A stretch of DNA of 55,633 nt from Pelagibacterales bacterium SAG-MED39 (GTDB lineage: Bacteria > Pseudomonadota > Alphaproteobacteria > Pelagibacterales > Pelagibacteraceae). The notes beneath the pieces are model-generated. The model saw nothing but the letters and a program-made list of their open reading frames with translations, was not told the DNA's origin and ran no database searches. Numbering within the stretch: position 1 is the first letter of the stretch; each line of letters begins with the position of its first letter. Of the stretch, positions 1-55,633 are shown piece by piece. The position numbers were made by a program, and so were the translations under genes. The stretch is taken from NCBI GenBank assembly GCA_014653625.1, contig JACWEI010000006.1, positions 1 through 55,633 of the forward strand, read 5' to 3'.

Positions 1-496
1 AAAATGGAAAATAAAGATTCTTAAATTCCTCATATTCAACAAAATAAGTTAAGACTAATAAACCTAAAAAAGCTAAAATAATTTGTGTAATGATCTTAAA
101 TTTAAAAGAAATTCCCGAGGAACTAATATTTCTTATCTTTTTATAATCATCATAAGCTCCAAGTAATCCAAATGCTGTAACAATATATAAACAAAACAAA
201 ATATAAATATTTTTTAAATCTGCCCAAAATAAAACTGAAACAATAATAGCTATTAGAATAATTACACCTCCCATTGTTGGTGTACCTATTTTTTTTACAA
301 TATGGTCACTTGGTCCATCTTCTCTAATAGGATTAAAGATCTTTCTATTAGAAAACAATCTTATAAAAGGGCCTCCAATCAAAAGTGCAATTAATAATGA
401 GGTAAAAAAAGCTAGTCCTGATCTAAAAGTAATATATTTAAAAACATTTAAAAAAGTAAAATGCTCAACATAGTTGAGAAATAATTCATATAGCAT
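1..496 (-). CDS. mraY: Phospho-N-acetylmuramoyl-pentapeptide transferase MraY (N-terminal part; cut by the window edge)
   Basis: MraY is an integral inner-membrane enzyme that moves phospho-MurNAc-pentapeptide onto undecaprenyl phosphate to form lipid I. Translating the minus strand from the ATG at 496 gives an open frame to base 1. It carries family landmarks: FRSGLAFFTSLL, IREDGPSDHIVKKIGTPTMG and the LLGAYDDYKK aspartate segment that belongs to the Mg-binding active site, with hydrophobic segments between them. About 165 residues of the usual 360 are present; the rest lies to the left of the window. The start overlaps the end of the murE/murF gene by 11 bp, so it is translationally coupled in the dcw operon. 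The family call is firm; completeness cannot be judged. Confidence 0.93.
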   Translation of the reverse strand, partial: MLYELFLNYVEHFTFLNVFKYITFRSGLAFFTSLLIALLIGGPFIRLFSNRKIFNPIREDGPSDHIVKKIGTPTMGGVIILIAIIVSVLFWADLKNIYILFCLYIVTAFGLLGAYDDYKKIRNISSSGISFKFKIITQIILAFLGLLVLTYFVEYEEFKNLYFPF

Positions 497-3338
497 TAGA
501 ACTTCTTTGTTTAAGGCTAGCTGTAATTCTATGAAGGCCTGTAGAGTTTGAACCTTTAATCATTAAATAATCATTATTATTTAAATCTTTATTTATCAAA
601 TCAATAATTCCAATTTTTTTATTTAAAATCCTAGCTTTTTTATTTTGTTTTAAACCCTTAAAGGTCTCTTTTATATATTTTCCAATTACATATACCTTGT
701 TAATTTTTGTTTTATTAACAACATTGCTAACTAATTTATGCTGTTTTTTAGAGTGTTTACCTAATTCACGCATATCACCTAAAATTAAATATTTTTTAAA
801 ATTTTTTGACTCTATTTTGTCATAATTTTCAATTGCTATTTTAAGCGAAAGTGGATTTGAATTATAAGTCTCATCTACTAAAAAAACTTTTTTATTTTTC
901 AGTTTTATTTTAGAAATATCTCCTCTTCCCATTGGGGTTTTAAAATTAAGAAAAATACTTTTTTTAAATCTTTTAATATTGGTGTAAATATTGATTGAAG
1001 CTAAAGTTGCAAGAATATTGTATAAATGACTTTGATTGATATTAGCTGAGTAAAAAGAAATCAGTAAACCGTTTAAATTAAAAAATAACTCGTATTTTTT
1101 TGCAATCTTTTTAATCTTAACCAATTTAACCATTGAGGACTTATTTTTAATACCAAAAGAAATAACTTTTAATTTTTTTTTAAGAGCAAAATTTTTATGA
1201 TAGTTATAAAAACTATCATCTCTATTTAAAACAATTGAGCCACCCTTTTTAATATTATTCATGATCTCTGCCTTTGCATCTGCTATCTGATTAATATTCT
1301 TGAAATTTTTTAAATGTGCATAGCTAATATTTGTGATAATTCCTAAATCCGGTTTAGTTATTTTTGTTAAACTATCTATCTCACCTTTTTTATCCATGCC
1401 CACTTCAAAAACACCAAAGTCATCATTTTGTCTTAAATTAAACAAACTAAGTGGAACCCCATATTTATTATTATATGATTTTGGAGAATAAGTTATTTTC
1501 GATATTTTTTTTAGAGTGAAACCAATCATCTCTTTTAATGTTGTTTTACCACAGCTACCAGTAATTGAGATAATTTTTGCATTAATATTTTCTCTATAAA
1601 TGGATGAACATTTTGTTAAAAAGTTGAGTGTATTTTTAACTTTTATTTGTTTTTGCGTTGAATAATTCTTATTTATTTGATTAACAATAGCTAAACTTGA
1701 TTTTCTTTTGAAAGCTTCTGCCACATATCTATTTCCATCTAATTTTTTTCCTTTTATAGCAAAAAAAACATCGTTTTTCTTAATCATTTTAGAATTAATA
1801 GAAATATTATTAATAAGTATTTTATTTGATATTTTAGATTTAGACTCCTCTCTAATTATATTCAATTTCAAATTTTTTGATAAATATTTGTTTTTATAAT
1901 TTATAGATTTAAAAATTATTTGTTTATCAGAAAAAAATAATTTTCTTTTTCCATAATCTTGGATTTTTTCATGACCTTTTCCTGCTACTAATAATATTTC
2001 TCCAGTATCAAGACCCATTATGGCTTTGTGGATTGCTTTTTTTCTATTAGCTTGTTCTAATAATTTAGTTTTTTTAATACCTTTTTTGATATCTTTTCTT
2101 ATTTTTGATGGATTTTCATTTCTAGGATTATCATCGGTTAAATAAATTTTATCAGAATGTTTATCAGCAATTTTTCCCATTAGAGATCTTTTTTTAAGAT
2201 CTCTCTCACCACCACACCCAAAAACCAAACTTATTTTACTTTCTGGAAATTGTTCTTTGATATTCAATAAAGCAAATTCTAGTGCAGCAGGGGTATGGGC
2301 ATAGTCTAAAATGACTTTACTATTATTTCTTATCATTCCAATTTTTTCAAGTCGTCCTTCTACTGGTTTAAGTTTTTGAGAGATATTGATTATTTTTTTA
2401 AATTCAACACCACTTTTGTTAGCAGCTAACATCGCCATTAATAAGTTTTTTATTTGAATTTTACCTATTAGATCTAATACTATTTCGTATTTTTTATCAT
2501 CAAATCTAATATTCAAAATTTGTTTTTCATTAGCATATTTGTGTGAGATGAGTTCAATTCCTTTTTTTTTACTTAAAATTAGACTTAGATTAATATTTTT
2601 TTTAAGTGAGATGCTTTTAATTACTTTATGCTGAGGGATATTTGCATCAGTAATTATTTCTCCTTCTTTTTTTATTAATTTATTAAATAGATATAATTTT
2701 GAATTAAGATAATCATTCATATCTTTATGATAATCTAAATGATCATGAGATAAATTTGTAAATATCCCCACATCAAACAATAAACCATCTAGTCTATTTT
2801 GTTTTAATCCATGACTTGAGGCTTCCATAATTATATAGTCAATTTTTTTATCAATCAAATCTTTGAGTAATAAGCTTAATTGGATTGGGTCTAAAGTTGT
2901 ATTACCTAAATTTTTTTTTTTATCTTTATATCTGACACCTATCGTTCCAATTGAAGCAACTTTTTTAGAGTTTAAGCTTAGTATTTGATAAAAAAATTCT
3001 GCTATAGATGATTTTCCATTTGTGCCTGTAACAGCAATTAATTTTGTTATTCTTTTATTTATAAATTTATACGAAACTTCTGCTAATAATTTTCTCACAT
3101 TTGGGGAATGTAAAAAGACTATATTTTCTTTTTTTTGTGTTATTTTTTTCTCTGTAATAATTACATTTGCACCCTTTTTGATGGCTTTATTAATATATTT
3201 GTTTCCATCAAATTTATTTCCTTTAATTGCAAAAAAAATATTATCTTTTTTTACTTTTGAGCTATCAAAAGAAATACCTGAAAAGAAAACATCATTATAT
3301 TTTTTATTTAGGTTGGGAATATAATCTTTAAGTAACAT
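486..3338 (-). CDS. murEF: MurE-MurF fusion: UDP-MurNAc-tripeptide synthetase and D-Ala-D-Ala adding ligase in one chain
   Basis: This single 950-residue frame holds two consecutive Mur ligases. Residues about 1-480 are MurE: P-loop GTNGKS at 105-110 and DNPR at 403-406, the motif that selects meso-diaminopimelate. Residues about 495-950 are MurF: P-loop GSCGKTT at 594-600, then the central and C-terminal ligase domains with LVDETYNSNPLS and LGDMRELG. Both N-terminal UDP-binding domains are kept (FFAIKG occurs once in each half), so this is a true head-to-tail fusion and not a broken gene. It makes UDP-MurNAc-tripeptide and then the pentapeptide, the substrate of the next gene, mraY. MurE-MurF fusions are known elsewhere, for example in Bordetella. 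The gene follows ftsI after 3 bp. There is no stop or frameshift at the junction. Confidence 0.95.
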   Translation of the reverse strand: MLLKDYIPNLNKKYNDVFFSGISFDSSKVKKDNIFFAIKGNKFDGNKYINKAIKKGANVIITEKKITQKKENIVFLHSPNVRKLLAEVSYKFINKRITKLIAVTGTNGKSSIAEFFYQILSLNSKKVASIGTIGVRYKDKKKNLGNTTLDPIQLSLLLKDLIDKKIDYIIMEASSHGLKQNRLDGLLFDVGIFTNLSHDHLDYHKDMNDYLNSKLYLFNKLIKKEGEIITDANIPQHKVIKSISLKKNINLSLILSKKKGIELISHKYANEKQILNIRFDDKKYEIVLDLIGKIQIKNLLMAMLAANKSGVEFKKIINISQKLKPVEGRLEKIGMIRNNSKVILDYAHTPAALEFALLNIKEQFPESKISLVFGCGGERDLKKRSLMGKIADKHSDKIYLTDDNPRNENPSKIRKDIKKGIKKTKLLEQANRKKAIHKAIMGLDTGEILLVAGKGHEKIQDYGKRKLFFSDKQIIFKSINYKNKYLSKNLKLNIIREESKSKISNKILINNISINSKMIKKNDVFFAIKGKKLDGNRYVAEAFKRKSSLAIVNQINKNYSTQKQIKVKNTLNFLTKCSSIYRENINAKIISITGSCGKTTLKEMIGFTLKKISKITYSPKSYNNKYGVPLSLFNLRQNDDFGVFEVGMDKKGEIDSLTKITKPDLGIITNISYAHLKNFKNINQIADAKAEIMNNIKKGGSIVLNRDDSFYNYHKNFALKKKLKVISFGIKNKSSMVKLVKIKKIAKKYELFFNLNGLLISFYSANINQSHLYNILATLASINIYTNIKRFKKSIFLNFKTPMGRGDISKIKLKNKKVFLVDETYNSNPLSLKIAIENYDKIESKNFKKYLILGDMRELGKHSKKQHKLVSNVVNKTKINKVYVIGKYIKETFKGLKQNKKARILNKKIGIIDLINKDLNNNDYLMIKGSNSTGLHRITASLKQRSSNAI

Positions 3339-3341
3339 GGC

Positions 3342-5030
3342 TTAATTAATTTCTTTATATTTTGTGGCTAAAATAGGCCCAATTTTATCAACAATTTGAC
3401 CCACAGTTTCAACCGTAGTCCAGCCAGCAGTATTAAACGGAGTACCTTTGTATTTAATATTGGACCCATCTCGGTAGTGATATATGTAATCTTTATTAGT
3501 TTTAGGCTCATCAAGCATTACTGCTAACACAAATTGCGGTTTAGATGTTGGGAACACAGATATAAAAGAGTTTATTTTCTTATTTGAGTATCCTCCAATC
3601 ATACTTTTCTGAGCAGTTCCTGTCTTTCCACCAATTTCATAACCGTTAACATTGGCTAAGGAGGCAGTTCCCTCTTTTGTTGACACAATTTTTCTTAAAA
3701 TAGGTAAAATTTTTTTAGAAACTTCTTCATCTAAAATTTTTCCTTTTTTATTCTCTTTATAATTTTTAATAAGTTTTGGATTAATATCATATCCTCCATT
3801 GACTATTATTGAATAAGCTTTAGCCAATTGAAGCAATGTAGTCGTTATACCATGACCAAAAGAAGCTGTCGCGAGTGGGCATTTTCCCCAATTAAATTTA
3901 ATTGGATTTCCAACTTCCTCGATGTCAAAATTTATCTTTTCTGAAATTCCAATCTTTGATAAAAATGATTTAAACTTTTCCTCTCCTAATTTCTGACCTA
4001 TTCTGACCGAACCAATATTTCCTGATCTAATTAAAATTTGTTCAGCTGTCAAATTTGATGGTATATTGTCATCATATTCTCTAATAGGAAATCCAGCACA
4101 ATTCAACGACTTTGGCAAATCAGCAAATTCTGTTTGGGGTTCAATAATCTTTTGATCAAAGGCAGCTGCTAATGTGAAAGTTTTAAATACAGAGCCAAAC
4201 TCGTAAACTCCTTTGGTTGCTCTATTTATAAAACTTATGTCAGAAATTTTTTCTCTTTTATTTGGATCAAAGTCTGGCAATGAAACTAATGATAAAATCT
4301 CACCATTGCTCACATTCATCAAAATTGCTGCACTACCTTTTGTGCTAAAAATTTCATTAAATCTAATTAATTCTTCTCTAATTAAATATTGAATATCTTT
4401 ATCGACTGTTAAAGTAATAGGTTTTTGAACATTTTTTAAATCTTCATCTAATGATTTTTCTAATCCAGATATCCCATTATTGTCATTGTCAATTTGACCA
4501 ATTATGTGACTAAATAAATTTTTTTGAGGGTAAATTCTTATTAGATTATCTATAGGTTCGATAGATTTGTCACCAAGCTGCATTAATTTATCATAATTTT
4601 CTTCTGAAATTTTTTTTTCAAAATAAAAGAACTTTCCTTTTCTAATTCTTTTTTTTACCTCATAATAATTTTTGTTTGGAAAGATATATCTTAGATTAAG
4701 TAATAATTTTTTTTCATCAATTATCTTCGTGGGACTGATTCCTATATCTATTGAATTTATTGTTTTTACTAAATATTTTTGATTTCTATCAACAATATCT
4801 GCTCTATAAAGTATGCTGGATGTTTGTTTAAAGTTGCTAAGATTCTCTGTTTTTTCTTTTCTAGATCCAAGATGAATTAAATGTATAGAATAAATTATAC
4901 AAATAATAAAAATAATAAAAAAAATAAAGGCTATTCGATTGAAAGTAATGTTTAAATTTGATTTACTCTTTTGATATAAAAAATCATTTTCTTCATTTTC
5001 TAAAATAATTCTTAAATCTTTTTTATTCAT
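3342..5030 (-). CDS. ftsI: Penicillin-binding protein 3 (FtsI), septal peptidoglycan transpeptidase
   Basis: A 562-residue class B PBP. It has a short cytoplasmic N-terminus, one membrane anchor at about 32-52, a PBP-dimer/pedestal region, and a transpeptidase domain with the three catalytic motifs: SxxK as S280-VF-K283, SGN at 336-338 and KTG at 469-471 (GGKTGTAQK). FtsI cross-links septal peptidoglycan in the divisome, working with FtsW and FtsL. The start overlaps the end of ftsL by 8 bp and the stop lies 3 bp before murE/murF, in standard dcw order. Length is normal for the family. The domain calls rest on visible motifs; the division role follows from the family and the operon. Confidence 0.95.
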   Translation of the reverse strand: MNKKDLRIILENEENDFLYQKSKSNLNITFNRIAFIFFIIFIICIIYSIHLIHLGSRKEKTENLSNFKQTSSILYRADIVDRNQKYLVKTINSIDIGISPTKIIDEKKLLLNLRYIFPNKNYYEVKKRIRKGKFFYFEKKISEENYDKLMQLGDKSIEPIDNLIRIYPQKNLFSHIIGQIDNDNNGISGLEKSLDEDLKNVQKPITLTVDKDIQYLIREELIRFNEIFSTKGSAAILMNVSNGEILSLVSLPDFDPNKREKISDISFINRATKGVYEFGSVFKTFTLAAAFDQKIIEPQTEFADLPKSLNCAGFPIREYDDNIPSNLTAEQILIRSGNIGSVRIGQKLGEEKFKSFLSKIGISEKINFDIEEVGNPIKFNWGKCPLATASFGHGITTTLLQLAKAYSIIVNGGYDINPKLIKNYKENKKGKILDEEVSKKILPILRKIVSTKEGTASLANVNGYEIGGKTGTAQKSMIGGYSNKKINSFISVFPTSKPQFVLAVMLDEPKTNKDYIYHYRDGSNIKYKGTPFNTAGWTTVETVGQIVDKIGPILATKYKEIN

Positions 5031-5328
5031 TAATAAATCTGAATCTTTCTATTTCTAGTTTGTTGTTCCTTATATTAATTGTATTTATATTTCGAATATC
5101 ATTTTTAACTAATTCGTCATCAAAATATAAATATTGAAATTCAAGTAATTTTTCTGCAGAACTTAGATAGTCATTCTCTAATTTGAAATTTTCAAAATCT
5201 TTATTCAAACTTCTTAGATTTTCTTTAATTACAAAGATTTGATCATCAGTTCTTTTTGTTGAATTTTTTATAAATGCAGTGAATAAAATTAAAAATAAAA
5301 TAAGAAAAATTACAGAAAACTTTTTCAT
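5023..5328 (-). CDS. ftsL: Cell division protein FtsL (short bitopic divisome protein)
   Basis: A 101-residue protein with a short N-terminus, one transmembrane segment at about 4-20 and a charged extracytoplasmic helix of coiled-coil character. FtsL sequences diverge strongly, so the call rests on topology, size and position: it lies between rsmH (4 bp overlap) and ftsI (8 bp overlap), exactly where ftsL sits in dcw clusters. In the family it bridges FtsB/FtsQ and the FtsW-FtsI synthase. No catalytic motif is expected. The overlaps at both ends imply translational coupling. Confidence 0.8.
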
Positions 5329-6335
5329 AATTTTTCGCCAAAGTTTTCAATTTCAATCAGATACTCAAATTTCTTTAATATATCTGTTTTAAAATTGTAG
5401 AAGTCATCTTTTTTTATTACATATCTAAGTTTTGCTGATCTAGATGGAATATTTTCTTCAAGCTCTCTTGCTGATGGAGTTCTAGGTTTTTTTTCTAAAA
5501 CTCTAAAAAGAGTATCTGGTTGATCTATCTCGGGAACATATCGAGAAATACTTTTATTTTCTGATAAACTTTTAAAGAAGTATTTTACAATTTTATCTTC
5601 TAATGAATGAAAAGTAACTACAGCTAAAACACCATCTTTTCTCAAAATTTTCGAGGCAGATATTAAACCATAAATCAATTCGCTTATTTCTTTGTTTACA
5701 AATATTCTTAATGCTTGAAAGACTTTAGTTGCACTATGGATTTTAAAATTTTTTTGTCTTTTGGTTTTATCTATTATTTTAACCAAACCTTGAGTATCTA
5801 TTTCCTTTTTTTTTCTTTCATTAATGATTTGATTAGCAATTTTTTTTGCTTCTTTTTCATCTCCAAAAAATTTAAAAATCTTTTCTAATTCTTCAGAATC
5901 TAGTTTGTTTACTACTTCTTTTGCAGAAAAATCATTTAGTCCCATTTGCATATTCAAATTACCATCTGAATTAAATGACAATCCCTTAGTTGGGTCCTTA
6001 ATTTGTGTAAAAGAATATCCTAGATCAAAGATTATACCTTTAATATTTTTATTCTTTATTTTAAGATTATCTAATTGGCTGAATCTTTTATTTTTAAAAA
6101 TAAATCTATTTTCAAATTTATCTATAAATTTTTTTGCTTTTTTTTTGCTTTCTATGTCTCTATCTAAAGCTATTACTTGAGTATTCTTAAAACTTAATAT
6201 CTTTTTTGTGTATCCACCTTGGCCAAATGTACAGTCGATAAATGTGCCACCATGTTGAGGGGTAATAATGCTAATAATTTCATTTAGCAGTACCGGATAA
6301 TGTTTTGTAGTATCCGATACCATGGTGGCTTCCAT
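5325..6335 (-). CDS. rsmH: 16S rRNA (cytosine-1402-N4)-methyltransferase RsmH (MraW)
   Basis: A 336-residue SAM-dependent methyltransferase. Family signatures visible are [10 protein letters not shown] near the N-terminus, the SAM-binding [29 protein letters not shown] and [16 protein letters not shown] near the C-terminus. RsmH N4-methylates C1402 in the ribosomal P site. Two in-frame ATGs compete: 6335, and 6323 (residue 5). The second has a GGAAG Shine-Dalgarno-like sequence 5 nt upstream and gives a more usual N-terminus, so 6323 may be the true start. In most dcw clusters rsmH follows mraZ directly; here ftsZ lies between them. Confidence 0.94.
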
Positions 6336-6353
6336 TTATTTTTTTGAAGACCA

Positions 6354-7814
6354 TTAATTCTTTTGTCTTCTTAAAAATGCAGGTATCTCAAGATCATCCT
6401 CTTCATGATCAGTTTCTGAAGAACCTAATAAGTCCTCTGCAGTTGAGGTTTGATCTTCTGAATTAAATAAATCTGGTTCCTCAGAATCAACTCCAAATTC
6501 CTTAAGATCTAAAGAATTTGTTTCTTCCTCTGAGGGTGTTTCTATTGCCTCTTGAGAAAAAGATACTTCATTTTCATCAGAAGTATTTTCAACAATACTT
6601 TCTGCCTCTTGATTTTTTAATAATTCTTCATGATATTGATTATTCACATCATTAATAGACTCATTAAAATTTTCTGAAACAACCTCATTTTCAAGTTTTA
6701 ATGCATTTGCTCCATGTGTAACAGGATTTGGAGAGTTGTTAGAAAATGAAAATGATGCTGAAGCACCATTTGAACCAAAATCAGAATATCCTGTATTTCT
6801 ATTTTGTATTCTATGCACCATGTTAACTACTGATTTCGACTCAGGATGTTGATTGTCCAAAGACGTTGCAACAATTGAAACTCTGATTTTTCCTTCAAGA
6901 AGTGTATCTGTAATTGCACCAATAATAACTTCGGCATCAGCCTCAACTTCTGATCTAATTTTATTTACTACTTCATCAACCTCAAACAATTTAAGATCTT
7001 TGCCACCAGTAATGTTAACTAGTAACCCTTTTGCTCCTTTTAATGTATAATCATCAATTAAAGGATTGCTGATAGCCATTTCTGTGGCTTTCATAGCTCT
7101 TCCTTCTCCTTCGGCCTCTCCTGTTCCCATCATTGCTTTACCCATAGAGGCCATTACAGTTTCAACATCTGCAAAATCAAGATTAATTATTCCTGGTCTG
7201 ACCATCAAGTCTGTAACACTCTGAACACCATGCATTAAAACGTTATTAGAAAGATTGAATGACTCCTCAAATGTTGTTTGCTCATTAGCTATTTTAAACA
7301 AATTTTGATTTGGAATTACTATAATAGTATCAACATGTTTTCTTAACTCCTCAAGTCCAATTTGAGCTCTTCTCATTCTAGATGGGCCTTCGTATAAAAA
7401 AGGAAGTGTGACAACACCTACAGTTAGTATATTTAATTCTTTAGCAGCTCTTGCTATAACATGAGCAGCACCTGTTCCTGTACCACCTCCCATACCTGCT
7501 GCTATAAAAACCATATTTGCACCTTGTAGTACGTTAATAATATCGTTTAAAGACTCATCAGCTGCTGCTTGGCCAATATCAAGTTTTGCTCCTGCTCCTA
7601 GTCCTTTAGTTAAATTTAATCCAATTTGAATTTTTGATTTTGCTTTACTATGTTTTAAATCTTGAGCATCTGTGTTAACCGCTATAAATTCAACACCCTG
7701 CATTCCATTTTCAATCATTTCATTGATAGCGTTTCCCCCTGCACCTCCAACTCCCATCACTAAAAGTCGTGGCTGCAATTCTTTTATTTCTGGTGTTTTA
7801 AAGTTAATTGTCAT
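6354..7814 (-). CDS. ftsZ: Cell division GTPase FtsZ
   Basis: A 486-residue tubulin homologue that polymerises into the Z-ring. Visible are [13 protein letters not shown] at about 21-33, the tubulin signature GGGTGTG at 109-115, and a GTPase core to about residue 330. A long acidic, Ser/Asn/Glu-rich linker follows, ending in a C-terminal peptide with IPAFLRRQ, the site that binds FtsA and other partners. All functional parts are therefore present. A strong purine-rich Shine-Dalgarno (GAGGGGG), lying inside the end of mraZ, precedes the ATG; mraZ and ftsZ are 1 bp apart. The position, second in the operon after mraZ instead of at the 3' end after ftsA, is unusual. A second ftsZ elsewhere in the genome cannot be excluded. 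Confidence 0.97.
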
Positions 7815-7815
7815 T

Positions 7816-8283
7816 TTATTCCCCCTCTTTATTGTTTAAATGTTTCTCCCATTTAAGGCTTGCTCGATTTATGTTTGCTTTTTTTCTTGCATTAGCCTTA
7901 AATTTTTCAAAGGTTGTTGGTTCCCATATTTGGAATGTTTTGCCTTGACCAACAAATAACATGCTATTTTTTATTTTTGCATGTTTTAATAATTTTGGAG
8001 TAAGTGAAATTCTCCCTTCGTTATCAAATTGTAAATTAATACTTTCAGACAATATTGAGGTAGCAAAAAAATCTCTTTTTTCTTCAAAAGGATTTAGAGA
8101 GTCTATCGAGTTAGAAATTTTTTCTATTCTATCTTGAGGCCATGCCTCTATAGATTGATTATTAAATGATGGATAACAAACAAATCCGTTATATCCTAAA
8201 TTTGATAAATAAGATCTGTAGCTAGCAGGCACTGACACCCTTCCTTTTTTGTCTAATTTGTTTTCGTAGGTTGATAAAAACAT
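7816..8283 (-). CDS. mraZ: Transcriptional regulator MraZ
   Basis: A 155-residue protein with two SpoVT/AbrB-type half-domains: [15 protein letters not shown] near residues 9-23 and [15 protein letters not shown] at about 86-100, the two DxxGR-type repeats typical of MraZ. In E. coli MraZ forms ring oligomers that bind TGGG-type repeats upstream of its own gene and repress the dcw operon. Here it is the first gene of the operon, and just such repeats overlap its promoter (8303-8337), so autoregulation is likely. An AAAGGA ribosome-binding site lies upstream of the ATG. Confidence 0.95.
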
Positions 8284-8302
8284 AAACCATAAATTCCTTT
8301 AT

Positions 8303-8337
8303 TCCCATTATATGGGAATATTTGGGATAATATGGGT
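8303..8337. promoter_or_regulatory. MraZ operator: four TGGG-type boxes at 10-bp period
   Basis: Plus-strand boxes TGGGA (8313-8317), TGGGA (8323-8327) and TGGGT (8333-8337) are separated by exactly 5 nt each. A fourth box, TGGGA on the minus strand (8303-8307), keeps the same 10-bp register. TGGGN with 5-nt spacers is the MraZ recognition pattern reported in E. coli. The array covers the -10 element (8327-8332) and the likely transcription start of mraZ, as expected for a repressor site. Binding is inferred from pattern and position. Confidence 0.82.
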
Positions 8338-8355
8338 TTTTATTAATAGAGTCAA
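8327..8355 (-). promoter_or_regulatory. Sigma-70 promoter of the mraZ-ftsZ-rsmH dcw operon
   Basis: On the minus strand, -35 TTGACT (8350-8355) and -10 TATTAT (8327-8332) are separated by 17 bp, close to consensus. The start site would lie near 8320, giving a leader of about 37 nt before the mraZ ATG at 8283. The -10 lies inside the MraZ box array. Confidence 0.75.
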
Positions 8356-8442
8356 TACTTACAATTAAGGGTTTTATCTATAAATATTGACCCTAAAAGT
8401 GAATCAAAACATGAACATTTGTAAAATTTTTTTGATAAAATT

Positions 8443-8799
8443 TGCCAGATAAACTATAAGCCGGGTTCTGTCATTTAAACTTATTATTTGTCTAGGCTTA
8501 AAATCACTCTTAAGCTCAAGCAACTAACCCTGATGACTAGCCAAGGATGGCTTTTAGTTTTACAACAATGTCATCTCTACTTAGTCTTGCTCCCAGTGGG
8601 GTTTTCCAGCGTTCATTGTTACCAATAGAACCGGTGTGCTCTTACCACACCTTTTCACCCTTGCCATGTTATGGCGGTATATTTTCTGTGGCACTATCCC
8701 TAGGGTTGCCCCCGCCAGGTATTACCTGGCACTGTATCCTTGTAGAGTCCGGACTTTCCTCTTTAATGTAATTAAAGCAATAAGTCGTTTATCTGGCAA
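8443..8799 (-). ncRNA. rnpB: RNase P RNA (bacterial type A)
   Basis: On the minus strand the conserved P4/CR-I segment GAGGAAAGTCCGGACTC lies near the 5' end, and ACAGAACCCGGCTTATAG lies near the 3' end. The ends TGCCAGATAAAC and GTTTATCTGGCA pair to form P1, which sets the limits to about 8799 and 8443. CACTGGGAGCAAG and other internal conserved stretches are also present. The RNA is the catalytic subunit that trims tRNA 5' leaders. The roughly 357-nt length fits type A. Long open frames crossing this region are spurious. The ends are good to a few bases. Confidence 0.97.
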
Positions 8800-8841
8800 T
8801 TTTAATTTATAATTTAATTAATAAATTTCAAGGTAAATTGT

Positions 8842-9585
8842 TTAAAATTTTATAAGATTTTGACTAATTATTAGACATTCTTTATCAATTTTGCCATTTA
8901 TTAATTCTTGTCTAAATTTTCTTTGAAATGCCTTCACAAGATTAATTTTTTCGTTTTTTAATTTTTTATCAACTATTCTTGAGTAGCCAAGATCATACAG
9001 ATTATTAAAAAAAAAATTTTTCTCAAAGTTGCTCAATTTAAAATTTCTAAGTTTTCTTATTTTTTTTTCATTTAAACTATGCCATTTACAAAGATTTTTT
9101 TTAGCTAATTGCTTCCAAGGAAACTTTTCACCAGGATCTTTTTTGCGATTTGGCGATATATCAGAATGGCCTAAAATATTTTTTTTTTTAATATTATATT
9201 TTTTTACTAAATATCGAATTAATTTCAAAAGTGAAAATATCTGTTTTGAAGAAAATTTTTTATATCCATGATCATGTCCTGGATTATTAATTTCAATACC
9301 GATAGAATATTTATTCAACGACTTAATTTTCTGCCATGACGATTGACCTGCATGCCATGCTTGGTACAAATCTGGAACTAAATTTAAAACCTCTCCATTA
9401 TTTTTTACAAAGTAATGACAACTTACTTTTGATTTAGAGTCACAAAGTTTTTTAATGGCATCTGATTCTTTTCTCATTCCAGTGTAGTGTAAGATGATAA
9501 AAATTATCTTTTTTTTGTCTCTTTTAGGTAAATCAAAATTAATTGAGTAATATTTAGATAGATTTAAGCCAAAATTAGTGTTCAT
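8842..9585 (-). CDS. ampD: N-acetylmuramoyl-L-alanine amidase, AmpD-like (Amidase_2)
   Basis: A 247-residue zinc amidase of the AmpD/Amidase_2 fold. Zinc ligands can be seen: His in ILHYTGM near the N-terminus, then His in ILGHSDISP and Asp in KDPGEKFPW towards the middle. SCHYFVKNNGEV and AWHAGQSSW are also typical. The C-terminal about 70 residues resemble a short peptidoglycan-binding helical domain (FFFNNLYDLGYSR ... AFQRKFRQ). There is no signal peptide, so a cytosolic role in muropeptide recycling (splitting anhydro-MurNAc from peptide) fits best. It lies on the strand of rnpB and is divergent from mlaA. The exact substrate is inferred from the family. Confidence 0.88.
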   Translation of the reverse strand: MNTNFGLNLSKYYSINFDLPKRDKKKIIFIILHYTGMRKESDAIKKLCDSKSKVSCHYFVKNNGEVLNLVPDLYQAWHAGQSSWQKIKSLNKYSIGIEINNPGHDHGYKKFSSKQIFSLLKLIRYLVKKYNIKKKNILGHSDISPNRKKDPGEKFPWKQLAKKNLCKWHSLNEKKIRKLRNFKLSNFEKNFFFNNLYDLGYSRIVDKKLKNEKINLVKAFQRKFRQELINGKIDKECLIISQNLIKF

Positions 9586-9602
9586 TTATCTTAAATAGTT
9601 AA

Positions 9603-9630
9603 TTTACTTTAGTTTTTTATATATTATAAA
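9603..9630 (+). promoter_or_regulatory. Possible mlaA promoter with almost no leader
   Basis: TTTACT (9603-9608) and TATAAA (9625-9630) are spaced by 16 bp in the 52-bp gap between the divergent ampD and mlaA starts. The start site would fall within a base or two of the mlaA ATG at 9638. The region is AT-rich, so chance matches are likely. Confidence 0.35.
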
Positions 9631-9637
9631 AGCAACA

Positions 9638-10426
9638 ATGATAAAAAAAATTGCAATAATTCTTATTACAACCTGTGCGTTAACTTTAAATCTTCAAGCT
9701 AGTTCTGATGGAGATCTCATTTTAAAAAAGAATGAACCATCAGAGATTAAAGATTGTTTTGAAAAAGTTAATAGAGCAACTTTTGCTTTTAACAAAGCTT
9801 TAGATGGAATTATATTTAAACCAATCGCCAGTGCATATCGGACTTTTCCTTCTCCTGTTAAAACAGGGGTAAGCAACTCTTTGGATAACCTATCAAACCT
9901 TGTAACTGTACCTAATAATATTTTACAAGGAGATTTTAGTAAGGCGGGTGTGAATACAGGAAGGTTTTTAATAAATACGACAATAGGAATTTTGGGGCTA
10001 GTGGATGTTGCTCAACATTTTGGATTAAATGAATATGAAAAAGAAGATTATGGTCAATCTTTAGCTAGGCATGGTGTTGGTCCCGGATGTTATGTGGTTT
10101 TACCAGTTTTAGGTCCAAGCACTGCAAGAGATGTAGTGGGCTCTTCAATTAATTTTTTAGGTGGTGATGCTTGGTATAATGTGACAGTTAAAAATGATAC
10201 TCATCATTTTAGTGACTTTGACTTTTACGCATCTAAGGGAACTGCAGGGGTAGACTTTAGAGCTAAAAATTTTGACTCAATTGAAAACTTAGAAAAAAAT
10301 TCCTTAGATTTTTATGCATCTGTAAAAAGCTTGTATCTTCAAGATAGACAGCAAAAAATATTAAATTCGAAAAAAACTATTAATACCCAAAACGATGGTG
10401 ATTGGGAAGAAATTGATAATCAGTAA
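9638..10426 (+). CDS. mlaA: MlaA/VacJ-family protein of outer-membrane lipid asymmetry
   Basis: A 262-residue protein with an N-terminal signal peptide (about 1-21, cleavage likely after LQA). Its MlaA core has CFEKVNRATFAFNKALDG, SNLVTVPNNILQGDFSKA, GRFLINTTIGILGL, DYGQSLARHGVGPGCYVVLPVLGPSTARD and a final FYASVKSLYLQDRQQKIL. MlaA sits in the outer membrane and removes mislocalised phospholipid, handing it to periplasmic MlaC, which is encoded next. No good lipobox is visible: the only early Cys is in ITTC. It therefore may not be a lipoprotein, unlike E. coli MlaA. The mlaD, mlaE and mlaF genes are not in the window. Confidence 0.92.
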   Translation: MIKKIAIILITTCALTLNLQASSDGDLILKKNEPSEIKDCFEKVNRATFAFNKALDGIIFKPIASAYRTFPSPVKTGVSNSLDNLSNLVTVPNNILQGDFSKAGVNTGRFLINTTIGILGLVDVAQHFGLNEYEKEDYGQSLARHGVGPGCYVVLPVLGPSTARDVVGSSINFLGGDAWYNVTVKNDTHHFSDFDFYASKGTAGVDFRAKNFDSIENLEKNSLDFYASVKSLYLQDRQQKILNSKKTINTQNDGDWEEIDNQ

Positions 10427-10442
10427 CTTAATTTAAACATTA

Positions 10443-11024
10443 ATGAAAATTAAATTTTCGATTATTGGATTAATCATCTATGCAATAAGTTGTTTTCCTT
10501 CACTCTCAGTAGAACCTGATATTTTTGTACAATCAACAGTGAACAGAGCTTCTAGTTTGTTATCAAAAAATATATCGAAAGAGGAAAAGATAGAAGAACT
10601 AAAAAAGATTGCCAGTGAGACTGTAGATATCAATGGTATTGGTTTTTATACTTTGGGTCCAATAAGAAAAACACTTAATGATGATCAAAAAAATGAGTAT
10701 TCAAAATTATTTAAAAATTATTTTTTAAAGAGTTTTTCAAGTAGATTGGCAGAATATACAAATCCTGAAATTGATGTTTATGCAAAAGAAGTTTTGAGTG
10801 ATAAATATACAATTGTAAAAAGTTTACTCAAAGGAACTAAAGACAGACCTGAAGTAAAAATTGATTGGAGGATTTACACTAAAAATCCTGAAAATCCTAT
10901 GATTAGAGATTTGATAATAGAGGGACTAAGTTTGGCAAGAACACAGAAGGAAGAGTTTTCATCCATACTTAATTCTAATGATGGAAATATAAACATTCTT
11001 TTTCAAACACTTAAAGATTTTTAA
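10443..11024 (+). CDS. mlaC: MlaC-family periplasmic phospholipid shuttle (Ttg2D)
   Basis: A 193-residue protein of the Tol/Ttg2 (MlaC) family. It has a signal peptide at about 1-22, INGIGFYTLGPIRKTLNDDQKNEYSKLFKNYF in the lipid-pocket core, and a conserved C-terminal region (KIDWRIYTKN, IRDLIIEGLSLARTQKEEFSSIL). MlaC carries phospholipid between MlaA in the outer membrane and the MlaFEDB ABC complex in the inner membrane. The ATG lies 16 bp after mlaA and the two form an operon. The family's YxGxxF-like motif is diverged, but the overall pattern is clear. Confidence 0.9.
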   Translation: MKIKFSIIGLIIYAISCFPSLSVEPDIFVQSTVNRASSLLSKNISKEEKIEELKKIASETVDINGIGFYTLGPIRKTLNDDQKNEYSKLFKNYFLKSFSSRLAEYTNPEIDVYAKEVLSDKYTIVKSLLKGTKDRPEVKIDWRIYTKNPENPMIRDLIIEGLSLARTQKEEFSSILNSNDGNINILFQTLKDF

Positions 11025-11053
11025 ATAAAGTAAATTTATAATTAAATAATAAT

Positions 11054-11130
11054 TGGTGGGCCCGCCAGGACTCGAACCTGGGACCAATACATTATGAGTG
11101 TACTGCTCTAACCAACTGAGCTACAGGCCC
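11054..11130 (-). tRNA. tRNA with CAT anticodon (elongator Met or Ile2)
   Basis: The cloverleaf is complete: acceptor GGGCCTG pairs with CGGGCCC (one T-G wobble); the D-loop has a normal GG; the anticodon loop is CTCATAA; the T-loop is the canonical TTCGAGT; CCA is encoded. The CAT anticodon could read AUG, or AUA after lysidine modification. C4-G69 and C5-G68 pairs are present, as in E. coli tRNA-Ile2, so Ile2 is possible. Met elongator is equally compatible. Confidence 0.95.
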
Positions 11131-11182
11131 TCAGAAAATTAACTAGTTTTTATAATACTTTGTCTTATGCAGCAAGGGCTAA

Positions 11183-11257
11183 TGGTGGGCCGTGTTGGTT
11201 ACGCTCCAACTACCCCTGCAATGTCAATGCAGTACTCTACTATTGAGCTAACGGCCC
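11183..11257 (-). tRNA. tRNA-Val(GAC) with non-canonical D- and T-loops
   Basis: Acceptor (GGGCCGT/ACGGCCC), anticodon (CTGCA/TGCAG) and T (GTTGG/CCAAC) stems are perfect, and CCA is encoded. The anticodon loop TTGACAT gives GAC, valine. The D-loop reads AATAGTA, without the usual GG, and the T-loop reads AGCGTAA in place of TTCRANY. The stems are under obvious constraint while both elbow loops differ from consensus. It could be a working variant or an early pseudogene. Confidence 0.88.
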
Positions 11258-11264
11258 ATTAAAT

Positions 11265-12521
11265 TTAGTCATTAAATTTCTTGTAATCAGTTTTATTATT
11301 ATTTTGAAAAATGTTCAAATTTAAACTTGATGCATAAAAAATAGATAAATTTATTACAAATAAAGTTAACATGTAATCGTTAAAAAATGAACCACTAGGT
11401 ATCAACGGTAAAAATACCAATGTTAAATAGATTAAACTACCTAATTGTAAATAGTTACTGTCTCTTAATACGATCTTTATTTTAGAAAATATCAACTTAT
11501 AGAGCAAATAAAACATGAGAAGAGTTCCCAGTAGTCCATGTTCAGATAAAAATTCTAAATAAATTTGATGAGGATGAGTTGTACACTGATATTTTTTTTT
11601 GTTCTCGATATTGTTTTTATTTGGGTCTTCGCAGCTTTCTATTCTATAATTTTTATTACCAACACCAAAAAAAGGATAATTTTCGAAAACTTTAAAACCA
11701 GATTTGTAAATTTTTAGATAAAGCCAGTCATTAGTTAAGGCTTGTTTAAATTGTGTTATAAAACGACCCTGCAAAAATAAAGAGTTACTAATTAAAAAAA
11801 ATAATGCTACAACTGTAAGTAAAAAAGAAATTACCTTAAATTTAATACTAAAATCTTTATAAAAGAAAAACATTAATAAAATTCCTAAACTAGCTCTTAA
11901 AGTATTAGATCTTTCACCAGTGGCTAGTATAGAGAACAAAAAAATTATAGACAGTATAAGAATATAATTAGATTTTTGGGGTCCAAACTTATTTAATAAA
12001 AATCCAATTAAAATTAAATAAAATGCATTTACAAAGCCACCAACAATTGGTTCATCCCTAAAAAAACTCACAACTCTCTCTCCAAAATAAATTGTTGAGT
12101 CCTTTGGATAGCCCATCAAATTTGTTCCATTCAGCCTCTCATAATAAATATCAATAATAACAACTAAAAAAATTAACAGCCAAATGAAAAGTAGTTTATC
12201 TAAAAATAATTTTTGATTAAAAAAATAATTCAAAGCTATAAAAAATATAATAACTCTTATAAAGCCAAAATTCCTTAAAAGTCCTAGATCACTATCAATT
12301 GAAATAAACGAATTAAAAATTAAATATAGATAAAAAATTATAAGATATTTAATTGAATTATCCTTTAAAAAGGAAAAATCCTTCAAATAAATTATATATA
12401 TCAAAAATGATATATCTATTAATAAAATATTTGATACTGAAAATCCAGAACCAGCGAATATTGAGATGGGTATAATTGAAAATAACAATAAAAAATAATT
12501 ATTTATAATTTTATTTTTCAT
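11265..12521 (-). CDS. O-antigen ligase / Wzy-like polytopic membrane protein
   Basis: A 418-residue protein with about ten to twelve hydrophobic segments and one large extracytoplasmic loop. That loop holds YPFFGVGNKNYR and THPHQIYLEFLSEHGLLGTLL, the signature of the O-antigen ligase/polymerase (Wzy_C) superfamily. Upstream ATGERSNTLRASLG matches the conserved arginine motif before the loop. Members join O-antigen to lipid A-core or polymerise repeat units at the periplasmic face. Which activity applies cannot be read from sequence, and no other LPS genes lie nearby. It follows rpoD on the same strand after about 40 bp and ends 7 bp from tRNA-Val. Confidence 0.82.
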   Translation of the reverse strand: MKNKIINNYFLLLFSIIPISIFAGSGFSVSNILLIDISFLIYIIYLKDFSFLKDNSIKYLIIFYLYLIFNSFISIDSDLGLLRNFGFIRVIIFFIALNYFFNQKLFLDKLLFIWLLIFLVVIIDIYYERLNGTNLMGYPKDSTIYFGERVVSFFRDEPIVGGFVNAFYLILIGFLLNKFGPQKSNYILILSIIFLFSILATGERSNTLRASLGILLMFFFYKDFSIKFKVISFLLTVVALFFLISNSLFLQGRFITQFKQALTNDWLYLKIYKSGFKVFENYPFFGVGNKNYRIESCEDPNKNNIENKKKYQCTTHPHQIYLEFLSEHGLLGTLLMFYLLYKLIFSKIKIVLRDSNYLQLGSLIYLTLVFLPLIPSGSFFNDYMLTLFVINLSIFYASSLNLNIFQNNNKTDYKKFND

Positions 12522-12562
12522 GTATTAAATCTTTAAAATTTTTATTTTAAAGTATTTTAAAT

Positions 12563-14389
12563 TTAACTTTCTAAGAAACTTTTTAATTGTTTTGATCTAC
12601 TAGGGTGTTTTAATTTTCTCAGAGCTTTTGCTTCTATTTGTCTTATTCTTTCTCTTGTTACTGAAAATTGTAAACCAACTTCTTCCAAAGTATGATCTGT
12701 ATTCATACCAACACCAAATCTCATTCTTAATACTCTTTCTTCTCTAGGTGTAAGGGTTGATAAAATTTTTGTTGTAGCCTCCCCTAAATTTGATTTAATT
12801 GCTTGTTCTAAAGGTGCAAGCGCTTTAGTATCTTCAATAAAATCACCTAAGCTACTATCTTCTTCATCACCAACAGGTTTTTCTAGAGAAACTGGTTCTT
12901 TAGAAATTTTTAATACTTTTCTAACTTTATCCAATGGCATTCTTAGTTTTTTTGCTAATTCTTCAGGTGTTGCTTCTCTTCCAAATTCACTTAAAATTAA
13001 TCTTTGAGTTCTTACTATTTTGTTTATTGTTTCAATCATATGAACTGGAATTCTAATTGTTCTTGCTTGATCAGCAATTGACCTTGTTATAGCTTGTCTT
13101 ATCCACCAGGTAGCATATGTTGAAAACTTATATCCTCTTCTATATTCAAATTTGTCTACTGCTTTCATTAAACCAATATTACCTTCTTGAATTAAATCTA
13201 AAAATTGAAGACCTCTATTGGTATATTTTTTTGCTATTGATATTACCAATCGTAGATTGGCCTCTACCATCTCTTTTTTGGCAATTCGAGACTCTTTTTC
13301 ACCTTTTTGAACTCTGCTAACTAATTTTTTAAAGTCAGTTACAGAGATTCCAAGTTTATGACTAATTTCAACTAGTCTTTCCCTAATATCTTTAAATTGA
13401 TCTTTATTTTTAGAAAAAAATTGCTTCCAAGCTGCATTGGTATCAAGAAACTTTTTTAAGTTTGGGTTTATCTCATTTCCTATATAAAATTTTATAAATT
13501 CATTTCTAGGTATTTTATTATCTACAGCTAATCTTAAAAGATTGCCCTCCAACGAAACAATTTTTTTGTTTTCAATATAATGTTTTTGAACTAATTCCTC
13601 TAAAACTGATGGGGATAATTGCAAAGATTTAATATTTTCTAAAATTTCATTTACTATTTTTTCATGTCCTTTTTCTTTTGCAGAAGAAAATGCTTGTGAA
13701 TGTAAAATACAATTCAGTTTTTCTTTTTGATACTTAATCAATTTTGTATATTCTTTTGTTAATGTATTTACCGTCTTTAAGACTTTTGGCTTGATCTCAG
13801 TCTCCATGGCAGCTAACGTTGGATTAAAGTCATCATCACCATCATCACTTGAACTTTCATCTTTATCAGTTTCACCAGCATTTTTCTGCTTAGCACTAGG
13901 TCCTGTTGACTCATCCTCCATGTAATTAGTATCAATGTCTATTATCTCTCTTACTAAAATTTCATCTTTTTGAAGTTTTTCATTCCACTCAAAAAATTGT
14001 TGTGCAGTTATTGGACTTTGAGATAAAGCAATTAACATCACATCTTTTCCAGCTTCTATTCTCTTTGCTATTGCAATTTCACCTTCTCTTGATAAAAGCT
14101 CAACTCCTCCCATTTCTCTCAGATACATTCTGATTGGATCGTCGCTTTTCTCAATCGATTTTCCTTCTTCTTTAGACGAGTTTTCTTTTTTTCTTAGACT
14201 TTTAAATTCAGATTTTTTTTCAACGAGAACGATTTGTTCGTCTAATATGTGGATGAAAGCCTGGGCTAAATTTTCATCAGAAAGATTTCTTTTACCAAGG
14301 GACTTGCTCAATTCTTCATGGGTAATAAAACCTCTATGAGTCCCTCGACCCATTAATCTAGCAAATGATTTAGTAATAATTCTTTCCAC
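12563..14389 (-). CDS. rpoD: RNA polymerase primary sigma factor RpoD (sigma-70)
   Basis: A 608-residue group 1 sigma factor. It has an N-terminal region 1.1, region 1.2 ([30 protein letters not shown]), a long acidic non-conserved insert (about 165-190), and region 2 with [56 protein letters not shown] split into the usual core- and -10-binding helices. Region 3 and region 4 ([39 protein letters not shown]) follow. It directs housekeeping transcription, and the promoters seen here (TTGACN/TAtaaT) fit it. It follows dnaG on the same strand, as in the classical macromolecular-synthesis operon. Confidence 0.98.
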
Positions 14390-14455
14390 AGTAATAATTT
14401 TGAAGAGTCTTATATAATATCAAATTTGGAAAAATCCATTATTAATTTAGAAGTA

Positions 14456-16231
14456 TTAATTGATATTTTGCTTTTTTTTAAGCTCTTTTAGCTCGTTAAA
14501 TGTTACCTCACTAAGATCTTTAGAAAACTTCGATTCTAATTCCTGAATCCTAAACTCTAAATCATAGTTATTTAAATCTCGACTAATATCGTCTAATAAC
14601 TCAATAACCTCGTGTTCATTATTAAATTTGTTTTTTAAAATATGTTTTATTGGAGCAAATTTATTTATCTTTTCAATCAACTGATTGTCAATTTTTAAGT
14701 CATCAATTTTCATCTCTTCACCAGATTTTAACTTCATAACAATTTTATCAAAAATTTGTTTATTTACTTCAGTAAAAAATTTTACATTCTCAATTAGATG
14801 GATATTTTCTTGCATCAATTTTAAATTAGTCATCAACAAGTATAATAGTGAAAATTCTTTTAGTTCAACACCAGTCAATGATTTACTTTCATTAAAATAC
14901 CTCTTAGTTGACTCTAGTGATTTAGCTTTTTTAACGAAAAACTTCTTTTTATTAAGGTTGGTGTGAGGTGTTAATTCAGAAATTTTTTCTAAAAAATATT
15001 CTAAAACATATTTTTTTATAAAATCATCTTTAATTGTATTTGCAACGCTTCTAAGTTTTTTTTCAAAAATAGCCATGGAAGAAGGGTTATTTTCAGTTTG
15101 TTTTTTATAATGGCTAAAAATAAATTGATGAATTGAAAGCTTACTTTGTTTTGTAAAATCAATAAAATTAACTTTACCATTTTTATTTACATAGCTATCT
15201 GGGTCCTCTTTATCTGGTAAAAACAAAAATGAAATTTGTTTTTCAGGTTTTAGTTCTTTTATTGAATTCTCTGCTGCTCTTAAAGCTGCTTTATACCCGC
15301 TTTCATCACCATCAAAACAAATAATGATATCATCAAAAAATTGGTTAAGAGTTAAGATTTGTTTATCCGTTAAAGATGTTCCAAGATTTGCAACTACATT
15401 ATCTATTCCATTTTTGCTAAGACCCACTACATCCATGTAACCTTCAACTAAATAAATATGATCTATTTTATTAGAAAGTTTTCGTGCTAAATCTAAATTA
15501 TATAAATTAGATCCTTTTTTAAAAAAATTTGTTTCAGGTGAATTTATATATTTGGCTAAGTAGTCTTGGTTTTCGATTATTCTTCCACCTAATGCTATTG
15601 GTTGACCTGAAATATTATTGATTGGAAAAATTAATCTTCCTCTAAATCTCTCAACATATTTTTTCTTTTTTTCATCCAAGTAAAACAAGCCCGTTTCAAC
15701 TAAAGTTTGCTCGCTGTAATTATCTTTTAATTTTTCAAAGAAATTGGGATTTTTTTCGATGTATCCAATTTTAAATTTTTTAACTTCTTCTTTGTTTAAA
15801 GATCTATTTTTCAAATAATCTCTTGCAACAGAATAACTTTCATTTTTTAATAACTCATTATAATAAAAATCTACATATTGACTAAAGATAGATTGATACT
15901 CTTTCCATTTTTTTTCTCTTTCTTCATCTTGTTTTGAAAACATATAAGGTTGCATCCCTGCTAGTTGAGCTAAATGCTTGACTGCCTCACCAAATTTTAG
16001 ATTTTGAATTTTCATTATAAAATCAAAAATGTTTCCATGCTCTGAGGTTGCAAAACAATGGTAAAATTCTTTTTCATCATTCACAGTAAATGAAGGAGTT
16101 TTTTCGTTTTTAAATGGAGATAGACCAACAAACTCTTTACCTCTTTTTTTTAGGGAGACACTTTTAGATACAACAGTGGATACTTTTAGCCTCGTCTTAA
16201 TTTCATCTAAATATTCTTTTGGATACTTCAT
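14456..16231 (-). CDS. dnaG: DNA primase DnaG with a zinc-ligand-poor N-terminal domain
   Basis: A 591-residue primase that lays RNA primers for replication. The TOPRIM catalytic core is intact: LVEGYMDVVGL and IIICFDGDESGYKAALRAAE, with the acidic metal-binding residues, plus the RNA-polymerase-domain motif FRGRLIFPI and GGRII. The C-terminal DnaB-interaction region is diverged. In the CHC2-like domain the usual C-PF-H and C-x2-C ligands read S38-PF-K41 and C59-FA-T62, so only one of four zinc ligands remains although the surrounding EKTPSFTV and YHCF motifs are kept. I recall similar changes in some other alphaproteobacteria. It overlaps the yqeY stop by a base and precedes rpoD. Confidence 0.95.
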   Translation of the reverse strand: MKYPKEYLDEIKTRLKVSTVVSKSVSLKKRGKEFVGLSPFKNEKTPSFTVNDEKEFYHCFATSEHGNIFDFIMKIQNLKFGEAVKHLAQLAGMQPYMFSKQDEEREKKWKEYQSIFSQYVDFYYNELLKNESYSVARDYLKNRSLNKEEVKKFKIGYIEKNPNFFEKLKDNYSEQTLVETGLFYLDEKKKKYVERFRGRLIFPINNISGQPIALGGRIIENQDYLAKYINSPETNFFKKGSNLYNLDLARKLSNKIDHIYLVEGYMDVVGLSKNGIDNVVANLGTSLTDKQILTLNQFFDDIIICFDGDESGYKAALRAAENSIKELKPEKQISFLFLPDKEDPDSYVNKNGKVNFIDFTKQSKLSIHQFIFSHYKKQTENNPSSMAIFEKKLRSVANTIKDDFIKKYVLEYFLEKISELTPHTNLNKKKFFVKKAKSLESTKRYFNESKSLTGVELKEFSLLYLLMTNLKLMQENIHLIENVKFFTEVNKQIFDKIVMKLKSGEEMKIDDLKIDNQLIEKINKFAPIKHILKNKFNNEHEVIELLDDISRDLNNYDLEFRIQELESKFSKDLSEVTFNELKELKKKQNIN

Positions 16232-16692
16232 TATTTATTTAATAAGTCTTTGATCATCGGGCCTGCTTTAGCAAAATCAACCTCATCTACATGAGTTTTT
16301 TTTAACTCACCCATTACTTTGCCCATATCTTTAATCGAAGACGCACCCAATTTAGCAATTAAATCTGAACAGATTTTTTTTGTCTCTTCTTCTCCTAGTT
16401 GCTTTGGAAGAAATCCAATTAAAATATCATATTCATTTTGCTCAACCTCCAGCAAATCTGCTCGGTTATTTTTTTTATAGATATCAATCGATTCGGCTCT
16501 TTGTTTAACCATCTTTTTTAAAAGCTTCTTGATATCTTCATCATCAGTATCTTTCTTATTGGGTCCAGATCGATTGACTATGTCAAGATCCTTTATGGAA
16601 GACAATATTAACCTATAGGTTGATATTTTATTTTTATCTTTTAATTTAAGTGCAGTTTTATATTCGTTTTCTATAGTATCTTTTAAGGGCAT
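16231..16692 (-). CDS. yqeY: YqeY / GatB-tail-like protein
   Basis: A 153-residue protein of the YqeY family, which resembles the C-terminal tRNA-binding tail of the GatB amidotransferase subunit. Typical stretches are DKNKISTYRLILSSIKDLD, IKKLLKKMVKQRAESIDIYKK and LGASSIKDMGKVMGELKK. It has no known catalytic activity; a role in tRNA-dependent amidation or RNA binding is presumed from the homology. It shares a base with the dnaG start and heads the yqeY-dnaG-rpoD series, an arrangement common in proteobacteria and firmicutes. Confidence 0.9.
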   Translation of the reverse strand: MPLKDTIENEYKTALKLKDKNKISTYRLILSSIKDLDIVNRSGPNKKDTDDEDIKKLLKKMVKQRAESIDIYKKNNRADLLEVEQNEYDILIGFLPKQLGEEETKKICSDLIAKLGASSIKDMGKVMGELKKTHVDEVDFAKAGPMIKDLLNK

Positions 16693-16768
16693 AATTATTT
16701 AATTTACTGTAAAGAAAAAATTCTTCAAAAGAAAAATTGTTTTTTTACAATTTTATAATACTTCTCAG

Positions 16769-16797
16769 TTGCGATAATAAAGCAATTATTGTATTAA
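16769..16797 (+). promoter_or_regulatory. Candidate carAB promoter
   Basis: TTGCGA (16769-16774) and TATTAA (16792-16797) are separated by 17 bp, inside the 126-bp gap between divergent yqeY and carA. A start near 16804 would leave about 15 nt before the TTG start codon of carA. The match is moderate and the area is AT-rich. A perfect TATAAT at 16754-16759 lacks a good -35. Confidence 0.4.
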
Positions 16798-16818
16798 CCT
16801 TTAACTTATGAGTTGTAA

Positions 16819-18012
16819 TTGATCAAAAAAGCAAAAAAATCAAACTCAAAAAATCCACAATTTAATACAGGTGTTTTAGTTCTTGAAAACAAGAAAGTTT
16901 TTAAAGGGATTGGAATTGGCCATCAGGGAGAAGCAACTGGTGAAGTTTGCTTTAATACCTCTTTAACAGGTTACCAAGAAATTATTTCAGATCCTTCATA
17001 TGCTGGTCAAATTATTAACTTTACCTTTCCTCACATTGGAAATGTTGGAACTAACAAAGAAGATATTGAGTCTGACAAAATCTGGACAAAAGGGGTAATC
17101 TTTAATTCAGAGATAACCTCTCCGTCAAATTATAGAGCATTTTTGCATTTAGATGCCTGGCTCAAAAAAAATAAAATTGTTGGAATTACAGGACTAGATA
17201 CTAGAAGCTTGACAAATTTTATTAGAGATAAAGGAGCCCCTAAAGGCACAATTGCTTTTTCAAAAAATGGAAAGTTTAATGTTAGCAAATTAATAAACTC
17301 TACCATTAAGTGGAGTGGATTAAAAAATCTTGATCTTGCAGAAACTGTTTCAACATCAAAAAACTATATTTGGAAAGGACTTAAAACCTGGAAAAAAGAA
17401 ATTGGATATAAAATAAATAGAAAAAATTCTTTCCATGTAGTTGCAATTGATTATGGAATAAAAAAAAATATTTTAAGATATTTTTCAGACTTCAAATGTA
17501 AAGTAACAGTTGTTTCTTGCAAAACTTCTGCTGAAAAAATTTTAGATCTTAAACCAAACGGAATATTTTTATCCAATGGTCCTGGTGATCCAGCAGCAAC
17601 AGGAAAATATGCAATAAAAATAATTAGTTCATTGATTAAGAAAAATTTACCTATCTTTGGAATTTGTTTAGGTCACCAAATTTTAGCATTAGCTTTGGGT
17701 GGAAAGACAAAAAAAATGAAGTTGGGACATAGAGGTGCAAACCATCCTGTTAAAAACTTAATCCATGATAAAGTTGAAATCACCAGCCAAAATCATGGTT
17801 TTGTAGTAGTTGAAGAAACGTTACCAAAAAAAATTGAAATAACTCATAAATCTCTTTTTGATAATACCATTGAGGGAATAAAACTTAAAAACAAACCAAT
17901 ATTTTCAGTGCAGTATCATCCAGAGTCAAATCCTGGACCACAGGATAGTGTCTACCTATTTCAAGAATTTATTAATAACATCAAAAAAAATGCCAAAAAG
18001 AAGAGATATTAA
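16819..18012 (+). CDS. carA: Carbamoyl-phosphate synthase small subunit (glutaminase) CarA
   Basis: CarA hydrolyses glutamine and channels ammonia to CarB to make carbamoyl phosphate for pyrimidines and arginine. The 397-residue protein has an N-terminal CarA domain ([36 protein letters not shown]) and a class I glutamine amidotransferase domain with nucleophile Cys in [16 protein letters not shown] and catalytic His/Glu in [17 protein letters not shown] start at 16819 is used because an in-frame TAA precedes it directly and no early ATG exists. The end overlaps carB by 23 bp. Divergent from yqeY. Confidence 0.96.
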
Positions 18013-21000
18013 AAAAATATTAGTTGTGGGCGCTGGACCCATTATCATTGGTCAAGCTTGTGAATTTGATTACTCAGGTACACAAGCTTGTAAGGCTTTA
18101 AAAGATGAGGGTTACAAAGTAATTCTAATTAATTCAAATCCCGCAACTATTATGACTGATCCAAATGTTGCAGATAAAACTTATATAGAACCTATAACAT
18201 TAGAAGTTTTAGAAAAAATTCTTAAAAAAGAGAAACCAGATGCAATTTTACCAACCATGGGTGGTCAAACTGCACTCAATCTCGCTATGGAAGCTGAGAA
18301 AAAAGGAATTTTAAAAAAATATAAAATTGAACTTATAGGAGCAAACTCTCAGGCAATTGCTAATGCAGAAGACAGGAAAAAATTTAGAAAAAATATGATT
18401 GATATTGGTTTAGACTTGCCTAAATCTGAAATTGTCAACAATATTAACCAAGCATCTAGAGTTTTAAAAAAAATTGGCCTACCTGCAATTATTAGACCTG
18501 CGTTTACTCTTGGAGGTCTTGGAGGGGGTATAGCAAAAAATGAAAAAGAATACCTAAAGATAATTAAAACTGGTTTACATGAATCTCCTGTATCTCAAGT
18601 GCTAGTAGAAGAATGTTTGGAGGGCTGGAAAGAGTTTGAAATGGAAGTTGTAAGAGATAAAAAAGATAACTGTATCATTATCTGTTCAATTGAAAATGTT
18701 GATCCAATGGGTATCCATACTGGAGACTCTGTAACAGTAGCTCCAGCACTAACTCTTACTGATAAAGAATATCAGATCATGAGAAATGCTTCGATAGCAT
18801 GTTTGAAAAAAATTGGAGTTGAAACTGGTGGATCAAATGTTCAATTTGCTATCAACCCTAAAAATGGTCGAATGGTGGTTATAGAAATGAATCCTCGTGT
18901 TTCTAGATCTTCGGCACTTGCATCAAAAGCAACTGGATTTCCAATTGCAAAAGTTGCTGCAAAACTTGCGGTTGGCTACACGTTGGATGAATTGAAAAAT
19001 GAAATCACCAAAGTTACCCCAGCTTCATTTGAACCTAGTATAGATTATGTGGTAACAAAAATTCCAAGATTTACTTTTGAAAAATTTTCAACATCACCAG
19101 CAATATTAGGAACCTCCATGAAATCAGTTGGTGAAGCAATGGCAATTGGAAGAAATTTTAAAGAGTCGCTTCAAAAGGCATTGGTTTCCCTCGAAACAGG
19201 TTTTTCAGGATTAGATAGAATTTTTGATCTAAATAAAAAGCAGATTGAAAAAAGACTTAAAGAAAATATCCCAAATAAACTTCTTCTTGTTGCCGAGGCA
19301 ATGCGTAAAAAGATTAATATAAGAAGAATATTTGCATTATCCAGAATTGATCCATGGTTTTTAGAACAGATTAAAGAAATAGTTGATAGTGAAGCTAAGA
19401 TCAAAAATAATGGCTTACCAAAGGATTTCGTTGAATTTAATAGAATTAAATCTATCGGCTTCTCTGATAAGAAACTTTCTGAATTAACTAAATCAAATGA
19501 AGATTTAATAAGAAGAAAAAGAATAGCACTTAAAATTTTACCAGTATTTAAAAAAGTTGATACTTGTGCCGCTGAATTTAAATCTTTCACACCATATATG
19601 TATTCAACATATCAACGAAATTTTTCTATTAATTCAGAGTGTGAAGCAGACCCATCTACTAAGAAAAAAATAATTATTTTAGGTGGTGGTCCTAATAGAA
19701 TCGGGCAAGGTATAGAATTTGATTACTGCTGTTGCCAAGCAAGCTTTTCATTGAAAAGCGTAGGTTTCGAAACAATCATGATTAATTGTAATCCTGAAAC
19801 TGTTTCAACAGATTATGATACTAGTGACAGACTTTATTTTGAACCTCTGAAAGAAGAGTATGTATTTAATGTAATTAAAAAGGAACAAGAAAATGGAAAT
19901 CTTGCTGGAATTATTGCTCAGTTTGGTGGCCAAACACCAATTAAACTAGCTAAATTTTTACATGATAACAAACTTCCGATTTTAGGAACACAATACACTT
20001 CAATTGATTTAGCTGAAGACAGAGATCGATTTCGAAATTTATTAAAAAAATTGAAATTAAAACAGGCTGAAAGTGGAATTGCCAAGACATTTAAACAAGC
20101 AATTAAAATTGCTGAAAAAATTGGTCTACCATTAATGGTCAGACCCTCCTATGTGTTAGGTGGAAGAGCAATGGAAATTGTTCATGAAAAAAATCAACTT
20201 AAAAAATTTGTTGTAGAAGCATTCAAGGCTGCAGAAGAAAATCCTATTTTAATTGATAAATTTATTAATCATGCAATGGAAGTAGATGTTGATGCTATAT
20301 CAGATGGAAAACAAGTTCATGTAGCAGGTATTATGCAACATATTGAGGAGGCTGGAATTCACTCTGGAGATTCAGCATGTTGTCTCCCCCCAATATCAAT
20401 TAAACCATATTTAATTAGAGAAATTGAAAATCAAACCAAAAAGTTAGCTTTAGCTTTAAAGGTCAAAGGTCTCATGAATATTCAATTTGCCATAAAAAAA
20501 GATGAAATTTATGTAATTGAGGTGAATCCTAGAGCGAGTAGAACAGTGCCGTTTGTATCAAAAGCAAAAGGTCTTTCGCTTGCTAAAATTGCCTCACGAA
20601 TAATGGCTGGAGAAAAATTATCAAAATTTAATTTAAAAGATAAATCTAAAGGAATGTATGCTGTTAAAGAAGCAGTTTTTCCGTTTAATAAATTTCCTAA
20701 CAGTGATTTACTTTTAGGGCCTGAAATGAAATCAACTGGTGAAGTTATGGGATTTGATAAAGATTTTGGTATGGCTTTCGCAAAAAGTCAAATAGCTGCT
20801 GCAAACTCATTACCTAAAAAAGGATTAGCTTTCATTTCTTTAAAAGATTCTCATAAAGATGAGGGGATTGATTTAGCCAAAGAACTAATTAAATTAGATT
20901 TTACATTATGTGCAACAAAAGGAACTGCGGATTATATTCGAAAACATGGAATGAATTGCAGAATAATTAATAAAGTCAGCAGTGGATCTCCACATATTGT

Positions 21001-21217
21001 AGATATTTTAGACTCTAAAAAAATTGGGTTAGTAATTAATACTGGTGGCGGAAATACCGAGCACAGATTAAATGATGCTATTACACTTAGAAGAGGAACT
21101 CTTAAAAATAAAGTGCCTTATTGTACTAACATGTCTACGGCCATAGCATGCTTAAAAGCAATTAAATCTCTTAAAACAAAAAAGTTAGAAGTTAACACTC
21201 TACAGGATTTAAAATAA
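17990..21217 (+). CDS. carB: Carbamoyl-phosphate synthase large subunit CarB
   Basis: A protein of about 1075 residues with two homologous ATP-grasp halves. The first begins [16 protein letters not shown] and carries GGLGGG and [17 protein letters not shown]; the second carries [34 protein letters not shown] and [19 protein letters not shown]-terminal MGS-like allosteric domain follows ([18 protein letters not shown]). The ATG at 17990 was chosen over one 42 bp upstream because the protein then starts exactly as CarB homologues do. It overlaps carA by 23 bp. Both active halves look intact: one makes carboxyphosphate/carbamate, the other phosphorylates carbamate. Confidence 0.97.
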
Positions 21218-21226
21218 AATTTTCAA

Positions 21227-21262
21227 TTAAAAGTTGATAATATTCATACACTTAAAAGTTGA
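21227..21262 (+). repeat. Two copies of an 11-bp direct repeat downstream of carB
   Basis: TTAAAAGTTGA occurs at 21227-21237 and again at 21252-21262, 25 bp apart, in the 145-bp gap between carB and the small membrane protein gene. The spacing is not a whole number of helical turns. It could be a binding site or chance in AT-rich DNA. Confidence 0.4.
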
Positions 21263-21321
21263 AAAATTTTTTTAGAATTAAAATATTTCATTATGTTAAA
21301 CTCAAAATGATCTGTAGGCTT

Positions 21322-21338
21322 GTTTAAATATTTTAAAC
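21322..21338. promoter_or_regulatory. 17-bp perfect inverted repeat upstream of the 85-residue ORF
   Basis: GTTTAAA-TAT-TTTAAAC is a perfect 7-bp inverted repeat with a 3-nt centre, about 25 bp before the ATG at 21363. It is shaped like a dimeric repressor site and could also fold into a weak hairpin. No regulator can be named. Confidence 0.35.
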
Positions 21339-21362
21339 TTAAATTAATAATATTAAATAATA

Positions 21363-21620
21363 ATGAGTCTAGAAATTCACAAACAAATTGAGCAATCTTC
21401 AGAAAAAAATATTAATTTATTTAATGCAGAAGTAATAAATTTTCCTAAAGAAAAAAAAATAGATATTCCTAAATATTTAGAGTCAAACAATAGTAATGTT
21501 TGGAAACTTTACGATAAATCAAACATAAATGAGGACAGAGATCAATTAAAAGCTGTTATTGGTATTTGTTTAACATTTGGGTCTTTATTTTTGATGGGCT
21601 TGTACTCAAATTTAATATAA
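21363..21620 (+). CDS. Small single-pass membrane protein of unknown function
   Basis: I do not recognise this 85-residue protein. The first 60 residues are polar and probably cytoplasmic (with VINFPKEKKIDIPKYLES and VWKLYDKSN). Residues about 64-84 form one hydrophobic segment (AVIGICLTFGSLFLMGLY) ending four residues before the C-terminus, so it looks like a tail-anchored or C-terminally anchored peptide. No signal peptide, Cys pair or enzymatic motif is seen. It lies alone between carB and the convergent oxygenase gene, 7 bp from the latter's end, with a possible operator upstream. Codon use resembles neighbouring genes, which supports a real gene. Confidence 0.65.
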   Translation: MSLEIHKQIEQSSEKNINLFNAEVINFPKEKKIDIPKYLESNNSNVWKLYDKSNINEDRDQLKAVIGICLTFGSLFLMGLYSNLI

Positions 21621-21627
21621 AAATTTA

Positions 21628-22290
21628 CTACTCGACTTTCCAATCAGTTGGAAAAGTAACGTAATTAACTTGAATACAACGTCTCTCTTTAATAATTTTT
21701 TTCTTTTCCATTCCGTGCCAAGTATTAGGGCCACTGGTAAATAAATATCCATAATTATGTTTGTAAGGAACTGTTTTCACTTTTTCTAATTTTTCATTAT
21801 AAAAATCTGTTCCAAGATCTTCAGACTCATTTGTGTTATTCACAAAAATTAAACCTGACATTAGTTTTTCTTTTATATCGCAGTGAGGCTTTAACCAAAA
21901 ACCCTCTCTATCACATATAACTTCAACCCTCACATATGAATTATTTAAATTTTTATTTATCATTTTTGAAATTGTTTCATAAGTTTTTTTCGATTGAAGT
22001 TCATTAATAAATTTCACTAAATTTGGAAATTGAGATGCGTTTTCTTTTGTTATAAAACATCTAAATTTAATAGCTTTACCACCTGATGCTATTCCTTCTC
22101 TAAACTCAGCACCACCACCATCGATTGCTCTTGTGCCATCATAATTTAGATTGTGTTTACTAACATCTGGAATATCTACTTTGACAATTTCTTCAATAGC
22201 ATCATTACTAAGAGCATTATTGTATTCCCAATGATCAAATGGAAATTTATGTTTTTTTGATTGTTCTAAAATAGAATTAAGAAAAGTCAT
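21628..22290 (-). CDS. Putative 2-oxoglutarate/Fe(II)-type oxygenase
   Basis: A 220-residue protein whose C-terminal half has the double-stranded beta-helix pattern: HxD as FWLKPHCDIKEKLMSGLIFVN (His and Asp as iron ligands), a distal His in GPNTWHGME, and a following Arg in IKERRCIQVNYV, the usual 2-oxoglutarate-binding position. The spacing fits the prolyl-hydroxylase-like 2OG-Fe superfamily. The substrate is unknown. Its start overlaps the end of the ELM1-like gene by 14 bp, so the two are co-expressed; ELM1-like proteins resemble glycosyltransferases, so a sugar or surface target is conceivable but unproved. Confidence 0.65.
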   Translation of the reverse strand: MTFLNSILEQSKKHKFPFDHWEYNNALSNDAIEEIVKVDIPDVSKHNLNYDGTRAIDGGGAEFREGIASGGKAIKFRCFITKENASQFPNLVKFINELQSKKTYETISKMINKNLNNSYVRVEVICDREGFWLKPHCDIKEKLMSGLIFVNNTNESEDLGTDFYNEKLEKVKTVPYKHNYGYLFTSGPNTWHGMEKKKIIKERRCIQVNYVTFPTDWKVE

Positions 22291-23227
22291 AATTTGTTAG
22301 TTGTTCTTTAATATAGCTAGATACCCTATCTGTTTCATTAAGTTTTTCATAATTCCAAGTTTCAGTTGAATTTTCTAAATCTTTTATAATATTTAGTGAC
22401 TTAAATAATTCAAAAAATTTTTTAAATCTATAATTTTTCTTAATTGGAGTCATTTGAGCCACATATATTGGTTTTCCTGTCATTGCTGCTTCTGAAATCA
22501 TTGATGTTGAGTCACAAGTTACCACGATATGATCAGCTAATTTTAAAGATGATAAGTAAGCTTTTTTATCAACATTTGGAATGATAATTTGGTTTTCATC
22601 AAAATAATTTTTCGCCTTGTCTATTATTTCTTGAGATGTCCTAATTGAAGGAACAAAGATTAATTGATAATCTTTATTTATAAAATTTTCTTTAATTTTT
22701 AAAAAGATTTCTTCTAGTTCTTTACTATTATAATCATAATATTTATTGGGTCCCCCAACGATAAAACTTACCACTTTCTCTTTAGTTATTTTTGGTTTTA
22801 AGTAGTTTTGATTTTCATTTAATTCATTATTTATTAAGTAATGTATTGCTCCCTTTGTAGTTAAAACATTTTTACCTTTTAATTGGTCATGTTCAGGGGC
22901 TACAATATAATCAAAATTGTTTAAGGAAACTTTTGGATCCTGAATATGAATGTTCATTATTTTATTTTTATGTTTTTGTTTTAAATAAATTGATGGAATT
23001 ACACTTTTTCTGCCACAAGAAATGACAATATTAAAATCTTTATCTATATTATTTTTAAAAACAAATTTTTTAACTGGAGTTAAACTTGGTGGAATCAATT
23101 TCCAAAATTTATTAAGTTCAATTTTCTCGTGTATAAATTCTAAATCCAAGGCTTTAGCCAGGCCTTCTGCTTGGCTTATCATGCCATGCATCCCCTCAGT
23201 CAATAATATCCCTTTTAATTTAGTCAT
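22277..23227 (-). CDS. ELM1-like protein (DUF1022, mitochondrial fission ELM1 family)
   Basis: A 316-residue member of the ELM1/DUF1022 family, named after a plant mitochondrial fission factor and widespread in alphaproteobacteria. Family stretches are LTEGMHGMISQAEGLAKAL at the N-terminus, VISCGRKSVIPSIYLK, IHIQDPKV, FDYIVAPEHDQL, FIVGGPNKYYDY and CDSTSMISEAAMTGKPIYV. The last two resemble the nucleotide-sugar-binding half of GT-B glycosyltransferases. No transmembrane segment is evident. The bacterial function is not established; an envelope or sugar-transfer role is plausible. It starts 21 bp from divergent trxB and overlaps the oxygenase gene downstream. Confidence 0.8.
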   Translation of the reverse strand: MTKLKGILLTEGMHGMISQAEGLAKALDLEFIHEKIELNKFWKLIPPSLTPVKKFVFKNNIDKDFNIVISCGRKSVIPSIYLKQKHKNKIMNIHIQDPKVSLNNFDYIVAPEHDQLKGKNVLTTKGAIHYLINNELNENQNYLKPKITKEKVVSFIVGGPNKYYDYNSKELEEIFLKIKENFINKDYQLIFVPSIRTSQEIIDKAKNYFDENQIIIPNVDKKAYLSSLKLADHIVVTCDSTSMISEAAMTGKPIYVAQMTPIKKNYRFKKFFELFKSLNIIKDLENSTETWNYEKLNETDRVSSYIKEQLTNYDFS

Positions 23228-23248
23228 TAATCATTATATAGCTTTGAT

Positions 23249-24196
23249 ATGAGTCAAAATCCAACTAAACACACAAAAGTGTTAATAATTGGATCCGGTC
23301 CCGCCGGATACACAGCTGCAGTTTATGCGGCACGTGCAATGTTAAATCCAATTTTGGTTCACGGATCTGAGCCTGGAGGACAACTAACAACAACTACTGA
23401 TGTTGAAAATTATCCAGGATTTGCAGATGTTATTCAAGGACCTTGGTTAATGGATCAAATGAAAGATCAGGCTAAAGCAGTCGGAACAGAAATGATAGAG
23501 GATCATATTCAGTCAGTCAATTTAAAATCTACACCATTTGAGGCAGTCGGTGATAGTGGTCAAAAATTTACAGCTGATAGTATTATAATTTCAACTGGCG
23601 CTCAAGCGAGGTGGTTAAATATAAAATCAGAACAAGAATTTAGAGGTTTTGGGGTATCAGCTTGTGCTACATGTGATGGATTTTTCTTTAAAGAAAAAGA
23701 AGTAGCAGTAGTTGGTGGTGGAAATGCTGCTGTAGAGGAAGCAATGTTTCTTACAAAGTTTGCTTCAAAAGTAAAATTAATCCACAGACGTGACAGCTTA
23801 AGAGCTGAAAAAATGCTCCAAAAAAAATTAATGGAAAATAAAAAAATTGAAATTATTTGGGACACTATAGTCGAAGATGTGATAGGTGATAAAGAGCCTA
23901 AAAATGTCAAAGGTATTAAAGTAAAAAATGTAAAAACAAATAAAATTGAAGAGATCAAAGTTGATGGTTTATTTGTTGCAATTGGTCATGATCCAGCAAC
24001 ATCTTTATTTAAAGAACAATTAAAAATGGATAATGAAGGATATTTAATTACCAAACCAGACTCTACTGAAACTAATGTTCCTGGAGTTTATGCTGCAGGA
24101 GATGTAAAGGACAAAACATTTAGGCAAGCTGTAACCGCTGCAGGTATGGGGTGTATGGCTGCACTTGAGGCTGAAAAGCATCTTTCGCACAAGTAA
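23249..24196 (+). CDS. trxB: Thioredoxin reductase TrxB
   Basis: A 315-residue flavoprotein that passes electrons from NADPH to thioredoxin. The order is FAD-binding GSGPAGYTAAVYAAR, GGQLTTTTDVENYPGF, the redox-active pair in CATCDGFFF, NADPH-binding GGGNAAVEEAMFLTKFA with HRRD downstream, and C-terminal GVYAAGDVKDKTFRQAVTAAGMGC. All catalytic parts are present and the length is typical. The adjacent ADP-ribosylglycohydrolase-like gene starts 1 bp after the stop (GTG) and is probably co-transcribed. Confidence 0.97.
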   Translation: MSQNPTKHTKVLIIGSGPAGYTAAVYAARAMLNPILVHGSEPGGQLTTTTDVENYPGFADVIQGPWLMDQMKDQAKAVGTEMIEDHIQSVNLKSTPFEAVGDSGQKFTADSIIISTGAQARWLNIKSEQEFRGFGVSACATCDGFFFKEKEVAVVGGGNAAVEEAMFLTKFASKVKLIHRRDSLRAEKMLQKKLMENKKIEIIWDTIVEDVIGDKEPKNVKGIKVKNVKTNKIEEIKVDGLFVAIGHDPATSLFKEQLKMDNEGYLITKPDSTETNVPGVYAAGDVKDKTFRQAVTAAGMGCMAALEAEKHLSHK

Positions 24197-24197
24197 A

Positions 24198-25145
24198 GTG
24201 AAAAATAATCTACATGTTTTTTTAGGGGCGACTGTGGCTGATGCTGCAGCTAGACCCTTACATTGGGTCTATAACCAGAGAAAACTGCTAACTTATATTA
24301 AGGGAAAACAAGACTTTACTTTCTTAAAAAAAAATAAAAGTCCTTTTTACAATATTAAAACTGGTAAAGTTTCTGGCTATAATGAGGTAGGTCAAGTCAT
24401 GTTCAAAACTTTAGTTGAAGGTCATCGAGATATAGAAAAAAGATTTAAAAAAAATATTACAAAAAATTTTGGTCCAGGAAGTATTTACTGGAAAAATTTA
24501 AATTTAAGAGCAAAATACAGAAAAGTTAAAGACTGGCGAGGAATAATAAAAGGACCTTGGATCCATCAGAATATCATTGAAACTGTGAAAAATATTAAGT
24601 CTAAAAAAAAATTAACTGGAGGTAAAAAGGTAAATGAGTCTGATGGTTATTGTGCTGCTCTTCCATATTTTTTGTATGGCTATAGTTTCAAAAATGTAAA
24701 AAAAATTATCTCTACTATAACTGTTTCAAAAATAAGTCTCAAATATGCTTTAGCAAAATTTTATATAATAGATTTAGCACTAAAAGGTTGCAAAGATCCT
24801 ATAAACGAATTCATGAAGATATTTAAAAAAAATTCATATTTTAAAATTGTTGTTGAAGATATTAAAAAAGTTAAAAGATTAAAATCAAAACCTCATCCTC
24901 TAGTGGTAAGAAAATTGGGTATGGCTTGTAGCTACCCAGGAACATTTAATAGCTCAATTCATTCAATTATTAATTCTACAAATTATAAAGGGGCTATTTT
25001 AAAAACTATTAAAGCTGGAGGTTGTAACTGTTCTAGAGTTAATTTTATTGGAGCTTATTTTGCTGCTTTACAAGGAGTAGGCACTATCCCAAAATCTTGG
25101 ATAAGAAAAACTGATTTAGCTAAAAAAATATTAGACCAAAAATAA
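24198..25145 (+). CDS. ADP-ribosylglycohydrolase-superfamily protein (J1-crystallin / selenoprotein J-like)
   Basis: A protein of about 315 residues. The N-terminal LGATVADAAARPLHWVY matches the GAxxGDAxxxPxHW start of the ADP-ribosylglycohydrolase fold, and C-terminal AGGCNCSRVNFIGAYFAALQG matches the segment that normally holds the GGDTD metal ligands. The form HW...NCSR recalls the J1-crystallin/selenoprotein J branch. The first metal-binding GD reads AD and the late GGD reads GGC, so catalytic ability is uncertain. The GTG at 24198, 1 bp past the trxB stop, is preferred over an upstream ATG at 24165 that would overlap trxB. The substrate is unknown; pairing with trxB may hint at redox. 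Confidence 0.75.
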   Translation: MKNNLHVFLGATVADAAARPLHWVYNQRKLLTYIKGKQDFTFLKKNKSPFYNIKTGKVSGYNEVGQVMFKTLVEGHRDIEKRFKKNITKNFGPGSIYWKNLNLRAKYRKVKDWRGIIKGPWIHQNIIETVKNIKSKKKLTGGKKVNESDGYCAALPYFLYGYSFKNVKKIISTITVSKISLKYALAKFYIIDLALKGCKDPINEFMKIFKKNSYFKIVVEDIKKVKRLKSKPHPLVVRKLGMACSYPGTFNSSIHSIINSTNYKGAILKTIKAGGCNCSRVNFIGAYFAALQGVGTIPKSWIRKTDLAKKILDQK

Positions 25146-25151
25146 AAATGT

Positions 25152-28527
<3,376 letters not shown>

Positions 28528-28546
<19 letters not shown>

Positions 28547-29283
28547 TCATCACTGGGGCTGCTACAAGAATAGGAGCAGCAATAGCCAAATCACTTTCTG
28601 GCCCAGATGTTGAAATTGTAATTCATTATAATAGCTCTAAAACTAAAGCTGAAAAACTTAAGAGAGAATTAATCAAAAATCATACAAAAGTTTTTCTTAT
28701 TAAAGGTGACCTCTCAAAAGAAAAAGATTTAAACAAAATTATAAAGTTTTCAAAATCGAAACTAAGGTATTTTGATTGTCTGATAAACAATGCATCATTA
28801 TTTGAAAATGATAATTTAAGAAATTTTACTTCTAAAAGTTGGGCTAGGCACCTCGAAGTTAATTTAAAAGCTCCAGCTTATTTAACTAAAGAATTTGCAA
28901 AAAATATAAAAGGGAAAAACAACAATATTATCAATATAATTGATCAAAGAGTTTTTAAATTAACTCCTTTTTTCTTTTCATATACTTTAAGTAAAACTGG
29001 TCTTTATACTTTAACCAAAACTAGTGCCATGAGTTTGGCCCCTAACATTAGGGTTAATGGAATAGCTCCAGGACCAACCATAAAAAATAAAAGACAAACT
29101 GATAATCATTTCAAAAAACAATATTTATCAACTCCTTTAGGACGACAAGTGAATGTTATGGAGATTTGCAATGCTGTTGACTTCTTTATTAAAAACAGTT
29201 CTATTACTGGGCAAGTTTTAGCAATAGATAGTGGGCAAAATTTGAATTGGCAAACACCTGATATAATGAGGGGAAAAGAATGA
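28528..29283 (+). CDS. folM: Short-chain dehydrogenase, probably pteridine (dihydromonapterin) reductase FolM-like
   Basis: A 251-residue SDR with NADPH-binding [17 protein letters not shown] (TGxxxRxG, the arginine typical of pteridine reductases), [11 protein letters not shown] (NNA), and the catalytic Tyr-Lys in [29 protein letters not shown] follows. Pteridine reductases of this type reduce dihydromonapterin or dihydrofolate. The neighbour folB (4 bp overlap) makes pterin intermediates, which supports FolM over other SDRs. It could serve as an alternative dihydrofolate reductase; that is inference. It overlaps uvrB by 19 bp. Confidence 0.75.
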
Positions 29284-29705
29284 GGAAAAATAACTTTAAA
29301 ATTGTCAAAATAGATAAAAATAAAAACTTATTTAACTACGAAAAAAAAATTCTTATTAATGAATTAATTTTGGAATTAAAGCTTGGTTATTATGATTTCG
29401 AAAAAGAAAAACCTCAAAAAGTAAAATTTAGTCTTGAGATTGATTATGAGGATAAAAAACCAACAAATGATAAAGATATCAAATCTATTGTTAATTACGG
29501 TACAGTCGTAAAGCTCATTACAAAACTTGTAAAAAAGAAACACTATAATTTTTTAGAGTCTCTTGCTGAAGCTGTATTTAATGAGCTATTCAAGGATAAA
29601 AGAATAGGTAAGATAATGCTTAAAATTGAAAAATTAGAAATTTTAAAAGAATGTTCATCTGTTGGTATTCAAATTACCAAAAAGAGAAGTCATGAAAAGT
29701 TCTGA
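29280..29705 (+). CDS. folB: Dihydroneopterin aldolase FolB
   Basis: A 141-residue protein with about 20 extra N-terminal residues before the FolB fold. The core has [32 protein letters not shown] (divided among its first strands), an active-site-like INDK/NYGTVV region reading [12 protein letters not shown], the conserved FLESLAEAV glutamate, and a C-terminal VGIQITKK strand. FolB splits dihydroneopterin to hydroxymethyl-dihydropterin and glycolaldehyde, a folate-synthesis step carried out by a homo-octamer. It overlaps folM by 4 bp and uvrC by 14 bp. Motifs are diverged but the gene pair supports the call. Confidence 0.82.
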
Positions 29706-31527
29706 ACTTGGAAAAGAAGTAATTAAAAAAGAACTACCATTAATTCCTAAAAGTCCAGGTGTATACAGAATGTTAAATCATAAAGATGATATTCTTTATG
29801 TAGGAAAAGCAAAAAATCTTCCAAATAGATTAAAAAGTTATGTTTCTGAAAAAAATCATATTATTAGGACTGAAAGAATGTTGTCTCAGACATTTAAGTT
29901 AGAGATTACAACTACCGCTAATGAAAGTGAGGCTCTACTTTTAGAGGCGAACTTAATAAAAAAACATAAACCAAAATTTAATATTTTACTTAAAGATGAC
30001 AAGTCTTTTCCTTTCATATTTATTGGTGAAAAAGATCAATGGCCAAGAGTTTCAAAGCACAGAGGAAAAAAAGATAAGGAAGGATTTTATTTTGGCCCAT
30101 TTGCCTCAGCAGGTACCGCAAACTGGACTATTAAAATGCTTCAAAAGATATTTCAATTAAGAGTTTGTGATGATGGAACTTTCAAGAACAGAGAAAGACC
30201 TTGTATACTTTATCAAATTAAAAGATGTTCGGGTCCTTGTGTTGGCTACATAAAAAAAAATGATTACAAAAAGTCAGTAGACCAAGCAATTCAATTTGTA
30301 TCAGGTAAAACTAGAGATATTCAAAAAAATTTATCTAAAGAAATGGAAACTGCAAGTGAGCAGCTAGATTTTGAAAAAGCTTCAATTTTCAGAGATAGAA
30401 TTAAGTCTTTGAATATAATCCAATCTTCACAAAGAATTAATGAAGCAAACTTAGTCGATGCTGATGTGGTTGCTGCATATAAAGAGTCTGGTAAAACCTG
30501 TATTCAGGTTTTTTTTTATAGATCCAAACAAAACTGGGGAAATCAAGCTTATTTTCCAAAACATGATCCTGACCAAGATATATCAGAAATTATGTCCTCT
30601 TTTTTAATGCAATTCTACGAAAACAAAAGTGTTCCAAAATTGATAATAATAAACACTGAAATAAAAGATAAAAAATTAATTGAAGAAACCTTAAGCAAAA
30701 AAGAAAATAATTCTATTTCCATTAACTTAGCAAAAAAAGGAACTAAAGCAAAAGTAATTGCTATGGCAGAAAAAAATGCTAAGGAGTCCTTGAATAGAAA
30801 GATTTATGAAACAAATAATAACAAGGACTTATTTGAAAAAGTTGCAAAAAAATTCGATTTAAAAAATAGTATTAACTTGGTTGAAGTATATGATAACAGT
30901 CATATTCAAGGAACAAATAGTGTTGGGGCAATGATAACTTTTGGAAATGAAGGTTTTGTAAAAAAAAGATATAGAAAATTCGATATTAAAACTAAAGGTT
31001 CAGAACAAGACGATTTTGCAATGTTAAAGGAAGTTTTGTCCAGAAGGTTTAAAAGAGCTATGCTTGAAAAAGGTAACTATTTAACTCTTCCTGACTTAAT
31101 ACTAATTGATGGTGGTAAAGGTCAATACTCATCGGCTAAAGAAGTTTTGGATGAATATGGATTATACGATTTACCAATGATAGCTATAGCTAAAGGCAAA
31201 ATGAGAAATAGTGGAGTTGAAACATTCTTTTATAATGGAAAATCGTTCAAATTTGAGAGAAATGACCCTACTCTTTTTTTCATGCAAAGACTAAGAGATG
31301 AAGCTCATAGATTTGCTATAACGTCTCATAGAGCTAAAAGAGCAAAAGGTATTAAAAAGTCACTACTTGACCAAATTAATGGTATTGGAGCAATCAGAAA
31401 AAGGGCTCTATTAAACCATTTTGGGTCTGCACGAGCCGTCGAGTCTGCAAGTCTTGATGAAATAAAATCAGTTGAGGGCGTTGAGGCAAAAGTTGCAAAA
31501 AAGATATATAATTTCTTCCATGAATAA
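29692..31527 (+). CDS. uvrC: Excinuclease ABC subunit C (UvrC)
   Basis: A protein of about 611 residues that makes both incisions in nucleotide excision repair. The N-terminal GIY-YIG nuclease shows [28 protein letters not shown], broken into its GVYR and ILYVGKA strands. Then come the four-Cys-like segment ([28 protein letters not shown]), the UVR motif ([16 protein letters not shown]), the RNase H-like domain ([28 protein letters not shown]) and a C-terminal helix-hairpin-helix pair. The ATG at 29692 is chosen over one 30 bp upstream; it overlaps folB by 14 bp. Confidence 0.96.
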
Positions 31528-31535
31528 GAATAACT

Positions 31536-32120
31536 ATGCTTAGAAAAATACCAAACATATTAACTATTGGTCGAATTTTAATAGTTCCTTTTTTTGTTTT
31601 AGCATTTTATTTGCCCGGCTTTTATGGGGACTTAACAGCTTTAATTTTATTTATTATTGCATCCTTTACAGATTTCTTAGATGGGATGTTAGCTAGATTT
31701 CTAGGTGAAGAGTCTAAGCTTGGAGAGCTGCTAGATCCAATAGCTGATAAAATTATTGTTGCGACTGCTCTTATTTTATTAGTTATGGACGGAACTATTC
31801 GTAATTATGAAGTTGTGGCTGCAATAATAATATTAACAAGAGAAATTTTAATTTCTGGACTAAGAGAATTTTTAGCAAAAGGAAGAATTAAGCTTCCAGT
31901 TTCAAATTTAGCAAAGTTAAAAACAGTACTACAAATGGTGTCCATCGCTCTTTTATTATCTGGAGAAACTGGAAATAAGATTATAAATTTTCAAGATTAT
32001 AATGCTCAGACTATAGGGATTATTTTGTTATGGCTTTCAGCTGCTTTAACACTTTTCACAGGTTATGATTACATGCGTAGGGGAATTGACCATGCTATTT
32101 CTGAAGATAATAAAGATTAA
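31536..32120 (+). CDS. pgsA: CDP-diacylglycerol-glycerol-3-phosphate 3-phosphatidyltransferase PgsA
   Basis: A 194-residue membrane enzyme of the CDP-alcohol phosphatidyltransferase family. The signature D-G-x2-A-R-x8-G-x3-D-x3-D is visible in FLDGMLARFLGEESKLGELLDPIADKI (first Asp to last Asp within this stretch). About five membrane segments are predicted. It makes phosphatidylglycerol phosphate, the first committed step to phosphatidylglycerol. It follows uvrC after 8 bp, an arrangement seen in many proteobacteria. Its TAA stop shares four bases (TTAA) with the stop of convergent ilvE. Confidence 0.95.
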   Translation: MLRKIPNILTIGRILIVPFFVLAFYLPGFYGDLTALILFIIASFTDFLDGMLARFLGEESKLGELLDPIADKIIVATALILLVMDGTIRNYEVVAAIIILTREILISGLREFLAKGRIKLPVSNLAKLKTVLQMVSIALLLSGETGNKIINFQDYNAQTIGIILLWLSAALTLFTGYDYMRRGIDHAISEDNKD

Positions 32121-32998
32121 GCAGCTTTCTTTTTTTTTACTAAAACTTGATAACTTTCATTCAAATCAATTATCATTTGACAAACTTTAAATTGATTTTC
32201 AGCAATACATGATACAGGTGTTACTTCTGCAGCGGTACCAGTTAGAAAGCAACCAACAAAATTTTTTAACTCTTCAGGTTTAATTTTTCTTTCGTTAACT
32301 TTTATATTTTTAGATTTGGCAATTTCGATTACTGTTCTTCTAGTTATTCCATCCAAAAAAGAGTCTGGTATTGGAGTGTGCAATTCTTCGTTTTTATCTT
32401 TAAAAAAAATATTTGCCCCTGTTGCCTCTGCTACATTTCCTTCATGATCTAACATGAGAGAGTCTGTGAAACCTTGTTTCTCAGCTTCGTGTTTTGAGAG
32501 AGTGCAGATCATATACAGTCCAGATGCTTTTGTATCCCAAGGAATTGTATTTGGTGCAGGTCTTCTCCAACTAGAAATATTTAGTTTGATACCTTCAACT
32601 TTCAGTTTAGGATCGAAATATGAACCCCATTCCCATGTCGCAATCGCAACATGAATTTTTGTTTGTTGAGCTGAGATAGCCATCATTTCACTTCCTCTCC
32701 AAACAACTGGTCTGACATATCCATTCTCAACTTTTTGAGTTGAAATTATTGTGTTAGATGCTTTGTTGATTTCTTCCTCGCTGTAAGGAATTTCAAAACC
32801 CATTCTTTTTGCTGAATGAAATAATCTTGAAGTGTGCTCTTCTAGTTTAAAAATAGATCCATCATAAACACGCTCACCTTCAAAAACACAGCTAGCGTAA
32901 TGAAGTCCATGACTTAATACATGAACTTTGACATCTGACCAGTCAACTAGCTCGCCATTGTACCATATTTTTCCTGATCTCTTGTCGTAGGGTATCAT
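32117..32998 (-). CDS. ilvE: Branched-chain amino acid aminotransferase IlvE
   Basis: A fold-type IV PLP enzyme of about 293 residues. Features are KIWYNGELVDWSDVKVHVLSHGLHYASCVFEG near the start, divided into its strand and the HYAS...FEG motif; Arg/Lys residues in VRPVVWRGSEMM; the PLP Lys in WDTKASGLY; EAEKQGFTDSLMLD; and EATGANIFF. It performs the last step of Leu, Ile and Val synthesis. The ATG at 32998 gives the normal N-terminus; an upstream ATG at 33064 would run through the promoter. The gene is convergent with pgsA. Confidence 0.95.
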   Translation of the reverse strand: MIPYDKRSGKIWYNGELVDWSDVKVHVLSHGLHYASCVFEGERVYDGSIFKLEEHTSRLFHSAKRMGFEIPYSEEEINKASNTIISTQKVENGYVRPVVWRGSEMMAISAQQTKIHVAIATWEWGSYFDPKLKVEGIKLNISSWRRPAPNTIPWDTKASGLYMICTLSKHEAEKQGFTDSLMLDHEGNVAEATGANIFFKDKNEELHTPIPDSFLDGITRRTVIEIAKSKNIKVNERKIKPEELKNFVGCFLTGTAAEVTPVSCIAENQFKVCQMIIDLNESYQVLVKKKKAA

Positions 32999-33019
32999 TT
33001 TTGAATAAATTATTAATGA

Positions 33020-33048
33020 AAAATATCTTTGTATCTTTAATATGTCAA
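33020..33048 (-). promoter_or_regulatory. Sigma-70 promoter of ilvE
   Basis: On the minus strand, a perfect -35 TTGACA (33043-33048) and TATTTT (33020-33025) are spaced by 17 bp. The start site falls near 33013, about 15 nt before the ilvE ATG at 32998. It also argues that the longer ilvE frame beginning at 33064 is not translated. The divergent marR gene begins 16 bp beyond the -35, so a regulator bound here could affect both. Confidence 0.62.
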
Positions 33049-33063
33049 TATAACTTACTTGCA

Positions 33064-33501
33064 ATGAAAGAACTTTTATATCTAAAAGATGATCAGCTTA
33101 AAGATTTAATTGAAAAATTGTTTATTGGTTATAGAGAAACATTTTCTGACTCAAAAAAAATTCTCGATAAATATTCTATTGGAATTGCCCATCAAAAAGC
33201 AATTCATTTAATATCAATGTATAAAGGTATATCTATCTCAGAACTTTTAAAAAAATTAAAAGTTACTAAACAGAGTTTAAACAGAGTCTTAAAAGACTTA
33301 ATGAAAATTGATATAATTTTTTTTAAAAAAGATGATCAAGATACACGAATAAAACATATTTTTCTCAATGAAAAAGGTTTGAAAATATTTAACGAAATTT
33401 TTGAAATTCAGAAAAAAAGAATTTATAATGCTTTATTGAATTCCAGCTCTGAGGAAGTGGTTAATTTTGATAATGTTCTAAAAAAAATAATCGATGGATG
33501 A
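33064..33501 (+). CDS. MarR-family transcriptional regulator (PetP-like)
   Basis: A protein of about 145 residues with a winged helix-turn-helix: GIAHQKAIHLISMYKGISISELLKKL, VTKQSLNRVLKDLMKIDIIFFKKDDQDTRIKHIFLNEKG, where KQSLNRVL is the recognition helix and DQDTR..K the wing. These are standard MarR features. The gene overlaps the OmpR-type regulator by 8 bp. A MarR gene directly before an OmpR gene recalls petP-petR of Rhodobacter, which affects bc1 synthesis. The ATG at 33064 is preferred over an upstream ATG at 33001 that would cover the ilvE promoter. Ligand and targets are unknown. Confidence 0.82.
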   Translation: MKELLYLKDDQLKDLIEKLFIGYRETFSDSKKILDKYSIGIAHQKAIHLISMYKGISISELLKKLKVTKQSLNRVLKDLMKIDIIFFKKDDQDTRIKHIFLNEKGLKIFNEIFEIQKKRIYNALLNSSSEEVVNFDNVLKKIIDG

Positions 33502-34171
33502 TTTTATAGCTCATATTTTGGTTGTCGATGATGATGAAGGAATAAGGTCATTAGTAAAAAAATATTTAAATGAAAATGATTACTTAGTTACTACAGCAGA
33601 AAATGGTGAAGAGGCTACAAAAAAAATTAAATTAATAAAATTTGATTTAATAATTTTAGACATAATGATGCCAGGTATGAGTGGTTTAGAGTTTATTCAA
33701 CATAATAAAAAGAAACTAGAAACACCAATTATTTTATTAACTGCTAAAGGTGAGGCAAATAATAGGGTTGAAGGTTTACAGGTAGGTGCTGATGATTATC
33801 TTCCAAAACCATTCGAACCCAAAGAACTAATATTAAGAATTCAAAATATAGTAAATAAAACAAAAGTTATATCACAAAAAAATGTGATTGAATTTAAAAA
33901 TATTAAAATCGATTTGAATAAACAATTAATAAATAGAAATAACATGGAGTTTAAAATAAATAATACCGAAAAAATTATTCTTAAAAAAATGATCAATAAC
34001 CCCGGTAAAACTTTTTCACGAGAAGATATTGGTTCTTTAATAGATTTAGATAAGGAAAGATCAATCGATGTAATTGTAACTCGATTGAGAAAAAAAATTG
34101 AAGTAAATCCAAAAAATCCAAAATTTCTTCAAACAATAAGGGGAGCAGGATATGTTTTATGGATTGAGTAA
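33494..34171 (+). CDS. OmpR/PetR-type response regulator
   Basis: A 225-residue response regulator. The receiver domain has acidic pocket DDD at 12-14, the phospho-acceptor Asp56 in DLIILDIMMPG, the switch Thr in LLTAKG, and Lys105 in YLPKPFEP. The C-terminal OmpR/PhoB winged helix has SREDIGSLIDLDKERSIDVIVTRLRKKIE and LQTIRGAGYVL. It overlaps the MarR gene by 8 bp and the histidine kinase by 20 bp, so the three are one operon. The partner kinase is next. Targets are not apparent; petABC, 8-10 kb away, is a candidate by analogy with Rhodobacter PetR. Confidence 0.92.
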   Translation: MDDFIAHILVVDDDEGIRSLVKKYLNENDYLVTTAENGEEATKKIKLIKFDLIILDIMMPGMSGLEFIQHNKKKLETPIILLTAKGEANNRVEGLQVGADDYLPKPFEPKELILRIQNIVNKTKVISQKNVIEFKNIKIDLNKQLINRNNMEFKINNTEKIILKKMINNPGKTFSREDIGSLIDLDKERSIDVIVTRLRKKIEVNPKNPKFLQTIRGAGYVLWIE

Positions 34172-35471
34172 ATTTTTTAAAGATCTTCTTCCAAAAAGAT
34201 TATTTTATCGAGCATTATTAATTGTTGCTGTACCAGTAATAATTTTGCAATTAATAATAACTATTGTTTTTTTTGACAGCTTATGGATTAAAACTAATAA
34301 AGGGATGACTAAAGCATTAATAAATGAAATCAATACATTTATAGAAGTTTATAATGATGAAATTTATGATAAGGAAGAAATCACAAATCTTTTTTCTGTC
34401 TATCAAGATTTAAACATTGAATTTGTTGAAGATGAAAGTTTTGAGTTTCGATATGACGAAAGATGGTTTAGCCCCATTGATAGAACTTTAAGAAGAGAAT
34501 TAAAATCAAAATTTAATGCAAATGAGTATTGGTTTAACACTACAAATTATAAAGAATTAATTGATCTAAGAATAAAATATCACAAAGGCTATTTTAAATT
34601 CCTAGTATCAAAAGATAGAGTCACCAGCTCCTCAGCACGAATATTTGCACTTTGGATTACTGTACCAGCAATAATAGTTGTTTTTGTTTCATTAATATTT
34701 TTAAAAAATCAGACAAGACCTATTACAAATTTAGCAAAAGCAGCTGAAAGATTTGGTAAAGGAGAGGAAATTGAGGAATTTAAACCATCTGGTGCCTCTG
34801 AAATAAGACAAGCTGGATATGAATTTGAAAAAATGAGAAAAAGAATAATTAGACATCTAAATCAAAGATCAGAAATGTTGTCAGGTATAAGTCACGACTT
34901 AAGAACTCCACTTACTAGAATGAAGTTACAAGTTGCATTTATTAAAGATAAAGAATTAGCTAATAAGTTTGCAGAAGATATAATTGAAATGGAAAAAATG
35001 TTAAATGAATACTTGCAGTTTACAAGTTCATCCTATTTAGAAAAAGATATAAAATTTAATCTAAGTGAATTAATTGAAAAGATTATCAAGAAATATAATA
35101 ATATAAATATTTCAACAAATATTTCTCCAAAAATTTATCTAAATGGTAGAAAAAATTTAATTGAAAGATCTATCAATAATTTAATCGATAACGCGTTGAA
35201 GTATGGTGATAAAATGATAGTTGAACTTAATAAAAACAATAATAATTTATTTATTAAAATAGAAGATAACGGACCTGGTATACCAAAAGAGGAGCATTAT
35301 AATGTATTTAAACCATTTTACAAAATTAACAAAGGAAGAGCAGACTCTAAATCTAGTGTAGGCTTGGGAATGTCAATAGCTTCAGACATAATTAGATCTC
35401 ATGGAGGCAATATCAAACTTGAAAAGTCCTCTTTAAATGGTCTATGCGTTAAGATTTTTTTGCCAACTTAA
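34152..35471 (+). CDS. envZ: EnvZ-like sensor histidine kinase
   Basis: A 439-residue inner-membrane kinase. TM1 is at about 21-41, a periplasmic sensor region of about 120 residues follows, then TM2 at about 164-184, HAMP to about 236, and HisKA with phospho-acceptor His248 in SGISHDLRTPLTRMKL. HATPase_c has N-box NNLIDNALKYGD, G1 EDNGPGIP and G2 GVGLGMSIA. The architecture is that of EnvZ. It overlaps the response-regulator gene by 20 bp and presumably phosphorylates it. The signal is unknown. The end overlaps convergent ubiK by 23 bp. Confidence 0.9.
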   Translation: MFYGLSKFFKDLLPKRLFYRALLIVAVPVIILQLIITIVFFDSLWIKTNKGMTKALINEINTFIEVYNDEIYDKEEITNLFSVYQDLNIEFVEDESFEFRYDERWFSPIDRTLRRELKSKFNANEYWFNTTNYKELIDLRIKYHKGYFKFLVSKDRVTSSSARIFALWITVPAIIVVFVSLIFLKNQTRPITNLAKAAERFGKGEEIEEFKPSGASEIRQAGYEFEKMRKRIIRHLNQRSEMLSGISHDLRTPLTRMKLQVAFIKDKELANKFAEDIIEMEKMLNEYLQFTSSSYLEKDIKFNLSELIEKIIKKYNNINISTNISPKIYLNGRKNLIERSINNLIDNALKYGDKMIVELNKNNNNLFIKIEDNGPGIPKEEHYNVFKPFYKINKGRADSKSSVGLGMSIASDIIRSHGGNIKLEKSSLNGLCVKIFLPT

Positions 35472-35700
35472 TTTTTTTTTTTTTGATTTTTTGAAATTTA
35501 TCAATTTTACTCTCTAAATTCTCAACTCTTTTCGACAAAATCTCAAACTCGTCTTTGCTTGTTAATTTCATTTTGAAAACTATTTCATCTCTTTTTGATT
35601 TTAAAATAGAAATTAATTCATTTCCTAGGTCTTTAGATGAAACAATCCCTTGTTCAATTAGCTTTGCAAGTTTATCGATAACAAACTTTGAATTTTTCAT
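35449..35700 (-). CDS. ubiK: UbiK/YqiC-like accessory factor (BMFP domain)
   Basis: An 83-residue protein that fits the BMFP (DUF526) family: an amphipathic N-terminal helix (FVIDKLAKLIEQGIVSSKDLGNE), then a C-terminal coiled coil (KDEFEILSKRVENLESKIDKFQ), then a Lys-rich tail. In E. coli, UbiK helps the aerobic ubiquinone-synthesis complex and can aid membrane fusion. The 23-bp convergent overlap with envZ is tight. Sequence similarity in such short helical proteins is weak, so the call is moderately sure. Confidence 0.72.
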   Translation of the reverse strand: MKNSKFVIDKLAKLIEQGIVSSKDLGNELISILKSKRDEIVFKMKLTSKDEFEILSKRVENLESKIDKFQKIKKKKIKLAKKS

Positions 35701-35750
35701 ATATTTATATAATAACTTATTATAGATATATTTTAAATTTATAATTTGAT

Positions 35751-36530
35751 ATGTTCATTAATAATTTTGACCCAGTAGCAATTCAATTTTTTTCAATTGA
35801 AATAAGATGGTATTCTCTATCTTATATCGGTGGAATATTGCTTGGGTGGATTTTAAGCAAAAGAATTTTTATATCAGACCCAAAATTAAAAGAGAAATTC
35901 GATGATTTTGTAACATATTTAATTATAGGTATTATCCTTGGTGGTAGATTAGGATATGTACTTTTTTATAATCTCAATTACTATTCTAATAATTGGCTAG
36001 ATATCTTTAAAATTTGGGAAGGTGGTATGTCATTTCATGGAGGCCTAATTGGAATTATAATTGCAAGTATTTGGTTTGCAAAAAAAAATAATCAAAATCC
36101 TTTTAGCTACTTAGATGTTGTTTCTCTAGTGGCACCAATCGGAATTTTTTTTGGAAGAATTGCAAATTTTATTAATTCTGAATTATATGGAATAGAAACT
36201 AATTTACCTTGGGGTGTAAAATTCGTTCAAATAGATAACTTATACAGACATCCATCTCAATTATATGAAGCTTTTTTTGAAGGTATAATTTTATTTATTA
36301 TTTTAATAAATTTTAGAAATAAAGGTTTTATGAGAAACCCTGGGTTTATATCTGGTTTATTTTTAATATTTTACTCATTTTTTAGATTCATCATTGAGTT
36401 TTTAAGAGTTCCAGATGAACAATTGGGTTATTTATTTTTTAATTTAACAATGGGGCAAATTGTTAGCTTAATATTTTTGTTAATAGGAATTTTTATTATT
36501 ATTAAATATGAAAATAAAAAAGAATCTTAA
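35751..36530 (+). CDS. lgt: Prolipoprotein diacylglyceryl transferase Lgt
   Basis: A 259-residue polytopic enzyme with about seven membrane segments that transfers diacylglycerol from phosphatidylglycerol to the lipobox Cys of prolipoproteins. Visible motifs are ISLYSLSYIGG-like IRWYSLSYIGGILLGW, GGRLGYVLFYN (with the essential Arg), the FHGGLIG loop and the Lgt signature GRIANFINSELYG, then HPSQLYEAFFEG. All catalytic motifs are present. The stop overlaps the MidA-like methyltransferase start by 23 bp. It is the first gene of a plus-strand run. Confidence 0.96.
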   Translation: MFINNFDPVAIQFFSIEIRWYSLSYIGGILLGWILSKRIFISDPKLKEKFDDFVTYLIIGIILGGRLGYVLFYNLNYYSNNWLDIFKIWEGGMSFHGGLIGIIIASIWFAKKNNQNPFSYLDVVSLVAPIGIFFGRIANFINSELYGIETNLPWGVKFVQIDNLYRHPSQLYEAFFEGIILFIILINFRNKGFMRNPGFISGLFLIFYSFFRFIIEFLRVPDEQLGYLFFNLTMGQIVSLIFLLIGIFIIIKYENKKES

Positions 36531-37554
36531 GATACCTTTAGATAAATTTATAGATTTATCCCTCTATGATAAAAAATTTGGCTACTATATGAAAAAAAAT
36601 CCCTTTGGCAAAAAAGGGGATTTTATAACTGCTCCAAATATTTCAAGACTTTTTTCTGAAATGATAGCTGTTTGGACTATAAGTTTTTGGCGAAGCTTAG
36701 GGTCTCCAAAAAAATTTAATTTAATTGAACTAGGAGCAGGAAATGGAGAAATGATGAAAGTTCTCATTGAAAGTTTCGAAAATTTTCCTTCATTTTTAAA
36801 TTCATGTAATCTAATTATATATGAAAAAAGTCCATTATTAATCAAAATACAAAAAAGGAAATTGTTAAAAAAAAAAGTAATTTGGGTTTCAAAAATTAGT
36901 AAATTAAAAAAAATTCCCAGTATATTTATCGCAAATGAATTTTTTGATGCAATTGCTATAAAACAATTCAACAAAAAAAGTGGGTTATGGTTTGAAAGAT
37001 TTGTTAATTTTAAAGATAAAAAAAATGCTTTTTTCATAGAAAAAAAAGTAGATATAAAAAAAATAGAAAAAAAAATTAATTTTAAGATATTTCAAAATCA
37101 AAATTTTGTTGAATACTCAAGCCTTGGATTAAATTATTTAGAAGATATTTCTAAAATGATTAAAAAAAATACAGGTGGTCTATTGATAATAGATTACGGA
37201 TATACTAACAAAAAAATGAAAGATACTTTACAGGCTGTATATAGTCATAAATTTGCCAATATTTTAAACAATATTGGTAATGTCGATATTACTCATAGAA
37301 TAAATTTTAACCTTTTTAAAAGCTTTACCAAAAAAATGGGTGACTTAAAAAATAATTTAACAACTCAAAAACATTTTTTAATAAAAATGGGAATCGAACA
37401 AAGAGCGGAGATGATATCTAAAAATCAGAATTTTTTAAAAAAAATAGATATTTACCATCGACTAAAAAGACTTATAGATGAAAAACAAATGGGCACTTTA
37501 TTTAAAGTAATGTTAATAAAAAATAAAAAAAATAGATTTAAGCTAGGATTCTAA
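36508..37554 (+). CDS. MidA/NDUFAF7-like SAM-dependent methyltransferase (DUF185)
   Basis: A 348-residue member of the COG1565 family, whose mitochondrial member NDUFAF7 methylates an arginine of complex I NDUFS2. Landmarks are LSLYDKKFGYYMKKNPFGKKGDFITAP (ending in the family's GDFITAP), the SAM-binding LIELGAGNGEMM, FIANEFFDAIAIKQF, and LLIIDYGYTNK. Length and motifs are complete. Bacterial targets are not firmly known; complex I is a likely one. The start overlaps lgt by 23 bp; the stop is 2 bp before pgeF. Confidence 0.88.
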   Translation: MKIKKNLKIPLDKFIDLSLYDKKFGYYMKKNPFGKKGDFITAPNISRLFSEMIAVWTISFWRSLGSPKKFNLIELGAGNGEMMKVLIESFENFPSFLNSCNLIIYEKSPLLIKIQKRKLLKKKVIWVSKISKLKKIPSIFIANEFFDAIAIKQFNKKSGLWFERFVNFKDKKNAFFIEKKVDIKKIEKKINFKIFQNQNFVEYSSLGLNYLEDISKMIKKNTGGLLIIDYGYTNKKMKDTLQAVYSHKFANILNNIGNVDITHRINFNLFKSFTKKMGDLKNNLTTQKHFLIKMGIEQRAEMISKNQNFLKKIDIYHRLKRLIDEKQMGTLFKVMLIKNKKNRFKLGF

Positions 37555-37556
37555 AG

Positions 37557-38318
37557 TTGATTACTTCTAAAAAATTATTAAAACACAAAAAGATTAGTCA
37601 TGGTTTTTTTAATAGAAACGGAGGTAAATCAAAAGGTATTTATACAAGTTTAAACTGTGGACCTGGATCAAATGACAACCAGACTAGAATTAGACAAAAT
37701 TTAGAAATAGTAAAGGAAAAGATTAGCAAAAAATCTAAGGATATTTTTTTGCTAAATCAAATACATAGTAGCAAGTATGTTTTTATAAATAAAAATTATA
37801 AATTTAGTAAAAAAAAAATAAAGGCCGATGCAATAATAACAGATCAAAAAAAAATTCCTATTGCAGTATTGACTGCAGATTGTGTGCCACTTCTACTATA
37901 TGATAGTACAAGAAATATGATTGCTGCAATTCATGCTGGATGGAGAGGTGCTTTCAAAGGTATCATAACTAAAGTGATTAACTTTATGTTAAAAAATGGC
38001 TGTAAAACAAATAACATAAATGTCTCAATAGGTCCTTGTATTGGAAAAATGAACTATAATGTAAAAAACAATTTTAAAAAAAAATTTATTCAGAAAGATA
38101 AAAAGAATGAAGTTTTTTTTAGTCATAGAAAAAATACAATTTATTTTGATTTACCAAATTTTGTGAGATCACAACTCAAATTAAACAAAATTACAAAAAT
38201 AGATATGAAAAATACTGATACTTTTAACAAAAAAAATAATTTTTTTAGTGCAAGGCGTTCTTTAAGATTAAAACATGATGATTATGGTAGAAATATTTCA
38301 ATAATTATGATTAATTAA
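37557..38318 (+). CDS. pgeF: PgeF / YfiH-family peptidoglycan editing factor (laccase-domain protein)
   Basis: A 253-residue YfiH/PgeF protein, described as a multicopper-oxidase-like, purine-nucleoside or L-Ser-editing enzyme. Features are HGFFNRNGGKSKGIYTSLNCG, NQIHSSK, ADAIITDQKKIPIAVLTADCVPLLLYD, AIHAGWRGAFKGI (conserved His), IGPCIG, and the final FFSARRS. The metal-binding His/Cys triad of the family is present. A TTG at 37557 follows an AGGA at 8-nt spacing; an ATG alternative is far inside. It follows the methyltransferase after 2 bp and precedes prs. Confidence 0.88.
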   Translation: MITSKKLLKHKKISHGFFNRNGGKSKGIYTSLNCGPGSNDNQTRIRQNLEIVKEKISKKSKDIFLLNQIHSSKYVFINKNYKFSKKKIKADAIITDQKKIPIAVLTADCVPLLLYDSTRNMIAAIHAGWRGAFKGIITKVINFMLKNGCKTNNINVSIGPCIGKMNYNVKNNFKKKFIQKDKKNEVFFSHRKNTIYFDLPNFVRSQLKLNKITKIDMKNTDTFNKKNNFFSARRSLRLKHDDYGRNISIIMIN

Positions 38319-38326
38319 ACTTTTCA

Positions 38327-39259
38327 ATGAAATTATTAACTGGAAATAGTAATAAAATCCTAAGTAAAAATATTGCAAAATATTTAAAATCAAAACTTGT
38401 AAATTCTAGTATAAGAAAATTTTCAGACGGTGAGATATATGTTGAAATAAATGAGAACATTAGAGGAAATAGTATTTTCATCATTCAATCCGTGTCATCA
38501 CCTGCTAATGATAATTTGATGGAGTTATTGTTGTGTATCGATGCTCTTAAAAGATCTTCTGCTAAGAATATAACAGCTGTTATTCCTTACTTCGGATATG
38601 CTAGACAAGATAGAAAGGTTGTTCCAAGAACCTCTATTTCTGCAAAACTTGTTTCAAACTTAATAACCCAAGCTGGAGCCAATAGAGTTGTAACAGTAGA
38701 CTTGCATGCTGGTCAAATTCAAGGTTTTTTTGATATTCCTGTAGACAATCTTTTTGCAACACCGATATTTGCTAGACATGTGAGAAAAAAAATTAAAAGT
38801 AAAAGAATTATTTGTGTTGCACCTGATGTTGGTGGAACAGAAAGGGCTAGAGCACTTGGAAAACTTCTTAATGTTGGATTAGCTATAGTTGATAAAAGAA
38901 GACCGAAACCTGGCCAATCTCAAGTTATGAATGTAATTGGGGATGTAAAAGACCAAACGTGCATCATTGTTGATGACATAATTGATTCGGGTGGAACTAT
39001 TGTTAACGCTGCGAAAGCTTTAAAAGCAAGAGGTGCAAAGGAAGTTTATGTTTATATAACTCATGGAGTTTTAAGTGGAGATGCGGTCAAAAAAATAAAA
39101 AATTCAGTGATTAAAAATTTGGTAATAACAGATACAATTGATAATGCAGAAAAAACCAAAAATGTTAAAAACATAGAAGTTTTACCAATTTCAGGCCTAA
39201 TGGGTGAAGCAATTAAAAGAATATCTAATTCAACATCCGTATCAGATTTATTTAAATAA
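38327..39259 (+). CDS. prs: Ribose-phosphate pyrophosphokinase Prs
   Basis: A 310-residue enzyme that makes PRPP from ribose 5-phosphate and ATP, for nucleotide, His and Trp synthesis. Motifs are FSDGEIYVEINENIRG, ATP-contacting YFGYARQDRK, VDLHAGQIQGFFDIPVDNL, and the PRPP-binding loop VIGDVKDQTCIIVDDIIDSGGT, whose DD and GGT are intact. Residue spacing matches class I Prs. It lies 8 bp after pgeF and 43 bp before rplY. Confidence 0.97.
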   Translation: MKLLTGNSNKILSKNIAKYLKSKLVNSSIRKFSDGEIYVEINENIRGNSIFIIQSVSSPANDNLMELLLCIDALKRSSAKNITAVIPYFGYARQDRKVVPRTSISAKLVSNLITQAGANRVVTVDLHAGQIQGFFDIPVDNLFATPIFARHVRKKIKSKRIICVAPDVGGTERARALGKLLNVGLAIVDKRRPKPGQSQVMNVIGDVKDQTCIIVDDIIDSGGTIVNAAKALKARGAKEVYVYITHGVLSGDAVKKIKNSVIKNLVITDTIDNAEKTKNVKNIEVLPISGLMGEAIKRISNSTSVSDLFK

Positions 39260-39302
39260 ATACCTTGATTATTTGTAAACATGGGGTAAAAAACTCTGTT
39301 TT

Positions 39303-40046
39303 ATGAATTCACTAGAAGCTAACATTAGAGAAAACTCCACTAAAGGACAGTTAAATGCTATTAGAAATAATGGTAACGTTCCAGCAATTATTTATGGTGG
39401 AAAAGAAGAAAATCAAAAAATCTCAATCTCAAAAAAATTACTTAAAACTTTGATAGAAAAAGAAAATTTTTTATCAAGTATTATTGCTTTAAATATTAAT
39501 GGTAAACCTTTGAATGTCTTACCAAGAGAAGTTAAATATCATATATTAAATGATGAACCTACGCATGTAGATTTTTTAAGAGTGTTACCGGGTGTCAAAA
39601 TCAAAATTGAAGTTCCGGTTAATTTTATAAATCATGAAAAATCTCCAGGTCTTAAGAGAGGTGGGGTTTTAAATATAGTTAGAAGAAAAGTTGAACTAAA
39701 ATGCCCAAGTGAAAAAATACCCGAAAATTTAACAATAAATCTTGACGGAGTCGATATAGGGGAAAGTTTTAAAATTTCTTCAATAAAATTGGACAATGAA
39801 GTGACACCAACTATTCAAGGTAGAGACTTCGTAATAGCAACATTAGCAGCACCTACAGTTATGAAAGAGCCTGAAAAACCAGCAGAGGCTGAGGCAGCAG
39901 AAGGTGAAGCAGTAGCAGAAGGGGCTGAGGGAGCAGTTGCAGGAGGAGATGGGGATAAGCCAACAGCTGAGGGAGCTAAGGGTGACAAAAAAGAGGGTGA
40001 TGATAAAAAACCTACTGAAAAAAAATCTGCTGAAGAAAAAAAATAA
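39303..40046 (+). CDS. rplY: Ribosomal protein bL25 (Ctc form)
   Basis: A 247-residue L25. The N-terminal 5S rRNA-binding domain (about 1-95: LNAIRNNGNVPAIIYGGKEE, EVKYHILNDEPTHVDFLRV) is followed by the TL5/Ctc beta domain (INHEKSPGLKRGGVLNIVRRKVELKC). The final about 60 residues form a low-complexity Ala/Glu/Gly then Lys/Asp/Glu tail typical of alphaproteobacterial L25. The tail is richer in G+C than the rest of the gene. It precedes pth, a common pairing (rplY-pth-ychF). Confidence 0.95.
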   Translation: MNSLEANIRENSTKGQLNAIRNNGNVPAIIYGGKEENQKISISKKLLKTLIEKENFLSSIIALNINGKPLNVLPREVKYHILNDEPTHVDFLRVLPGVKIKIEVPVNFINHEKSPGLKRGGVLNIVRRKVELKCPSEKIPENLTINLDGVDIGESFKISSIKLDNEVTPTIQGRDFVIATLAAPTVMKEPEKPAEAEAAEGEAVAEGAEGAVAGGDGDKPTAEGAKGDKKEGDDKKPTEKKSAEEKK

Positions 40047-40080
40047 CCAATTAAAATTGAAAATTTAATTCCATTAATTT

Positions 40081-40641
40081 ATGCTTTTATTTGTAGGATT
40101 GGGTAATCCGACACCAGATAGTGAAAATAATCGACACAACGTTGGATTTAAAATCATAGACTCAATAAATAAAAAATTCAGTCTATCAAAACAAAAACCT
40201 AAATTTAAAGGTCTGTTAACTACTGGAAATATCAGTGATAAAAAAATTTATGCAATCAAACCATTGACTTTTATGAATAATTCAGGAATTTGTATAAGAG
40301 AATTAATTGAATACTTTAAGATTGATGCGGAGGATGTAATAGTTTTTCATGATGACCTAGACATAGAATTCGGGAAAATTAAAGCAAAATTTGGTGGCTC
40401 AGATGCTGGTCACAACGGTATAGCCTCTATAGATAAATTTATAGGTAAAGATTATTCGAGAGTAAGAATTGGAATAGGTAAACCAAAAGGTAATATTGAA
40501 GTTGCAGATTATGTTTTACAGAATTTTGACGAAGAAGAAACTTTGGGTGTTGAAAAGATATCAAAAGATATAACAGACTCAATTTCAATTCTTGTTGAAA
40601 GAAAATTAGAATTGTTTTCTAGTACAGTAAATAATAAATAA
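40081..40641 (+). CDS. pth: Peptidyl-tRNA hydrolase Pth
   Basis: A 186-residue enzyme that frees tRNA from drop-off peptidyl-tRNA. Features are FVGLGNPTPDSENNRHNVGF with the catalytic His in RHNVG, KPLTFMNNSG, IVFHDDLDIEFGKIK, KFGGSDAGHNGI and YSRVRIGIGKPKG. All fit. It ends on the first base of the ychF start (one base shared), the classical pth-ychF pair. Confidence 0.97.
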   Translation: MLLFVGLGNPTPDSENNRHNVGFKIIDSINKKFSLSKQKPKFKGLLTTGNISDKKIYAIKPLTFMNNSGICIRELIEYFKIDAEDVIVFHDDLDIEFGKIKAKFGGSDAGHNGIASIDKFIGKDYSRVRIGIGKPKGNIEVADYVLQNFDEEETLGVEKISKDITDSISILVERKLELFSSTVNNK

Positions 40642-41714
40642 TGAGTTTCAAGTGCGGAATAGTAGGATTGCCTAATGTTGGTAAATCAACTTTGTTTAAC
40701 GCTTTAACCAACTCGAGTAAGGCGCAAGCAGCAAATTTTCCATTTTGCACCATTGATCCTAATGTTGGTGTTGTACCAGTACCAGATAAAAGACTAAAAA
40801 ATTTAGCTCAAATATCAAAATCAAAAAAAATAATTAATACTACTATTTCATTTGTTGATATTGCTGGCCTTGTAAAAGGTGCATCTAAAGGTGAGGGTTT
40901 AGGAAATAAGTTTCTTTCTCATATAAGAGAAGTAGATGCGATTATACATATGATTAGATGTTTTGACTCAGAAGACATCCAAAATGTAAATTCTACTATT
41001 GATCCTATTAGGGATCTTGAGATTATTGAAACAGAAATGATGCTAGCTGATTTAGAGTCTATTCAAAAAAGATTAGAAAAAAATAACAAAAGAAATGTTG
41101 ATGAGGATCAGTTAAAGATACTTAAAATTGCCTTAGATTGTATCAATAATAATAAAGATATTTCTACGTTAAAAAATGATTTTAGTAAAAAATTACTTAA
41201 TCAAAGTGGACTATTATCATTAAAACCTAAAATATTTGTTTGTAATGTTGATGAACAAAGTGTTGCAAGTGGCAATAATTATACAAAAAAATTTATTGAC
41301 AAATTTGGATATGAAAAGACTCTTATAGTTTCTGCTGATATAGAAAATCAAATAAACGAATTAGATTTAATAGAAAAAAAAAATTACATGGAGATGATTG
41401 GTCTTAAAGAAACAGGATTGAATCTACTAATTCAAAAAGGCTATAATATTCTTGAATTAGATACCTTCTTTACCTCAGGGCCAGAAGAAACTAGGGCATG
41501 GACTATTCAAAAAAAATGTACAGCTCCAAAAGCCGCTGGTGAAATTCATACAGACTTTGAAAAAGGATTTATTAGAGCAGAAACTATTTCTTATGTAGAT
41601 TTTATTTCAAACGATGGTTGGATTAGTTCAAAAACAAATGGTAAAATGAGGTTAGAGGGAAAAGACTATATTGTGAAAGATGGTGATGTTTTAAACTTCC
41701 GTTTCAATACGTGA
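40641..41714 (+). CDS. ychF: Redox-regulated ATPase YchF (OLA1 family)
   Basis: A 357-residue Obg-like P-loop NTPase. G1 GLPNVGKSTLFNAL, DxxG as FVDIAGLVKGASKGEGLGN, an altered G4 (CNVDEQS) that gives ATP preference in this family, and a C-terminal TGS domain (IHTDFEKGFIRAETISYVDF). The family binds ribosomes and is linked to stress. The start is coupled to pth. The end overlaps convergent petC by 24 bp. Confidence 0.96.
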   Translation: MSFKCGIVGLPNVGKSTLFNALTNSSKAQAANFPFCTIDPNVGVVPVPDKRLKNLAQISKSKKIINTTISFVDIAGLVKGASKGEGLGNKFLSHIREVDAIIHMIRCFDSEDIQNVNSTIDPIRDLEIIETEMMLADLESIQKRLEKNNKRNVDEDQLKILKIALDCINNNKDISTLKNDFSKKLLNQSGLLSLKPKIFVCNVDEQSVASGNNYTKKFIDKFGYEKTLIVSADIENQINELDLIEKKNYMEMIGLKETGLNLLIQKGYNILELDTFFTSGPEETRAWTIQKKCTAPKAAGEIHTDFEKGFIRAETISYVDFISNDGWISSKTNGKMRLEGKDYIVKDGDVLNFRFNT

Positions 41715-42470
41715 CCAAATTCTTTTCATACTAAAATAAACAAGTATTGTTAAAATTATCAGATAAAGTATGGCCTTAAAGCCCATCTGATGTCTAGCTT
41801 CTAAGCTTGGTTCTGCAGCCCACATTAGAAAAGTTGTTACATCTTTTGACATTTGTTCAATACTTGCATTTGTTCCGTCTGAATATTCAACAATTCCGTC
41901 TGAGAGCGGTGCCGACATTTTAATCTTGTTCCCATACATATATTTATTATAGTGAACTCCTTCATCTAAAATCATTCCACTTGGAGCTTCTTCATAACCC
42001 TGTAATAAAGAATATATATAATCAACTCCACCCCCTCTAGCTTTTACTAATACTGACATATCAGGAGGATATGCACCTCCGTTAGCCGCCTCAGCTGCCT
42101 TAACATTTTCATATGGCATCACAAATTTATCGGACAGTTTTCCTGGTCGATCAAACATTTCACCGTCAGCATTTGGTCCATCTGTTACCTCAAATGAAGC
42201 AGCAATTGCTTTAGCTTGAGCTACTGAAAACTCTGGCCCACCCTTTTCAGATAAATTTCTATAACTTAAGTATTTCATTGAGTGGCAAGCTGCACAAACT
42301 TCTGTATAAACCTGATATCCTCTTTGGAGTGAAGCTCTATCAAACTTTCCAAATAGACCTTTAAAAGTCCAATCGGTTTTTAAATACTCAACTTTTTCTG
42401 CAGAAATTGCGTTAGCACTAGTTACACAAAGCAATATTATTATTGAAAATAACTTAAGAATGTTTTTCAC
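41691..42470 (-). CDS. petC: Cytochrome c1 of the bc1 complex (PetC)
   Basis: A 259-residue c-type cytochrome. A signal peptide ends at about residue 24. The haem motif CAACH is at 59-63, the axial Met is likely in a later segment, and a C-terminal anchor is at about 233-251 (GFKAILYLIILTILVYFSMKRIW). DMSVLVKARGGGVDYIYSLL is typical of cytochrome c1. It accepts electrons from the Rieske protein and passes them to cytochrome c. It is last in petA-petB-petC; its start shares a base with petB's end. Confidence 0.96.
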   Translation of the reverse strand: MKNILKLFSIIILLCVTSANAISAEKVEYLKTDWTFKGLFGKFDRASLQRGYQVYTEVCAACHSMKYLSYRNLSEKGGPEFSVAQAKAIAASFEVTDGPNADGEMFDRPGKLSDKFVMPYENVKAAEAANGGAYPPDMSVLVKARGGGVDYIYSLLQGYEEAPSGMILDEGVHYNKYMYGNKIKMSAPLSDGIVEYSDGTNASIEQMSKDVTTFLMWAAEPSLEARHQMGFKAILYLIILTILVYFSMKRIWSRIETEV

Positions 42471-43732
42471 TATTCTATTTTACTTTCCTTTTTCTTAGCC
42501 ATTGCAATATTAGGTGATCCTCCCAGTACTGGTTCAGTAATACTTAATGGTAATGGTAAAGTTCTTTCCTTTAACCCCAGTACTGGTAAAATTACTAAAA
42601 AATGAAGGAAATAATAAGCTGTTGCAACTCTTGCAATTAATAAATATAGCCCTTCAGCTGGCATAGCTCCAACGTAGCCTAAAATTAAAACGTCAGCTAC
42701 TAGTATCCAATAAAATTGTTTATAGAGTGGTCTAAAGACCGCAGATCTTATTTTTGAGGTATCGAGCCATGGTAAGGCTGCTAAGATTAAAATCGCAGAT
42801 AGCATAGCTATAACTCCAAGTAACTTATCAGGAACTGATCTTAAAATTGCATAGAAAGGTAATAGATACCATTCTGGCACAATGTGCGCTGGCGTAACTA
42901 GGGGGTTGGCTTCTATATAATTATCCGCATGACCTAAAATGTTTGGTGCATAGAAGACAAAGAAAGCAAAAACAATCATAAACATTAATAATGCAAACCC
43001 ATCTTTAATAACTATATAAGGGTGAAATGGAACTGTATCTTTTGAAGGTTTTTTAACATCAATTCCAACTGGATTATTATTACCGGGAATATGAAGAGCC
43101 CAAATATGCAAAACTACCAATCCTAAAATTAAAAAAGGTATTAAGTAATGAAGAGTAAAAAATCTTGTTAAAGTTGGATTGTCAACTGAGTAACCACCCC
43201 ACAACCAAGTTACAATTCCCTCACCTACTAAAGGAATTGCACTAAACAAATTTGTAATAACAGTAGCTCCCCAAAAACTCATTTGTCCCCATGGTAAAAC
43301 ATAACCCATGAAAGCAGCTGCCATCATCAATAAGTAAATAATTATTCCAATAATCCAAATGATTTCTCTTGGAGATTTATATGATCCATAAAATAATGAT
43401 CTAAAAATATGAATATATACTGCTAAAAAAAACATTGACGCACCATTTGCATGAATATATCTAATTAACCAACCATAATTGACATCTCTCATAATATGCT
43501 CAACACTCTCAAATGCCATATCTGCGTGAGCAATGTAGTGCATTGCGAGTGTAAGTCCTGTTACAATTTGAGTTATTAGACAAAAAGTAAGTATCCCACC
43601 AAAGGTCCACCAATAATTCAAGTTTTTTGGTGTTGGATAATCAGTAAGATGACTTGCTAAAGAAAGCAATGGAAGTCTGTCATTAAACCATTTTCCAAAT
43701 TTAGACTTAGGTGTATATTCGTGATCACTCAT
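42470..43732 (-). CDS. petB: Cytochrome b of the bc1 complex (PetB)
   Basis: A 420-residue fused-type cytochrome b with eight transmembrane segments. The four haem His residues lie in helices B and D ([42 protein letters not shown]). The Qo-site PEWY lies in [32 protein letters not shown] is the conserved cd1 region. It carries quinol oxidation and quinone reduction. It is second in petABC, 6 bp after petA. Confidence 0.98.
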
Positions 43733-43738
43733 TAGTGC

Positions 43739-44248
43739 TTATCCAATTTTAATTGTATTAGTGTTAACAAATTCATATTTCGGAACTTCCATATTAGTTG
43801 GTGCTGGTCCTTTTCTAATCCTGCCAGAAGTATCATAATGAGATCCATGACATGGACAGAACCATCCATTATAATCTCCTTTATCATTTAAGGGAACACA
43901 TCCTAAATGGGTACAGACCCCGAGCATAACAAGCCACTCTGGATTTTTAGCTCTATCTTCATCTTTTTCAGGATCTTTTAAATCTTCCATCTTTACTTCT
44001 TTTGCATCAGTAATTTCATCTTGTGTTCTTCTCCTTATAAAAACTGGCTTACCTCTCCAGAGAACAGTAATGGTTTTTCCTGGTGTTACTGCACTCACAT
44101 CCACTTCTGTACTTGCTAAAGCTTTGACCGACGCATCTGGATTCATTTGATCAATCATAGGCCAAACTGTTGCACCTAGTCCCACTGCTCCAACAGCATA
44201 TGTTGCTGTAAATAAGAAATCTCTTCTATTAGTTTTTTTTTCTGACAT
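43739..44248 (-). CDS. petA: Rieske iron-sulfur subunit of the bc1 complex (PetA)
   Basis: A 169-residue protein. A twin-arginine-like N-terminus ([21 protein letters not shown]) also serves as membrane anchor. A hinge and the Rieske domain follow, with 2Fe-2S ligands in CTHLGC and CPCHGSHYD. It moves between the Qo site and cytochrome c1. It heads petABC, with a 93-bp divergent gap to trmL that should hold the operon promoter, though no confident hexamers were identified. Confidence 0.97.
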
Positions 44249-44341
44249 TTGATACTTTAATTAAATATACTTACATATTGATTTTTTCTACTTAATATAT
44301 GGTTTCATATAATATAAAATACTAATTTTACTACTGATAGA

Positions 44342-44815
44342 ATGACACAGAATTTAACTAATCTTAGCCCTAAAATCGCATTATTTGAACCAGATATTCC
44401 TCAAAATACTGCTGCTATAATTAGAACCTGTGCTTGTTTAGGTGCAAAATTAGAGATTATAGAACCCTGTGGATTTTTACTAAGTGATAAGAGATTTAAG
44501 AGGGTCGTAATGGATTATATGAATGAAAGAGATATTAAGTTTTATAAAAGTTCAAATGATTTTTTCAAATTTAAAGAGAATCAAAGAATTATATTGATGA
44601 CTACTAGGGCATCTATATCTTATACAAAATTTAAATTTGATAAAAATGATACAATTTTATTTGGAAGAGAAAGTGCAGGAGTTCCTAATAAGTTACATGA
44701 ATTGATCAAGGATCGATTAAAAATACCTATGAAAAACAATAAACGTTCACTTAATATTGCATCATCAGTAGCAATTATTTTAGCTGAGAGTTTAAAACAA
44801 ACTAATTTACTATGA
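44342..44815 (+). CDS. trmL: tRNA (cytidine/uridine-34-2'-O)-methyltransferase TrmL
   Basis: A 157-residue SPOUT methyltransferase. PDIPQNTAAIIRTCACLGAKLEIIEPCGF is the N-terminal RNA-binding motif, interrupted at the conserved PxNxGxIxR, and LFGRESAGVPNKLHE plus SLNIASSVAIILAE form the SAM knot. TrmL methylates the wobble base of tRNA-Leu. Its end overlaps the hemF start by 4 bp. It is divergent from petA. Confidence 0.93.
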   Translation: MTQNLTNLSPKIALFEPDIPQNTAAIIRTCACLGAKLEIIEPCGFLLSDKRFKRVVMDYMNERDIKFYKSSNDFFKFKENQRIILMTTRASISYTKFKFDKNDTILFGRESAGVPNKLHELIKDRLKIPMKNNKRSLNIASSVAIILAESLKQTNLL

Positions 44816-45639
44816 ATGTAGAAATCAAAAAAGATATTGTAAGTAATTGGTTTAAAATTTTGCAAGATGCATTTTGTGATGATATTTGTAAACTTGAAAA
44901 AAATAAGTTTAATTTTAAATCTAAAATATGGAAAAGGAACATAAAAAAAGATGAGGGTGGTGGTGAATACAGAATATTACAAAATGGTAAAATTTTTGAA
45001 AAAGTTGGTGTAAACTTTTCAGAAGTATATGGAAAATTTCCAAAGCAATTTCAAAAAAATATATTAGGCGCTGAAAAGGATCCAAGATTTTGGGCATCTG
45101 GAATTTCTGTAGTCATGCATATGAAAAATCCCCTGATTCCTGCTATGCATTTTAATACAAGATATATTTGTACTCAGCAAAATTGGTTTGGTGGAGGAAT
45201 GGATGTAACGCCTTCAAAATTTGATTTAACTGAAAAAAAAGAATTTCATAAAATATTAAAAGATATGTGTAATCGTCATAATAAAAATTACTATAAAAGA
45301 TATAAGAAATGGTGTGATGAATATTTTTATTTGCCTCATAGAAAAGAATCAAGAGGCATTGGGGGTATTTTTTTTGATTATAAAAAAAATAATTTTGAAA
45401 AAGATTTTAAATTTGTTAGGGATGTAGGTATTACTTTTCAATTAATTTTTAATAAAATTATTCGAAAAAAAATTAATAAGAAATGGACTACAAAAGATAA
45501 AGAAAATCAATACATTAAACGAGGTAGATATACAGAATTTAACTTATTATATGATAGAGGAACAAAATTTGGATTACAAACAGGTGGAAATGTAGAGGGA
45601 ATATTAATGTCATTGCCACCTTTGGCAAAATGGAAATAA
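44812..45639 (+). CDS. hemF: Oxygen-dependent coproporphyrinogen III oxidase HemF
   Basis: A 275-residue haem-synthesis enzyme that decarboxylates coproporphyrinogen III using O2. Motifs are GGGEYRILQNGKIFEKVGVNFSEVYG, MHMKNPLIPAMHFNTRY, WFGGGMDVTP, FYLPHRKESRGIGGIFFDY, and RGRYTEFNLLYDRGTKFGLQTGGNVEGILMSLPP. All HemF signatures are present. It overlaps trmL by 4 bp; greA follows after 1 bp. The aerobic form fits a marine aerobe. Confidence 0.97.
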   Translation: MNVEIKKDIVSNWFKILQDAFCDDICKLEKNKFNFKSKIWKRNIKKDEGGGEYRILQNGKIFEKVGVNFSEVYGKFPKQFQKNILGAEKDPRFWASGISVVMHMKNPLIPAMHFNTRYICTQQNWFGGGMDVTPSKFDLTEKKEFHKILKDMCNRHNKNYYKRYKKWCDEYFYLPHRKESRGIGGIFFDYKKNNFEKDFKFVRDVGITFQLIFNKIIRKKINKKWTTKDKENQYIKRGRYTEFNLLYDRGTKFGLQTGGNVEGILMSLPPLAKWK

Positions 45640-45640
45640 A

Positions 45641-46117
45641 ATGGATAAAGAACCGATTACATTAAATGGATTAAATAAAATAAAAGAGGAACTTGTTTTT
45701 TTAAAAGAAAAGAAGAGGCCTGAAATAGTAGCAGCGATAGCTGAAGCAAGATCCCACGGTGATCTTAAAGAAAATGCAGAGTATCATGCCGCTAAAGAAG
45801 ATCAGTCTCATAACGAAGGTCGAATAACTGAAATAAATGATATTATTGCGAGAGCTAATGTTATTGATGTTACAAAATTAAATAACGAGGGCAAGATAAT
45901 TTTTGGTTCAACTGTATTTCTTGAAAACTTAGATACAAGTGAAAAAATTAGTTATAAAATTGTTGGTAAAGATGAGGCTGACCTTAAGCAAAAATTGATT
46001 TATTTTTTATCACCTATTGGTAAAGGTTTAATTGGAAAAAATAAAAATGATTTTGTAGAGATAAATACTCCTGCAGGAACAAAAAACTTTGAAATAAAAG
46101 ATGTTAAATATATTTAA
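45641..46117 (+). CDS. greA: Transcription elongation factor GreA
   Basis: A 158-residue factor that rescues backtracked RNA polymerase. The N-terminal coiled coil carries the acidic tip (ARSHGDLKENAEYHAAKEDQ) and the C-terminal FKBP-like domain follows (ISYKIVGKDEADLKQKLIYFLSPIGKGLIGK). It begins 1 bp after hemF and shares the 4 bases TTAA with the stop of convergent cca. Confidence 0.97.
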   Translation: MDKEPITLNGLNKIKEELVFLKEKKRPEIVAAIAEARSHGDLKENAEYHAAKEDQSHNEGRITEINDIIARANVIDVTKLNNEGKIIFGSTVFLENLDTSEKISYKIVGKDEADLKQKLIYFLSPIGKGLIGKNKNDFVEINTPAGTKNFEIKDVKYI

Positions 46118-47388
46118 AAGTTAACAATAGTATCAACTTGTTGGTCTGAAATTTTAAAATTATTTTTAACCCACTCTTCTTCTATTGTTTTGAGTTTTTC
46201 CCCTAACTTTTTTCCATGAGGAACATTGTATTTTGTCATCAAAGTATGAGCACTTATTGGCATTATAGGTATTGATTTTTTTTTGTATAACTCAATTAAT
46301 TTCTTTAAATTTATGTCAAATTTTTTTGATTTTATTAAGGTGAAATTAAGAATATCGATTACAGCTTGCTTACCATTATAGTAAAAAATCTTATTCATAT
46401 TATTTTCTGTAAACCTGTTTGATCTTATTTTTTCTCTATAAAAATTGTCAATAATTTTAATTCTTTTATGGTCTTTTTTTGAAATATTAAATTTATATAA
46501 AAAATAGTCAGTATTATCGGATGTATCAATAATCATTAAAGATAGTAAAAAAATAAAATCAACTTCATTAAAAATTTCTTTTTTAATTGAATTGAGTTTT
46601 GAAAAAATATTTATATTTTTTAACTCTGGAAAAATCATCTGTATTAATTCTAGACTAATTTTATCTTTTGTTAGCTTTTCTAAAGTATTTAAATTAGACA
46701 TCTTTTTTAATTCGTTTAGCAATCTTTCTTTGGATAATTTTGAAATTCCACCTATATTCATTTTTAATTTTTTTATTATCTCTATATTGTGAGGTTGTTT
46801 GGAGTAATTAATATAAAATCGTATGTATCTTAATATTCTTAAATAATCTTCTTTAACTCTTTGATCGGCATTACCAATAAACTTTAATACGCCATTTTCT
46901 AAGTCTTTTTTACCATCATGTGGGTCAAAAATATTTCCATATGGATCTGAGTATATTGAATTAATAGTAAAATCTCTTCTTATGGAGTCTTCTTTCCAAT
47001 TTTTAGTAAATTTAACTTTTGCATGTCTTCCATCTGTAAATATATCTTCTCTCAAAGTGGTTATTTCAAATTTTTGTTCATTTAATATTGCAGTAACAGT
47101 CCCATGATCAATGCCTGTTTCAAAATAATTTATATTATTTCTTTTAAGGGACTCACAAACTTGTTCAGGTTCTAAATTGGTTGCTAAATCAATATCATCA
47201 ACTTTTTCTTTATTTATTATTTTTCGTATACATCCTCCAACATATCTAACTTCACTTTCTGATGAAAAAGAGTTAATTGCTTCAAAAATTTTGTGTGCAA
47301 ATGTTTTTGTTGTTAAATCTTTAATATTTTTACTTATATAATCTAAGTTATTCGATCTAAAAAAAATTGTATTTAATAAGCTTTTCAT
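46114..47388 (-). CDS. cca: CCA-adding tRNA nucleotidyltransferase / poly(A)-polymerase-type
   Basis: A 424-residue class II nucleotidyltransferase. The catalytic head has VRYVGGCIRKII and the DxD pair in KVDDIDLATNL. Then DHGTVTAIL, TTLREDIFTDGRHAKVKF, RRDFTINSIY and the templating helix ED(Y)LRILRYIRF follow. It adds or repairs the 3' CCA of tRNAs, or acts as poly(A) polymerase; the motifs do not separate the two clearly, though the context (tRNA-Gln directly upstream) favours CCA. It lies 3 bp from tRNA-Gln and converges with greA. Confidence 0.92.
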   Translation of the reverse strand: MKSLLNTIFFRSNNLDYISKNIKDLTTKTFAHKIFEAINSFSSESEVRYVGGCIRKIINKEKVDDIDLATNLEPEQVCESLKRNNINYFETGIDHGTVTAILNEQKFEITTLREDIFTDGRHAKVKFTKNWKEDSIRRDFTINSIYSDPYGNIFDPHDGKKDLENGVLKFIGNADQRVKEDYLRILRYIRFYINYSKQPHNIEIIKKLKMNIGGISKLSKERLLNELKKMSNLNTLEKLTKDKISLELIQMIFPELKNINIFSKLNSIKKEIFNEVDFIFLLSLMIIDTSDNTDYFLYKFNISKKDHKRIKIIDNFYREKIRSNRFTENNMNKIFYYNGKQAVIDILNFTLIKSKKFDINLKKLIELYKKKSIPIMPISAHTLMTKYNVPHGKKLGEKLKTIEEEWVKNNFKISDQQVDTIVNF

Positions 47389-47391
47389 AGT

Positions 47392-47465
47392 TGGCTGGGG
47401 CGCTAGGATTCGAACCTAGGATGCAGGTACCAAAAACCCGTGCCTTACCGCTTGGCTACGCCCCA
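47392..47465 (-). tRNA. tRNA-Gln(TTG)
   Basis: The cloverleaf is complete: acceptor TGGGGCG pairs with CGCCCCA, anticodon loop TTTTGGT gives TTG, T-loop TTCGAAT is canonical, and CCA is encoded. The first base pair T1-A72 is the usual glutaminyl identity pair. It sits 3 bp before the CCA-adding enzyme and 33 bp after ispE, on their strand. Confidence 0.96.
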
Positions 47466-47498
47466 ATATTAAGTTCGTATAACACAAAAAAATAAAAT

Positions 47499-48344
47499 TT
47501 ATATAGTTTTTGAAGCTATACACCAGTAATTTTTATATCTTTTATTGAACTTTTTTTTCGCAAGTTCACATATTTTTTTTGATTGAAAATATGCAACTAA
47601 AGCAGATCCAGATCCTGTCATTCTTACGAATACTGGTTTTAATGAATTTTCTAAAAATAATTTAATTTTTTTCAATTTAGGATACCTAGAAAGTGCGATT
47701 GACTCGAGATTATTATTCATTTTTTTCAAATAATCAAAATCAAACATATCTTTATTGGGCCTATTTAGCTCTGGTCTTTTAAATTTTTTTACTTTTGAGT
47801 ATATTTCTTTTGTTGAGCAACCAAAATTAGGTTTTACGATTAAAGTGTAAATTTTTTTATATTTTGAAAATCGTTTAATCTTATTTTTTGAGTCCAAAAT
47901 TGTGTTAGAGGAATTTAGACCTAAAATCACATCTGAACCAATTGAGTTAGAAATTTCAATAATTTGTCTATCTTTAATTTTAATTATCTTTTTTTTTATA
48001 AAATATCTTAAAATATTTGCTGCATTCATTGATCCTCCCCCGAGACCTGCCTCAGAAGGAATTCGTTTATTTATTTTAATTTGAAATTTTTTTTTTTTAA
48101 GAAAATTTCTTTTTTCTAATATTTCCATCAATTTTGAAATAGTATTTATTTTATTAATATTTTGAGAAAATTTACCATAAAATGAAATAATATTATTATC
48201 AGATTTAATTCTCTTAATTGAAATAACATCATGTAAATCAACAAAAGCAACAATGCTCTCAATTTTATGCATATTATTTGCTTTACCAATAACATTTAAA
48301 GCTAAGTTTATCTTTGCATATGATTTTATTTGGTTAAAAGACAT
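47499..48344 (-). CDS. ispE: 4-diphosphocytidyl-2-C-methyl-D-erythritol kinase IspE
   Basis: A GHMP kinase of about 281 residues in the MEP isoprenoid pathway. The N-terminal KSYAKINLALNVIGK and the ATP-binding loop PSEAGLGGGSMNAANIL are diagnostic, and C-terminal MTGSGSALVAYF completes the fold. The ATG at 48344 gives the family N-terminus; an upstream ATG at 48368 would overlap the TPR gene by 23 bp. It is one base after the TPR gene's stop. Confidence 0.94.
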   Translation of the reverse strand: MSFNQIKSYAKINLALNVIGKANNMHKIESIVAFVDLHDVISIKRIKSDNNIISFYGKFSQNINKINTISKLMEILEKRNFLKKKKFQIKINKRIPSEAGLGGGSMNAANILRYFIKKKIIKIKDRQIIEISNSIGSDVILGLNSSNTILDSKNKIKRFSKYKKIYTLIVKPNFGCSTKEIYSKVKKFKRPELNRPNKDMFDFDYLKKMNNNLESIALSRYPKLKKIKLFLENSLKPVFVRMTGSGSALVAYFQSKKICELAKKKFNKRYKNYWCIASKTI

Positions 48345-48345
48345 C

Positions 48346-50031
48346 TTAAGAATTTTTAAGACCTTCAATCATTTTAATATTAATTTTTTTTATTATTTCA
48401 TCTTCTGCATCTTCCATTTTTAAGACGATTGCCCAAAAATATCTTGCCTGAATTTTTCGGTTAAGTTTCCATAAAATATCTCCATAATGATCATTTACAA
48501 TCGGATCATCAGGCATTATTTCTACCGCTCTCTTTAAAAATTTTTCGGCTTTAAGGTAATCTTCAATTAAATAATACCCCCATCCAATTGAGTCTATAAT
48601 ATAAGGATCATCACTTTTAATCTTATAAGCTGTTTCAAGCATGTTTATTGCTTTATTGATTTTAAAATTCCTTTCAAGCCATGAATAAGCAAGGTAATTT
48701 AAAACATACGCATCATCCGGATTGATTTTTAGAGAATAAAGTAAATCTTTGTCTGCTTTTTCATATTTACCAATTCGTTCATAGCACCCTCCTCTTCTAT
48801 AAAAAAGATCTGATTTCATTTTTGAGTCATCCGCTAAGGTATCAATAATCTTTGTGTAAAGTTCAATTGCTTTTTCATATTCTTTTAAATTTTTATAAAA
48901 ATTTGCAATATCAAATAATATTTTATTATTTGGTTGATCAATCTTTTTAAATTCCGCCGTTATATAATTAAGGGACTCTTTTTTATTTCTTAACTTTGCA
49001 ATTATTTTTGCTTCTTTTTTTACTCGGTACCAATGATAAAATTTATCCTCTTTTCTAAATTTTTTTAAGGTTGCTCTGAGTTTGTTATATTCTTGATTAA
49101 AGTATTGATTTTCAGCAACTAGAGATAAATTAAATATAAAATTTGGATTTAAAAAATTTGAAAGATTTAAATAGAAATTTGACTTTATAAAATCATCTTG
49201 AGATGAATAGAGATTAGAAATTAAAAATAAAAATTCACTAATTAAATCATTGTGGTTTTTACACGAAAAAACTTCAGTAAGTTTTTTTGAATTATTGCTT
49301 TCTATCCAATCCTTTCCTTGGGACAAAAGTAATGTGCTATTTAAGTAATCAATATCGTTAGTTACTTTTTTTATTTCGTCAGATTCTTTATTTTCAACAA
49401 GATAACTTAAATAAAAAAAAATATATCGAGTGTAGTCTGCACCAGCTCCATTATATAAATTGGTGAAATATATATCAGTTTTTTTATCTCCTAAATAACA
49501 TCTTTGAAATGTTTCTGAGATTGTAGATAAATTACCAAGAGTTCTTTTATTGTTTAAAAATTTTTTTTCTTTAAAAACATAAATATATTGTTTTAAACTT
49601 TCTAGAATAGCTAAATTTAATTTATTTTGCTGATCTAGATTATTCATTTCAGCTAAAAGAACATAAGATTTATTGAAGTCGTTTTTTTTTAGACTGTCTA
49701 AAATTAACAATAACTTTGCTTCAAAAAAGGTAACAACTTCTTTATTTTTTTTGCTTTTTATAATGTTTATAGCTTGTTGAACTTTATTTTCTAAAACAAG
49801 AGAATGAATATATCGCTTTAAATAAGGATCATGTTTATTTAGTAATATTTTAGATGAATTAAAAAAATCTAAAGCTTTTAAATTATCTTTGTTTTCAAAA
49901 GCTACAATTCCAGAAAAATATTTTGATAAATTTTTAGAGTCAAAATTATTAAAACTATTACTTTTAGAATACAAAGGTGTCTGGTACAATGTGAATATAC
50001 TTAAGACGAAAATAATTTTTTTTAATAACAT
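48346..50031 (-). CDS. Periplasmic TPR-repeat protein
   Basis: A 561-residue protein with a signal peptide (about 1-22). Its C-terminal third is tetratricopeptide repeats: for example EYEKAIELYTKIIDTLADD, YEKADKDLLYSLKINPDDAYVLNYLAY, and DYLKAEKFLKRAVEIMPDDP, each a 34-residue unit. The middle is helical and poorly conserved. It probably acts as a scaffold at the periplasmic face; no catalytic motif is seen. A TPR gene ahead of ispE is common in alphaproteobacteria. Its ATG is only 11 bp from the divergent UDG-like gene. Confidence 0.88.
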   Translation of the reverse strand: MLLKKIIFVLSIFTLYQTPLYSKSNSFNNFDSKNLSKYFSGIVAFENKDNLKALDFFNSSKILLNKHDPYLKRYIHSLVLENKVQQAINIIKSKKNKEVVTFFEAKLLLILDSLKKNDFNKSYVLLAEMNNLDQQNKLNLAILESLKQYIYVFKEKKFLNNKRTLGNLSTISETFQRCYLGDKKTDIYFTNLYNGAGADYTRYIFFYLSYLVENKESDEIKKVTNDIDYLNSTLLLSQGKDWIESNNSKKLTEVFSCKNHNDLISEFLFLISNLYSSQDDFIKSNFYLNLSNFLNPNFIFNLSLVAENQYFNQEYNKLRATLKKFRKEDKFYHWYRVKKEAKIIAKLRNKKESLNYITAEFKKIDQPNNKILFDIANFYKNLKEYEKAIELYTKIIDTLADDSKMKSDLFYRRGGCYERIGKYEKADKDLLYSLKINPDDAYVLNYLAYSWLERNFKINKAINMLETAYKIKSDDPYIIDSIGWGYYLIEDYLKAEKFLKRAVEIMPDDPIVNDHYGDILWKLNRKIQARYFWAIVLKMEDAEDEIIKKINIKMIEGLKNS

Positions 50032-50042
50032 TTTAATACTTT

Positions 50043-50750
50043 ATGACTAAAAAGACTTTAAATCAAAATGCCAAATATGTTCAAAAATTAATAGATATCA
50101 TAGAACCTGATTTTATTTTTAATGATGAGCCAATTAATAGATTTAAGATTATAGAGAATACAAATCCAAATAAGGCTGAACAATTAGTAAAGTTAAAAAA
50201 CGAAATAAATTCAATTAGAAATTGTAGTTTAAAAAATAACTCAAAAAACATTATCTTCGGAGATGGAAACATCAATAGTCCGATAATGTTAATTGGCGAA
50301 GCTCCTGGAAAAATAGAGGATGAGTCAGGTTCCTCATTTGAGGGTGATATTGGCTCATTACTCAAGAAAATGTTATTCGCAATAAATATCAATATAGAAA
50401 AAGTATATTTATCTTACTCAATAAATTTTAGAACTCCCGAAGATAGGAAGCCTACCACTCAAGAAATTAAACGTTACTCAATATTTTTAAAGGAACATAT
50501 TTCAATTATAGATCCAAAGATTATTGTTTTGATGGGTAGTGTTGCTATGGAGGCGGTCACAGGTTTGAATGGTCGAATTTCAAACGAAAGAGGTGAATGG
50601 AAAGAAATCATCTTAAAAGATAAAACTTACCCAATAATGGTTACTTTTAATCCTTCATATTTAATTAGATTCCCTGATAATAAAAAATATTCTTGGGAAG
50701 ATTTAAAAAAAATTAAAAAAAGAATTCAAGATTCAAATATTAAGATCTAA
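50043..50750 (+). CDS. Uracil-DNA glycosylase family 4/5-like protein with lost Fe-S ligands
   Basis: A 235-residue protein of the UDG superfamily. Motif A is IMLIGEAPGKIEDESGSSFEG (G85-EAPG89) and the late motif is VTFNPSYLIRFP (His of the usual HPS replaced by Asn). DRKPTTQEI lies between. Family 4 enzymes carry four Cys for a 4Fe-4S cluster; here positions 58, 61, 129 and 145 read Ile, Cys, Phe and Tyr, so only one remains. It is therefore probably cluster-free. Its end shares a base with rnhB. It probably removes uracil, but activity is uncertain. Confidence 0.82.
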   Translation: MTKKTLNQNAKYVQKLIDIIEPDFIFNDEPINRFKIIENTNPNKAEQLVKLKNEINSIRNCSLKNNSKNIIFGDGNINSPIMLIGEAPGKIEDESGSSFEGDIGSLLKKMLFAININIEKVYLSYSINFRTPEDRKPTTQEIKRYSIFLKEHISIIDPKIIVLMGSVAMEAVTGLNGRISNERGEWKEIILKDKTYPIMVTFNPSYLIRFPDNKKYSWEDLKKIKKRIQDSNIKI

Positions 50751-51310
50751 TGAAAATTATTGCTGGAGTTGATGAAGTTGGTCGGGGAAGTTTAATTGGA
50801 CCAGTTTATGCTGCAGCAGTTATCTTAAACAAGTCAATAAATAAAAAATTACTGAGAGATTCTAAAAGTTTGCCAAAAACTAAAAGAGAAATTTTTTCAA
50901 AATTAATTAAAAAAAATTCTATTTGGGCTGTCGGCAAAGCATCTGTAAAAGAGATTGAAAAGCTAAATATTCTTCAAGCAAGTTTACTGGCTATGGAACG
51001 AGCAATTAAAAAACTCAAAAAAAAACCTTCTTTAGTTTTAATTGATGGAAATAAATTGCCCAAAATAAAAAATTATAAACTTAAAAAAATAATTAAAGGA
51101 GATCAAAAAATACCATCAATTTCTGCAGCCTCTATTGTTGCTAAAGTTACACGTGACAAGGTGATTACTAATTTAGGAAAAAAATTTAAGGGTTATTATT
51201 GGGATCAAAATTATGGATACGGAACTAAACAACATCTAAAAGCAATAAAAAAACTAGGTGTTACTACCCACCATAGAAAAACTTTTTCACCAATAAAGAA
51301 AATTAAATAG
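50750..51310 (+). CDS. rnhB: Ribonuclease HII (RnhB)
   Basis: A 186-residue enzyme that nicks RNA-DNA hybrids and single embedded ribonucleotides. Motifs are GVDEVGRGSLIGPVYAAAVIL (Asp-Glu metal ligands), LIDGNKLP, KGDQKIPSISAASIVAKVTRD, and YGTKQHLKAIKKLGVTTHHRKTFSPI. All catalytic acids (D7, E8, plus later Asp) are in place. It starts on the last base of the UDG-like gene and ends 118 bp before ccrM. Confidence 0.96.
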   Translation: MKIIAGVDEVGRGSLIGPVYAAAVILNKSINKKLLRDSKSLPKTKREIFSKLIKKNSIWAVGKASVKEIEKLNILQASLLAMERAIKKLKKKPSLVLIDGNKLPKIKNYKLKKIIKGDQKIPSISAASIVAKVTRDKVITNLGKKFKGYYWDQNYGYGTKQHLKAIKKLGVTTHHRKTFSPIKKIK

Positions 51311-51363
51311 GTTTCACGTAGAAACACTAGATCTTGTTATGCCTTAAAATTCTTACACAATTC

Positions 51364-51416
51364 GATTCTAAATAATTCAATCCTAGGTTGACCCAAGAAT
51401 CTTTTTGGAGTCTAAT
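51364..51416 (+). promoter_or_regulatory. ccrM promoter with three GANTC methylation sites
   Basis: TTGACC (51388-51393) and TCTAAT (51411-51416) are separated by 17 bp. GANTC sites sit upstream (GATTC 51364-51368), in the spacer (GAATC 51397-51401), and on the -10 edge (GAGTC 51408-51412). A start near 51423 would leave about 6 nt to the ccrM ATG at 51429. The product of the gene methylates exactly this motif. Confidence 0.68.
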
Positions 51417-51428
51417 TTATTTTTACAA

Positions 51429-52499
51429 ATGAACTTAAATTTTAAAAATAAATTAGTTAATGGTGATAGTTTAAAAGAATTAAAAAAAATTCCTGATGAA
51501 ACATTTAATTTAATTTTTGCAGACCCCCCTTATAACTTACAATTAAAAAATGAATTGATCAGACCTGACAGATCTAGGGTAAATGCAGTAAATGACAAAT
51601 GGGATCAATTTGAAAGCTTTAAAGAATATGATGATTTTACTTACAATTGGTTAAATGAATGTAAAAGAATTTTAAAAAAAGATGGAGCAATTTGGGTAAT
51701 TGGAAGTTATCACAATATTTTTAGAGTTGGGTCAGCAATACAAAATCTAGGCTATTGGATTTTAAATGATGTTATTTGGAATAAAAAAAATCCTATGCCA
51801 AACTTCAGGGGAACAAGGTTTACCAATGCTCATGAAACCCTAATATGGGCATCAAAATCAGAAAAGTCAAAATACACTTTTAATTACCAATCTTTAAAAT
51901 GCTTAAATGATGATCTTCAAATGAGATCTAATTGGGATATACCAATTTGTAACGGAACAGAACGATTAAAAAAGAATGGAAAAAAAGTTCATTCAACTCA
52001 AAAACCTGAAGCTTTGCTTCATAGAATTTTATTAGCAACGTCAAATAAAAATGATTTAGTTTTAGATCCTTTTTTAGGTTCTGGAACAACAGCAACAGTG
52101 GCAAAAAAACTAGGTAGAAACTATTACGGTATAGAAAAAGAAAAAGCTTACTTTAAAGCTTGTGAACAAAGATTAAACAAAACCAAAGTTATAGAGGATG
52201 ATTGTTTAGATGCTCTTAGAAATAATAGGTCTAAACCAAGAATACCTTTTGGTTCGTTGGTTGAACTAGGAATAATCAAACCAGGGACTATCATTTTTGA
52301 TAATAAGAAAAAAATTAATGCAAAAATTATGGTTGATGGAAGTATTAAACATGACCAAACAGAAGGTTCAATTCATAAAGTAGCAGCTTCAATTTTGGGT
52401 ACTGAAAGCTGTAATGGATGGACTTATTGGCATTACAATTTAAATGGTTCAGTAGTTCCAATTGATTATTTAAGACAAAGATTAGTTAATAAAAGCTAA
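51429..52499 (+). CDS. ccrM: Cell-cycle DNA adenine methyltransferase CcrM (GANTC)
   Basis: A beta-class adenine N6-methyltransferase of about 356 residues. Motif IV is FADPPYNLQLKN, then WDQFESFKEYDDFTYNWL, GAIWVIGSYHNIFRVG, GTRFTNAHETLIWASKS, TQKPEALLHRI, and SAM-binding LDPFLGSGTTATVAKKLGR. The C-terminal CcrM-specific domain (IPFGSLVELGIIKPGT, GSIHKVAASI, CNGWTYWHY) is complete. The alignment with Caulobacter CcrM is close by eye. The ATG at 51429 is chosen; a TTG at 51405 would lie inside the promoter. Its stop CTAA is shared with the convergent monooxygenase. Confidence 0.96.
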   Translation: MNLNFKNKLVNGDSLKELKKIPDETFNLIFADPPYNLQLKNELIRPDRSRVNAVNDKWDQFESFKEYDDFTYNWLNECKRILKKDGAIWVIGSYHNIFRVGSAIQNLGYWILNDVIWNKKNPMPNFRGTRFTNAHETLIWASKSEKSKYTFNYQSLKCLNDDLQMRSNWDIPICNGTERLKKNGKKVHSTQKPEALLHRILLATSNKNDLVLDPFLGSGTTATVAKKLGRNYYGIEKEKAYFKACEQRLNKTKVIEDDCLDALRNNRSKPRIPFGSLVELGIIKPGTIIFDNKKKINAKIMVDGSIKHDQTEGSIHKVAASILGTESCNGWTYWHYNLNGSVVPIDYLRQRLVNKS

Positions 52500-53641
52500 T
52501 TTTTATAAATTTTTCCTAAATAGCTCTCCAAAAATTTTTTATTTTTCACTAGTCTTTTCAAAAAGATGTCTCTAAAAAAAGTTATTAATGGATTGGATAA
52601 ATGGAAAACAAACTGGTTAAATTTTGATCTTATATTTACCATTTTTATTTTTTTTACTCTATTTTTAAAAAAGTTTTTTTCTGTGTTATTCTCTATACTT
52701 TTAAACAACTCATAGGCACCTTCTATTGACTGAGATGCACCTTGGGCAAATGATGGGGGTAGAGCAAAAAATGCATCCCCAATTAATTGAATATTTTTAG
52801 TTTGTATTTTATAGAAATTATTGCTGATAAATATTGGAAATATCTTTAATTCATTGAGATTATTTAAAAACTTTTTATTTTTTAACGGAATTTTTTCTAA
52901 AACATCTTGAATAAAAGTATTTTCATTAAATAAAGAGTAATTTTTTTGTTCTTCAGTAGAAAGTTTATATTTGATTATAGCTATAAAATTTAAATCTCCA
53001 GAAGGATTTACTGGGTAAATTACGTAATGGAAATCTGAACCTAAAAATAGAGAAATATTTTTATTATCAATATTTTCTGAAAATCTGGTTATGGTGCCTC
53101 TGATTGCTAAAGTATTGTTATATATTGGTTGGATTTGATTATTTGAAATTATGCTTTTACTTTTTGAAAAAACTCCATCAGAAATAATTAAGTAATCACA
53201 TTCATTTATTTCATTGTTTTCAAAAGAGAGTTTAATTTTATTGTCTTCTTGATCTATTTCTAAAATCTTGTAGTCAGTTTTTATAAGGTCTCCTAAATCT
53301 CTTTTTAAAAAATTGATAAGAGTAGATCTTTTTAAAGTTGTATATTTACATTCTTTGGAATTGAAATCTGAAATATTAAATTCACCTATTTTATTGAAGC
53401 TTTTAATTGAATAAAAATTAATTTTTTCAGGAGTAAATTTTTCCTCATTTTGTAATGTTTTAAATCCAATTTCATTCAAAAGTTTAATGCTGTTTACTGA
53501 TAGTTGGACACCATAACCCTTCTCTAGAGTAATTGAGGAATTTTTTTCATAGATTGTAACTTGATAATTAGGATTTCTTTTAAATAGATTGGCAATAAAT
53601 AATCCAGAAATTCCAGCTCCAATGATGGCAACTTTCTTCAT
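52496..53641 (-). CDS. FAD-dependent aromatic-ring-type monooxygenase
   Basis: A 381-residue flavoprotein with the Rossmann motif KVAIIGAGISGLFIANLF and YEKN, DYLIISDGVFSKSK (DG motif) and C-terminal LIGDAFFALPPSFAQGASQSIEGA (GD motif). It resembles salicylate/kynurenine/UbiH-type hydroxylases. The substrate is unknown; a ubiquinone hydroxylase is possible, but the motif is not decisive. It starts at the mutY stop (1 base shared), so they form a pair. It converges with ccrM. Confidence 0.82.
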   Translation of the reverse strand: MKKVAIIGAGISGLFIANLFKRNPNYQVTIYEKNSSITLEKGYGVQLSVNSIKLLNEIGFKTLQNEEKFTPEKINFYSIKSFNKIGEFNISDFNSKECKYTTLKRSTLINFLKRDLGDLIKTDYKILEIDQEDNKIKLSFENNEINECDYLIISDGVFSKSKSIISNNQIQPIYNNTLAIRGTITRFSENIDNKNISLFLGSDFHYVIYPVNPSGDLNFIAIIKYKLSTEEQKNYSLFNENTFIQDVLEKIPLKNKKFLNNLNELKIFPIFISNNFYKIQTKNIQLIGDAFFALPPSFAQGASQSIEGAYELFKSIENNTEKNFFKNRVKKIKMVNIRSKFNQFVFHLSNPLITFFRDIFLKRLVKNKKFLESYLGKIYKN

Positions 53642-54621
53642 TAATTTCTCTCCAAATATTTAACTATTTTTTTTGTAAATGAAGGTAAAATGTATTTATA
53701 TAATTTTTTTTCATCTACCCAAAAAGGAGACTTGAATTTCTCACTATTTTTTAAATATTGAATTTTTATATTCATATTCATATTTGACATTTTAAAGTTT
53801 AAATTTTTATTAAAATCTTTTGGTTTAGATAACTCCTCCATGGGAAATATTTTTAAATTTTTTAAGAAGTTAAATTTCGTATTCTTAATTAATAAATATT
53901 TTTTTTTTTTTTTATAAACTTTTAAGAGAAAGTACTTATCTCTATTTTTTTTGATATTTTTTGTTAAATTAAAATCTTTTTTTTTAAATGATTTGCATTT
54001 ATTTGATATAGGACATTGATAACATAAAGGGTTGGTTGGTTTACAAATTAATGCTCCTAATTCCATTAAGGCTTGAGCATAATCACCAGACCTTGAGGAC
54101 ATTCCAAATATAAATTTTTCTTTTATTAAATTATCTTTTTGAATCTCTTTATCTTTTTTTAAATAAAGATATCTTTTCAAAACTCTCTCTATATTTCCAT
54201 CTAACGGAATATATGGTTTGTTAAAGGCAATCGCTAAAATAGCACTCGCTGTATAACTTCCTATACCAGGAAATGATATCAAGTTTTCGAAATCATTAGG
54301 TAGTTTCCCTTTAAAATTTTTAACAACAATTTGCGCAGTTTTTTTTAAATTTTTTGCTCTAGAATAATATCCAAGACCTTCCCATAGTTTTATTAATTTT
54401 TTGTTGTGAACTTTTGAAAGAGATCCAATGTCTGGAATATCTTTTATAAACCTTTTAAAATAAGGAATTACTGTTGCAACCTGAGTTTGTTGCAACATAA
54501 ATTCACTTACTAGCGTATAATATTGTCTTTTTTGGGAAGAAATATTTTTTCGCCATGGCAGTGATCTTTTATTTAAATCATACCATTTAAGAATTTTTTT
54601 TGTTACTAATTGTTCTTTCAT
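53641..54621 (-). CDS. mutY: A/G-specific adenine glycosylase MutY
   Basis: A protein of about 326 residues that removes A opposite 8-oxo-G. N-terminal LPWRKNISSQKRQYYTLVSEFMLQQTQV contains the catalytic Glu region. The helix-hairpin-helix SFPGIGSYTASAIL, Asp in PLDGNIERVLKR, and the four-Cys cluster loop C-KPTNPL-C-YQ-C-PISNK-C follow. All catalytic and cluster residues are intact. A weak NUDIX-like C-terminal domain recognises 8-oxo-G. The ATG at 54621 gives the normal start; one 45 bp upstream adds a hydrophobic leader. It abuts dciA with no gap. Confidence 0.94.
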   Translation of the reverse strand: MKEQLVTKKILKWYDLNKRSLPWRKNISSQKRQYYTLVSEFMLQQTQVATVIPYFKRFIKDIPDIGSLSKVHNKKLIKLWEGLGYYSRAKNLKKTAQIVVKNFKGKLPNDFENLISFPGIGSYTASAILAIAFNKPYIPLDGNIERVLKRYLYLKKDKEIQKDNLIKEKFIFGMSSRSGDYAQALMELGALICKPTNPLCYQCPISNKCKSFKKKDFNLTKNIKKNRDKYFLLKVYKKKKKYLLIKNTKFNFLKNLKIFPMEELSKPKDFNKNLNFKMSNMNMNIKIQYLKNSEKFKSPFWVDEKKLYKYILPSFTKKIVKYLERN

Positions 54622-55110
54622 ATGCAATTTAAAAAATATACTAAGCAGAGAAATAAAAGCATTCAAGGCTTAAGATCTTTTAAAGACACTTTGCCAAAAA
54701 ATATTAAAAAGGTCATTAATAAAAAAGGTCATATTTATTCTGAAACTCTAAGTAATTGGAAATATATTGTAGGTGAAGATTTATTCAAAATTTGTTATCC
54801 AAAATCATTTAAAAACTCCAATAGGTTTGGTGTTAGTACTCTTTTGATAATGGTAAAAAGAGGTCATGAGGTTGACATGGAATATTCAAAAAAAGAAATA
54901 ATGAACAAAATGAATAATTTTTTTGGATATTCTGTAATTGAGAAACTTAAATTTACTAGCTTTGATGATGAAAAGAAAATTATTTCTAAAGAAGATGAGC
55001 TAGAGGATAATGTGACAAATATAAAATATCAAAAAAAGATTAATAATGTTAAAAATGAAAAAATTAGAAAATCACTAATTGAGTTAACTAAGGTATTTAA
55101 AGAAAAGTGA
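54622..55110 (+). CDS. dciA: DciA-like DUF721 protein (possible helicase loader)
   Basis: A protein of about 162 residues. The DUF721/DciA core is at about 10-100: SFKDTLPKNIKKVINKKGHIY, SNWKYIVGEDLFKICYPKSF, LLIMVKRGHEVDMEYSKKEIMNKMNNFFGYSVIEKLKF. A charged tail follows. DciA-type proteins load replicative helicase DnaB in many bacteria without DnaC; the role here is inferred. The ATG at 54622 abuts the mutY ATG (54621), a CATATG palindrome. An ATG 12 bp upstream is possible. The stop overlaps the next gene's GTG. Confidence 0.78.
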   Translation: MQFKKYTKQRNKSIQGLRSFKDTLPKNIKKVINKKGHIYSETLSNWKYIVGEDLFKICYPKSFKNSNRFGVSTLLIMVKRGHEVDMEYSKKEIMNKMNNFFGYSVIEKLKFTSFDDEKKIISKEDELEDNVTNIKYQKKINNVKNEKIRKSLIELTKVFKEK

Positions 55111-55633
55111 AAAAATTATTTTTAAATATATTTTTTGTTTTTATGCTTAGTGCTACTACCTCAAATGCAGAGATAGTTGCTATATCAGAAGGAAAGTTGG
55201 ATGCAAAAATTAAGATGGTAGTGTATGAGTCTTTAACCTGTAGTCATTGTGCAGACTTTCATAAAGAAATATATCCACTCCTAAAAAAAAATTTCATTGA
55301 TAATGGTTTAGTGAATATTGAATTTAGAAATTTTCCTTTGGATATTGCTGCACTTAACGCATCTAAAATTGCTCATTGTAATAATGATGGCAGTTCTAAA
55401 ATTTTACATTATCTTTATGAAAATCAAAGTAAGTGGGTAATAGGGAAAACTGTAGAAGAGCTAAATAAAAATTTAAAAAGACTAATTGAAAATTCTAGTT
55501 ATAGTTTAAATTTTGATAGCTGTATAAATGATAAGGCTCTAGAAGATCACATTCTAGAGGAGCGAATCGATGCTATAAAATCTTTTAAAGTTCAGGCTAC
55601 TCCAACACTAATTATATTGGGGGAAAAATTCGA
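55107..55633 (+). CDS. DsbA-family thiol-disulfide oxidoreductase (3' end cut by window)
   Basis: From GTG 55107 the frame runs to the window edge (about 175 residues). A signal peptide is present (about 1-25, VKKLFLNIFFVFMLSATTSNA). YESLTCSHCADFHKEIYPLL carries a CxxC (CSHC) redox motif, and VQATPTLIILG near the end has the cis-Pro of the thioredoxin fold. IEFRNFPLDIAALNASKIAHC resembles the DsbA-like thioredoxin_4 insert. The GTG lies in a GTGA overlap with the dciA stop. Periplasmic disulfide exchange is inferred from the family. The rest of the gene lies to the right. Confidence 0.88.
   Translation, partial: MKKLFLNIFFVFMLSATTSNAEIVAISEGKLDAKIKMVVYESLTCSHCADFHKEIYPLLKKNFIDNGLVNIEFRNFPLDIAALNASKIAHCNNDGSSKILHYLYENQSKWVIGKTVEELNKNLKRLIENSSYSLNFDSCINDKALEDHILEERIDAIKSFKVQATPTLIILGEKF

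Follow-up and report, generated by a model that had tools for sequence, protein, structure and literature searches.

The tRNA-Val(GAC) gene of this Pelagibacteraceae (SAR11) genome probably specifies a working elongator tRNA in which an alternative elbow arose through compensating changes. The gene lies at positions 11183–11257 on the (−) strand of the window (the whole 55,633 nt stretch of DNA that was analysed), is 75 nt long with its CCA encoded, and was identified through ARAGORN, the Rfam tRNA model RF00005 and its identity to genes of relatives. What could be established, from sequences only, is conservation of the gene, compensation within its stems, joint states of its loops, and covariation of residues 18 and 55, of residues 54 and 58, and of the residue preceding 18 with residue 59 (pre18-59 below). 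Expression, charging with valine, a normal L fold and the reading of GUU and GUC codons are inferred, and the functional assignment is made without expression, charging or structure data.

ARAGORN called the gene as tRNA-Val(GAC), and its RF00005 score was 53.6 bits (gathering score, 29). A cloverleaf, a GAC anticodon (11223–11225, (−) strand, as given by both ARAGORN and the sequence) and an encoded CCA following A73 are all present. The preliminary description had held all checked stems to be perfect, and this is so for the acceptor stem (GGGCCGT/ACGGCCC), the anticodon stem (enclosing the loop TTGACAT) and the T-stem (GTTGG/CCAAC); the D-stem (GCTC/GAGT), however, contains G10-T25, which is not a Watson-Crick pair. 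Its loops and numbering (A18, a retained G19, A54, G55 and T58) were the same as in our direct reading, in which the D-loop AATAGTA (11238–11244, (−) strand) corresponds to A14 A15 T A18 G19 T20 A21, with T as the residue before A18, and the T-loop AGCGTAA (11199–11205, (−) strand), kept in relatives with compensated T-stem changes, to A54 G55 C56 G57 T58 A59 A60. The G18/T55 and T54/A58 combinations of the canonical elbow are absent, and the residues G19, C56, G53 and C61 are present, without any data on their pairing. Residues 44–48 are GGGTA; residues 15 and 48 are A and A, which is not a standard Levitt pair, and residue 60 is A, where a pyrimidine is usual. The valine determinants listed in the accessible part of PMC9976931 include A35, C36, A73, G45 and G20; the window gene has the first four but carries T20 in place of G20.

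As set out in the accessible sections of PMC7912444, the D-loop/T-loop elbow is highly conserved, residues of the T-loop are tRNA hallmarks and no modified nucleotide of tRNA is more universally conserved than psi55. The canonical contacts described there are G18-psi55, G19-C56 and a trans Watson-Crick/Hoogsteen U54-A58, with 54-58 stacked on 53-61, a continuous stack of C61, A58, G18, R57 and C56-G19, U55 touching G18, and residues 59 and 60 flipped out. The window gene resembles this arrangement in its cloverleaf, 7-nt T-loop, G53-C61, G19-C56, R57 and A14, and differs from it in having A-G at 18-55, A-U at 54-58, A at residue 60 and a non-Levitt 15-48. The same source records A54-A58 in eukaryotic initiator tRNA, which thus shares A at residue 54; in the window gene, unlike the initiator, residue 58 is U rather than A, 18-55 is exchanged as well, and the tRNA is a bacterial elongator. 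In the elbow that we propose, G18-U55 would have become A18-G55 and U54-A58 would have become A54-U58, each by matched substitution, G19-C56 would be kept, and the residue before A18 may pair with residue 59.

A canonical tRNA(CAT) gene is located 52 nt downstream of tRNA-Val(GAC) on the same strand (11054–11130, (−) strand; ARAGORN), and many relatives have such a neighbour close to their Val(GAC) gene. From its likeness to tRNA-Ile(GAT) it is probably tRNA-Ile2, an assignment that is untested; it may be a lysidine-type Ile2 instead of Met. Promoter-like and terminator-like sites near tRNA-Val(GAC) were not more numerous than in shuffled sequences.

The gene was found in 114 of the 151 genomes of its genus, with 75/75 identity in 95 of them (the window's own genome included) and lower identity in 19. 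This degree of identity rules out an assembly error or chance as the source of the loops. The 19 lower matches comprised 14 with exchanged loops, four that were canonical by ARAGORN (G037, G065, G118 and G148) and one locus (G028) at which ARAGORN called no tRNA. Amongst the relatives with exchanged loops we observed changed acceptor stems (GGGACTG/CAGTCCC, GGGAGCT/AGTTCCC), anticodon stems (CCTCG/CGAGG, CTCGA/TCGAG) and T-stems (GATGG/CCATC, GTAGG/CCTAC), with loops that were unchanged or differed by a single base (AGCATAA in L053, AATAGAA in L055 and AATAGTTA in L056); stem changes were therefore compensated whilst the D- and T-loops stayed fixed.

Across the order, a pattern for the exchanged T-loop matched 149/247 genomes (146/159 in the window's genus, 2/4 in genus g4 and 1/23 in g5), and a pattern for the canonical T-loop matched 50/247 (five in the window's genus, two in g2, one each in g3 and g5, and 41 in the second family). 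No genome of the 247 matched both and 48 matched neither. A looser pattern that included the D-arm, run on 74 genomes with these 48 among them, resolved 22 of the 48 as 21 canonical genes and one intermediate (G320). The remaining 26/247 gave no Val(GAC) with any of the three patterns; 12 of these belong to the second family, ten of the 12 being < 80 % complete, and others are near-complete (e.g. G204, 97 %). In some of the 26, a less stringent DNA comparison found weak matches at positions not listed. Two copies matching the exchanged Val(GAC) pattern were seen in G167 (C1:141249–141293 and C1:397221–397265).

Joint states, and INTERMEDIATE, were observed in these relatives: a D-loop with GG goes with a TTCRA T-loop in canonical genes, and AG in the D-loop goes with AGCRT in exchanged ones. 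Canonical Val(GAC) loops were present in G191 and G297 as well as in G037, G065, G118 and G148. In the intermediate G320 (D-loop ATTAGTA, T-loop TGCAATC), residues 18 and 55 are A and G but T54-A58 is kept, and this gene may represent the remnant expected of a stepwise route in which 18-55 changed first and 54-58 second. As exchanged Val genes occur in the window's genus (g1), g4 and g5, and canonical ones also in g1 and g5, the distribution suggests more than one switch event, a reversal or a transfer, although no tree was built.

These data bear on the possibility that the gene is a pseudogene in decay and that all GUN codons are read by Val(TAC). Val(TAC) could read all four of these codons if its U34 were suitably modified, it is present in the complete relative G012, and the 26 genomes without a pattern match (notwithstanding the weak looser matches in some) also count in favour of this reading. 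Neither broken stems nor relaxed conservation, by which a pseudogene would be recognized, is found; 75/75 identity in 95/151 genomes, compensated stem changes beside fixed loops, joint loop states and the recurrence of these loops in viral tRNAs across many isoacceptors (see below) make decay extremely improbable.

The valine isoacceptors were assessed in G012, which is complete (a single contig of 1,343,202 bases) and yielded 32 tRNA matches, all of which were read. It has one Val(GAC), which is exchanged and is the sole GAC valine tRNA of this genome, and one Val(TAC), which is canonical; this is the outcome of the check for a second Val(GAC) proposed in the preliminary description. It had also been stated there that the proposal would be refuted by canonical loops in close relatives if these came with a second intact Val(GAC) gene. 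The first half of this condition is met, but none of the 247 genomes matched both T-loop patterns and G012 has one GAC gene. Species of staphylococcal tRNA-Gly dedicated to cell-wall synthesis have non-consensus D- and T-loops and are extra copies with a side role, and a similar diversion of valyl-tRNA, with the altered elbow weakening EF-Tu binding, might be considered for the window gene, both loops of which are likewise altered. The staphylococcal genes are extra copies, however, whereas the window gene corresponds to the single GAC isoacceptor amongst the 32 tRNAs of G012, and no extra isoacceptor beside a canonical gene of the same anticodon was found in G012 or by the patterns. Moreover, canonical orthologues lie close to the corresponding neighbouring tRNA in several relatives, and the same elbow occurs in viral tRNAs under 19 isoacceptor names, those of the AGCRT loci described below being often arrayed with ordinary tRNAs. 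A role outside protein synthesis is thus very unlikely, and we retain the reading of a working elongator.

In G012, A18 with G55 was read in Phe and Thr(GGT) in addition to Val(GAC), three of its 32 tRNAs. The genome that contains the window (22 tRNA matches, 78 % complete) has the exchanged Val and an A18-G55 Phe, but its Thr(GGT) is canonical. A pattern for A18-G55 in any tRNA matched 29/48 chosen Pelagibacterales genomes (second family, 0/10), the carriers being Val in g1, g4 and g5, Phe in g1, g5 and g6, and His in g2 (G151 and G157). The SAR11 Phe, the Thr(GGT) of G012 and the g2 His keep T54-A58 beside A18-G55 (L012, L093, L103; L199, L200). The His variant also occurs in Pelagibacteraceae AG-470-E16 (L270) and in HIMB114 (L238), whose sequence is identical over the matched stretch to that of G151/G157, in support of the SAR11 assignment in the preliminary description. 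Within the class, the pattern matched 3/289 genomes, all from the window's own family, with the limitation that it is blind to other D-loop layouts and to variable loops of other sizes.

In genome contigs, A18-G55 with a GCRA T-loop was found in at least 120 stretches, using a pattern that required a purine at 45 and the D-stem GAGC to leave out SAR11 Phe and Val. Among the matches listed, 74 of 80 were tRNAs by ARAGORN, as were 102/106 unique sequences from all of the at least 120 stretches; record titles include Patescibacteria groups, Verrucomicrobia, Streptomyces and Nostoc. A18-G55 alone is thus a recurrent natural variant, shared by other SAR11 tRNAs (Phe, Thr(GGT) and His) and by contigs of other phyla. 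Gly, Asp, Ala and Lys tRNAs with the full exchanged elbow were noted in Verrucomicrobia contigs (L255, L257, L285 and L290). An elbow change unique to SAR11 or to Val(GAC) can be ruled out, as A18-G55 occurs elsewhere and the full set is present in viral tRNAs.

The evidence for covariation is chiefly viral, because the loops of SAR11 Val alone hardly vary. For a comparison of four classes, 847 loci with 5009 tRNAs (4304 unique) were numbered by a simple script. Duplicates, tRNAs without a CCA end or outside 71–79 nt, and those in which the script could not place the D-loop or T-stem (1360/4304 unique) were dropped before counting. The resulting tables, covering 2933 tRNAs, exclude T-loops without C56 and residues 18–19 other than GG or AG, so that they cannot reveal a T or C at residue 18. 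Amongst these mostly viral tRNAs, 18-55 was G-T or A-G in 2875/2933 and 54-58 was T-A or A-T in 2844/2933; exceptions included A18-T55 (35) and G18-G55 (four).

In scans of viral contigs with the T-loop AGCRT and residue 18 free (A or G), A18 was found in 12/12 stretches (nine unique), which are Val(GAC), Val(TAC) and Met(CAT) and often lie in arrays with ordinary tRNAs. With ATCRT, in which T55 is kept, G18 was found in 107/107 unique sequences from at least 120 loci, and in 81/81 from the 80 loci among the matches listed. Ile(GAT), Asn(GTT) and other tRNAs of viral loci L354–L473 carry this loop, with 54-58 exchanged and G18 and T55 kept. Among the matches listed, TGCRA went with A18 in 77 and G18 in three of 80 unique tRNAs, and TTCRA with G18 in 141/141 and A18 in none. 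Searching the viral contigs for A18 combined with T55 yielded 40 stretches in all, with 35 unique tRNAs, several of which have an ambiguous 18–19 position.

Unique tRNAs of the viral loci numbered ∼3100 (3102 by a second count); removal of 536 pattern matches left 2566, of which 875 were unassigned. In this pattern-independent set the main classes (18-55/54-58) were GT/TA 1434, AG/TA 76, GT/AT 63 and AG/AT 13, followed by G-T/A-A 30, T-T/T-A 19, G-C/T-A 13, A-T/T-A 10, C-T/T-A seven and G-G/T-A two; tRNAs with T55 thus included 19 with T18 and seven with C18. No A-T/A-T or G-G/A-T tRNA occurred in it. As both positions covary and all four combinations occur, 18-55 and 54-58 appear to be two separate exchangeable pairs. 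Covariation of each pair in ∼2900 tRNAs, together with the agreement in state, canonical or exchanged, between the two loops of each same-genus relative (G320 being intermediate), lends good support to the earlier suggestion of paired change rather than random decay. As the loci are related and largely collected by pattern, class counts are not counts of independent events and P-values are nominal; nor are class sizes frequencies, since the scans fixed much of the D-arm or T-loop and several counts are only lower bounds.

The doubly exchanged class (A18-G55 with A54-T58) comprised 73 tRNAs with 19 isoacceptor names, of which 56 were viral, 12 were SAR11 Val and five came from other bacterial contigs. 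Here, pre18-59 was A-T in 34, T-A in 33, T-T in three and C-A in three, so that it was A-T or T-A in 67/73 and failed in 6/73 (Fisher's test on the A/T table, nominal P = 7e-17); the A-T form was found under 14 isoacceptor names and the T-A form under eight. After clustering at 80 % identity, A-T or T-A remained in 47/53, and the mutual information of 0.73 bits was the highest of the position pairs tested, against 0.54 for 15-48. Covariation of pre18-59 distinguishes this class from the canonical elbow: the pairing had no support in the AG/TA (342 tRNAs, P = 0.75) and GT/AT (192 tRNAs, P = 0.38) classes, and in the GT/TA class (2181 tRNAs) P was 0.03 in the opposite sense. All 73 doubly exchanged tRNAs had G-C at 53-61, and few of them had a standard Levitt pair at 15-48 (A-A in 25 and A-C in 13 of 73). 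Residue 60 was A in 70 and G in three; more broadly, T60 was found in 0/265 A54-T58 tRNAs vs 2115/2579 T54-A58 tRNAs. We infer that A60 may be a form of negative design, as pairing of A54 with U60 would lengthen the T-stem to six pairs and cause the loop to collapse.

Two geometries could accommodate these pairs. In one, the fold would be near-canonical, with the replacement pairs in place of the originals and an extra pre18-59 pair. In the other, a short helix between the D- and T-loops, made of pre18-59, A18-U58 and G19-C56 with R57 bulged, would replace the intercalated elbow; T58 is available to A18 as a partner, and 67/73 doubly exchanged tRNAs have a Watson-Crick combination at pre18-59. 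The Steinberg group has reportedly engineered suppressor tRNAs in which the D- and T-loops form a double helix; of the pairs expected in such a helix, pre18-59 covaries in the same 67/73 and 18-58 shows no variation. Against the helix, T58 and A54 also occur with G18 (192 tRNAs) and A18 also occurs with A58 (342 tRNAs), residue 18 matching residue 55 in each case. A scan with residues 18, 54 and 55 free gave one C58 tRNA (with A18) in 81 unique ones among the matches listed, too few to assess G18-C58. The helix is therefore doubtful, though still a serious contender; the near-canonical fold is favoured, as 18-55 and 54-58 covary also in tRNAs with only one of the changes, but the data do not settle the matter.

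Enzymes that modify the T-loop were sought with profile searches in 29 chosen Pelagibacterales genomes and 14 control genomes. TruB_N had no match in 12/12 genomes of the window's genus (seven of them single-contig), 3/3 of g5 and 2/2 of g6, and was present in g2 (2/2), g3 (2/2), g4 (3/3), the second family (5/5) and the controls (14/14). TrmFO was over the cut-off in 0/29 genomes (controls, 7/14). Sub-cut-off TrmFO matches were seen in 28/29, those of 49–58 bits lying in frames of 622–640 aa; these look like MnmG and were left uncounted. PF05958, the TrmA-type family, had no match in 12/12 genomes of the window's genus; over the cut-off it was found in 1/29, as a partial match of 42 bits in the second-family genome G156 (controls, 11/14), and a match under the cut-off was seen in G157. 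TruB thus appears to have been lost from the window's genus, g5 and g6, and U54 and U55 are probably unmodified in the window's genus, which is inferred from absence, as another enzyme could act. The preliminary description had pointed out that TruB (psi55) and TrmA (m5U54) could not modify this tRNA as usual. Its T-arm, 53-GAGCGUAAC-61, indeed does not fit the TruB consensus 53-GUUYRANYC-61 given in the part of PMC7912444 that was available, yet the point is mostly moot with no TruB_N or PF05958 match in 12/12 genomes of the genus and TrmFO over the cut-off in 0/29.

Such losses raise the possibility that the elbow drifted once U54 and U55 conferred no benefit through modification and were free to change, a view with which the lack of TruB_N and PF05958 matches in the window's genus, of TruB_N matches in g5 and g6, and of TrmFO matches over the cut-off in all 29 genomes would agree. 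Enzyme loss is not needed for the change, however, since genomes of g4 that keep TruB (G242 and G296) have the rewritten Val and those of g2 that keep it (G151 and G157) have A18-G55 His. In addition, 29/32 tRNAs of the TruB-less G012 do not have A18-G55, and paired states would not survive free drift. Escape from these enzymes as a sufficient main cause is ruled out by the changes in TruB-keeping genera; drift after their loss is rather unlikely, and the loss may have been permissive without being causal.

The SAR11 gene might have gained its elbow through recombination of the chromosomal locus with a tRNA carried by a virus, which would account for the same loop set in viral Val(GAC) and for the 17-nt anticodon arm CTGCATTGACATTGCAG, which the viral Val(GAC) L345 and the SAR11 gene have in common. 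G037, however, has the same acceptor and anticodon arms as the window gene with canonical loops, G320 resembles an intermediate of change in place, the acceptor stems are unlike viral ones, and no similar tRNA stretch was found in 50,697 phage records. A viral source is thus quite unlikely, and we continue to favour matched substitution within the chromosomal gene. The same exchanged set in virus-encoded tRNAs suggests, on sequence grounds, a second workable way of building a tRNA elbow. We propose only tentatively, and at slightly less than even confidence, that there is a second discrete natural elbow, consisting of W-A18-G19 with A54-G55-C56-R57-U58-W59-A60, with pre18-59 paired and 18-55 and 54-58 exchanged, which would be viral in many isoacceptors, fixed in a housekeeping tRNA across most of the sampled genomes of one SAR11 genus (146/159) and without need of psi55 or m5U54.

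That non-consensus elbows can work is said to have been demonstrated by the Steinberg group with selected suppressor tRNAs having altered D- and T-loops; those are laboratory selections, whereas the variants described here are natural, conserved and compensated. No published description of the exchanged elbow was recognized, which is weak evidence, as only open-licence literature (CC0, CC BY or CC BY-SA) was covered. According to the accessible part of PMC12678497, an ocean tRNA survey profiles tRNA-seq reads by canonically conserved nucleotides, and we infer that such filters might discard a tRNA with the exchanged elbow. The geometry is open to direct test via compensatory mutants. In this conserved chromosomal tRNA, four hallmark residues are exchanged as matched sets, with a third covarying contact in addition; if the proposal is true, it would show which features of the elbow are necessary and which are one solution among several.
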